From: Acidobacteriota bacterium
GTDB taxonomy: Bacteria > Acidobacteriota > Blastocatellia > Pyrinomonadales > Pyrinomonadaceae
NCBI GenBank assembly: GCA_013813755.1
Contig: JACCRD010000131.1
Coordinates: 1 to 35,485 of the forward strand
Length of the DNA stretch: 35,485 bases
Direction: 5' to 3'
Shown: positions 1-35,485 of the stretch, piece after piece
How the letters are laid out: the number at the start of each line of letters is the position of its first letter
Numbering within the stretch: position 1 is the stretch's first letter
Notes under the pieces: generated by a model
Databases searched by the model: none
Told to the model about the DNA's origin: nothing
The model's input: the letters and a program-made list of their open reading frames with translations, nothing else
Made by a program: the position numbers and the translations under genes

Positions 1-156
1 CCGCGCGATTTGCGCCGCATACTCTTCATTCAAAACCGGATAAAATATTGGCTGTTCAGGCAATCGCGGCGGAAATGAATTAAATCCGCTTACTTTGATT
101 AGCGTCAATTCTTTTGTGCCGACAGGACGAAATAAAGTAACTGTTTCTTCTTTCAT
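1..156 (-). CDS. conserved small hypothetical protein (ADP-ribosylation/crystallin J1-like annotation), 3' end missing
   Basis: The reading frame opens with ATG at 156 on the minus strand and runs off the left edge of the window, giving 52 residues that begin MKEETVTLFRPVGTKELTLI and contain PPRLPEQPIFYPVLNEEYA. I recognise this N-terminus from a conserved bacterial family that databases often label ADP-ribosylation/crystallin J1. That label is weak and I would not infer an activity from it. The ATG directly follows the stop codon of the 74-aa gene upstream, with no spacer, so the two are almost certainly translated together. It is the last visible gene of the pyrR-pyrB transcription unit. 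The C-terminus lies outside the window. Confidence 0.75.
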   Translation of the reverse strand, partial: MKEETVTLFRPVGTKELTLIKVSGFNSFPPRLPEQPIFYPVLNEEYAAQIAR

Positions 157-381
157 TTATGCGACGCGAAGTAATGTTTTACGGACGTCAAGAGCAATTT
201 CAACCGGATAAAAATAATTTGAGGGATAAAGATAATCTTCGCCTGATTCGTCAACGATGCGAATATATTCGTCTTTTGCCGCGTCATCGTCGGGTAAAAC
301 TTCGTAAATTTTGCGGATTTCCAAGTCTTCGCAGCCTTCATTTTTAATGCACAAAACAAATTGTCTATCTTTCTCATTCAT
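157..381 (-). CDS. conserved hypothetical protein, 74 aa
   Basis: This is a small acidic protein of 74 residues starting MNEKDRQFVLCIKNEGCEDL, with the later segments IYEVLPDD and VDESGEDYLYPSNYF. I recognise the pattern FVLCIKNE...RKIYxVLPD...DESGEDYLYP from conserved small proteins of unknown function, probably a compact beta-rich fold. It has no signal peptide or membrane segment. It starts 4 nt after the stop of the preceding 79-aa gene, and its own stop abuts the next start, so it sits in a tight minus-strand operon behind pyrB. Overlapping ORFs in the other frames are shadows. No function can be assigned from sequence. Confidence 0.8.
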   Translation of the reverse strand: MNEKDRQFVLCIKNEGCEDLEIRKIYEVLPDDDAAKDEYIRIVDESGEDYLYPSNYFYPVEIALDVRKTLLRVA

Positions 382-385
382 AACT

Positions 386-625
386 TTAATCCAAAAATGT
401 TTTGATTTTTATTTTTCTTTTGCCGATTCCGTGCGCTTCATACCAATGCAGTTCGGCAAGTCTTATTCTACCATTTTGCAGTTTTACCTGAGCAGTTCCT
501 TTTAATTTTCGCCAGTGTCCGCGCCCGGATTGTTCTCGTAAACCAGAAATTTCACGGATGCTTGAGCCGACGGCTATTGTTGCAATTTCTGAAATTGTCC
601 CGAGTATTTCAAAGACTTCACTCAT
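386..625 (-). CDS. conserved hypothetical protein, 79 aa, translationally coupled to pyrB
   Basis: This 79-residue protein starts [20 protein letters not shown] and ends with HWYEAHGIGKRKIKIKTFLD. The central part (SGRGHWRKLKGTAQVKLQNG) is strongly basic. Similar short proteins with the WRKLKG and ELHWYEAHGIG motifs occur widely as unknowns, and I know no assigned function. Its ATG overlaps the TAA of pyrB by one base (TAATG), which suggests reinitiation after pyrB translation. The basic surface would be compatible with nucleic-acid or ribosome contact, but that is speculation. Confidence 0.8.
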   Translation of the reverse strand: MSEVFEILGTISEIATIAVGSSIREISGLREQSGRGHWRKLKGTAQVKLQNGRIRLAELHWYEAHGIGKRKIKIKTFLD

Positions 626-1566
626 TAAGCCGGATTTCCTCCGGTTGCTAAATATAAAACTGCCATTCGCACGGCGACGCCGTATTTTACCTGGTCTAAA
701 ATTAAAGAACGCGAACTATCCGCCACATCCGAGGCGATTTCGATGCCGCGATTCATCGGTCCCGGATGAAGAACGATGGCGTCGGATTTGGCTAAATTAA
801 GACGCTCCTGAGTTAAACCGTAATGAACGGCGTATTCGCGCAGAGTCGGAAAATAGGCTGAATCCTGGCGTTCGCGCTGAATCCGCAAAATCATCACGAC
901 ATCCGCGCCGTCGATCGCTTCTTCGACATTCGCGGCGACGTGCAAGTCTTTTTCGACAAGAAATTGAAAATCGTTCGGGACAAGCGTTTTCGGACCGGCG
1001 ACTCTGATGGAGGCGCCGAGTTTTGTTAAAAGATGAATGTTTGAACGCGCGACGCGGGAATGCAAAATGTCGCCGACAATCGCTACCTGTAAATTTTCGA
1101 TTTTTCCTTTGTGTTCCCGAATCGTCATTGCGTCGAGCAGCGCTTGAGTCGGATGTTCATTCGCGCCGTCCCCGGCGTTGACAATCGCCGCTTTGCTGAC
1201 CTTGGCGAGTTGGTGCGGAACGCCCGCGCTCGAATGGCGAACGACAATGCAGTCGGGCGACATTGCGTCCAGGTTCAGCGCGGTATCAATCAAAGTTTCG
1301 CCCTTGGTCAGTGCTGAAGAAGTAACGCTGATATTGACGGCATCGGCAGAAAGACGTTTGGCGGCGAGTTCGAAAGATGTACGCGTGCGTGTGGAAGCTT
1401 CAAAAAAAAGATTGATCACGGTTTTGCCGCGCAGGGTCGGAACTTTCTTTATCTCACGCGCATTTACTTCACGAAAATTTTCCGCCGTGTCGAGAATGCC
1501 GACAATTTCCGCGGCGGAAAGATTGCGGATTCCAAGTAAATCTCGGCGGCGAAACGGTTTGTCCAT
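625..1566 (-). CDS. pyrB: aspartate carbamoyltransferase, catalytic subunit
   Basis: PyrB catalyses carbamoyl phosphate + L-aspartate to N-carbamoyl-aspartate, the first committed step of de novo pyrimidine synthesis, in the cytosol. The carbamoyl-phosphate loop [12 protein letters not shown] lies near residue 55-66, followed by the HPTQ motif ([12 protein letters not shown]) and HPGPMNRG near the C-terminus. These are diagnostic for the transcarbamylase family and for ATCase specifically. The length of 313 aa is normal. I chose the ATG at 1566 ([12 protein letters not shown]). The ORF track starts at a TTG at 1587, which lies inside the stem of a terminator-like hairpin and adds seven residues (LFLRKK) that look non-native. 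It is the second gene after pyrR, and the next gene overlaps its stop codon. Confidence 0.96.
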
Positions 1567-1576
1567 TTTCTTTCGT

Positions 1577-1605
1577 AAAAAAAGCAAGACATTCAGCCTT
1601 GCTTT
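1577..1605 (-). terminator. intrinsic terminator-like hairpin between pyrR and pyrB (possible attenuator)
   Basis: Read on the minus strand, a perfect 8-bp stem (AAAGCAAG paired with CTTGCTTT) encloses a 9-nt loop. The last three bases of the stem plus four more give a run of seven T. It begins 6 nt after the pyrR stop codon and ends 10 nt before the pyrB ATG. The geometry fits an intrinsic terminator or attenuator that reduces read-through into pyrB. I did not find an obvious PyrR-binding loop or a competing antiterminator, so PyrR control at this site is inference. Confidence 0.6.
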
Positions 1606-1611
1606 GAAAAA

Positions 1612-2181
1612 TTATTCACTCGGACGCTCGTAAATCCAAACAGCTTCCTCATCATCGTATTCTTTGAGCATAACTTTAATAATTTCAGTTTTTTTCGTTG
1701 GCACGGTTTTGCCGATGTAGTCGGCTTGAATCGGCAGTTCGCGGTGTTCGCGCCCGCGATTGATAAGCACGGCGAGCCGGACTTTTTTCGGTCGTCCAAA
1801 ATCCATTAACTGGTCGAGCGCGGCACGAATTGTTCTGCCCGTGTAAAGTACGTCGTCAATTAAAACAACGGTTTTATCAGAAATGTCCTCATCAAGTTCG
1901 GTGCGGTTGACAATCGGGTTGGCGCCGACTGTGGAGAGATCGTCGCGGTAGAGTGTGATGTCAATAATTCCGAAAAGCGGGCGCACGCCTTCTAAATCTT
2001 CGATTTTTTTGGCAATTCGTTCGGCAATCGGAACGCCGCGCCGACGTATTCCAACTAAATACAGATCTTTCGCGCCCTGATTTTCTTCGACAATTTCTGA
2101 CGCGAGACGAGATAATGCGCGCTTCATTCGCGCATTATCCATAATTTTTGATTTTTCAACTAGGTTAAGTTCATCTGCCAT
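1612..2181 (-). CDS. pyrR: bifunctional pyr operon regulator / uracil phosphoribosyltransferase
   Basis: PyrR proteins bind UMP and PRPP and, in Firmicutes, control pyr mRNA by attenuation. Many also have uracil phosphoribosyltransferase activity. The 189-aa product has the PRPP-binding signature [18 protein letters not shown] at about residues 105-122, the segment [15 protein letters not shown], and the typical [13 protein letters not shown] and [21 protein letters not shown] segments. Its length is typical. The start is [10 protein letters not shown], just upstream of the pyrD/pyrR divergent spacer. It is followed by a terminator-like hairpin and then pyrB, which supports a regulatory role over the downstream pyr gene. 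Whether the mechanism is attenuation or translational repression cannot be told from sequence. Confidence 0.95.
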
Positions 2182-2209
2182 TCTGCCAGAAATCGTAACA
2201 CTGCACAGC

Positions 2210-2268
2210 TTAAAGTTTCAAGTTCAAAGTTTTCACATTTCGCATTTAACAATTATCATTTATCATTT
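2210..2268. repeat. degenerate heptad repeat in the pyrR-pyrD divergent spacer
   Basis: The 92-bp spacer between the two start codons is mostly a run of 7-nt units. Written in sevens it reads ttaaagt, ttcaagt, tcaaagt and then, in a slightly shifted register, cacattt, cgcattt, aacaatt, atcattt, atcattt. Neighbouring units share 4 to 7 of 7 bases, against fewer than 2 expected by chance in random sequence. The run reaches to within 5 nt of the pyrD ATG. No clear promoter hexamers are visible, although both genes must be transcribed from about here. Confidence 0.65.
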
Positions 2269-2273
2269 TTACG

Positions 2274-3368
2274 ATGTCGAAAATTTACCAATCCATTATC
2301 CGCCCGCTGCTTTTTCGTTTTCCGACTGAAACGGCACACGAGTTTGGAATTGAATCGCTGAAGATTGCTCTCAGGTCGAAAACAGCACAGGATTTTATTG
2401 CGGGAAAATTGGCGTGCGACAAATTTAGCGGACTGCAAAGATTTGGTTTGAAGTTTGGAAATCCTCTGGGAGTCGCCGCCGGCTTTGATAAAAACGGTGT
2501 GGCGGTCAATCAACTTGCCGCGCTCGGCTTCGGATTTGTCGAGGTCGGAACGGTAACTTTTAATCCGCAGGAGGGAAATGAAAAGCCGAGAATGTTCCGT
2601 CTGTCGGAAGATAAAGCTTTAATCAATCGGCTCGGTTTTAACAATCAGGGAACGGCGAAGGTTGTGGAGCGTCTGAAAAAAATCAGTCCAAACTGCGTTC
2701 TCGGCGTGAACATCGGAAAAAACAAAGACGTTTCAAATGAAGACGCGGTGGACAATTATTTGAAGAGTTTTGAACTGGCATCTGAAGTAGCCGATTACGT
2801 CGCGGTTAATGTTTCGAGTCCGAACACGCCTCACTTGCGCGATCTGCAAAAAGCCGACGCGCTCGAAGAACTTCTCAGAGCTTTACAGACACGCAATCAG
2901 GAACTTCGCGCCAAACCCCTGCTCGTCAAGATCGCGCCGGATTTGTTGCAAGCGGAAATCGAAGCGATTGTCGATATCGCGCTCAGATTAAATTTAGACG
3001 GAATAATTGCGACCAATACAACCATTAAAAGAGACAATCTACAAACAAAAAATGTTGGCTCAATCGGCGTTGGCGGTTTGAGTGGAAAGCCTCTGCGAAA
3101 ACGCTCAGATGAGGTTATCCGGCAAATTTACCGATTTTCAAAGGGCGATTTGCCGATCATCGGCGTGGGCGGAATTTTTGATGCCGAAGATGCGTTTGAA
3201 AAAATCGCTTCCGGCGCAAGTCTGATCCAAAGCTACACGGGCTTTGTTTACAGGGGCATAACTTTCGCTCGCAATGTGAATTTCGGTCTGGCGAAAATTA
3301 TTAAGCAAAAAGGATTCGAATCTTTAGATGAAGTAGTCGGTATCGATGCAAAAAAATCTGGCACCTGA
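2274..3368 (+). CDS. pyrD: dihydroorotate dehydrogenase (quinone), class 2
   Basis: PyrD oxidises dihydroorotate to orotate with FMN and passes electrons to membrane quinones. The 364-aa protein has the class 2 N-terminal extension (IIRPLLFRFPTETAHEFG) that contacts the membrane and quinone. FMN-binding segments GVAAGFDKNG (about residue 65-74) and TNTT are present. The catalytic-base region reads VNVSSPNTPHLRDL, with Ser rather than Cys at the base position, which marks class 2. The phosphate-binding IIGVGGIFDAEDA follows. It is divergent from pyrR-pyrB, so two steps of the same pathway flank one 92-bp spacer. There is no good Shine-Dalgarno sequence before the ATG. Confidence 0.96.
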   Translation: MSKIYQSIIRPLLFRFPTETAHEFGIESLKIALRSKTAQDFIAGKLACDKFSGLQRFGLKFGNPLGVAAGFDKNGVAVNQLAALGFGFVEVGTVTFNPQEGNEKPRMFRLSEDKALINRLGFNNQGTAKVVERLKKISPNCVLGVNIGKNKDVSNEDAVDNYLKSFELASEVADYVAVNVSSPNTPHLRDLQKADALEELLRALQTRNQELRAKPLLVKIAPDLLQAEIEAIVDIALRLNLDGIIATNTTIKRDNLQTKNVGSIGVGGLSGKPLRKRSDEVIRQIYRFSKGDLPIIGVGGIFDAEDAFEKIASGASLIQSYTGFVYRGITFARNVNFGLAKIIKQKGFESLDEVVGIDAKKSGT

Positions 3369-3448
3369 ACGCTGTAAGAACGGGAATTAATTTCAGTTGA
3401 AACGTTTGCCGCTTCATTGCTCGATTGCCGGTACCTATTTGTTTTGAT

Positions 3449-3476
3449 TTGACACTCGAAAGCCAAAAGTTATAAT
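3449..3476 (+). promoter_or_regulatory. consensus sigma-70 promoter for the yceD-rpmF-fab operon
   Basis: A perfect -35 hexamer TTGACA (3449-3454) and a perfect -10 hexamer TATAAT (3471-3476) are separated by 16 bp. They lie about 50 bp upstream of the yceD start in a 160-bp spacer. Transcription would start near 3483. Two perfect hexamers at near-optimal spacing are unlikely by chance and suit the high expression expected for a ribosomal protein operon. Nothing else was recognised in the rest of the spacer. Confidence 0.85.
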
Positions 3477-3528
3477 AAATTCTTTTGCGTTTTGCGCTTC
3501 GGTAAATGAAAGTTTATTCTAAGAAATA

Positions 3529-4047
3529 ATGATTGTTGATTTACTGACAATTAAAGACGCGGCGATTTCATTTGATTTTATTTTACAGCCGTCTGAAATT
3601 GATCTGGACAGCGATGAAGCGAAGCTTGTCAATGAAATCAGCGTTAAAGGAAGTTTGAAAAAGGGAATTGCGCAGACTGACGTTCAGGGAAATATCGATG
3701 CCCGGATTGAAATCGAATGCAGCCGTTGCTTAGTAACGGCAGAACAACCTCTGAAATTTTCGTTTAGCGCTGTTTTCGTCTCGACCGAAAATTACACAGA
3801 CGAAAAAGAGGCGGAATTGAGCATTGATGATTTAGATGTTTCGATTACCGTCGATGATAAAATAGATTTAAGAGAACTTGTCCGCGAACAAATTCTGCTT
3901 GCCGTTCCCGCACAAATTTTTTGCCGGGAAGAATGTAAAGGTTTATGCCAAAAGTGCGGAGCGAGCCGAAATTTGATAGATTGTAAATGCGAAGAAAAAG
4001 AAGTTGACCCACGTTGGCAAAGCTTGCGCAAATTGAACCTAAACTAG
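3529..4047 (+). CDS. yceD: DUF177 / YceD family protein
   Basis: YceD (DUF177) proteins are encoded next to rpmF in most bacteria and have been linked to 23S rRNA or large-subunit assembly. The exact activity is unsettled. The 172-aa product has the family's central segment IEIECSRCLVTAEQPLKFSFSAVFV and a C-terminal Cys cluster CREECKGLCQKCGASRNLIDCKCE, which looks like a metal-binding site, followed by DPRWQSLRKL. The start MIVDLLTIKD lies 53 bp after the consensus promoter. rpmF follows after a 97-bp AT-rich spacer. The cysteines here are intact, in contrast to the neighbouring L32. Confidence 0.9.
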   Translation: MIVDLLTIKDAAISFDFILQPSEIDLDSDEAKLVNEISVKGSLKKGIAQTDVQGNIDARIEIECSRCLVTAEQPLKFSFSAVFVSTENYTDEKEAELSIDDLDVSITVDDKIDLRELVREQILLAVPAQIFCREECKGLCQKCGASRNLIDCKCEEKEVDPRWQSLRKLNLN

Positions 4048-4144
4048 AAAAACGAAAAATATTAATAGCTTTAACAATATTTTTATCAACAAATATATAT
4101 TTAGTAAATTACATTTTTAATTATAAATTTAATAAAGGAAAATT

Positions 4145-4330
4145 ATGCCAAATCCAAAAGGAAGACATTCAAAATCGCGTAAAAATATGAGACGCGCTCA
4201 CGACGCGCTCAAATTGCCGCAGTATTTTCTTGACAAAGACACGGGCGAGGCTCTAAAACCTCATCGTATTAATCCAACCACCGGAATGTATAAAGGTCGT
4301 CAAATTATCGATGTCAAAGAAAGCGAATAA
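4145..4330 (+). CDS. rpmF: 50S ribosomal protein L32, zinc-ribbon-less (C-minus) form
   Basis: The 61-aa basic protein starts MPNPKGRHSKSRKNMRRAHD, the classic L32 N-terminus, and ends with MYKGRQIIDVKE, matching the usual YKGRxVI tail. Zinc-type L32 carries two CxxC pairs around a PHR turn. Here the equivalent stretch reads YFLDKDTGEALKPHRINPTTG and has no cysteine at all. It is therefore a C-minus L32 that should fold without zinc. It sits in the standard yceD-rpmF-fab context, so it is probably the main copy and not a zinc-starvation spare, unless a second rpmF exists elsewhere. A good AAGGAAA Shine-Dalgarno precedes the ATG. Confidence 0.95.
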   Translation: MPNPKGRHSKSRKNMRRAHDALKLPQYFLDKDTGEALKPHRINPTTGMYKGRQIIDVKESE

Positions 4331-4392
4331 TAATTTGCGAATAAAGTTTCGGATTTTGAATCGAATTTAAGTGCAGTTTTTATTCAAATAAA

Positions 4393-4420
4393 AATCCATA
4401 ATCTAAAATCCAAAATGGGA
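4393..4420 (+). repeat. degenerate heptad repeat running into the fabH start codon
   Basis: The sequence divides into the 7-nt units aaaaatc, cataatc, taaaatc, caaaatg, and each neighbouring pair matches at 5 of 7 positions. The last unit contains the fabH ATG. The leader therefore has no Shine-Dalgarno sequence and is made of repeat. The same periodicity can be followed weakly further upstream in the 84-bp rpmF-fabH spacer. Confidence 0.55.
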
Positions 4421-5398
4421 CTTAACGCGGGCATTATCAGCACCGGACACAGTTATCCAAGCGGTGTTTTAACAAATGCTGATCTGGAGAAAATTGTTGA
4501 TACTTCCGATGAGTGGATAACTTCGCGCACCGGAATAAAACAGCGGCGTAAGGCGGGCAGTGACGAATATACTTCACAGTTCGCTGTGAAAGCCGCGCGG
4601 CAAGCCCTTGAACGTGCTCAAATCGATGCTTCTGAAGTTAATTTAATTGTCTGCGCGACCACTTCACCCGACCAAATTTTGCCTTCGACGGGCTGTCTGA
4701 TTCAAGCAGAACTCGGCGCCAACAATGCGGCGGCATATGATTTATTTGCAGCCTGTTCCGGATTTCTATACGGTTTAACAACTGTCGAGTCGATGATTCG
4801 CACCGGTCAGATTAAGTATGCTCTGGTGATTGGCGCGGAAGTTCTAACAAAATATGTCGATTACACAGATCGCTCGACGTGCGTTATTTTTGGTGACGGC
4901 GCAGGCGCGGCTCTGCTCGCTCCGGTCGCCGCAGACAAAGGAATTTTAGCGACGAAAATTGTTTCCGACGGACGTTTCGCCGAACAGCTTTATTCGCCCG
5001 GCGGTGGAACGCGGATGGGAACGACGCACGAAACGATTGACAGCGGACAGCACTTTTTTAAAATGAAGGGAAACGAACTTTTCAAAATCGCCGTCCGTTC
5101 AATGACGAGTATTTCACAGGAGATACTTGAAAAAGCAAATTATACGACTGACGACATAAAACTTTTTATTCCGCATCAGGCAAATCAAAGAATTACCGAC
5201 GCGGTTGCGCAAAAACTCGGCGTCAACGAATCAGTGGTTTATTCAAATATCGAGTTTCACGGCAACACGTCTTCGGCTTCGATTCCGATTGCGCTTGACG
5301 AGTGTATCCAGCAAGGAAAAATTGTCGAAGGCGATTTGATTTTGATGGCGTCTTTTGGCGGTGGAGCGACTTGGGGTGCAACACTCGTGAGATTTTGA
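4415..5398 (+). CDS. fabH: beta-ketoacyl-ACP synthase III
   Basis: FabH starts type II fatty acid synthesis by condensing acetyl-CoA (or branched acyl-CoA) with malonyl-ACP. The 327-aa protein has the Cys-His-Asn triad in the expected context: Cys in DLFAACSGFLYGL (about 113), His in FIPHQANQRI (about 254) and Asn in EFHGNTSSASIPIAL (about 284). SDEWITSRTGIKQRR is the usual N-terminal signature and FGGGATWGATLVRF the usual end. It follows rpmF directly. plsX, which usually stands between them, is absent. The stop is 2 nt from the fabD start, indicating tight co-translation. Confidence 0.97.
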   Translation: MGLNAGIISTGHSYPSGVLTNADLEKIVDTSDEWITSRTGIKQRRKAGSDEYTSQFAVKAARQALERAQIDASEVNLIVCATTSPDQILPSTGCLIQAELGANNAAAYDLFAACSGFLYGLTTVESMIRTGQIKYALVIGAEVLTKYVDYTDRSTCVIFGDGAGAALLAPVAADKGILATKIVSDGRFAEQLYSPGGGTRMGTTHETIDSGQHFFKMKGNELFKIAVRSMTSISQEILEKANYTTDDIKLFIPHQANQRITDAVAQKLGVNESVVYSNIEFHGNTSSASIPIALDECIQQGKIVEGDLILMASFGGGATWGATLVRF

Positions 5399-5400
5399 AG

Positions 5401-6357
5401 ATGGCAAAAACGGCATTCATTTTTCCCGGACAAGGTTCACAATTCGTCGGAATGGGAAAAGATATGTTTAATAATTTCCCGAAAACGCGGGAAACTTTTG
5501 AAGAAGCGAACGACGCACTTGGCTTTTCGCTCTCTGAAATGTGTTTTGCGGGATCGGCGGAAGATTTGGCTTTAACTGCTAATACGCAACCGGCGATTTT
5601 GACAACTTCAACAGCAGTCTTCAAAACGATGGAGGCGGAAGGTTTTCCTCTGCCGGATTTTGTGGCGGGACATAGTTTAGGCGAGTATTCAGCATTGGTA
5701 GCAGCAAATTCTTTGAATTTAAGTGAAGCTGTCAAAACTGTCCGTCGGCGCGGCGAATATATGCAGAACGCTGTGCCGGTTGGGGTTGGCGCGATGGCGG
5801 CGATTTTAGGTTTGGATTTAGAGACGATTAAAACTGCTTGCGAAGAAGCGTCGGAAAATCAGGTGTGCAGTCCGGCAAATATTAATTCTGCTTCGCAGGT
5901 TGTCATCGCGGGGAATGCCGAAGCGATCAACCGGGCGATTGGAATTGTGAAACAGTACGGTGCGAAACGAGCCGTTAAATTAAATGTCTCCGCCCCCTTC
6001 CATTGCGCTCTGATGAAACCAGCGCAGGATAAATTAACGGGAGATTTACAGGCAATTGATTTTCGAGATTTACGTTTCCCCATTGTTGAAAATGTTTCAG
6101 CGCGGGGAAATACACAGGGAAGCAGAGTGCGGACGGCTCTGAGTGAACAGGTTGCCGCGCCGGTTCTGTGGAAAGATTCGATTGAATATTTAATTGAAAA
6201 TGGTGTCCAGACATTTGTCGAGGTGGGCGCGGGGAAGATTTTGTCGGGTTTAGTTAAACAAATTAATCGCGATGTTCGTTGTTTGAACATCGAAGATGCG
6301 GTGAGTTTAAGAAGTAGTCTGGAGAGTCTGGGAAGTTCGAAAAGTTTTTCAAATTAA
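5401..6357 (+). CDS. fabD: malonyl-CoA:ACP transacylase
   Basis: FabD loads malonyl groups onto ACP. The ORF track opens at 5302 inside fabH, but the true start is the ATG at 5401 (MAKTAFIFPGQGSQFVGMG), which begins exactly with the family's FPGQGSQ motif, 2 nt after the fabH stop. The product is 318 aa. The nucleophile Ser is in GHSLGEYSAL (about 92) and the catalytic His in SAPFHCALM (about 201). The last 20 or so residues (SLRSSLESLGSSKSFSN) are low-complexity and are encoded by repetitive DNA of the same style as the spacer that follows, so the tail may have been extended by repeat invasion. Confidence 0.96.
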   Translation: MAKTAFIFPGQGSQFVGMGKDMFNNFPKTRETFEEANDALGFSLSEMCFAGSAEDLALTANTQPAILTTSTAVFKTMEAEGFPLPDFVAGHSLGEYSALVAANSLNLSEAVKTVRRRGEYMQNAVPVGVGAMAAILGLDLETIKTACEEASENQVCSPANINSASQVVIAGNAEAINRAIGIVKQYGAKRAVKLNVSAPFHCALMKPAQDKLTGDLQAIDFRDLRFPIVENVSARGNTQGSRVRTALSEQVAAPVLWKDSIEYLIENGVQTFVEVGAGKILSGLVKQINRDVRCLNIEDAVSLRSSLESLGSSKSFSN

Positions 6358-6380
6358 ACAAACTTGAAGTTAAACAAACT
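6354..6380 (+). repeat. 11-bp direct repeat at the fabD stop / acpP leader
   Basis: TTAAACAAACT occurs at 6354-6364 (overlapping the fabD TAA) and again at 6370-6380. It continues a degenerate repetitive stretch that begins in the last codons of fabD. Its role is unknown. Confidence 0.6.
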
Positions 6381-6421
6381 GCTCTCGATTCTCAAAATTT
6401 TTATAAAAAACAGGAGATAAT

Positions 6422-6661
6422 ATGTCAGAAGTTCAAGAAAAAATTAAACAAATTATTGTTGACGAATTAGGAGTGGATGAGGGGGAAGTTACGGAAAACG
6501 CCCGCTTTATCGAGGATTTAGGGGCGGATTCATTGGATTTGGTTGAACTCGTGATGCGTTTTGAAGAGGAATTTGATATTGAAATTCCTGATGAAGATGC
6601 CGAAAAAATACAAAGTGTTCGTGACGCTTATGCATATGTCGAGCAGCACAAAAATGCTTAA
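6422..6661 (+). CDS. acpP: acyl carrier protein
   Basis: ACP carries growing acyl chains on a 4'-phosphopantetheine arm. The 79-aa acidic protein has the attachment motif [11 protein letters not shown] with the modified Ser at residue 37, plus the typical [17 protein letters not shown] helix-loop region. It is preceded by a strong AGGAG Shine-Dalgarno seven bases from the ATG, the best ribosome binding site in the cluster, as expected for an abundant protein. fabG, which commonly lies between fabD and acpP, is not here. A long inverted repeat follows the stop. Confidence 0.98.
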
Positions 6662-6670
6662 TTTCTAGTG

Positions 6671-6727
6671 GCAAGCGCTAAACGGTAAGTGATAAGTTTT
6701 TGCTTTCCCTTACCGTTTAGCGCTTGC
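6671..6727. repeat. 19-bp perfect inverted repeat between acpP and fabF
   Basis: The arms GCAAGCGCTAAACGGTAAG (6671-6689) and its exact reverse complement (6709-6727) enclose a 19-nt loop. A short outer pairing (TAGTG at 6666-6670 with CACTA at 6736-6740) extends the structure. It fills the 84-bp acpP-fabF spacer. No run of T follows either arm directly, so it is not a standard intrinsic terminator. In RNA it would form a very stable hairpin between two co-transcribed genes with different expression needs, and could act as a processing or stability element. Confidence 0.85.
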
Positions 6728-6745
6728 GGCTTTTCCACTATTCTT

Positions 6746-7987
6746 ATGAAACGTCGTGTTGTAGTTACGGGACTCGGTCTGATTACGCCGTGTGGAAATG
6801 ATGTCACCACCACGTGGACGTCAATTATTCGCGGTCAAAGCGGTGTCGGTTTTATTGAAAAATTTGATACTGAAAAATACTCGGTAAAAATCGCGGCTGA
6901 AGTCAGAAATTTTGACCCGCTGAATTTTATGGAGAAAAAAGAAGCCAGGCGAATGGGTGCGTTCACGCATTTTGCGATTGCCGCCTCCGATGAAGCCATA
7001 AAACACAGCGGATTAGTTATTGATGATTCCAACGCTGAGATGATCGGCACTTATATCAGCAGCGGAATCGGTGATTTCTGGGCGATTGAGCGAGAGCACG
7101 ATAAACTTTTGTCGGGCGGACCCGACCGCGTATCGCCTTTTTTTATTCCGCAGTCAATCGTTAATCTGGCGGCGGGCAACGTTTCAATCAGGCACGGCGC
7201 GAAAGGTCCGAATACGGCAACCGCTACCGCCTGCGCGGCTGGGGCGCACGCCATCGGCGACAGTTTCAGATATATTGAACGCGGCGATGCTGACGCAATG
7301 ATTTGCGGCGGCGCGGAAAGCGCAATTACTCCAATGTCAGTCGCGGGTTTTGCTTCACTGAAAGCGCTTTCCACGCGAAACAATGACCCGCAAAAAGCCT
7401 CGCGTCCTTTTGACGCGGAACGCGACGGCTTTGTCATCGGCGAAGGCGCGGGACTTATGATTTTGGAAGAACTTGAGTTTGCCAAAGCGCGCGGTGCGAA
7501 AATTTACGCCGAAATCGTCGGCTATGGAATGAGTGGCGACGCTTTTCATATCACCGCGCCCGATGAAACCGGTTCGGGACCAAAACGTGTGATGCTGAAA
7601 GCGATGAAGGATGCCGGAATCGGACCGGAACAAATCGGTTACATTAACGCTCACGGAACTTCAACGCCGTATAACGATAAATACGAAACTTTAGCGATTA
7701 AATTAGCGTTTGGCGATCACGCTCAAAACGTTGCGATTAGTTCGACAAAATCGATGGTTGGACACGCACTCGGCGCGGCGGGTGGAATTGAAGCGGTTTT
7801 CAGCGTTTTGGCAATTCACGAAAAAGTTTTGCCGCCGACGACCAATTACGAGTTTCCTGACCCGGAGTGTGATTTGGATTACATTCCAAACGAAGCTCGA
7901 GTCGCGGAAGTTGAATATGTTTTGTCAAACAGCTTCGGCTTTGGCGGAACGAATGCCTGCCTGATTTTCAAGAGATTTGGTGAATAA
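6746..7987 (+). CDS. fabF: beta-ketoacyl-ACP synthase II
   Basis: FabF elongates acyl-ACP with malonyl-ACP. The ORF track starts at 6689 inside the inverted repeat. The start I use is the ATG at 6746, which begins MKRRVVVTGLGLITPCGND, the canonical KAS II N-terminus, and gives 413 aa. The active-site Cys is in TATACAAGAHAIGD (about 162), with catalytic histidines in NAHGTSTPYND (about 303) and KSMVGHALGAAGG. The C-terminus SNSFGFGGTNACLIFKRF is typical. It has no strong Shine-Dalgarno sequence. The hicB gene starts 3 nt after its stop. Confidence 0.97.
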   Translation: MKRRVVVTGLGLITPCGNDVTTTWTSIIRGQSGVGFIEKFDTEKYSVKIAAEVRNFDPLNFMEKKEARRMGAFTHFAIAASDEAIKHSGLVIDDSNAEMIGTYISSGIGDFWAIEREHDKLLSGGPDRVSPFFIPQSIVNLAAGNVSIRHGAKGPNTATATACAAGAHAIGDSFRYIERGDADAMICGGAESAITPMSVAGFASLKALSTRNNDPQKASRPFDAERDGFVIGEGAGLMILEELEFAKARGAKIYAEIVGYGMSGDAFHITAPDETGSGPKRVMLKAMKDAGIGPEQIGYINAHGTSTPYNDKYETLAIKLAFGDHAQNVAISSTKSMVGHALGAAGGIEAVFSVLAIHEKVLPPTTNYEFPDPECDLDYIPNEARVAEVEYVLSNSFGFGGTNACLIFKRFGE

Positions 7988-7990
7988 GTT

Positions 7991-8182
7991 ATGAAAAGTG
8001 TCGAATATACATTTTGGCAGGATGACGAATTTTTTATTGGATATTTAAATAATTACCCGGAGTATCAAACGCAAGGTTATTCAAAGGAAGAATTACTGGA
8101 AAATCTAAGAGACCTTTTGAAAGATTTCGAATCAGGCGAAGTCCCATTTATCAAAAAGGTAGAGGAAATGGTTATCGCCTAA
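7991..8182 (+). CDS. hicB: HicB-like antitoxin, short form
   Basis: This 63-aa protein starts MKSVEYTFWQDDEFFIGYLNNYPEYQTQGYSKEELLENL. The pattern of a short beta-hairpin, then GYL...PEYxTQGxSxEEAxxNL and a helix, is the partial RNase H-like fold of HicB antitoxins. It lacks the C-terminal helix-turn-helix or ribbon-helix-helix that many HicB proteins use for autoregulation, so the pair probably depends on transcription from upstream. It starts 3 nt after fabF and its stop overlaps the hicA start by one base (TAATG). Its family is clear, and its exact biological role is inferred. Confidence 0.85.
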   Translation: MKSVEYTFWQDDEFFIGYLNNYPEYQTQGYSKEELLENLRDLLKDFESGEVPFIKKVEEMVIA

Positions 8183-8361
8183 TGAAAAGGCGCGATTTAG
8201 TAAAACGGCTTGAAGAAATGGGATGTGTTTTAGTACGACAGGGTGGTAAGCCCGATTTTTACACAAATTACAAAACAAAAAAATCACAACCTGTCCCGCG
8301 CCATCAGCAAATTAACGAAAATTTGGCAAAAGCAATTATTAAAAAACTTTCTGATCAGTAA
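8182..8361 (+). CDS. hicA: HicA-like protein with the catalytic His replaced
   Basis: At 59 aa this gene is too short for the ORF track. The frame reads MKRRDLVKRLEEMGCVLVRQ, then GGKPDFYTNYKTKKSQPVPR and HQQINENLAKAIIKKLSDQ. This is the HicA double-stranded-RNA-binding-like fold: MKRRDLIKxLExxGC, RxGG, then VPRHxEI and a final helix. In HicA mRNA interferases the segment after RxGG is usually (N/K)H(x)xY, with an essential His. Here that position is Pro (GGKPDFY), so ribonuclease activity is doubtful. It starts inside the hicB stop and ends 3 nt before etfB. Confidence 0.85.
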   Translation: MKRRDLVKRLEEMGCVLVRQGGKPDFYTNYKTKKSQPVPRHQQINENLAKAIIKKLSDQ

Positions 8362-8364
8362 AAT

Positions 8365-9141
8365 ATGAAAATTATTGTTTTAATGAAACAAGTTGCCAAC
8401 AAAGACGCGGTTTTGCGTGTTGGCAGAGACGAGAAATGGATTGATGAATCCGATATTGCTCATCAAACCAACGAATCTGACGGCTATGCGCTCGAAGAAG
8501 CTTTGCGGCTCAAAGAAGCGAAAGGCGAAGGTGAAGTTGTCGTCTGCACGCTTGGCGCGCAAAGTGCAAAAACTGTTTTAAAAGACGCTCTAGCGCGCGG
8601 CGCTGACCGGGCGATTCATATTGTCAATGAAAACGAAAACCGTCTGTCGCCTTATCAGATTGCTAAGACTATTGCCGATGCGATCAGGGAGGAAAATGCC
8701 GATTTAGTTTTCACAGGGCTTCAATCCGATGATGCAAGTTACGGTCAAACGGGAGTAATTTTGGCGGAACTTCTGGGAATTCCTCACGCGACGATTGTCA
8801 TCGATATTGATCGCAGCAATTTGGAAAATAATCTGCGCATCAAAAGAGAACTCGAAAGTGGTTGGTATCAATGGTTTACATATCAATTGCCCGCGCTTCT
8901 GACGATTCAATCAGGTATTTCGCAAATTCGTTACGCTAGCTTGAAAGGAATTATGGCGGCGAAAAAGAAGGAGATTAAGGAAGTTAACGCTTCATTCGAC
9001 AATTTCGATTCGGCGCAACACATCCAAAAAGTTTATCTTCCGCTGAAAACCAAACAAACACAGATGCTCGGAAACGGCAACGCGAAAGCCGGCGCGGTTG
9101 AATTGATTGAGAAATTAAAAACAGAAGTCAGAGTTTTATAA
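8365..9141 (+). CDS. etfB: electron transfer flavoprotein beta subunit
   Basis: EtfB forms the heterodimeric ETF with EtfA and accepts electrons from acyl-CoA and other dehydrogenases. The 258-aa product begins MKIIVLMKQVANKDAVLRVG and has the typical NESDGYALEEALRLKE, VVCTLGAQSAKTVLKDALARGADRAIHI (nucleotide-binding region) and GLQSDDASYGQTGVILAELLGIPHAT segments. Length is normal for the family. It begins 3 nt after hicA, with no obvious promoter of its own, so it appears to be transcribed from the fab operon or from a site inside it. etfA follows after 64 bp. Confidence 0.95.
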   Translation: MKIIVLMKQVANKDAVLRVGRDEKWIDESDIAHQTNESDGYALEEALRLKEAKGEGEVVVCTLGAQSAKTVLKDALARGADRAIHIVNENENRLSPYQIAKTIADAIREENADLVFTGLQSDDASYGQTGVILAELLGIPHATIVIDIDRSNLENNLRIKRELESGWYQWFTYQLPALLTIQSGISQIRYASLKGIMAAKKKEIKEVNASFDNFDSAQHIQKVYLPLKTKQTQMLGNGNAKAGAVELIEKLKTEVRVL

Positions 9142-9205
9142 CAAGCTTTACAAGTATAAATTAAGCTTAGTAAGAAATAAATTTGTCGTGCTAATTTAGA
9201 AAAAT

Positions 9206-10177
9206 ATGATTTTAGTATTTATCGAACACAAAAATTGTGTTTTAAACAAAGCCTCGCTTGAAGCGGTTGCTGCCGCGCAAAACATCGGTAAGGACTTAGG
9301 TTTGAGTGTGACTGCCGTGATTCCATGTGACAAAGATTGTAGTTTGGCTCAGGAATTAGCTGCTTATAATTTGGAAAAAGTTATTGTTGCGAAAAACGAT
9401 AAACTCGGAATATATACACCTGATGCTTATGCGGATGCGTGGGAAAATGTGATTAAAGCGACAAATCCAAAATATGTCGTGATGGCGCACACTTATCAGG
9501 TGCGAGATTTTGCGCCGAAAATTGCTGCGCGGCTGGGAAGGGAAGTGGTCGCAGACTGCATTCGCTACCGCCATGAAAACGGAAAACTTGTTTTTACGCG
9601 CCGTATTTTTCTTGGCAAATTAGATGCTGATGTCACAATTGAAGGCGACGCGCCATATTTTGTAACGTTTCAATCAGGCGCATTCCGCGGCGAGAACGCC
9701 GAAAAGGGCGACGGCGCAAAAGTTGAAATAATGGAAGTTCAAATCAGCGAGCCGCGAATGCGGGCGGAAGAACCGTTTCAGGAAGTAAAAGCATCAGTTG
9801 ATTTAACAAAATCAGGAATAATCGTGGCAGTCGGGCGCGGCATCAAATCACAGGAAAATATTGCCCAAGCTCAAGCGCTTGCCGATGCGCTCGGCGGGGA
9901 CCTCGCCGCATCGCGTCCGATTTGCGACGCTGAATGGCTACCGATTGAACGGCAAATCGGCTCCAGCGGACAAACCGTCGCTCCGAAAGTTTATATCGCG
10001 CTCGGAATTTCCGGCGCGATTCAGCATATCGTCGGTATGAAAAATGCCGGAACAATCGTCGCCATTAATAAAGACAAGGAAGCTCCAATCTTTGATATCG
10101 CCGACTACGGAATTGTCGGAGATTTGTTTGAAGCCCTGCCCGTGATGGTCGAAGAAATTAAAAAAGCGAAAGGTTAA
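9206..10177 (+). CDS. etfA: electron transfer flavoprotein alpha subunit
   Basis: EtfA holds the FAD of ETF and passes electrons on, usually to ETF:quinone oxidoreductase. The 323-aa protein has an N-terminal alpha/beta domain (MILVFIEHKNCVLNKASLEA) and a C-terminal FAD domain with IIVAVGRGIKSQENIAQAQALADALGG, GSSGQTVAPKVYIALGISGAIQH and NAGTIVAINKDKEAPIFDIADYGIVGDL, which are the classic FAD-contact motifs. No ETF:quinone oxidoreductase or acyl-CoA dehydrogenase gene lies nearby in the window. The operon ends at the strong terminator that follows. Confidence 0.96.
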   Translation: MILVFIEHKNCVLNKASLEAVAAAQNIGKDLGLSVTAVIPCDKDCSLAQELAAYNLEKVIVAKNDKLGIYTPDAYADAWENVIKATNPKYVVMAHTYQVRDFAPKIAARLGREVVADCIRYRHENGKLVFTRRIFLGKLDADVTIEGDAPYFVTFQSGAFRGENAEKGDGAKVEIMEVQISEPRMRAEEPFQEVKASVDLTKSGIIVAVGRGIKSQENIAQAQALADALGGDLAASRPICDAEWLPIERQIGSSGQTVAPKVYIALGISGAIQHIVGMKNAGTIVAINKDKEAPIFDIADYGIVGDLFEALPVMVEEIKKAKG

Positions 10178-10192
10178 ACTTAATTTTTCAGT

Positions 10193-10238
10193 AAACAAGA
10201 AAGCCGTTAGAAATTAATTTCTAACGGCTTTCTTGTTT
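10193..10238. terminator. bidirectional intrinsic terminator
   Basis: This is a 46-bp perfect palindrome with two 23-bp arms centred at 10215/10216. Its GC-rich core GCCGTTAG is flanked by A-rich and T-rich runs (AAACAAGAAA before, TTTCTTGTTT after). It lies between the convergent ends of etfA (+) and the DUF6335 gene (-) and would terminate both. Confidence 0.9.
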
Positions 10239-10254
10239 ATAATAAATCTTGTGA

Positions 10255-10638
10255 TTAGTTAAATCCGTCCTTGTCTTTAGAACTTTCGTCCAGCTCAAAA
10301 CGATTACGGTCGCGTTTTTCCATTTTTTCTAAAAGATCGAGCGGTTCATTATCCTGGTAATCGATACCCATCGCGTGCGCGTTTTCTTCAACGTCAGATT
10401 GATCAGGCGTTGGATTGTGACCGAAAACCGATTCTGAACCGGTGCTGTTAACATCCGCCCAGTCCGCGTCAACATCGCCGCCCGAATCAGCCGGAGAAGA
10501 TGAGTTATGTTCAGAAAGACGCTCTTTTAATTCATTTGGGGCTTGCGGAGCGTGCGCGATTTCTTCGTCCATAAATTCTTTGATGTCCTGATCAGGCGGC
10601 GTTTCTTTTTCGTAAAATTCCAAATCTTTTCCGGTCAT
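10255..10638 (-). CDS. DUF6335 family protein
   Basis: This 127-aa, very acidic protein has the segments GGDVDADWADVNSTGSESVFG, NPTPDQSDVEENAHAMGIDYQDNEPL and EKMEKRDRNRFELDESS. I recognise these as the DUF6335 signature, known mainly from cyanobacteria and a few other phyla. It has no signal peptide or membrane helix and probably contains long disordered stretches. The function of the family is unknown. An AGAGG-type Shine-Dalgarno (AAAGAGGTAGAATTT) precedes the ATG. It appears to be a single-gene unit ending at the bidirectional terminator. Confidence 0.82.
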   Translation of the reverse strand: MTGKDLEFYEKETPPDQDIKEFMDEEIAHAPQAPNELKERLSEHNSSSPADSGGDVDADWADVNSTGSESVFGHNPTPDQSDVEENAHAMGIDYQDNEPLDLLEKMEKRDRNRFELDESSKDKDGFN

Positions 10639-10713
10639 AAATTCTACCTCTTTTTGTTTATTCAGACTGAGAAAAGCATAACATATCGATAGAAAGAAAG
10701 TGAACGCGATTGA

Positions 10714-10944
10714 TTAAATGAAAACTATCGACTGCGCCGAAGGAATCTCGAATCGCCGGCGGCAGCGCATATTTTTGCACATCAGCATATCGTCCATCCG
10801 CACCATATAATCACGCGATTTATCCAACTGCGCGCGTTCCTGTTGATTGAGATTTCGGGGTAAATTTTTTTTCTTTGTCCGCTTGAGCCAACGCACATCG
10901 TAGTCGTTTCGCTCACGGCAATTAGGGCAAGCGAAACTTGCCAT
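10714..10944 (-). CDS. small zinc-ribbon protein
   Basis: The 76-aa product starts MASFACPNCRERNDYDVRWL and carries CPNC near the N-terminus and MLMCKNMRCRRRFEIP near the C-terminus. The two Cys pairs would form a zinc ribbon, and the region between them is basic and rich in charged residues. The ORF track starts 14 codons earlier (10986), but the ATG at 10944 has a Shine-Dalgarno AGGAAA at good spacing while the upstream ATG has none. I recognise no specific family. A role in nucleic-acid or protein binding is a guess from the ribbon only. Confidence 0.7.
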   Translation of the reverse strand: MASFACPNCRERNDYDVRWLKRTKKKNLPRNLNQQERAQLDKSRDYMVRMDDMLMCKNMRCRRRFEIPSAQSIVFI

Positions 10945-11052
10945 TTTTATTTCCTGTTTTTCGTCGAAAATATCTTTTTCCTGCATAAAATGTGAACCGC
11001 AAATGGTTTAGCTTAACAACAGAGCAATGATAAATACCTCCGCTGATAACGG

Positions 11053-11349
11053 TTAATTTTCTTTCGGCAAATCTCTCAAATACTGAAAGCTATAAATGCC
11101 GGTTTCGTGACCGTCTGAAAATCGAAAATTCAGCGCGTATCGACCGACAATCGAGATTGAGGAAAATGATAGATCATCGACGATTTGATCAGGTTTCAGA
11201 ATTTTTTCACCCGTCCATTCGTTAATGCACCCGGCACACGGACAAGACTTTCTCAAATATGCCGCGTGAAATACGTCTTCTTTTCCGTCCGACCATCTAA
11301 CTAAGAGTTCATTGTTTGTTTCCTCGACAATTTCGATTGGTTCAATCAT
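11053..11349 (-). CDS. DUF971 family protein (GBBH-like N-terminal domain)
   Basis: The 98-aa protein has the segment LLVRWSDGKEDVFHAAYLRKSCPCAGC followed by VGRYALNFRFSDGHETGIYSFQYLRDL. This matches DUF971, the small domain also found at the N-terminus of gamma-butyrobetaine hydroxylases, which binds a metal through conserved Cys and His. Stand-alone forms are often found near iron-sulfur or metal-handling genes, but no activity is settled. Its ATG lies inside the end of brxC (8-nt overlap), so the two are translationally coupled. It is the last gene of the glgP-membrane protein-brxC operon. Confidence 0.88.
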   Translation of the reverse strand: MIEPIEIVEETNNELLVRWSDGKEDVFHAAYLRKSCPCAGCINEWTGEKILKPDQIVDDLSFSSISIVGRYALNFRFSDGHETGIYSFQYLRDLPKEN

Positions 11350-11674
11350 CAGATTTTAGAATTTTCTCGACATCGCTCGCTGTTACGTCGTAATGCGAAG
11401 CCTGATAAACGACCTTTCCGTTTTTCACAACAATTGCCTGCGGTGATTCGTGCCGGACACCGGTTTTTCTAGCGATAGCGTTTGAAACGTCTCGAGAATT
11501 TTGGATGATAACCAAATGTATGTCAGCGTCGGCATTGGAAATTTCCTGATAAACTCCCGCGCTAATTGGACAAGTCGTGCTGTGCTTAAACAAAACAATT
11601 GGATTTTCAACGGATTTGCTGAACAACTGTTCCAATTTTTCGATTGTATCTAATTTAATAAAATTTGCTTTCAT
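11342..11674 (-). CDS. brxC: BrxC/YtxJ-type monothiol bacilliredoxin
   Basis: This 110-aa thioredoxin-fold protein has VLFKHSTTCPISAGVYQEI, with the single conserved Cys at residue 35 in a TCPIS motif. It also has a cis-Pro-type segment VRHESPQAIVVKNGKVVYQASH. This is the pattern of YtxJ/BrxC proteins, which remove bacillithiol from mixed disulfides in Firmicutes. Presence of the gene suggests the organism uses bacillithiol or a similar low-molecular thiol, as reported for some non-Firmicutes. It starts 3 nt after the membrane protein gene and overlaps the DUF971 gene. Confidence 0.88.
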   Translation of the reverse strand: MKANFIKLDTIEKLEQLFSKSVENPIVLFKHSTTCPISAGVYQEISNADADIHLVIIQNSRDVSNAIARKTGVRHESPQAIVVKNGKVVYQASHYDVTASDVEKILKSDD

Positions 11675-11677
11675 AAT

Positions 11678-12433
11678 TTAATTATAACTTCCCGCATTTT
11701 GATACGCACTTGGCGAAGGCGGAATGTTTGACGGAATGTTACTAAAATAGTCTAAAGACGGAAATACTTTTCGATAAACAACGAGCGCGCCTGCAAACAT
11801 TATTGGCAGCATCAAGTAAACACCAACCAGACAGAGCGCGTAGCCGATTATCATCATTGCCACTTCAAGAGCGACGAATCCGATTATGCCGCCCAAATTA
11901 TTCCACACAGCTTTGGCGCTTAACTTAAAAGCTGCCATTCCCGAAAGTTTATATTCGACGATTAAAGGATAAGCAAACAACACGAAAGTGTGAATTATTC
12001 CTAAAACAATCCAAAGTATCAGTATCTCAACTGCAAAAAAACTTAAATAGGGAATCATCAGACTCGGATCCGGGTTATTTGACTGCATCAATGAAATTTG
12101 CATTAGAACTAAAGGAATATAAGCCAGAATTCCAAACAATATTGCGGGTAATATTAAAACCAGAGACGCCACCAAACCGGGCACAAAAAAATCGAAGCCT
12201 TTAAATAAATCTCCAAAACTTACGGCTTGCCCGTTCATTTTTTGAAAAAGGCAAAAATAAATTCCGCACATCATCGCGCCGAGAAGTATGCCGAAAGGCA
12301 CGGCACCGGCAATCAGCATTCCGACCAGAGTGATAGCAAAGATTAACCAATACTGGTCTTTGATTAATTCCCACCCTTCCTTCATACATTCGACAGGACG
12401 AATTACCCGGGTCTTAAATTGAATTTCCGACAT
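11678..12433 (-). CDS. predicted multi-pass integral membrane protein
   Basis: The 251-aa product starts with a soluble N-terminus (MSEIQFKTRVIRPVECMKEG, then WELIKDQYWLIF). About five to six hydrophobic segments follow, for example LIFAITLVGMLIAGAVPFGI, VASLVLILPAILFGILAYI, ILILWIVLGIIHTFVLF and MMIIGYALCLVGVYLM. It ends with a Pro/Ser-rich tail (NIPPSPSAYQNAGSYN). The layout of pairs of helices with ALKLS-like amphipathic repeats (AAFKLSAKAVWNNLGG) resembles loosely defined bacterial membrane families found near glycerophosphodiesterase-type membrane domains, but I cannot name the family. It starts 4 nt after glgP and ends 3 nt before brxC. Confidence 0.85.
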   Translation of the reverse strand: MSEIQFKTRVIRPVECMKEGWELIKDQYWLIFAITLVGMLIAGAVPFGILLGAMMCGIYFCLFQKMNGQAVSFGDLFKGFDFFVPGLVASLVLILPAILFGILAYIPLVLMQISLMQSNNPDPSLMIPYLSFFAVEILILWIVLGIIHTFVLFAYPLIVEYKLSGMAAFKLSAKAVWNNLGGIIGFVALEVAMMIIGYALCLVGVYLMLPIMFAGALVVYRKVFPSLDYFSNIPSNIPPSPSAYQNAGSYN

Positions 12434-12437
12434 AAAT

Positions 12438-14654
12438 TTACTTACCTGCTTGATAAATTTTCTCGATATAATCCTTTAACATTCGGTCGCTGGAAAATTG
12501 CGGTGTCAGCGTCGCAAGTGAATTTTTCATTCGCCGAATCCACTCGCTTGATAATCCGTCCGCGTTTTTTGCATAATATGTGGGAACGACTTCAGTTTCC
12601 AGAACTTTATAAAGTGATTCGGCGTCGTCTTTGTCAATTTTTTCAATGGCTGTATCATCTTCATCCCTCAAAACGCCAAGCGAAAATCCGTTTTCTCCGT
12701 TAAAACCTTCAATCCACCAACCGTCCAAAATTGAAAGATTAAGACCGCCGTTCATCGCTACTTTTTGACCGCTGGTTCCGCTGGCTTCGAGCGGGCGGCG
12801 CGGAACATTGAGCCAAACGTCAACGCCCTGAACAAGATAACGCGCTACTTCCTGATCGTAATCTTCCAAAAAAACAGCACGCCGCTGCCACTGCGAATTT
12901 TCATCAAAACTCATCAAATTCTGCAAAATTTCCTTCGCGCTTCGATCCTGCGGATGTGCTTTGCCGGCAAAAACAAATTGGACGGGCTTTTCGACATCGT
13001 CCACCATTTTAACGAGTCTTTCCAAATCGGTCAGAAGCAAATTCCAGCGCTTGTAAGCAGCTACGCGACGCGCGAAACCGATTGTTAAAATGTCCGGAGA
13101 AAACAATTTGTTAGTATTTCTGTGTTCATTGATAGTATTGTGCGAACCGATTTCAGCAGAAAAGGTTTTTTGGCGAATAAACGAAACGAGCAATTGCTTT
13201 AATAATTGGTGTGTTTTCCAAATTTCGGCATCGGGGATCTTCTCAATCGCTGCGCGCCAGGCTGTTTCATCCGGCAGTATTTCAGACCAGTTTTTTCCGA
13301 TACGTTTTTCGTAAAGCGTCTGAAATACGGGCGCGATCCAAGTCGGAGCGTGAATGCCGTTGGTCACATACGTGATCGGAACTTCTTCGCTTTTTGTGAT
13401 TTCAGGAAACATCTCCAGCCACAAATCACGCGAAACTTCACCGTGTTTTTCACTTACGCCGTTTGCCGAACGAGTCAGGCGAAGCGCGAGCGGCGTCATT
13501 CCGAACCACTCAGCGTCGTCTTCAGGATTCGTGCGTCCGAGCGCGAAAAGCTCTTCTTTAGTAATTTTCAACGCCGAAATAAAATTTTTGTCGAAACATC
13601 CCTCGATGGCATCCGGCGAAAACGTATCGTTTCCGGCTGACACCGGTGTGTGAGTTGTGAAAACACATTTTTTCCTGACGAAATTAATTGCATCGTCAAA
13701 TGTGGAGTTCACATTTAATTCTAAATATTCTCTTGCCAATTCGAGAGTCAAAAACGCGGAATGTCCTTCATTCAAATGATAAATTGATGGTTCAACGCCA
13801 AGTTTTCTGAGAAGCCGGACACCGCCGATACCGAGGATTTTCTCCTGTACAATCCGCGTTTCCGTGTCGCCGCCATATAAATGTCCGGTAATCAGGCGAT
13901 CAACTTCAGAATTTTGTTCAACATTCGTATCAAGCAAATAAAGCGAAATTCGTCCGATTCGGGCAAGCCAGGCGCGCGCGAAAACTTCTCGACCGCGAAT
14001 GTGAATCGAGATCAAAATCAGGTTGCTTTCTTCGTCCTGAATAGGTTCTAACGCAAGTTCGTTTTCAAAAGAATCTAAATAATGCTCTTCCTGCAAACCT
14101 TCATGGTTAATTTTTTGTCGAAAATAGCCATATCGATAAAATAAACCGACGGCAACCAACGGCACGTTCATATCGCTGGCAGACTTGAGATGATCACCGG
14201 CAAGAATGCCGAGCCCGCCTGAATAAATCGGTAAAGAATTATGAATGCCGTATTCGGCGCAAAAGTACGCCGCCGGATTCACGCCGCTGATATTTTTGAA
14301 ATTCTCCAGAGCAGCGGAAATATATTTCTCAAAATTTTCAGAAAAAATTTGCATTCTTTCTAAATAACTTGTGTCCAGAGCTTTTTGCCAAAGCCTCAAC
14401 TCGCTGGCTCGCTTAAGAAATAAACGCGGATTTTGTTCACACTCGTCCCAAAGCCGCGGATCGATTTCTCGAAATAAATTCGTGCCTTCAGGTTTCCAGG
14501 ACCAAAAATAATTCCACGACAGAGTTTCTAAAAATCGAAGATTTTCAGGAAGTTGGCGGTCGAAACGAAAGTTGTTTCTAAAATTTTCTTCATTCTGCAA
14601 CTTTGCCGCCGGCTGCATATTTCTCTTAGTTTCAATTGAAGATGCTTCTGTCAT
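12438..14654 (-). CDS. glgP: alpha-glucan (glycogen/maltodextrin) phosphorylase, short DUF3417-containing form
   Basis: GlgP cleaves alpha-1,4-glucans with phosphate to glucose-1-phosphate using pyridoxal phosphate (GT35). The 738-aa protein begins with a DUF3417-like segment (LPENLRFLETLSWNYFWSW), typical of the shorter phosphorylases of archaea and many bacteria. It then has AAYFCAEYGIHNSLPIYSGGLGILAGDHLKSASD, HLNEGHSAFL, FTTHTPVSAGNDTF, GFARRVAAYKR and the PLP site EASGTSGQKVAMNGGLNLSILDGWW near residue 630. The PLP site has QK where most homologues have MK; the Lys is kept. It is the first gene of a four-gene operon with a membrane protein, brxC and DUF971. Confidence 0.95.
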   Translation of the reverse strand: MTEASSIETKRNMQPAAKLQNEENFRNNFRFDRQLPENLRFLETLSWNYFWSWKPEGTNLFREIDPRLWDECEQNPRLFLKRASELRLWQKALDTSYLERMQIFSENFEKYISAALENFKNISGVNPAAYFCAEYGIHNSLPIYSGGLGILAGDHLKSASDMNVPLVAVGLFYRYGYFRQKINHEGLQEEHYLDSFENELALEPIQDEESNLILISIHIRGREVFARAWLARIGRISLYLLDTNVEQNSEVDRLITGHLYGGDTETRIVQEKILGIGGVRLLRKLGVEPSIYHLNEGHSAFLTLELAREYLELNVNSTFDDAINFVRKKCVFTTHTPVSAGNDTFSPDAIEGCFDKNFISALKITKEELFALGRTNPEDDAEWFGMTPLALRLTRSANGVSEKHGEVSRDLWLEMFPEITKSEEVPITYVTNGIHAPTWIAPVFQTLYEKRIGKNWSEILPDETAWRAAIEKIPDAEIWKTHQLLKQLLVSFIRQKTFSAEIGSHNTINEHRNTNKLFSPDILTIGFARRVAAYKRWNLLLTDLERLVKMVDDVEKPVQFVFAGKAHPQDRSAKEILQNLMSFDENSQWQRRAVFLEDYDQEVARYLVQGVDVWLNVPRRPLEASGTSGQKVAMNGGLNLSILDGWWIEGFNGENGFSLGVLRDEDDTAIEKIDKDDAESLYKVLETEVVPTYYAKNADGLSSEWIRRMKNSLATLTPQFSSDRMLKDYIEKIYQAGK

Positions 14655-14699
14655 AAATTAGAATTACTCATCCAAAGTCAAAAGCCAGAGTAATCTCGA

Positions 14700-14727
14700 A
14701 ACTATAAACTATCAACTTTTAAGTATC
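14700..14727. repeat. degenerate heptad repeat upstream of glgP
   Basis: The sequence reads as 7-nt units aactata, aactatc, aactttt, aagtatc, with 4 to 6 matches between neighbours. The pattern weakens to each side (ccaaagt, caaaagc before; aaatgga after). It occupies the 114-bp spacer between the macro-domain gene and glgP. I could not identify promoter hexamers there. Confidence 0.5.
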
Positions 14728-14768
14728 AAATGGATTGGATAAAATTTCGTTTAAGAGTTTTTTTGAGA

Positions 14769-15311
14769 TCAGAAATTCTGCTGCCTGATAAATTTTTGCG
14801 CATCAGTTTCTGAAAAGAATATGAGAAGAATTATTTTGGGCGTTTGATTTTGAGTAACAAAATTTTTTATCGCTTCAGACGAGATTTGAGCGGCTTTGTG
14901 TTTTGGATAACCATACGCGCCAGTAGAAATCGAAGGAAAAGCAATTGATTGGATATTATTTTTAACAGCTAAATCAAGCGAATTTTTATAACAATCGGCA
15001 AGCAGTTCCGCGTCACGACTTTTATTTAATCCATAAACAGGACCGACCGTATGAATCACAAATCTTGCCTTTAAGTTTCCGCCGCCGGTAATGACGGCTT
15101 CGCCGGTCGGTAAGCCTGTGGGAAATTTTCTGCGGCGAATTTCCCGGCATTCGTCTAAAATGTTTGACCCGCCTGCGCGATGAATCGCTCCATCAACTCC
15201 GCCTCCGCCAAGCAGCGTCAAGTTTGCCGCGTTGACGATGGCATCAACATTTTCTTTTGTAATGTCGCCAACTTTAACGATAACGCGTTCGCTTAAAAAG
15301 CTTTTATTCAT
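14769..15311 (-). CDS. macro domain protein, O-acetyl-ADP-ribose deacetylase type
   Basis: Macro domains of this group hydrolyse O-acetyl-ADP-ribose and remove ADP-ribose from modified proteins. The 180-aa single-domain protein has the diagnostic motifs DAIVNAANLTLLGGGGVDGAIHRAGG (Asn and Asp of the active site), TGEAVITGGGNLKARFVIHTVGP and IAFPSISTGAYGYPKHKAA. These match the MacroD/YmdB class very closely. The start MNKSFLSERVIVKVGDIT is normal. It lies upstream of glgP on the same strand, with a 114-bp spacer, and is probably a separate unit. Confidence 0.93.
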   Translation of the reverse strand: MNKSFLSERVIVKVGDITKENVDAIVNAANLTLLGGGGVDGAIHRAGGSNILDECREIRRRKFPTGLPTGEAVITGGGNLKARFVIHTVGPVYGLNKSRDAELLADCYKNSLDLAVKNNIQSIAFPSISTGAYGYPKHKAAQISSEAIKNFVTQNQTPKIILLIFFSETDAQKFIRQQNF

Positions 15312-15439
15312 TATTTTGAAATTACGGAATTTTTGGTTTCGGGTTGTTAAACATTTAATAATTTTTATCGGATCGTATGAATTATTTTAATCTTCCGCAA
15401 ACTGCCCGATTTGAATCGTCTCCGCTTTTCGTAAATTTC

Positions 15440-15468
15440 TTGACATAGAATGTAAACGCTTCATAATA
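15440..15468 (+). promoter_or_regulatory. sigma-70-type promoter for the M28 peptidase gene
   Basis: A perfect TTGACA (15440-15445) is followed after 16 bp by CATAAT (15462-15467), or after 17 bp by ATAATA. It lies in the 313-bp spacer between the divergent macro-domain and peptidase genes and leaves a leader of about 150 nt. The rest of the spacer is AT-rich, and I saw nothing else I could support. An AAGAGG Shine-Dalgarno lies 8 nt before the peptidase ATG. Confidence 0.7.
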
Positions 15469-15624
15469 TTACATACAAGCACCTGAGTAGTTTAGTAATC
15501 CAACAATTTTTTTCCAACACAGAGTTTTACAAGCGTTTTTATTTTTCACAACAAATTCAAATTCTTTTGATATTTGCTTTTCCACAGATTCATTGTCTGT
15601 GCCTGATTAAAGAGGTTTTACCAT

Positions 15625-17193
15625 ATGACTCGTTTATCTGTTTTTCGAAAGCTTAATTTTCATTTTTTTGTATTGGGGATTTTATCGATTGCCGCAGTTT
15701 TAATAATTCTCGGCTCGATAAAATCATCGGCGGAATCAAATAAAGATCCACAAAATCCAAACAGCAAAGCTCGTTGGATTACTGTCGATGAAAGTGAGTT
15801 GAGTCATATTCAAAACGTCTCTGAAAATACAAGTTCGCGTGTCGATTTGAAAATTTTTGAAAAACGCGGAGGAATATCGATTATTGAAGCTGACGAGGAG
15901 CAAACCCTCGATTTATCGAGGAATATGCACACGGAGTTTAATAAATGCGCCGGTTTTATGGCTCACGAAACACTTGAAGCGGCGCGTCTATCAATCGAAA
16001 ACAGCTCGTTGGCGGATTCGACTCAACAAATTGTTGAATATTCAATTAACAATCAGGCAGCTGTCAATCCGATGATTGCCGAAACTCGGGAAGCAAACAT
16101 TCGAGAAACTATCACGCGTCTTTCAACTGATTTTCCGACTCGTCGTTATAATCAGCCGTCTGGTGTCGCTTCGGCGAATTGGATCAAAAACAGATGGACT
16201 GCGCTCGCTGCCGGACGAAACGATATAACAGTCGAGTTTTTTAATCACACATATTCGTCGCTGCCGGCATACTCACAGCCTTCGGTTATTTTAACCGTGC
16301 GAGGAACAAATTTTCCGGATGAGGTCGTTGTACTTGGCGGTCATCAGGACTCAATTAACTTGGTGGCGGGCGCCGGTCATACGGGAAGCGCGCCGGGAGC
16401 CGATGATGACGCTTCGGGAATTGCCAGCCTGACCGAAACAATTCGCGTAATGGTAGCGAAAAACTTTCGTCCGCAACGAACCGTTAAATTTATGGCTTAC
16501 GCGGCGGAGGAAATCGGACTTGTCGGTTCACAGGCGATTGCTGCAGATTTTAGATCGCGCGGAGTTAATGTAATAGGCGTTTTGCAGCTTGATATGACAA
16601 ATTATCAAAGTCCGGGGGCAGTAGCTGATATCGCGATAACAACTGACTCAACAAATGCTTCGCAAAATAATTTTCTGCGCAATTTAATCGCGTTCTATCA
16701 ACCGACTTTGGTGGTTGCGGATGATACTTGCGGATATAGCTGTTCTGATCATGCCGCGTGGTATAATCAAGGTTTTGTCGTATCTTTTCCGTTTGAAGGT
16801 ATTAATTCAAATCCAACGATTCACACCCCAAGCGACACGCTTGCGCAAAGCAATGGAAATGCCAGTCACGCGCTTAAGTTTACCAATATCGCGGTTGCGT
16901 ATCTTGGCGAATTGGCAAAGGGAACATCAAATATTACGACGGCAGCATCAGTTAAACTTTCCGGCAGAGTTTTGGAAGGGCGCAGAGGCATTTCCAGAGC
17001 ACGAGTTTCTTTGAGCGATGCAAATGGCGCGATTCGCACGACTTTAACCAATTCGTCCGGTTATTACCAATTTACAGATGTCGCGGTCGGTGAAATTTAT
17101 ACCCTTGACGCGCAAAGCAAGCGTTATAAATTTACTCCACAGTTAGTAAATGTGACTGAAGAATTAATCGATCTAAACTTTTATCTCCACTAA
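15625..17193 (+). CDS. secreted M28 family zinc aminopeptidase with C-terminal regulatory-like domain
   Basis: The 522-aa protein starts with a signal sequence (LNFHFFVLGILSIAAVLIIL, cleavage probably after SSAES near residue 38). A propeptide-like region of about 100 residues precedes the catalytic domain. The metal ligands of M28 leucyl aminopeptidases are all visible: His in VLGGHQDS (about 236), Asp in PGADDDASG (about 258), Glu pair in AYAAEEIGL (about 293), Asp in LQLDMTNY and His in NPTIHTPSDT. A CGYSC pair may form the disulfide known in Vibrio/Aeromonas aminopeptidase. Residues 440-522 (SGRVLEGRRGISRARVSLSD...) form a carboxypeptidase-regulatory-like beta domain. Likely a periplasmic or secreted peptide scavenger. 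Confidence 0.93.
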   Translation: MTRLSVFRKLNFHFFVLGILSIAAVLIILGSIKSSAESNKDPQNPNSKARWITVDESELSHIQNVSENTSSRVDLKIFEKRGGISIIEADEEQTLDLSRNMHTEFNKCAGFMAHETLEAARLSIENSSLADSTQQIVEYSINNQAAVNPMIAETREANIRETITRLSTDFPTRRYNQPSGVASANWIKNRWTALAAGRNDITVEFFNHTYSSLPAYSQPSVILTVRGTNFPDEVVVLGGHQDSINLVAGAGHTGSAPGADDDASGIASLTETIRVMVAKNFRPQRTVKFMAYAAEEIGLVGSQAIAADFRSRGVNVIGVLQLDMTNYQSPGAVADIAITTDSTNASQNNFLRNLIAFYQPTLVVADDTCGYSCSDHAAWYNQGFVVSFPFEGINSNPTIHTPSDTLAQSNGNASHALKFTNIAVAYLGELAKGTSNITTAASVKLSGRVLEGRRGISRARVSLSDANGAIRTTLTNSSGYYQFTDVAVGEIYTLDAQSKRYKFTPQLVNVTEELIDLNFYLH

Positions 17194-17252
17194 AGATTTT
17201 TATTTGAAATTAGTAAATAAATCTGTAAGTTCCTTTAATTGGGTGAAGAAAT

Positions 17253-17582
17253 TTAGCTGAGAGGTTTGACACTGATTTCATCAAACATCGCTTGGCGGCG
17301 CAGGGTCTCGGCGAGCTTTTCAGCTTTGTCTTTGTTGAGAATTTGCGGAGACGCGCGACAGGATATTTCAAATATCCCGTCATCAATCATCTCCAATTCC
17401 AAATCGCTGAGCGGGATTCCGCTGGTCGCCTGAATATTGTCGAAATTGTGAATGCGGAACTTTCCTTTCTCTTCGACAAATTCTTCGATAAAAGGATCGC
17501 ACAAAGCGTGTTTGGCTTCTTCGACCGTAAAATAATTTCCTTCCACAACCAGACAAAATTCGGTATATTTTGTATTATTCAT
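17253..17582 (-). CDS. hypothetical protein, 109 aa
   Basis: The product starts MNNTKYTEFCLVVEGNYFTV and contains EEAKHALCDPFIEEFVEEKGKFRIHNFDN and LSDLELEMIDDGIFEISCRASPQ, ending with a charged helix (NKDKAEKLAETLRRQAMF). It is acidic and soluble, with mixed alpha/beta predicted by eye. I do not recognise a family. It is a single gene convergent with the peptidase and divergent from mtnA. Codon use matches its neighbours and the frame is clean, so it is probably real. Confidence 0.65.
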   Translation of the reverse strand: MNNTKYTEFCLVVEGNYFTVEEAKHALCDPFIEEFVEEKGKFRIHNFDNIQATSGIPLSDLELEMIDDGIFEISCRASPQILNKDKAEKLAETLRRQAMFDEISVKPLS

Positions 17583-17746
17583 AAAAAAATTAAGAAATAA
17601 TATTCAGTTTCTCATAATTTTACAATAAATTTTTGCCCGAGAAAACAAAAAAACATTTTTACCAATTTATTTTACAAACGTCTTTGCTTAAGGCAAATTT
17701 ATTGATTATTATTTCAACAAAACTTTCAGAAGGGAAATAAATTTGA

Positions 17747-18793
17747 ATGATTATACCTGTGAAATGGATTGATGGAGCCGTTGAGATGCTCGACCAGCGG
17801 TTGCTCCCAAACGAGGAAAAATGGCTGACGCTGCGCTCCGCCGATGAAGTTGCCGACGGAATCAGAGATATGGTCGTGCGCGGCGCTCCCGCTATCGGCG
17901 TGTCCGCCGCTTATGGAATCGCGCTGGGCGTTAAAAATTTTGTCGGAACAAGCCTTATTGATTTGGAAGAGGAATTTGAATACGTCTGCGAGACAATGGG
18001 CAAAACGCGCCCGACCGCTGTCAATCTTTTCTGGGCAATTGACAGAATGAAGCGAACGTTTCAAAAAGCCAAAAAAGATGATAAAACCATTTCCGAAATT
18101 AAACAAATTTTGATTGCAGACGCTAAGGCAATTCACGAAGAAGACATTGAATCGCAGCGTCTAATCGCTAAATTCGGCGGCGAGCTAATTGAAGATAATT
18201 CAACCGTTTTAACTCACTGCAACGCCGGCGCGCTCGCCACCGGCGGAGTTTGGGGAACGGCGCTCGGCGTAATTCGAGGAGCGGTCAATCAAGGGAAAAA
18301 TATTTCCGTAATTGCTGACGAAACTCGTCCATATCTGCAGGGTGCGCGGCTGACTGCCTGGGAACTTCTTCAGGATGATATTCCCGTTACGCTTATTACC
18401 GATAATATGTCGGGTCATATGATGCAGAAGGGAAAAGTGCAGGCGGTGGTAGTTGGTGCCGACAGAATAGCGGCGAACGGCGACACAGCAAACAAAATCG
18501 GCACTTATATGGTAGCGGTTCTGGCAAAGGCAAACAATATTCCGTTTTATGTTGCCGCGCCGCTTTCGACGATTGATCTGCAATGTTCGACGGGTGATGA
18601 AATTCCGATTGAGGAGCGCAATATTCGTGAAATTACGCACATTCAGGATATTCAGCTCGCTCCCGATGGCATTTCAGTTAGTAATTTCGCGTTTGATGTA
18701 ACGCCGAACAATTTAATTAACGCGATTATTACTGAAAAAGGCGTAGCCCGCGCTCCTTTTACAGAGAGCCTGCGGAATATGTTTGATGATTAA
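17747..18793 (+). CDS. mtnA: methylthioribose-1-phosphate isomerase
   Basis: MtnA converts 5-methylthioribose-1-phosphate to methylthioribulose-1-phosphate in methionine salvage. The 348-aa protein has MVVRGAPAIGVSAAYGIALG, the catalytic Cys in LTHCNAGALATGGVWGTALG (about 158), and the catalytic Asp in VVGADRIAANGDTANKIGTY (about 240). These separate it from the related eIF2B subunits. Length is normal. No other methionine-salvage gene is in the window, so the pathway is either dispersed or partial. A GAAGGGAAA Shine-Dalgarno-like run lies somewhat far (about 13 nt) from the ATG. Confidence 0.95.
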   Translation: MIIPVKWIDGAVEMLDQRLLPNEEKWLTLRSADEVADGIRDMVVRGAPAIGVSAAYGIALGVKNFVGTSLIDLEEEFEYVCETMGKTRPTAVNLFWAIDRMKRTFQKAKKDDKTISEIKQILIADAKAIHEEDIESQRLIAKFGGELIEDNSTVLTHCNAGALATGGVWGTALGVIRGAVNQGKNISVIADETRPYLQGARLTAWELLQDDIPVTLITDNMSGHMMQKGKVQAVVVGADRIAANGDTANKIGTYMVAVLAKANNIPFYVAAPLSTIDLQCSTGDEIPIEERNIREITHIQDIQLAPDGISVSNFAFDVTPNNLINAIITEKGVARAPFTESLRNMFDD

Positions 18794-18801
18794 ACGTACA
18801 A

Positions 18802-18841
18802 GAAAAAGAGAGTTGCCAAATTTTTGACAACCTCTTTTCTT
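18802..18841. terminator. intrinsic terminator between mtnA and the epimerase gene
   Basis: An imperfect hairpin pairs AAAGAGAGTTGCC with GACAACCTCTTTT around an AT-rich loop. It is preceded by an A-run and followed by TTTTCTTTATT, so it can end transcripts from both convergent genes. Confidence 0.75.
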
Positions 18842-18857
18842 TATTTAAAGGTAAAAA

Positions 18858-19814
18858 TTATTTGCTGAATCTACTTTGCTTCCACCAATTGATCGTATTT
18901 CGCAGACCTTCTTCCAAATCAACTTTTTTTTCGTAACCCAGATAATCAACCGCGCGTTGATTACTTGCCTGTGAATGTTTTACATCACCGGAACGTTCAG
19001 ATTTATATTCAACCTGCACGTCACTTTGGTTAGTAATTTTTTTTAAGGTCTCTAAAAGTTGGTTAAGTGTAATTCTTTCACCGTTGGCAACGTTCATAAC
19101 CTGACCGATTCCTTTTTTTGTCTGTGCGGCTTTGAGATTTGCATCGACAACATTATCAATATAGGTAAAATCTCTGGAGGTTTCTCCGTCTCCATAAATA
19201 ACCGGAGTTTTGTTCGACATCAACGCGTCAACAAAACGCGAGATAACACCCGAGTATTGCGAAGATGGATTTTGGCGAGGTCCAAAAACATTAAAATATC
19301 TCAGACAAAGTGTTTCTAATCCATAGACGTTATTAAAAACCTGACAGTAATATTCGCCCATTAATTTTGCCGCCGCGTATGGCGAGAGCGGTTCGGGCAG
19401 CATTGTTTCTTCTTTGGGCAAAACTTCCTGATTGCCGTAGGCTGAACTCGAAGCGGCGTAAACAATTCGTCTCACATTTGCCTCTCTAGCTCTGAGAAGT
19501 ATATTAAATGTCCCGTTAACGCAAGCCTCGTGCGTTTCTAAAGGATTTTCAACCGAGCGAGGGACACTGGGTAGAGCCGCTTGATGAAATATTACTTCTG
19601 ATCCCTGGACAGCTTGACGTAGTTTATCGCTATTATTTATATCTCCTTCAATAAATTCAAAATCACCCGTAATTTCTTCTAAATTTTCACGGAAGCCGGT
19701 AACAAAATTATCTAAAATTGTAACTTTCGCGCCTTTTTTTATTAATTCGTCAGCCAGATTGGAACCAATAAAACCCGCGCCGCCGGTCACTAGAACTTTT
19801 GATGTATAAGACAT
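18858..19814 (-). CDS. NAD-dependent nucleotide-sugar epimerase/dehydratase (UDP-hexose 4-epimerase-like)
   Basis: This is an extended short-chain dehydrogenase: the Rossmann motif VTGGAGFIGSNLADEL is at the N-terminus, the catalytic region is SSSAYG followed by SPYAAAK, and LRYFNVFGPRQ and YGDGETSRDFTYIDNVV are present. These last segments are typical of WbpP/Gne-like UDP-GlcNAc or UDP-Glc 4-epimerases. The substrate cannot be fixed from sequence. I use the ATG at 19814 (MSYTSKVLVTGG, 318 aa). The ORF-track start at 19847 adds 11 residues translated from a hairpin. It follows ugd on the same strand and both probably supply sugar nucleotides for a surface polysaccharide. Confidence 0.9.
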   Translation of the reverse strand: MSYTSKVLVTGGAGFIGSNLADELIKKGAKVTILDNFVTGFRENLEEITGDFEFIEGDINNSDKLRQAVQGSEVIFHQAALPSVPRSVENPLETHEACVNGTFNILLRAREANVRRIVYAASSSAYGNQEVLPKEETMLPEPLSPYAAAKLMGEYYCQVFNNVYGLETLCLRYFNVFGPRQNPSSQYSGVISRFVDALMSNKTPVIYGDGETSRDFTYIDNVVDANLKAAQTKKGIGQVMNVANGERITLNQLLETLKKITNQSDVQVEYKSERSGDVKHSQASNQRAVDYLGYEKKVDLEEGLRNTINWWKQSRFSK

Positions 19815-19823
19815 ATTTATTAA

Positions 19824-19853
19824 TTGGGAGTGCGCGATTGACTTCAATCAATC
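19824..19853. repeat. inverted repeat in the ugd-epimerase spacer
   Basis: GCGATTGA and TCAATCGC flank a 6-nt loop, and the stem extends with GTGC/GCAC-type pairs after a bulge. It lies directly upstream of the epimerase ATG. A second small hairpin (GTTAAT, CGAA loop, ATTAAC on the minus strand) lies about 40 nt further upstream. Neither has a T-run, so they are not obvious terminators. Confidence 0.5.
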
Positions 19854-19912
19854 GCACGCTTTGCATTTAATGATAAATAGTTAATTTCGATTAACTGTGA
19901 TTGCTGAACAAA

Positions 19913-21211
19913 CTATCTGCCAACACCGACGTATTCAAAACCGAGCGCACGTATATCCTTCGGTTCATAAATGTTACGAAGATCAGCTATTTTCGGAGAC
20001 TTCAAAAGTTTTTTTACTTTTTTCATATCAAGCGCCCGAAATTGGTTCCACTCAGTCATAAATACAAGAATATCCGCTCCTTCAATTGCTTCATACTCAT
20101 CAGCTGCGTATTCAATATCAGGCAAATAATGTTTCGCCTCTTCCATCGCGACCGGATCAAATGCTTTAACTTTCCCCCCTCGTTCCTGAATCCCTCGAAT
20201 AATTTCAATAGCGGGAGATTCGCGCATATCATCAGTTTCCGGCTTAAACGACAGACCAAGAACGCAAATTAATTTTCCATTGAAGTTACCTGCTAAAGAT
20301 TCAATTTTGGGAATCATTGCCTCACGTTGAAAGGCATTAACTTCAATTACCGTATCGACGATACGAGTTTCAGTTCCAAATTGCTTGGCGACTCTCGAAA
20401 GAGCGCGAGTATCTTTAGGAAAACACGAACCGCCATAACCCGGTCCCGGATGAAGAAATTTATTGCCAATTCGTTTATCCATACCCATTCCACGGGCAAC
20501 ATCGTGAACGTCGCAACCAATTTTATCGCATAAGTTGGCAACTTCGTTGATAAACGATATTTTTGTCGCTAAAAATGCGTTGGCGGCATATTTAATAAGT
20601 TCCGCGGCTTCTAGGGAAGTAATAACTATCGGAGTTTCGATCAAATATAGAGGACGATATAAATCTTTCAATATGGCGAGCGCGTCTTCTTCATTACTTC
20701 CTATAACTACTCGATCAGGACGCATAAAATCCTCTATTGCAGCACCCTCACGGAGAAATTCAGGATTTGAAGCAACTCCGAAATTTGTTTTTGTAACTTG
20801 ATGTTCCTCAACAAAATCCCGCAGCCATTTGCCTGTGCCGACCGGAACGGTTGATTTTGTTACAAGAACTTTATAACCATTCATACATTGAGCAATATCT
20901 TTTGCCGCTTGCTGATAATAGCTCATATCAGGAGAGCCATCTTCCTTCGGCGGAGTGCCGACAGCTAAAAAAACGACAAGTGCGTGTTCAACAGCAGTTA
21001 TTATTTCGGTAGTAAAATGTAGTCTTCCAGCTTTAACATTTTTTTCTACAATTTGATCTAAACCTGGTTCATAAATAGGAATTTCTCCCTTATTAAGCCG
21101 TTCAATTTTATCCTTATTAACATCGACACAGGTTACTTCCACACCAAACTCGGCGAAACAAGCACCTGTCACCAATCCAACGTATCCTGTTCCAATAACT
21201 GCAATATGCAT
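19913..21211 (-). CDS. ugd: UDP-glucose 6-dehydrogenase
   Basis: Ugd oxidises UDP-glucose to UDP-glucuronate with 2 NAD+, a precursor for acidic polysaccharides. The 432-aa protein begins with the Rossmann motif MHIAVIGTGYVGLVTGACFAE. It has EPGLDQIVEKN, TKSTVPVGTG, the central helix AAELIKYAANAFLATKISFINEVANLC and the active-site Cys in HPGPGYGGSCFPKDTRAL (about 261). Length and motif order are normal for the TuaD/Ugd family. A 98-bp spacer with two hairpins separates it from the epimerase gene, and the two probably form an operon. Confidence 0.96.
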   Translation of the reverse strand: MHIAVIGTGYVGLVTGACFAEFGVEVTCVDVNKDKIERLNKGEIPIYEPGLDQIVEKNVKAGRLHFTTEIITAVEHALVVFLAVGTPPKEDGSPDMSYYQQAAKDIAQCMNGYKVLVTKSTVPVGTGKWLRDFVEEHQVTKTNFGVASNPEFLREGAAIEDFMRPDRVVIGSNEEDALAILKDLYRPLYLIETPIVITSLEAAELIKYAANAFLATKISFINEVANLCDKIGCDVHDVARGMGMDKRIGNKFLHPGPGYGGSCFPKDTRALSRVAKQFGTETRIVDTVIEVNAFQREAMIPKIESLAGNFNGKLICVLGLSFKPETDDMRESPAIEIIRGIQERGGKVKAFDPVAMEEAKHYLPDIEYAADEYEAIEGADILVFMTEWNQFRALDMKKVKKLLKSPKIADLRNIYEPKDIRALGFEYVGVGR

Positions 21212-21268
21212 ATATAAATTACTAAATAAATGTGATTACTAAAATTTTTACAAGTTCAGACAAATTTT

Positions 21269-21299
21269 TACGGGTCACGTTTATGCAACATGACCCGTA
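21269..21299. repeat. hairpin between the FecR-like gene and ugd
   Basis: Arms TACGGGTCA and TGACCCGTA (9 bp, perfect) surround a loop that can pair a further 3 bp. On the minus strand the stem is followed by AAAAATTTG, so it lacks a proper U-tract but could still weaken read-through from the FecR-like gene into ugd. Confidence 0.55.
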
Positions 21300-21338
21300 C
21301 ATTTTAATTAAGCTAAGTTAATAGATATTAAAATTAAA

Positions 21339-22082
21339 CTATCGACCTGGACTAACAAGAATAACTGGTCCGCCTAAATCTACAGTAGTTCTATTTCTTC
21401 TGTTGAGAAGAATGGCCGCTCCGACTACTCCCCCGATACCAACCAGAATCGCTCCGACTAATCCTGAACCGATACCAGCAATTGGGATTGGCGCCCCTAA
21501 ACCTGGACGTAGACACGGTTTACAGCCGGTTTGCGAGGGATTACCAAGCGTTGCGTCAGTTCCGGCGGCAACTTGTTTATCAGTTGCGCCATTTTTTAAG
21601 ATAGCCAAACCGACAGTTGTCTCAACATAAGTTTGAGTACATCTTTCTTCATCAGCACAGCCGACATCGATTGAAAATGTGTTGGTTTGTCCTGAATCAG
21701 CTACTACAGTAGCATTTTTCGTGGTAAAACTGGTCGCTATACCAGCACTATTGGAGACCTCGACCTTGCCGGATGAAAGTATTCCAACAATACTGTTGTT
21801 AGTGAATTTCAGCGATACAGTAGCGTCTGAAAAAATTTCTACTCGACCATTTTTGCCTAAGTTGATGACAGCAGACGAATTTGCTCCGGTGGCAATTGTG
21901 CTACCAGAAATAATTGTTGAATTTGAAACAACGGATTGACCATCAACAGACACCTGTCCGCTAACAATAATTTCTCCCATTCTATCACCGGGAGCGGCAA
22001 TTATAGACATTGAAAAAGCGCTCCAGACAGCAACGGCGGTAAGAAATGTTAAAGACTTACGAATTAATTTTTTGCCGTACAT
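21339..22082 (-). CDS. FecR-domain-like secreted protein with C-terminal membrane anchor (paralogue 1)
   Basis: The 247-aa product has a signal peptide (KSLTFLTAVAVWSAFSMSIIAA). A beta-rich region follows with STIATGANSSAVINLGKNGRVEIFSDATVSLKF and ATVVADSGQTNTFSI, resembling the FecR domain found in sigma-regulator and polysaccharide-associated proteins. A Gly-rich hydrophobic segment (GIGSGLVGAILVGIGGVVGAAILL) then precedes a short basic tail ending VDLGGPVILVSPGR. Four cysteines (GCADEERC, GCKPC) may form disulfides. It is a clear paralogue of the next gene upstream. A strong AGGAG Shine-Dalgarno precedes the ATG. Function unknown; exact family placement is by resemblance. Confidence 0.8.
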   Translation of the reverse strand: MYGKKLIRKSLTFLTAVAVWSAFSMSIIAAPGDRMGEIIVSGQVSVDGQSVVSNSTIISGSTIATGANSSAVINLGKNGRVEIFSDATVSLKFTNNSIVGILSSGKVEVSNSAGIATSFTTKNATVVADSGQTNTFSIDVGCADEERCTQTYVETTVGLAILKNGATDKQVAAGTDATLGNPSQTGCKPCLRPGLGAPIPIAGIGSGLVGAILVGIGGVVGAAILLNRRNRTTVDLGGPVILVSPGR

Positions 22083-22177
22083 TAATTTATTCTCCTCTTT
22101 TTAAGTATCTTTATATAATATAAACGATATCTCACTATACATTATAAATAAAGTATATCAAGACAAAGTTTGCAATA

Positions 22178-22783
22178 TTAGCGCGTTGGGCTAATAACAT
22201 TTGTACTGCCGCCTAAAGCGATTCTATTATTGTCAGTTCTTGCAGCAATAATAATTCCAACCGCCGCCCCGCCGAGAACGAGTGCCCAAAGCAGTGCCCC
22301 TGATCCGCCGCCGTCGTCATCATCGTCGTCATCCTGAGTGGTTTGATTAGAAGCAGTTGCTGATTCGCCGGCAGCCAGTTGCGCGATTTTTCCGCCAACT
22401 GTTTTGATGGCGACATTTTCGCCGGCGCTTAAAACTGTTACCCGACCGCTAACTAAATCGCCGCTAATGGCTTTTTCATTAAACGTCAAAGTTAAAATTG
22501 TGTTCGGCGCAAGCTCAATCTTACCAGCTTTTCCTAAATTGATGATCGCGCTGGCATTCTCAGGTGTGGCAATCGTGCTTGATGAAAAAACCGAGCGACC
22601 GCTTTGTGCTGCTTCACTGTTAATAGTAACAAACGGTGCTTGTCCGTTGATATTTTTTCCGCTAACTAAAAGTTCTCCGGCAATTCTTTCTGAATTAGCC
22701 AAACTAACCATTGAATAGGTTGCAATTGTAGCAACTACCAAGCACATCGAAAGTGCTTTACGAATCCAAAGTTTAATATTCAT
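22178..22783 (-). CDS. FecR-domain-like secreted protein with C-terminal membrane anchor (paralogue 2)
   Basis: The ORF track starts at 22804, but AGGAGA lies just before the ATG at 22783, so I use that start (MNIKLWIRKALSMCLVVATI; 201 aa). It has the same plan as its neighbour: signal peptide, STIATPENASAIINLGKAGKIELAPNTILTLTF, and a FecR-like end VGGKIAQLAAGESATA. A run of seven Asp and Gly residues follows, then a hydrophobic segment (ALLWALVLGGAAVGIIIAA) and a tail ending IALGGSTNVISPTR. The shared ending LGG...SP.R suggests the tail is functional. It has no Cys pairs in the mature part. Placement beside ugd suggests, but does not prove, an envelope role. Confidence 0.8.
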   Translation of the reverse strand: MNIKLWIRKALSMCLVVATIATYSMVSLANSERIAGELLVSGKNINGQAPFVTINSEAAQSGRSVFSSSTIATPENASAIINLGKAGKIELAPNTILTLTFNEKAISGDLVSGRVTVLSAGENVAIKTVGGKIAQLAAGESATASNQTTQDDDDDDDGGGSGALLWALVLGGAAVGIIIAARTDNNRIALGGSTNVISPTR

Positions 22784-22844
22784 ATTTCTCCTCATGTATC
22801 GCATTAAATCTAAATGATTTCAAATAAAAAACAAACCTGTAAAT

Positions 22845-22873
22845 CTTTTACACGAATAAATTCTACGTGTCAA
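22845..22873 (-). promoter_or_regulatory. promoter with internal inverted repeat for FecR-like paralogue 2
   Basis: On the minus strand TTGACA (22873-22868) and TAAAAG (22850-22845) are separated by 17 bp. The spacer is bracketed by ACACG and CGTGT, an inverted repeat with 11 nt between the arms that overlaps both hexamers and could be an operator. The leader is about 55 nt and ends in a strong Shine-Dalgarno. Confidence 0.6.
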
Positions 22874-23180
22874 TAAAAACAGTAAAGATATTTCAAATTT
22901 GTAGTGTAACGTTTTGTTGAATTTAGGAAGAAAGAAAATCCTAAATTTGAATATTAGTTATAACATATATTTTAACCAAATTAAAAATGAATATTTGAAA
23001 AACATTATCAAGCTGTTAAAATCCAGAGTTTTAAGTCAATTCTTAATTTTAGGCGTGCTCAATAGCGCAATGATGATGGAATAATCACGGCGCGAAAACC
23101 GTTATTAATATTGTTCGATCAAAAACTAAAATTCGTTGGGTGAAGTTCATTTGCTATTCAACCTTTTTTTCGTGTAAGAT
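22874..23180. other. AT-rich intergenic stretch without genes
   Basis: The 307 bases between the FecR-like promoter and the rimP leader contain no credible ORF on either strand. A 9-bp inverted repeat, AATTTAGGA (22920-22928) and TCCTAAATT (22939-22947), is the only clear structure. A weak promoter-like pair (TTGCTA at 23151, TAAGAT at 23175) could serve rimP but would place the start within the leader hairpin. Confidence 0.6.
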
Positions 23181-23238
23181 ACTCGTTTCGTGCCAGTAGC
23201 CTAAGAGACGAGTCCGGTGGGTTTCGCGCCCACTTTTT
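23181..23238 (+). promoter_or_regulatory. structured leader of the rimP-nusA-infB operon with terminator-like hairpin
   Basis: Two stems occur in tandem upstream of rimP. The first pairs ACTCGTTTC (23181-23189) with GAGACGAGT (23205-23213; one G-U pair). The second pairs GTGGGT (23217-23222) with GCCCAC (23228-23233; one U-G pair), has a 5-nt loop, and is followed by TTTTTATTT. The second is a good intrinsic terminator 20 nt before the GTG start. It would make expression of nusA and infB depend on read-through, which fits autogenous control by NusA, but the mechanism is inferred. Confidence 0.65.
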
Positions 23239-23257
23239 ATTTGGGTGAAATAATTTT

Positions 23258-23767
23258 GTGAAGCATTTGGTTGAGCAGAAAATTAAGGAAAACGTTCGAC
23301 GCGTAGTGGAAAATGATGATTTGGAACTTGTCCGCACTAATATTGCTTCTTCTAAACGGAGCCTGATTATAAGTATTTTTATTGATAAAGAAGGCGGTGT
23401 CACGCACGAGGATTGCGTGAAAGTCAGCCGTGATCTTGAAACGCTGCTCGAGACGGAAGATTTTATACCGACTCCGTATTTGCTGGAAGTTTCCTCTCCG
23501 GGTCTGGAGCGCGAATTATACAGCTTAAAAGATTTTGAAAGATTTGCAGGGAAATTAGCAAAAGTAAAAACAAATGTTGAGATTAACGGTCAAAAAGTAT
23601 TTAAAGGTCGCATCATCGGAGTTGAAAGCGAAGAAATTATTTTTACCGATAAAACTAAAGGCACTATGAGATTTTTGTTTAGCGCGGTTGCCAAGGCGAA
23701 TTTAGAAATCGATTTGGAAGAAGAATTTAAGCGAAACGAAATACCGAAAAAAGAAAGCGGAAAATGA
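23258..23767 (+). CDS. rimP: ribosome maturation factor RimP
   Basis: RimP assists 30S subunit assembly. The 169-aa product begins at a GTG (MKHLVEQKIKENVRRVVEND) and contains the RimP motifs LIISIFIDKEGGVTHEDCVKVSRDLETLLE and YLLEVSSPGLERELYSLKDFERFAG, followed by a C-terminal SH3-like domain (GRIIGVESEEIIF). The start codon is GTG with only a weak GGGTGA upstream. It is the first gene of the classical rimP-nusA-infB-rbfA cluster, immediately after a terminator-like leader. Confidence 0.95.
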   Translation: MKHLVEQKIKENVRRVVENDDLELVRTNIASSKRSLIISIFIDKEGGVTHEDCVKVSRDLETLLETEDFIPTPYLLEVSSPGLERELYSLKDFERFAGKLAKVKTNVEINGQKVFKGRIIGVESEEIIFTDKTKGTMRFLFSAVAKANLEIDLEEEFKRNEIPKKESGK

Positions 23768-23801
23768 TCGGATAAAAATTTCAATTTTTCATTAGACAGT
23801 T

Positions 23802-25331
23802 ATGACATCTATCGGACAAAGTATTGACGCGCTGTGCAGCGAGCAGGGACTGGATCGTGATTTAATTATCGAAGCGATGAAGGAAGCGGTTCGCGCCGCT
23901 GCCCGGAAGCAATTTAAATCGCAGGACAAAACCGGTGAAAGCATTGAGGTTGACTGGAATAATGAAGAAGGAACAATCGAGATTTCCGCGCAAAAAACGG
24001 TTGTTTTAGAAGTGGAAAATCCTTCGACAGAGTTGGCACTTTCCGAAGCGCAGGAGCTAGCCGGCGATGATGTCGAAATCGGCGATATGCTTTTGATTCC
24101 TCTTCCGACTGAGGAATTGGGGCGCATCGCCGCTCAGACCGCCAAACAAATTCTTGTCCAAAAAGTACGGGAAGCCCTGCGCGAAAAAGTTTATGAAGAA
24201 TACGTCGACCGTAAAGGTGAATTAATTAACGGAACGGTTAAAAGATTTGAGCGCGGCGACATAATTGTTGACCTCGGGAATAATCTCGAAGCGATTTTAC
24301 CCAGACAGGAACAGGCTCGAAGTGAAACCTGGAATCAGGGCGAGCGGGTTCGTGTGGTTATCGAAGATGTTTCAAAAGATTTGAAAGGTCAGCAAATTAA
24401 AGTTTCACGCGCTTCGGCGGCTCTTCTCAAGCGTCTTTTTGAGATGGAAGTTCCTGAAATTTATGATGACACGGTAGTGATTAAATCGGCTGTCCGTGAA
24501 CCGGGTGACCGTGCGAAAATTGCGGTTTCTTCAAACGAAAAGGATGTCGATCCGGTTGGAGCGTGCGTCGGAATGAAGGGTTCGCGTGTGCAGTCAATTA
24601 TAAAAGAATTGCGCGGCGAGAAAATTGACATTATCGAATGGTCTGACGAGCCTTCGGTATTTGCTGCCAACGCGCTTTCGCCCGCGAAGGTTTCGCAAGT
24701 GCGAATTACTGATATTAACAATCGCAAAATGGAAGTCGTCGTGACCGAAGATCAACTGAGTTTGGCGATTGGCAAGCGCGGTCAAAATGTGCGTCTGGCG
24801 ACACGGCTAGTTGGCTGGGATATAGATATTGTCAGCGAAGAACTTCTGAAAAAGGAAATCGCGCTTGCGATGGGCAAAATGATGGCGTCCGGCGAGGCTG
24901 TACCAGTCACAGTTCTGCAAGGCGTTTCAACCAATCAGGCGGATGACTTGAAGGAAAAAGGAATTAATGATGTCGAAACTTTAGCGACAACTTCGGTTGA
25001 TGATTTAGTCGATATTTTAGACGTAAGTCTTGATGAAGCCGAAAGAATTATTGCCTCCGCCAAAGATATTATTGAAGCCCGCAATAAACAAGTCGAGACA
25101 TCTGAACCGGAACTGACGGGCGAGGAAGATTTATTAAAGAAAGAAGAATCAGAAATTTCGGCAGACACTTCGAAGAATGAGGACGCTCCAGAAGTTATTT
25201 CAGAAGAAACCTCCAAAGCAGTTAGTGAAAATCAAGATACCGAAGAAGTTTCCGAAGATTTAGACTCATTGGAAATAACTGAAGAAACAGCCGATGAAAA
25301 TGAAAAAGATTCGGCTGAGGACAAAGAATAA
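23802..25331 (+). CDS. nusA: transcription termination/antitermination factor NusA
   Basis: NusA binds RNA polymerase and modulates pausing, termination and antitermination. The 509-aa protein has the N-terminal polymerase-binding domain (residues 1-125), an S1 domain (GELINGTVKRFERGDIIVDLG), two KH domains (DPVGACVGMKGSRVQSIIKEL and LSLAIGKRGQNVRLATRLVGW) and a C-terminal helix-hairpin-helix region (NQADDLKEKGINDVETLA). It ends with a long acidic tail of about 75 residues (rich in Glu, Asp, Ser). The tail is longer than in most NusA proteins and may be disordered. It follows rimP after 34 bp. Confidence 0.97.
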   Translation: MTSIGQSIDALCSEQGLDRDLIIEAMKEAVRAAARKQFKSQDKTGESIEVDWNNEEGTIEISAQKTVVLEVENPSTELALSEAQELAGDDVEIGDMLLIPLPTEELGRIAAQTAKQILVQKVREALREKVYEEYVDRKGELINGTVKRFERGDIIVDLGNNLEAILPRQEQARSETWNQGERVRVVIEDVSKDLKGQQIKVSRASAALLKRLFEMEVPEIYDDTVVIKSAVREPGDRAKIAVSSNEKDVDPVGACVGMKGSRVQSIIKELRGEKIDIIEWSDEPSVFAANALSPAKVSQVRITDINNRKMEVVVTEDQLSLAIGKRGQNVRLATRLVGWDIDIVSEELLKKEIALAMGKMMASGEAVPVTVLQGVSTNQADDLKEKGINDVETLATTSVDDLVDILDVSLDEAERIIASAKDIIEARNKQVETSEPELTGEEDLLKKEESEISADTSKNEDAPEVISEETSKAVSENQDTEEVSEDLDSLEITEETADENEKDSAEDKE

Positions 25332-25412
25332 ATCAAATGATTTATTCTTCAAAACAAAAGAAATATAAATACTGGATTGCGCGAAGCCGCAAAAATCCAT
25401 CAATAGATAAAT

Positions 25413-28202
25413 ATGCCTGTAGGAACATCAATTCGGATTTACGATTTAGCAAAAGAGATTAAACAAGATACAAAGCGCGTGATTGAAGAATTACGGCGCG
25501 AAGGCATAGATGTAAGTGTTCCTTCCAATTCTGTTACCAAAGAAGTTGCCGAAAAAGTTCGCAATAGATACTTTCCCAAAACTGAAGTTCCTCCGAAGCG
25601 TGGAATAAAAATCATAAAAAAAGCGCTTAAGATAGAAGAGGAATCAGTTGAAACAGAAGAATCGCCGGAAGTGGATGTCGCCGCACCGCAGTTGGAAGCA
25701 GCAACAGTAAAAGAACCGATAGTCAAAGAAAAAATCGAAGTAACTCCTCAGCCAGTTGCTCAAGAGCAGGAAGTTCAAAAACCCGCTCGTCACGTTAGAA
25801 AACTTCAAAAGAAGATTGACTTAAAACCTCTGGACGAAACACCTGTTATTGACGAAACTCCTTTAACAGTTGAAGAAAAAGACGCTCCGGCTGCAGTTCG
25901 ATCCGTCGAAGATACTCAGGGGGCTGCAGGAAACGGACAGTCTCCGGAGTTATCAGAATATTCTGCTGAAGTCAAAAATAAAACTACAACTAGAGTGCTT
26001 CGTCCGAACGAAACGCAGGTTAAAGAATTAAAATTAAAACAAAGCTCGCTCAATCAAGGCTTGAAACCAGGTGACCGGGTAGTTAATAACGCGCCGACCA
26101 CGACCGGAAGATTAAAGACTGAAAAGCCGCAGGAGATTGTCAGAAATGATGTGCGGCGCGATGGCGGCAAAGATACACGAAAAAGTGAATTGCGCGCAAC
26201 GCCGGGCGAGACTTCAACTCCCAAAACGACATATACCCCGCCGGTTGACCAGCGCAAAAAATTCGGACGTTCAGCTCCCAAAAAAGGCGGCAAAAGATTT
26301 GAAGACAAAGGCGCGAGATTTGAAGAAAGAGATGTTGCCGCGCCACGGCAGCGTTCAATCGAAGAGCGCATTCTCGGACAAGTTGATACGGTTGACAAAA
26401 ATAATCTCACGCTTATTCGTCTGACTGAAGGCGCGACGATTCGCGAATTTTCCGAATCGCTTGGTGTTACGCCGCGTGATGTCGTTCAACTACTTGTTAA
26501 ACGCGGTATTTTTGCGACGCTCAATCAGCCGATTGGCGAAAATATGGCGGTTGAGCTGGGACAAACTCTCGGTTACAACGTCAGTTTTGTGCCGTTTGAA
26601 GAAATGGTTATCGAGCAGGAATTTGAAGAACTGATCGCTGCCGATTCTGATGATATCGAAGTTTCGCGCCCGCCGGTTGTGACGGTAATGGGTCACGTCG
26701 ATCATGGTAAAACATCACTTCTTGATGCGATTCGTTCGGACAATGTTGCGGAAGGCGAAGCCGGCGGAATCACGCAGCATATCGGCGCATACAGCGTTTT
26801 TGTTCCAAATCCGGACAATCCGCTGGAACCGCGCCGCGTAGTTTTTCTCGATACGCCGGGTCACGAAGCCTTTACATTAATGCGCGCGCGCGGCGCGAAA
26901 GCTACTGATGTTGTAATTCTCGTGGTTGCCGCCGATGATGGCGTAATGCCGCAGACGATTGAAGCGATTGAACATTCAAAAGCGGCAGGTGTGCCGATTA
27001 TTGTTGCCATTAACAAAATTGACAAGCCTGACGCAACCCCGGACAAAGTTAAACAGGGGCTTGTCGCGCAGGGATTGCAGCCGATAGATTGGGGCGGCGA
27101 TGTTGAAATGATCGCGGTTTCGGCGAAAAAACGCGAAAATCTTGATACTTTACTGGAAACAGTTTTGCTGAGCACCGATATTCTTGATCTTAAGGCAAGC
27201 CCAACCAGACGCGCGTCAGGCGTTGTTCTGGAAGCTAAACTTGATAAAGGTCGCGGTTCGGTAGCGACAGTGCTTGTCCAGCAGGGGACTCTGCGTGTCG
27301 GCGATCCGTTTATTGTCGGACAATATTACGGAAAAGTTCGCGCAATGTTTGGCGACCGCGGCGATATTGTCAATGAAGCGCCGCCCGCCACGCCGGTTGA
27401 AGTTCTCGGTTTACAGGGCGTTCCGCAAGCCGGCGATACTTTTCAGGTTGTTTCCGATATTGATAAAGCACAGACGATCGCCAGTCAGCGTCAAATGCAG
27501 GCGCGGCAGCTTGCCATGCTCAAAACTACCAAACGCGGTATTGAATCGCTCGGTCTGGCTGAAATTAAAGAATTATTGGTTGTCCTCAAAGCCGACGTGC
27601 AGGGTTCGGTGGAAGTTTTGCGAGCAACGCTTGAAAAACTTTCGACCGAAAAGGTCAAGGTGCGCGTTATTCGTTCGGGTGTCGGAGCGATTACTGAATC
27701 GGACGTTCTGCTCGCCTCGGCAACGCAAGCTGACGAAGCTTCGATGGCGGTTGTGATTATCGGTTTCAATGTGCGCCCGGCGGTTCGAGCTTCGGAAGTT
27801 GCTAAACAGGAACAAGTCGACATTCGTCTCCATTCGATTATTTATAAAGTCGAAGAAGAAATAACAGCAGCGATGATCGGAATGCTCGACGCGATCGAAA
27901 AAGAAGTTATTCTCGGTAAAGCGCTTGTTCAGGACATTTTCAAAGTCTCAAAAGTCGGAACGATTGCCGGCTGCCGCGTAACTGATGGATTGATCAGACG
28001 ACAAGCCAAAGCGCGTCTGATCCGCGACGATGTTGTTGTTTGGGAAGGCGATATTTCCTCGCTCAAACGCTTTAAAGAAGACGCTCCCGAAGTTCGACAG
28101 GGTTTCGAGTGCGGTATCAGTCTGGCAAATTTTAACGACCTCAAAGTCAATGATGAAATTGAGGCTTACGTGATTGAGAGAACGGCAGCAACAGAATTGT
28201 AG
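25413..28202 (+). CDS. infB: translation initiation factor IF-2
   Basis: IF-2 is the GTPase that brings initiator tRNA to the 30S subunit. The 929-aa protein has an N-terminal IF2_N domain (IRIYDLAKEIKQDTKRVIEELRREGI). A long charged, low-complexity linker (about residues 70-320) and a second IF2_N-like domain (ATIREFSESLGVTPRDVVQLLVKRGI) follow. The G domain has G1 GHVDHGKTSLLD (about 428), G2 GGITQHIGAY, G3 DTPGHEAF and G4 NKID, and domains II-IV complete the protein. It lies 81 bp after nusA. The spacer after it contains heptad-periodic repeat DNA. Confidence 0.97.
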   Translation: MPVGTSIRIYDLAKEIKQDTKRVIEELRREGIDVSVPSNSVTKEVAEKVRNRYFPKTEVPPKRGIKIIKKALKIEEESVETEESPEVDVAAPQLEAATVKEPIVKEKIEVTPQPVAQEQEVQKPARHVRKLQKKIDLKPLDETPVIDETPLTVEEKDAPAAVRSVEDTQGAAGNGQSPELSEYSAEVKNKTTTRVLRPNETQVKELKLKQSSLNQGLKPGDRVVNNAPTTTGRLKTEKPQEIVRNDVRRDGGKDTRKSELRATPGETSTPKTTYTPPVDQRKKFGRSAPKKGGKRFEDKGARFEERDVAAPRQRSIEERILGQVDTVDKNNLTLIRLTEGATIREFSESLGVTPRDVVQLLVKRGIFATLNQPIGENMAVELGQTLGYNVSFVPFEEMVIEQEFEELIAADSDDIEVSRPPVVTVMGHVDHGKTSLLDAIRSDNVAEGEAGGITQHIGAYSVFVPNPDNPLEPRRVVFLDTPGHEAFTLMRARGAKATDVVILVVAADDGVMPQTIEAIEHSKAAGVPIIVAINKIDKPDATPDKVKQGLVAQGLQPIDWGGDVEMIAVSAKKRENLDTLLETVLLSTDILDLKASPTRRASGVVLEAKLDKGRGSVATVLVQQGTLRVGDPFIVGQYYGKVRAMFGDRGDIVNEAPPATPVEVLGLQGVPQAGDTFQVVSDIDKAQTIASQRQMQARQLAMLKTTKRGIESLGLAEIKELLVVLKADVQGSVEVLRATLEKLSTEKVKVRVIRSGVGAITESDVLLASATQADEASMAVVIIGFNVRPAVRASEVAKQEQVDIRLHSIIYKVEEEITAAMIGMLDAIEKEVILGKALVQDIFKVSKVGTIAGCRVTDGLIRRQAKARLIRDDVVVWEGDISSLKRFKEDAPEVRQGFECGISLANFNDLKVNDEIEAYVIERTAATEL

Positions 28203-28270
28203 AAACAGAAAACTAAAAATGGAAAGCTGGAAGTATTTTATATTGCATTCTTAGTTTTCCATATTGCAAA
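28201..28270. repeat. heptad-periodic spacer with imperfect inverted repeat between infB and rbfA
   Basis: The whole spacer can be written in sevens (agaaaca, gaaaact, aaaaatg, gaaagct, ggaagta, ttttata, ttgcatt, cttagtt, ttccata, ttgcaaa) with 2 to 5 matches between most neighbours. The first half also pairs with the second: GAAAACTAAAAAT (28208-28220) and ATTCTTAGTTTTC (28247-28259) form 12 of 13 pairs. There is no T-run, so it is not a normal terminator. Confidence 0.6.
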
Positions 28271-28276
28271 AGATTT

Positions 28277-28648
28277 ATGCGTCGCCCGGAAAGATTAGCA
28301 GAAGCCTTGCGCGAGGAAGTAACCGAGATTGTCGGTTATGAACTGAAAGACCCGCGTTTGCAGGCAGTGACTGTGACAGACGTTCGCGTATCGGAAAATA
28401 TGCGGGACGCTAAAATTTTTGTAATCGTCGAGGGTGATGAAAAAGAAATTAAGAGCGTGCTGCGCGGATTGCAGAATGCGGCGACCTTTGTCAGACAACA
28501 AGTTGCGTTGAATTTGAATTTACGTCACGCTCCGGTTTTGAATTTTGTCCGCGATACAGTCGAAGAAAATGCCGTCCGCGTTGAAGAGTTGATTGTTGAT
28601 TTGACGCAAAAGGGCGAATTTCCGGAAAGGATTGACAAAGAGGAATAA
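28277..28648 (+). CDS. rbfA: 30S ribosome-binding factor RbfA
   Basis: RbfA is a cold-shock-associated 30S assembly factor that binds near helix 1 of 16S rRNA. The 123-aa KH-fold protein starts MRRPERLAEALREEVTEIVG and contains ELKDPRLQAVTVTDVRVSENMRDAKIFV and LNLRHAPVLNFVRDTVEENAVRVEEL, all typical. It follows infB after 74 bp of repetitive spacer and precedes nrnA. Confidence 0.95.
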   Translation: MRRPERLAEALREEVTEIVGYELKDPRLQAVTVTDVRVSENMRDAKIFVIVEGDEKEIKSVLRGLQNAATFVRQQVALNLNLRHAPVLNFVRDTVEENAVRVEELIVDLTQKGEFPERIDKEE

Positions 28649-28658
28649 AGGATTCTTG

Positions 28659-28689
28659 AAGAGCGTGTAAAATAAATTTATTTGCTCTT
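28659..28689. repeat. inverted repeat between rbfA and nrnA
   Basis: AAGAGC and GCTCTT flank an inner self-complementary AAATAAATTTATTT, with a 5-nt bulge on the left arm. It occupies the middle of the 62-bp spacer. It could act as a weak terminator or RNA processing site inside the operon. Confidence 0.5.
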
Positions 28690-28710
28690 GATTTGTATCC
28701 GTTTTAATAA

Positions 28711-29712
28711 GTGTTAAGTCAAGTAGTTGAGTTAATTGAAAACAAACAGAATTTTGCGATTACTACGCACGTTCGACCGGACGGCGACGGTATCGGTTCT
28801 TCTCTCGGCTTATGCTGGCTTCTGCGTTCTTTAGGCAAAACCGCCGAAGTTATCGTTCGCGACGGTATTCCCGCTTCTTATGAGCAGCTTCCGGGCGCTT
28901 GCGAAATCAGGAAAGTTTCGGAAATTGATAAAACCTACGATGCCGTTTTTGTGATTGAATGTTCAGATGTCACGCGCCCCGGCATTGCCAAACTTGAACA
29001 CCAATTTACTGTCAATATTGATCATCACGCGACCAGTGAGCATTTCGGTTCGATAAATTGGATTGACGCGACGGCTTCGGCGGTCGGCGAGATGATTTAC
29101 AATCTCTGCAAAGCCATCGGCGGACGCATTTCTAAAGAAATCGCCGAATGCGTTTACATGGCTCTCGTTACCGATACCGGCTCGTTTCATTTTCCAAACA
29201 CCACTGACCGCACGCTCAAAGTTGCTTCCGAACTGGTCAAAGTCGGTGTCAAGCCCGCTCAAATTTCCGAAATCGTTTACAGTAGTTATTCGTGGAGCCG
29301 CATTGAACTGATGCGACAGGTTTTAGCGACTGTTAAACGCAGTGAAGATGGAAAAATTGCATGGATGCGGCAAACACTCGAAATGGCGCAAGTTGCCAAT
29401 GCTGTCGATGGCGACAATAATGGATTTGTCAATATTCCGCTTGCCGCAAAAGAGGTTGCCGCGGTGGTTTATATGCGCGAAACTTTTCCGAACACGTTCC
29501 GTGTCAGTCTGCGCTCAAAAGACGGAATCAACGTTGCCAGAGTCGCAGAAAAATTCGGCGGCGGCGGACACAAGAATGCGTCCGGTTGTCGGGTGGAAGG
29601 CATCTGGGACGAATGCGAAAAGTCAATTGTCTCTGCGCTGACCGAAGCAGTTAATAAATCGCACGACGAATTGAAAAATTCTCAAAAAGCATTTGGAAGA
29701 ACATTGGTTTAA
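28711..29712 (+). CDS. nrnA: DHH family phosphoesterase, NrnA-like (oligoribonuclease / pAp phosphatase)
   Basis: NrnA-type enzymes degrade short oligoribonucleotides and dephosphorylate 3'-phosphoadenosine 5'-phosphate. The 333-aa protein has the DHH motifs THVRPDGDGIGSSLGL (about 20-34), NIDHHATSEHFG (about 108), VTDTGSFHF, and the DHHA1 substrate motif KFGGGGHKNASGC near the C-terminus. The start is GTG. Its position right after rbfA is the usual one in many phyla. I prefer NrnA to c-di-AMP phosphodiesterase because it lacks GAF/PAS or membrane parts. The substrate remains an inference. Confidence 0.9.
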   Translation: MLSQVVELIENKQNFAITTHVRPDGDGIGSSLGLCWLLRSLGKTAEVIVRDGIPASYEQLPGACEIRKVSEIDKTYDAVFVIECSDVTRPGIAKLEHQFTVNIDHHATSEHFGSINWIDATASAVGEMIYNLCKAIGGRISKEIAECVYMALVTDTGSFHFPNTTDRTLKVASELVKVGVKPAQISEIVYSSYSWSRIELMRQVLATVKRSEDGKIAWMRQTLEMAQVANAVDGDNNGFVNIPLAAKEVAAVVYMRETFPNTFRVSLRSKDGINVARVAEKFGGGGHKNASGCRVEGIWDECEKSIVSALTEAVNKSHDELKNSQKAFGRTLV

Positions 29713-29723
29713 AAGTGAAAAGG

Positions 29724-29777
29724 TAAAAAAGTGAAAAAGTTTATTATATAAGGATTAATAAAATTTTCACTTTTTTA
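29724..29777 (+). terminator. terminator-like 14-bp inverted repeat between nrnA and cobO
   Basis: TAAAAAAGTGAAAA (29724-29737) pairs perfectly with TTTTCACTTTTTTA (29764-29777), with a 26-nt AT-rich loop. The right arm ends in a T-run. The stem is AT-rich and so weak, but the shape fits an intrinsic terminator between the rimP operon and cobO. The left arm is part of a degenerate agtgaaa-type repeat (29712-29740). Confidence 0.55.
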
Positions 29778-29788
29778 TTTTAAATTGT

Positions 29789-30364
29789 ATGACAAAAGAA
29801 AAACGCTACAAATGGCGGCGCGAAGGCTACAAGGAAAATACCAAAGGTTTGCTGATGATTAATACCGGCGACGGTAAAGGCAAAACGACGTGCGCGCTTG
29901 GCTTGATGATGCGCGCGGCGGGACGCGGAATGCGCTGCTGTATGATTCAGTTTATGAAGTCGAAGACTGACCGTTACGGCGAACACGAATCAGCGGAAGA
30001 ATTGGGAATTGAAGTTTATACGATGGGCGACGGCTTTACTTGGGACACCAATAATTCTGAGCAGGATATTAAAACCTCGCAGGAAACGTGGGCTTTGTGC
30101 GTCGAAAAAATGCGTTCAGAAGATTATGATCTGCTCGTTTTTGATGAACTCATTTATGTTCTCGATTATAAATTCTTGGTTTTGGAAGAAGTTATTGCGG
30201 AAATAAAAGCCGTCCGCGAGAAACAGCCGAATCTGCACCTCGTTTTAACCGGAAGAAATGCGCCTGCGGAATTAATTGAAACAGCTGATCTGGTAACTGA
30301 GATGAAGGAAGTTAAACATCCGTTCAATACCGGAATTTATGCGCAGCAGGGAATCGAGTTTTAG
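29789..30364 (+). CDS. cobO: cob(I)yrinic acid a,c-diamide adenosyltransferase
   Basis: CobO/BtuR-type enzymes transfer the adenosyl group of ATP to cobalt(I) corrinoids, giving adenosylcobalamin. The 191-aa product has the P-loop GLLMINTGDGKGKTTCALGL at residues 20-39, AAGRGMRCCMIQFMK, the DLLVFDELIYVLDYKFL segment and HPFNTGIYAQQGIEF at the end. All match the CobA/CobO/BtuR family. No other B12 genes are in the window, and I see no cobalamin riboswitch upstream, so the gene may serve salvage of imported corrinoid. Confidence 0.94.
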   Translation: MTKEKRYKWRREGYKENTKGLLMINTGDGKGKTTCALGLMMRAAGRGMRCCMIQFMKSKTDRYGEHESAEELGIEVYTMGDGFTWDTNNSEQDIKTSQETWALCVEKMRSEDYDLLVFDELIYVLDYKFLVLEEVIAEIKAVREKQPNLHLVLTGRNAPAELIETADLVTEMKEVKHPFNTGIYAQQGIEF

Positions 30365-30404
30365 GATTTAAATTTCAAATAATGGAGTAAATTATAAACT
30401 ACAA

Positions 30405-31079
30405 TTACTCACCGCCGAAAGTTTTCTGCTCATCCGCCACACCGATTTTTGGGCAGATATTTTCCAAAACGCACTCGCCGCATTTTGGCGTTCGAGCCTG
30501 ACAAATTTTTCGCCCGTGCCAGATCAGCCAGTGCGGAAACATTATCCAATGTTTTTGCGGTACAAGATTTTGCAAATCCAGCTCGATTTTTTCAGGTACG
30601 GAATTTTCGGTTAATCCTAACCTCTGCGAAAGACGCGAAACGTGCGTGTCAACAACGACGCCCGAAGCGATGCCGAAAGCGTTTCCCAATACAACATTCG
30701 CCGTCTTTCGCGCCACGCCGTTGAGAGTCAAAATTTCTTCCATTGTCTGCGGAATTTCGCCGCCAAAGTGAGCGATAATTTTCTCACACGCACCCTGAAT
30801 GCTTTTCGCTTTATTGCGGTAAAAACCGGTTGAACGTATATCCTGCTCAAGTTCTTCCGGCGAAACATCCAGATAATCCTGCGGCTGACGGTATTTTCTA
30901 AAAAGAGTTTCCGTAACAATATTGACGCGCACATCTGTGCATTGTGCAGAAAGAATTGTAGCAACCAGAAGCTCAAAAGCGTTCGCGTGGGTTAGTGCGC
31001 AATGCGCATCAGGATATTCTTTTTTGAGCCTAATTATGATTTTGCGTGTTCGCTCTTTTTGTTCAGGAAACATTGGCAT
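30405..31079 (-). CDS. nth: endonuclease III (DNA glycosylase/AP lyase)
   Basis: Nth removes oxidised pyrimidines and cleaves AP sites in base excision repair. The 224-aa protein has the helix-hairpin-helix LTLNGVARKTANVVLGNAFG with the catalytic Lys. The catalytic Asp is in VVVDTHVSRLSQRLGL. The [4Fe-4S] cluster motif C-X6-C-X2-C-X5-C is visible as CQARTPKCGECVLENIC. The start is MPMFPEQKERTRKI; an alternative ATG two codons later would be equally good. It is convergent with cobO and divergent from the aminotransferase gene. The 166-bp spacer upstream shows no feature I can support. Confidence 0.96.
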   Translation of the reverse strand: MPMFPEQKERTRKIIIRLKKEYPDAHCALTHANAFELLVATILSAQCTDVRVNIVTETLFRKYRQPQDYLDVSPEELEQDIRSTGFYRNKAKSIQGACEKIIAHFGGEIPQTMEEILTLNGVARKTANVVLGNAFGIASGVVVDTHVSRLSQRLGLTENSVPEKIELDLQNLVPQKHWIMFPHWLIWHGRKICQARTPKCGECVLENICPKIGVADEQKTFGGE

Positions 31080-31245
31080 AGGCTAGAAAATAATTTCGGG
31101 AAATGCAACCTGCCGTTTAAGAATAAAAAGAGAATCGAGATCAAAATAAAATGGATAAAAGTTTATCTTTGAAATTGAAAAGAGTTCAGTTTAATTTGCG
31201 TTTCAGGTGCTAAATTGGCAATATTAGGTTTCGATTTTTTGGATT

Positions 31246-32364
31246 ATGAAAGTTCCTCTTCTTGATTTACAAGAACAAAATCAAACTTTGCGTCCCGCAG
31301 TTGACGCAGCTATTTCAAAGATTTTAGATTCCAACGGTTTTATACTGGGCGCGGAAGTTGAAGCCTTAGAAAATGAGCTGGCAAGTTATTGCCGGACAGA
31401 ATTTGCCGTCGGATGCGCTTCGGGAACCGACGCACTGCTGCTCGCGTTGATGGCTCTTGACGTGAACTCCGGTGACGAGGTAATTACAACGCCGTACAGT
31501 TTTTTCGCCACTGTCAGCGCGGTCACGAGATTGGGCGCGACTCCTGTTTTTGTTGACATTGAACCAAAAACTTATAATCTTAACGTGAGCCAAATCGAAG
31601 CAAAAATCACTGAAAAAACAAAAGCGATTCAGCCCGTACATCTTTTCGGGCAGTGCGCCGCAATGGACGATCTGCGAAAAATCAGTGAAAAATATAATAT
31701 TCCGGTCGTTGAGGACGCTGCACAGGCAATCGGCGCTGAAGAAAACGACAAGCGCGCCGGGGCGATGAGTGAAATCGGTTGTTTCAGTTTTTATCCTTCA
31801 AAAAATCTTGGTGGAATGGGCGACGGCGGTTTTATGACGACCGATGATGAAGCGTTGGCAAACAAATTAAAAGCCCTGCGCGTCCACGGGGCGGAAAAGC
31901 GATATTATCACAGATGGGTCGGGATAAATTCTCGTCTTGACGCGCTGCAAGCCGCCATCTTGCGGGTGAAACTGCCTTATCTGGATTCGTGGTCAGACAA
32001 GCGTAAAGCAAATGCCGATATTTACCAAAAACTTTTTATAGATGCTGGATTGAATGAGCAAATTACCCTGCCTTTTGAACATGATTGCGGACGCCATATT
32101 TATAATCAATTCGTCGTTCGCGTTCCCGACAAACGGGACGAACTCAAACAATTTTTAGCCGAAAGTGATATTGGCTCAGACATCTATTACCCGGTGTCAC
32201 TTCATCTGCAGGAATGTTTTGCATATTTGGGTTATCGAGAAAAAGATTTCCCTGAATCGGAAAAGGCTTCCCGTGAAACTCTCGCACTGCCGATTTTTCC
32301 TGAGCTGATTTTTGACCAGCAAAAATATGTTGTTAAAAAGATTTCTGAATTTTTTAATTTATAA
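31246..32364 (+). CDS. DegT/DnrJ/EryC1/StrS family sugar aminotransferase
   Basis: These PLP enzymes transaminate keto-sugar nucleotides to amino sugars for surface glycans. The 372-aa protein has GCASGTDALLLALMALDVNSGDEVITTPYSFFATVSAVTRLGATPVFVDI, PVVEDAAQAIGA, and the PLP-Lys motif CFSFYPSKNLGGMGDGGF (Lys about 186), then RVHGAEKRYYHRWVGINSRLDALQAAIL. This is the WecE/WlbE-like core. The substrate cannot be told. It heads a run of three surface-polysaccharide-type genes (TPR/CBM-like protein and O-antigen ligase next). Confidence 0.94.
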   Translation: MKVPLLDLQEQNQTLRPAVDAAISKILDSNGFILGAEVEALENELASYCRTEFAVGCASGTDALLLALMALDVNSGDEVITTPYSFFATVSAVTRLGATPVFVDIEPKTYNLNVSQIEAKITEKTKAIQPVHLFGQCAAMDDLRKISEKYNIPVVEDAAQAIGAEENDKRAGAMSEIGCFSFYPSKNLGGMGDGGFMTTDDEALANKLKALRVHGAEKRYYHRWVGINSRLDALQAAILRVKLPYLDSWSDKRKANADIYQKLFIDAGLNEQITLPFEHDCGRHIYNQFVVRVPDKRDELKQFLAESDIGSDIYYPVSLHLQECFAYLGYREKDFPESEKASRETLALPIFPELIFDQQKYVVKKISEFFNL

Positions 32365-32444
32365 AATTTTTCTCGTCTGAATTTCCGCAAGCTATAAAAT
32401 ATTTTTATTTTTTACTGAAATTGTTGATTTTTTAATGAAAATAA

Positions 32445-33746
32445 ATGCTAAAAGACAAAGAACAATATGTTTTACTTGATGCCCGCGCAGTATCCGTTCG
32501 AATTATGTTAATTGCCGCGATCCTTTTGGCTTTAATTTTCGGATGGTTCGCGGTGCGCTGGCAGCTCGGTAATATGATGGCTGAACTGACAGTGCCAACT
32601 TCGCCAAACGCGCAGAGCGTTGCTCAATTAGCAACCAGCTTCGCGCCGCGCGATCCGCTTGCTAATTGGTTATCTGCCAGTGCCGAAAGTGATGTTTCAA
32701 CGCCGGAAAAACTTTTAGGCTCAATCAACAGTTTTGAAAAAGTAGTCAAACTTTCACCCTTTGATTTTCAGATGTGGATTGAGCTTGGTCGGGCGCGGGA
32801 GCAGGCGGAAGATTCTGCGGGTGCTGAAAAAGCTTATATTCGGGCGGTTGAAATTGCCCCAAGTTATACATATCCGCGCTGGCAGCTCGGAAATTTTTAT
32901 TTAAGACAAAATAAAGCGGATCAAGGGTTTAGCGAATTAAAACAAGCAGCAGAATCCAGTGCGCGCTACCGCGATCAGGTTTTTTCAATCGCCTGGGATT
33001 ATTATGAACAGGACACTGCGCGGCTTGAGCAATTAATGGGAGATTCGCCATCGGTCAAAGCGGGTTTAGCTAGATATTATGCCGGGAAGGAACGCCCCGC
33101 CGACAGTTTGCGAATCTGGAATATGCTTTCTGAGGAAGATAAACAGGCAAACTCGGCGATTTCCAAAGTTATTGCCCAGGCGCTTTATGAAAAACGTTTT
33201 TTTCGGCAGGCAGTTGAGTTTGTACGGCAGATCGGAATTGAAACAAGCGCCAAAGCTGAAACTGTCCAAAACGGCGATTTTGAAAAGCCTTTGGTCGATG
33301 CCAATGAAACTTATTTCGGCTGGAAAATTTCTTCAATCGGCAAAATGGATGTTAAACCTGATCCGACAAAAAAATACGAAGGGAGTCGGAGCTTGCGAGT
33401 TTCCTTTAGCGGATTTACCGATCCGACTCTGTTTAACATTCTGCAGTATGTCGCCGTCGAATCGGGCGCGACATATCAATTAAGCGTTTGGCTGCGCACG
33501 GAAAATTTGAAAAGTTCGGGAATGCCGACACTGGAGATTTACAATGCCAACGATGAAAAAAATTTAGCAGTCAGCAAACCTTTTCCGGCTGATCAGAAAG
33601 ATTGGCAGCAAATAAAACTTAATTTTACTGCTCCGCCGAACGCCGAAGCGATCGGCATCCGCACTACTCGTGATTTTTGCGGCGCGGATTGTCCAATTTT
33701 CGGAACATTCTGGTATGACGATTTTAAGCTGGAAAAAATAAAATAA
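32445..33746 (+). CDS. membrane-anchored TPR protein with C-terminal carbohydrate-binding-like domain
   Basis: The 433-aa protein has one N-terminal transmembrane segment (IMLIAAILLALIFGWFAV, about 20-38). TPR-like helices follow (FDFQMWIELGRAREQAEDSAGAEKAYIRAVEIAP and YPRWQLGNFYLRQNKADQGFSELKQA, about 105-170). The C-terminal beta-sandwich (about 275-433) begins NGDFEKPLVDANETYFGWKI and has EGSRSLRVSF and YQLSVWLRTENL, resembling CBM4/9-type or galactose-binding-like folds. Such proteins often sit next to O-antigen ligase genes. I infer a role in glycan assembly in the periplasm, but no activity can be claimed. Confidence 0.82.
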   Translation: MLKDKEQYVLLDARAVSVRIMLIAAILLALIFGWFAVRWQLGNMMAELTVPTSPNAQSVAQLATSFAPRDPLANWLSASAESDVSTPEKLLGSINSFEKVVKLSPFDFQMWIELGRAREQAEDSAGAEKAYIRAVEIAPSYTYPRWQLGNFYLRQNKADQGFSELKQAAESSARYRDQVFSIAWDYYEQDTARLEQLMGDSPSVKAGLARYYAGKERPADSLRIWNMLSEEDKQANSAISKVIAQALYEKRFFRQAVEFVRQIGIETSAKAETVQNGDFEKPLVDANETYFGWKISSIGKMDVKPDPTKKYEGSRSLRVSFSGFTDPTLFNILQYVAVESGATYQLSVWLRTENLKSSGMPTLEIYNANDEKNLAVSKPFPADQKDWQQIKLNFTAPPNAEAIGIRTTRDFCGADCPIFGTFWYDDFKLEKIK

Positions 33747-33839
33747 AATTTGTTACGCCGCCGCTGTTTTTCTCTCTGAAATCTAGTTTTGTGTGGTGTC
33801 TCAGCTCATCGGTAGAAGCGGCAATTTGATTGATTCCAA

Positions 33840-35258
33840 ATGATAAACGAAATTGAAACAACCTGGGCGAGCAAAGTTCTTTTTTTTCTGCTCTGCGCCA
33901 CGACTATTTTTACCACGCTGGCTTATGGAGGCGTACATCAGCCAATTATCGCTGTCTTTTATTTGGTAGCGACTGTCGTAATATTATTGTGGGCGTTTGA
34001 CGCTTTTACTGCCGGAGTTTTACGTTTTAACAAAAGCCTTCTGCCGATTCCGCTTTTCGCGGCGTTTGTTTACGGTCTTATTCAAGTTATTCCGTTTGGC
34101 AGCTTTTCCGATGTCGGCGGGGTGGAAGGGATTTCGCGTACGATTTCACTCGATCCGTTTTGGACTCTGGTTGGCGCTTTTCATTTTTTAGCTCTTTTTA
34201 TTTTTCTATCTGCACTTTTAACTTACATTGACAGCGCGAAACGTTTGAATAAAATAGTTTTACTAATTACGGTATTCGGTTTCGCCTTTGCGTTTTTCGC
34301 TATTCTCCAATCTGTTCTCAGCCCGAACAAAATTTACGGAATTTATGAAGTTGATTACGCGACTCCTTTCGGTTCGTTCGTCAACCGGCATAATTTTGCG
34401 GCGTTTATGGAGATGAGCATCGCTGTTCCATTAGGATTAATGTTTGTCGGAGCCGTGCAGAAAGACAAAAAACTGCTCTACATAACCGCCGTCGCGCTGA
34501 TGGGAATCGCGCTAATTTTAAGCGGTTCGCGGGGCGGTCTGATTTCGTTGCTGGCGGAAATTTTCTTTCTGATTATGCTGACGACCAAAACCAGAGGCTA
34601 CAACCAGCTGATTTTGAAAGTTGGTTTAGCGGTTTTGCTAATTGCGACGATAGTTTTGGGTTCGATGTTAATTGGCGGTGAATCATCTTTAACCAGGCTT
34701 GCGGAAACAGCTGCTTCAGAAGATTTTTCAACCAATCGCACGCATATCTGGAACGTTACTCTGAGCATTATCAAAAACAATTTTATTTTCGGCAGCGGAT
34801 ACGGTTCATACGCTGTCGCTTATACGCCATTTGATTCTCTTAACGGTCTGGAACGCGTCGAACAGGCGCACAATGATTATTTGCAAGTGTTGGCTGATGC
34901 AGGAATAATCGGTTTGATAATCGCCGGATTTTTTGTTTTTACGTTGTTTCGAACCGGCATGAAAAACGCGCAAACTTCGATTCCTTTTCGGCGCGGTGTG
35001 GCGGTTGGAGCATTGGCTGGATGTTTCGCGATTCTTGTTCACAGCCTTTTTGATTTTGTTCTGCACACAACGGCGATTGCCTTGATGTTTATCACACTTG
35101 TTTCGCTCGTTGTCGTCAGCCGCAGCAAATTTCCTGAAGACAGCCCGGAAGTTCCACCGAAACGAAACAAAAAACGTCGAACGGAAAATGTTATTCCGAT
35201 TGGGAAACGCAGGGAAACTTTAAATAATGAAGAGGAAAATAATAAAACAGAACAGTAA
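33840..35258 (+). CDS. O-antigen ligase / polymerase family membrane protein
   Basis: The 472-aa protein has about ten to twelve hydrophobic helices and the Wzy_C/O-antigen ligase signature: a long periplasmic loop, FVNRHNFAAFMEMSIAVPLGLM, then LSGSRGGLISLLAEIFFLIM, and finally VEQAHNDYLQVLADAGIIGLIIAGFF. The C-terminal tail is basic and cytoplasmic (PPKRNKKRRTENVIPIGKRRE). The family includes WaaL ligases and Wzy polymerases, which sequence alone does not separate well. The start MINEIETTWASKVLFFLLC lies 93 bp after the TPR gene. It is probably the last of a three-gene surface-glycan unit. Confidence 0.9.
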   Translation: MINEIETTWASKVLFFLLCATTIFTTLAYGGVHQPIIAVFYLVATVVILLWAFDAFTAGVLRFNKSLLPIPLFAAFVYGLIQVIPFGSFSDVGGVEGISRTISLDPFWTLVGAFHFLALFIFLSALLTYIDSAKRLNKIVLLITVFGFAFAFFAILQSVLSPNKIYGIYEVDYATPFGSFVNRHNFAAFMEMSIAVPLGLMFVGAVQKDKKLLYITAVALMGIALILSGSRGGLISLLAEIFFLIMLTTKTRGYNQLILKVGLAVLLIATIVLGSMLIGGESSLTRLAETAASEDFSTNRTHIWNVTLSIIKNNFIFGSGYGSYAVAYTPFDSLNGLERVEQAHNDYLQVLADAGIIGLIIAGFFVFTLFRTGMKNAQTSIPFRRGVAVGALAGCFAILVHSLFDFVLHTTAIALMFITLVSLVVVSRSKFPEDSPEVPPKRNKKRRTENVIPIGKRRETLNNEEENNKTEQ

Positions 35259-35267
35259 ACAACTGCG

Positions 35268-35485
35268 TTAAACCACTGATTCTTCAGTTTTTCCCCGCCT
35301 TTTCGGACTTAAAAAACTCACCACATACCAGACGACACCGTGCGCGACGTATGTGAAGGCAATTGCGAAAAGTATGTATTGCGGAAAAAGCCAGACGAGC
35401 ATTCCGAGCGCGGCGATAATTAAAATAAAATAGACGCTTTGTTTGCCTGAACCGGCGGTTTTAAAACTGTTATAACGAATTGTGC
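35268..35485 (-). CDS. pssA: CDP-diacylglycerol-serine O-phosphatidyltransferase-like, C-terminal fragment
   Basis: A minus-strand frame enters from the right edge and stops with TAA at 35268-35270, giving 71 residues: TIRYNSFKTAGSGKQSVYFI, two hydrophobic segments (FILIIAALGMLVWLF and YILFAIAFTYVAHGVVWYVV) and a basic tail FLSPKRRGKTEE. The RYNSFK motif followed by two helices matches the C-terminus of PssA-type CDP-alcohol phosphatidyltransferases, as I remember them. The catalytic region lies outside the window, so this stays a moderate call. It is convergent with the O-antigen ligase gene. I saw no clear terminator in the 9-bp gap between the two stops. Confidence 0.65.
   Translation of the reverse strand, partial: TIRYNSFKTAGSGKQSVYFILIIAALGMLVWLFPQYILFAIAFTYVAHGVVWYVVSFLSPKRRGKTEESVV

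Follow-up and report, generated by a model that had tools for sequence, protein, structure and literature searches.

The degenerate 7-nt spacers scattered through this 35,485-nt acidobacterial stretch (the whole of it, as analysed, is termed the window) are best read as intact or decayed arms of dispersed hairpins with stems of tandem heptads—their phase being kept by slippage in 7-nt steps—and we give this reading a probability of roughly 0.6. Defined hairpins of this type are dispersed, as seen for an AAAACTG element in a member of the same family (G022) and for the GGTAAGT family in this genome; heptad words turn over at fixed orthologous sites while period and hairpin are kept, with units decaying in chain-like fashion along arrays; and in-frame heptad copies occur in housekeeping genes. 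Behind these observations we infer 7-nt slippage, a fill-in between the two arms and a route of dispersal.

Seven-nucleotide periodicity in the window and its genome

The spacer between the pyrR-like gene and pyrD (Table 1; both neighbours assigned by Pfam) had been described in the first-pass annotation as a series of heptads filling a divergent promoter region. Its units fall into two blocks, the first of TTCAAAG type and the second of CATTTAT type (TTAAAGT, TTCAAGT, TCAAAGT, TTTCACA, TTTCGCA, TTTAACA, ATTATCA and TTTATCA). The heptad composition is borne out by a lag-7 identity of 0.73: 38 of 52 comparisons (73%) are matches, against 16.8 expected from dinucleotide shuffles, and 0 of 5000 shuffles reach 38 (p<2e-4). 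As to the promoter setting, no link to promoter function was found in the analysis; the predicted RNA fold of the spacer was not significant (z −0.96). Of seven relatives compared, six have a heptadic spacer at the orthologous position, with differing lengths and words—e.g., other copy numbers or words in G001, G004, G006, G031 and G034—and lag 7 was not significant in the spacer of G026. Since the word varies among relatives, one shared promoter motif is ruled out at this site. In a relative copy of the GGTAAGT hairpin (L007, 8924), the right arm grades from CACTTACC plus GTTTACC into CATTTATC, which suggests, without proving it, a common word family for the CATTTAT block and the GGTAAGT hairpins. 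CATTTAT pairs have a strand polarity opposite to that of other words, a point against the hairpin reading. On that reading, the spacer as a whole would represent a solo, partly decayed array of the heptad-stem hairpin kind.

Eight stretches of the window, this spacer included, had been proposed as heptadic, and five of them hold when each is tested against its own dinucleotide shuffles. Besides the spacer, these are 4393–4420 and 14700–14727 (15 of 21 lag-7 matches and p<2e-4 in each), 28201–28270 (31/63, p=6e-4) and 6681–6700 (8/13, p=0.008). The remaining three fail: lag 7 was not supported at 19858–19900 (p=0.08) or 30365–30400 (p=0.16), nor at 29712–29740 (p=0.21), which has a period of 8 according to both our analysis and TRF. 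As all of these stretches were picked by eye, the genome-wide lag-7 test weighs more than the individual p-values. Table 1 collects the features delimited in the window. In the rpmF-fabH spacer, the inverted repeat formed by 4351–4366 and 4382–4397 is imperfect and weak, and neither the RNA fold nor the lag-7 signal of the whole spacer was significant in this genome; RNA folding gave no hairpin for the solo array at 14699–14727. Upstream of rbfA, a left arm at 28208–28224 faces an inverted right arm at 28243–28259. The period-8 feature is a hairpin (fold z −5.9) and is non-heptadic. A further non-heptadic structure, a perfect 22-bp hairpin with a 4-nt loop at 10192–10239, lies directly past the gene ending at 10177 and looks terminator-like.

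Table 1. Heptadic and related features delimited in the window
Feature	Position	Strand	Context and remarks
Degenerate heptad spacer, pyrR-pyrD	2210..2268	.	Between pyrR-like gene 1612-2181 (-) and pyrD 2274-3368 (+)
Putative left arm (GGATTTTGAATCGAAT) of a decayed AAAATCC hairpin	4351..4366	.	rpmF-fabH spacer
AAAATCC array (AAAATCC ATAATCT AAAATCC AAAATG)	4391..4417	+	Enters the fabH start codon, ATG at 4415
Intact GGTAAGT-family heptad hairpin	6667..6740	.	Fills the spacer between acpP (6422-6661) and fabF (6746-7987); -43 kcal/mol, z -9.6
Solo heptad array (AAACTAT AAACTAT CAACTTT TAAGTAT)	14699..14727	.	TRF and shuffles
Spacer upstream of rbfA	28203..28276	.	rbfA at 28277-28648; weakly heptadic; fold z -3.1
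Period-8 array with inverted arm (TAAAAAAGTGAAAA / TTTTCACTTTTTTA)	29711..29777	.	TRF period 8

The source genome is a 2.0-Mb bin of 264 contigs, about 72% complete, with gene calls made by a simple script and with the window as its contig C137; contigs C1–C65 (472 kb, about a quarter of the genome) served as an unbiased sample. Lag 7 was the strongest tandem period in this sample. With N excluded, 21 lag-7 arrays reached a score of at least 14, compared with 0 in Markov-shuffled sequence, and other lags yielded 0–6 arrays at the same score, the harmonic lag 14 (12 arrays) being the exception. Intergenic lag-7 identity—the check that the first-pass annotation had put forward, with shuffled controls—stood at z=10.7 over shuffles, the top value among lags 2–42. 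The shuffles rule out chance or AT-richness as the source of the signal. Moreover, AAAATCCAAAATC (at most 1 mismatch) had 135 matches in the genome versus 15 for its reversed control, so that the proposal of a dispersed, degenerate, 7-nt-phased family stands; many AAAATCC arrays do reach a start codon, as had been stated of the arrays in general. The arrays share with heptameric long simple sequence repeats (LSSR/STRR) tandem 7-nt units running longer than chance. They do not consist of near-identical units with one word per array, as the units drift along each array.

This drift has a definite form. In arrays of at least six units in this genome, unit identity falls from 0.76 through 0.68, 0.58 and 0.52 to 0.48 with growing unit separation, a decay reproduced by 0 of 1000 unit-order shuffles; one relative and a set of contigs that are cyanobacterial or labelled viral follow the same trend. 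A fall of this kind is the pattern expected from serial addition of neighbouring copies, and it matches the earlier claim of units that diverge under a constant period. Substitutions between adjacent units displayed no strong bias (ts/tv 1.4 and 1.05).

Plain local polymerase slippage, in which microsatellite-like arrays grow from local sequence in 7-nt steps, with nothing mobile and with inverted partners as a secondary matter, would account for the decay of unit similarity, for solo arrays lacking common flanks and for the dominance of lag 7 across many genomes with different words—and it makes a mobilising enzyme unnecessary. We regard it as unlikely. The same words recur at many loci, yet the AAAATCC heptamer is not unusually common (403 occurrences versus 556 for AAAATCG and 539 for AAAATCA). 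The T variant favours the penultimate unit of AAAATCC arrays (21/43 versus 5–9/43 elsewhere, a signal owed mostly to G022), inverted partners bear the same word, and there are dozens of near-identical hairpin copies with related loops. As for the solo arrays, which predominate among the strong arrays of this genome (1 inverted near pair among 46), no common flank sequence was found for 42 AAAATCC arrays, which rules out a larger repeat carrying them; given these two results, their descent from hairpins is something we infer.

Dispersed hairpins and word turnover at orthologous sites

The feature at 6667–6740, on whose hairpin form the first-pass annotation was silent, as it was on inverted arms and in-gene arrays altogether, is the sole intact heptad hairpin in the window; most other arrays there are solo or decayed. 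Its left arm (6671–6692) and right arm (6706–6727) enclose a loop at 6693–6705. A pattern scan for the GGTAAGT arm returned 24 matches in this genome, and several full hairpins, nearly all intergenic, were read in its sampled loci; GGTAAGT is the only clearly paired family here, i.e., the only one in close inverted pairs. Among eight congeners scanned, the pattern had 27 matches in G002, 25 in G004, 11 each in G007 and G008, 10 in G003, 4 in G001 and 0 in G005 and G006, with the qualification that the reversed control, being similar to a different heptad word, has matches in other genomes. The same genome contains a second dispersed hairpin family, with CACAGAT units about 10 nt apart (ACCACAGATAAGCACAGATAATCACAGATAA plus an inverted arm), at L053 11263–11364, L034 3515–3622, L001 17045–17126 and L033 9420–9523.

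In each of the six species compared, the acpP-fabF spacer consists of heptads (lag-7 p≤0.001), and in five of them it folds strongly (z −5.5 to −9.0), whereas five words occupy it: GGTAAGT in two species (this genome and G004), and TTTGTCC, GAATGGT, GATAATG and GACCACC, with other words in G006, G026 and G020 and no strong fold in the GACCACC version. The rpmF-fabH spacer behaves similarly but more weakly, with significant lag 7 in 3/5 species and heptad-hairpin folds in G034 (z −4.1), G026 (z −2.9) and G004 (z −2.6). Orthologous spacers keep the period while words differ. One part of the earlier proposal needs correction: many of the arrays are hairpin arms and not plain spacers. That an active process makes or keeps the 7-nt phase is supported, the acpP-fabF and pyrR-pyrD spacers both staying heptadic while their words change.

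The hairpin architecture is clearest in G022, whose regions were chosen for AAAATCC and in which array density is consequently biased. There, a partner of the same word lies inverted within 150 nt of 59 of the 73 strong arrays; near pairs are inverted in 36 cases versus 1 in the same orientation, and random pairs match in word in 7%. Arms mostly hold 4–5 units, G-rich on the left (37/39) and C-rich on the right (39/39), and a stop codon is at most 15 nt away in 22/35 cases and a start codon in 18/37; a bias towards co-directional genes was marginal (31/36 versus 66/88, p=0.05). Gene cassettes bounded by arrays as terminal repeats were ruled out in this genome, as words match across the spacer. 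The AAAACTG hairpin of G022, about 84 bp long, is dispersed as an exact element: about 38 copies are listed, at 89–98% identity, and three of them carry paired TTTAC/GTAAA changes in both arms. Its dispersed, near-identical copies with inverted repeats are what is expected of a MITE; its flanks (AAGAR/YTCTT) resemble an extended stem, not a direct target-site duplication, and no clean empty site was seen among the genomes compared, none of which is a close congener of G022.

Such features also recall REPINs, i.e., hairpins moved by a Y1 (IS200-like) transposase of the RAYT type: the hairpin form, the intergenic placement and the copy number are REPIN-like, and Y1 domains above cut-off were detected in 77 of 97 relatives. 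We consider this a very improbable source of the arrays. Y1/RAYT mobilisation was rejected on the lack of correlation between PF01797 and AAAATCC counts (rho 0.17, p=0.10), a comparison in which AAAATCC counts under-report arrays of other words; G000, G013 and G061 have arrays and no Y1 match (G000 being the source genome of the window, 72% complete), and many Y1-rich genomes are without the AAAATCC word. The analysis turned up no mobilising enzyme.

Counts of AAAATCC in fact proved misleading as a proxy for arrays, as seemingly array-poor genomes bear other words. In loci of relatives with few or no AAAATCC arrays, 39 lag-7 segments were found versus 0–2 at lags 4–6 and 8–13; 14 of the 27 genomes sampled use new words, and inverted pairs make up 8 of the 11 near pairs. 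An exact 24-mer core was present in 7/297 genomes of the phylum, in a scan that measures one word only. Further afield, lag-7 arrays and inverted pairs turn up in several contigs labelled viral and on three stretches of cyanobacterial plasmid, and an identical 31-mer, AATCCAAAATCCAAAATCTAAAATCCAAAAT, was found on a Sphaerospermopsis plasmid; no lag-7 arrays were detected in 50 kb of E. coli. The viral-labelled loci L192, L194 and L202–L205, rich in heptad arrays and hairpins, may be misclassified bacterial sequence.

Arrays inside protein-coding genes

AroA, LysA and GlcD carry in-frame heptad arrays, those of AroA and GlcD being solo. The AroA array, a heptadic stretch of about 42 nt, is found in aligned members of the genus and is missing from more distant family members. 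In LysA, the content of one loop differs by species: two have AAAATCC, another has AAATCGG, and G008 has an entire GAGTGGA hairpin. In GlcD, near-identical AAAATCC arrays occupy one site in three species (G000, G001 and G003), among which fourfold-degenerate sites of the gene are 0.49–0.54 identical. At that position, GlcD of G006 (L261) contains an unrelated in-frame palindrome, GCCAGCATCTTGCTGG..CCAGCAAGATGCTGGC, the site being a permissive insertion point for unrelated palindromes. Across the array-bearing genes, fourfold-degenerate sites are 40–68% identical between species, which makes passive retention of near-perfect arrays at shared sites hard to credit; the persistence of the GlcD and AroA AAAATCC arrays at this level of divergence again speaks for an active process. 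Re-homogenisation, re-insertion and selection are all possible explanations of these shared-site arrays. Overall, AAAATCC arrays inside ORFs number 24 in the sense orientation (KIQNPKS) versus 4 in antisense (GFWILDF).

Selection on regulatory sequence deserves separate consideration. If heptads were protein-binding sites or mRNA stems or leaders, selection would keep both period and hairpin, in agreement with the retention of the acpP-fabF hairpin in most species, with the proximity of G022 arms to stop and start codons and with the translational regulation that MacGregor proposed for TAACTGA (PMC4679880). This explanation nevertheless seems improbable, more so than local slippage: words vary at one and the same site, leaving no fixed recognition sequence, arrays also lie within the AroA, LysA and GlcD coding regions, and the 7-nt step is left unexplained.

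Under the dispersed heptad-stem hairpin reading that we prefer, an element would consist of about 4–5 tandem heptads, a loop and the same units inverted. Units would be gained and arms homogenised by slippage of the 7-nt register during DNA synthesis, either in tandem within one arm or through a hairpin that shifts by one unit and is then filled in, the latter overwriting the word of one arm with that of its partner. A change arising in a single unit could then spread, such that words drift while the period is inherited. A cross-arm register test was set aside, the best register having been taken by maximum and being hence biased. Surviving copies sit at tolerated places—immediately past stop codons, immediately ahead of start codons or within protein loops—with those inside proteins on the strand encoding the hydrophilic peptide KIQNPKS, not GFWILDF; hairpins of the acpP-fabF intercistronic type may persist as mRNA stems. 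In practice, spacers are rewritten by the arrays and housekeeping proteins acquire peptides such as KIQNPKS, with consequences for gene calling and evolutionary inference. Additionally, orthologous conservation of period and hairpin turns acpP-fabF, rpmF-fabH, LysA and AroA into test loci for the heptamer question.

Relation to known heptamer repeats and palindromes

The predominance of heptamers among the long simple repeats of many bacterial genomes has been known since 2007; Mrazek and colleagues suggested that the replisome favours 7-nt steps, and the published guess at the cause is a polymerase footprint (all as reported in PMC4679880). The first-pass annotation contrasted the arrays with known heptamer repeats of near-identical units; this was wrong, as both the Xanthomonas (GGGANTN)n repeats (PMC4692102) and the Nostoc trnL stems (PMC4476775) are heterogeneous.

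The Xanthomonas and Nostoc GGGAATC/GGGNATC repeats mostly have about 4 units and lie between aligned genes; in Xanthomonas, GGGAATC forms 70–75 close inverted pairs with the C-rich strand reading toward the adjacent gene, and a G-quadruplex reading was proposed for GGGNATC repeats (PMC4692102). The arrays described here likewise have heterogeneous 7-nt units, and G022 shares both the inverted pairs and the C-rich strand toward the gene. They differ in that AAAATCC, AAAACTG and GGTAAGT are without GGG. With no G run in the main words, the quadruplex reading does not generalise, and it is weakened as an explanation because most words found here cannot form a quadruplex. They also differ in having many words per genome, in-frame arrays in enzymes and word replacement at orthologous sites.

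Direct repeats of TAACTGA lie a short way ahead of start codons in marine Beggiatoaceae, cyanobacteria and Bacteroidetes, as a single-word system in which related heptamers are rare and inverted repeats almost absent (PMC4679880). Arrays directly before start codons are common to both systems, and TAACTGA itself forms an array in this acidobacterial genome (L052, 689–746); many words, degenerate units and inverted arms set the present arrays apart. A closer counterpart of the stem is P6b of the Nostoc tRNA-Leu intron, with degenerate heptads on complementary arms in classes TDNGATT and NNTGAGT, 7- and 14-nt indels and replacement of the whole region (PMC4476775). Both classes fit words found here (TTGGATT and GATGAGT), while P6b is one locus in one intron, not described as genome-wide, and the present arrays are dispersed. 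NNNGATT heptads within the DISARM helicase gene drmA of a Planktothrix plasmid (L208, 12375–12500) fit the Nostoc Class I motif.

Dispersed palindromes are also known as Rickettsia palindromic elements and other MITEs, some of them in frame within protein genes (PMC10969869), and as REPINs (PMC3116915). The LysA hairpin of G008 resembles the Rickettsia elements in architecture only, as an in-frame palindrome in unrelated protein genes. The descriptions consulted mention no heptad-repeat stem for these elements, MITEs or REPINs (PMC10969869, PMC3116915), and no target duplication or transposase link was found for the arrays here.

Established before this work are heptamer simple repeats as a class, inverted GGGAATC pairs and the Nostoc trnL heptad stem. 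Relative to the available, partial literature, and with priority not certain, the many non-quadruplex words and dispersed heptad-stem hairpins in Acidobacteria appear new, as do the in-frame enzyme copies and the orthologous word replacement with period and hairpin kept. A broader connection among these systems is conceivable, if tentative: one DNA-writing process with an intrinsic 7-nt step, operating in distant bacteria, might make and re-homogenise both arms and overwrite species-specific words, perhaps through a particular polymerase that fills in hairpins after a shift of register. The Xanthomonas quadruplex repeats, the TAACTGA arrays and the Nostoc trnL stem would then be local cases of this general process.
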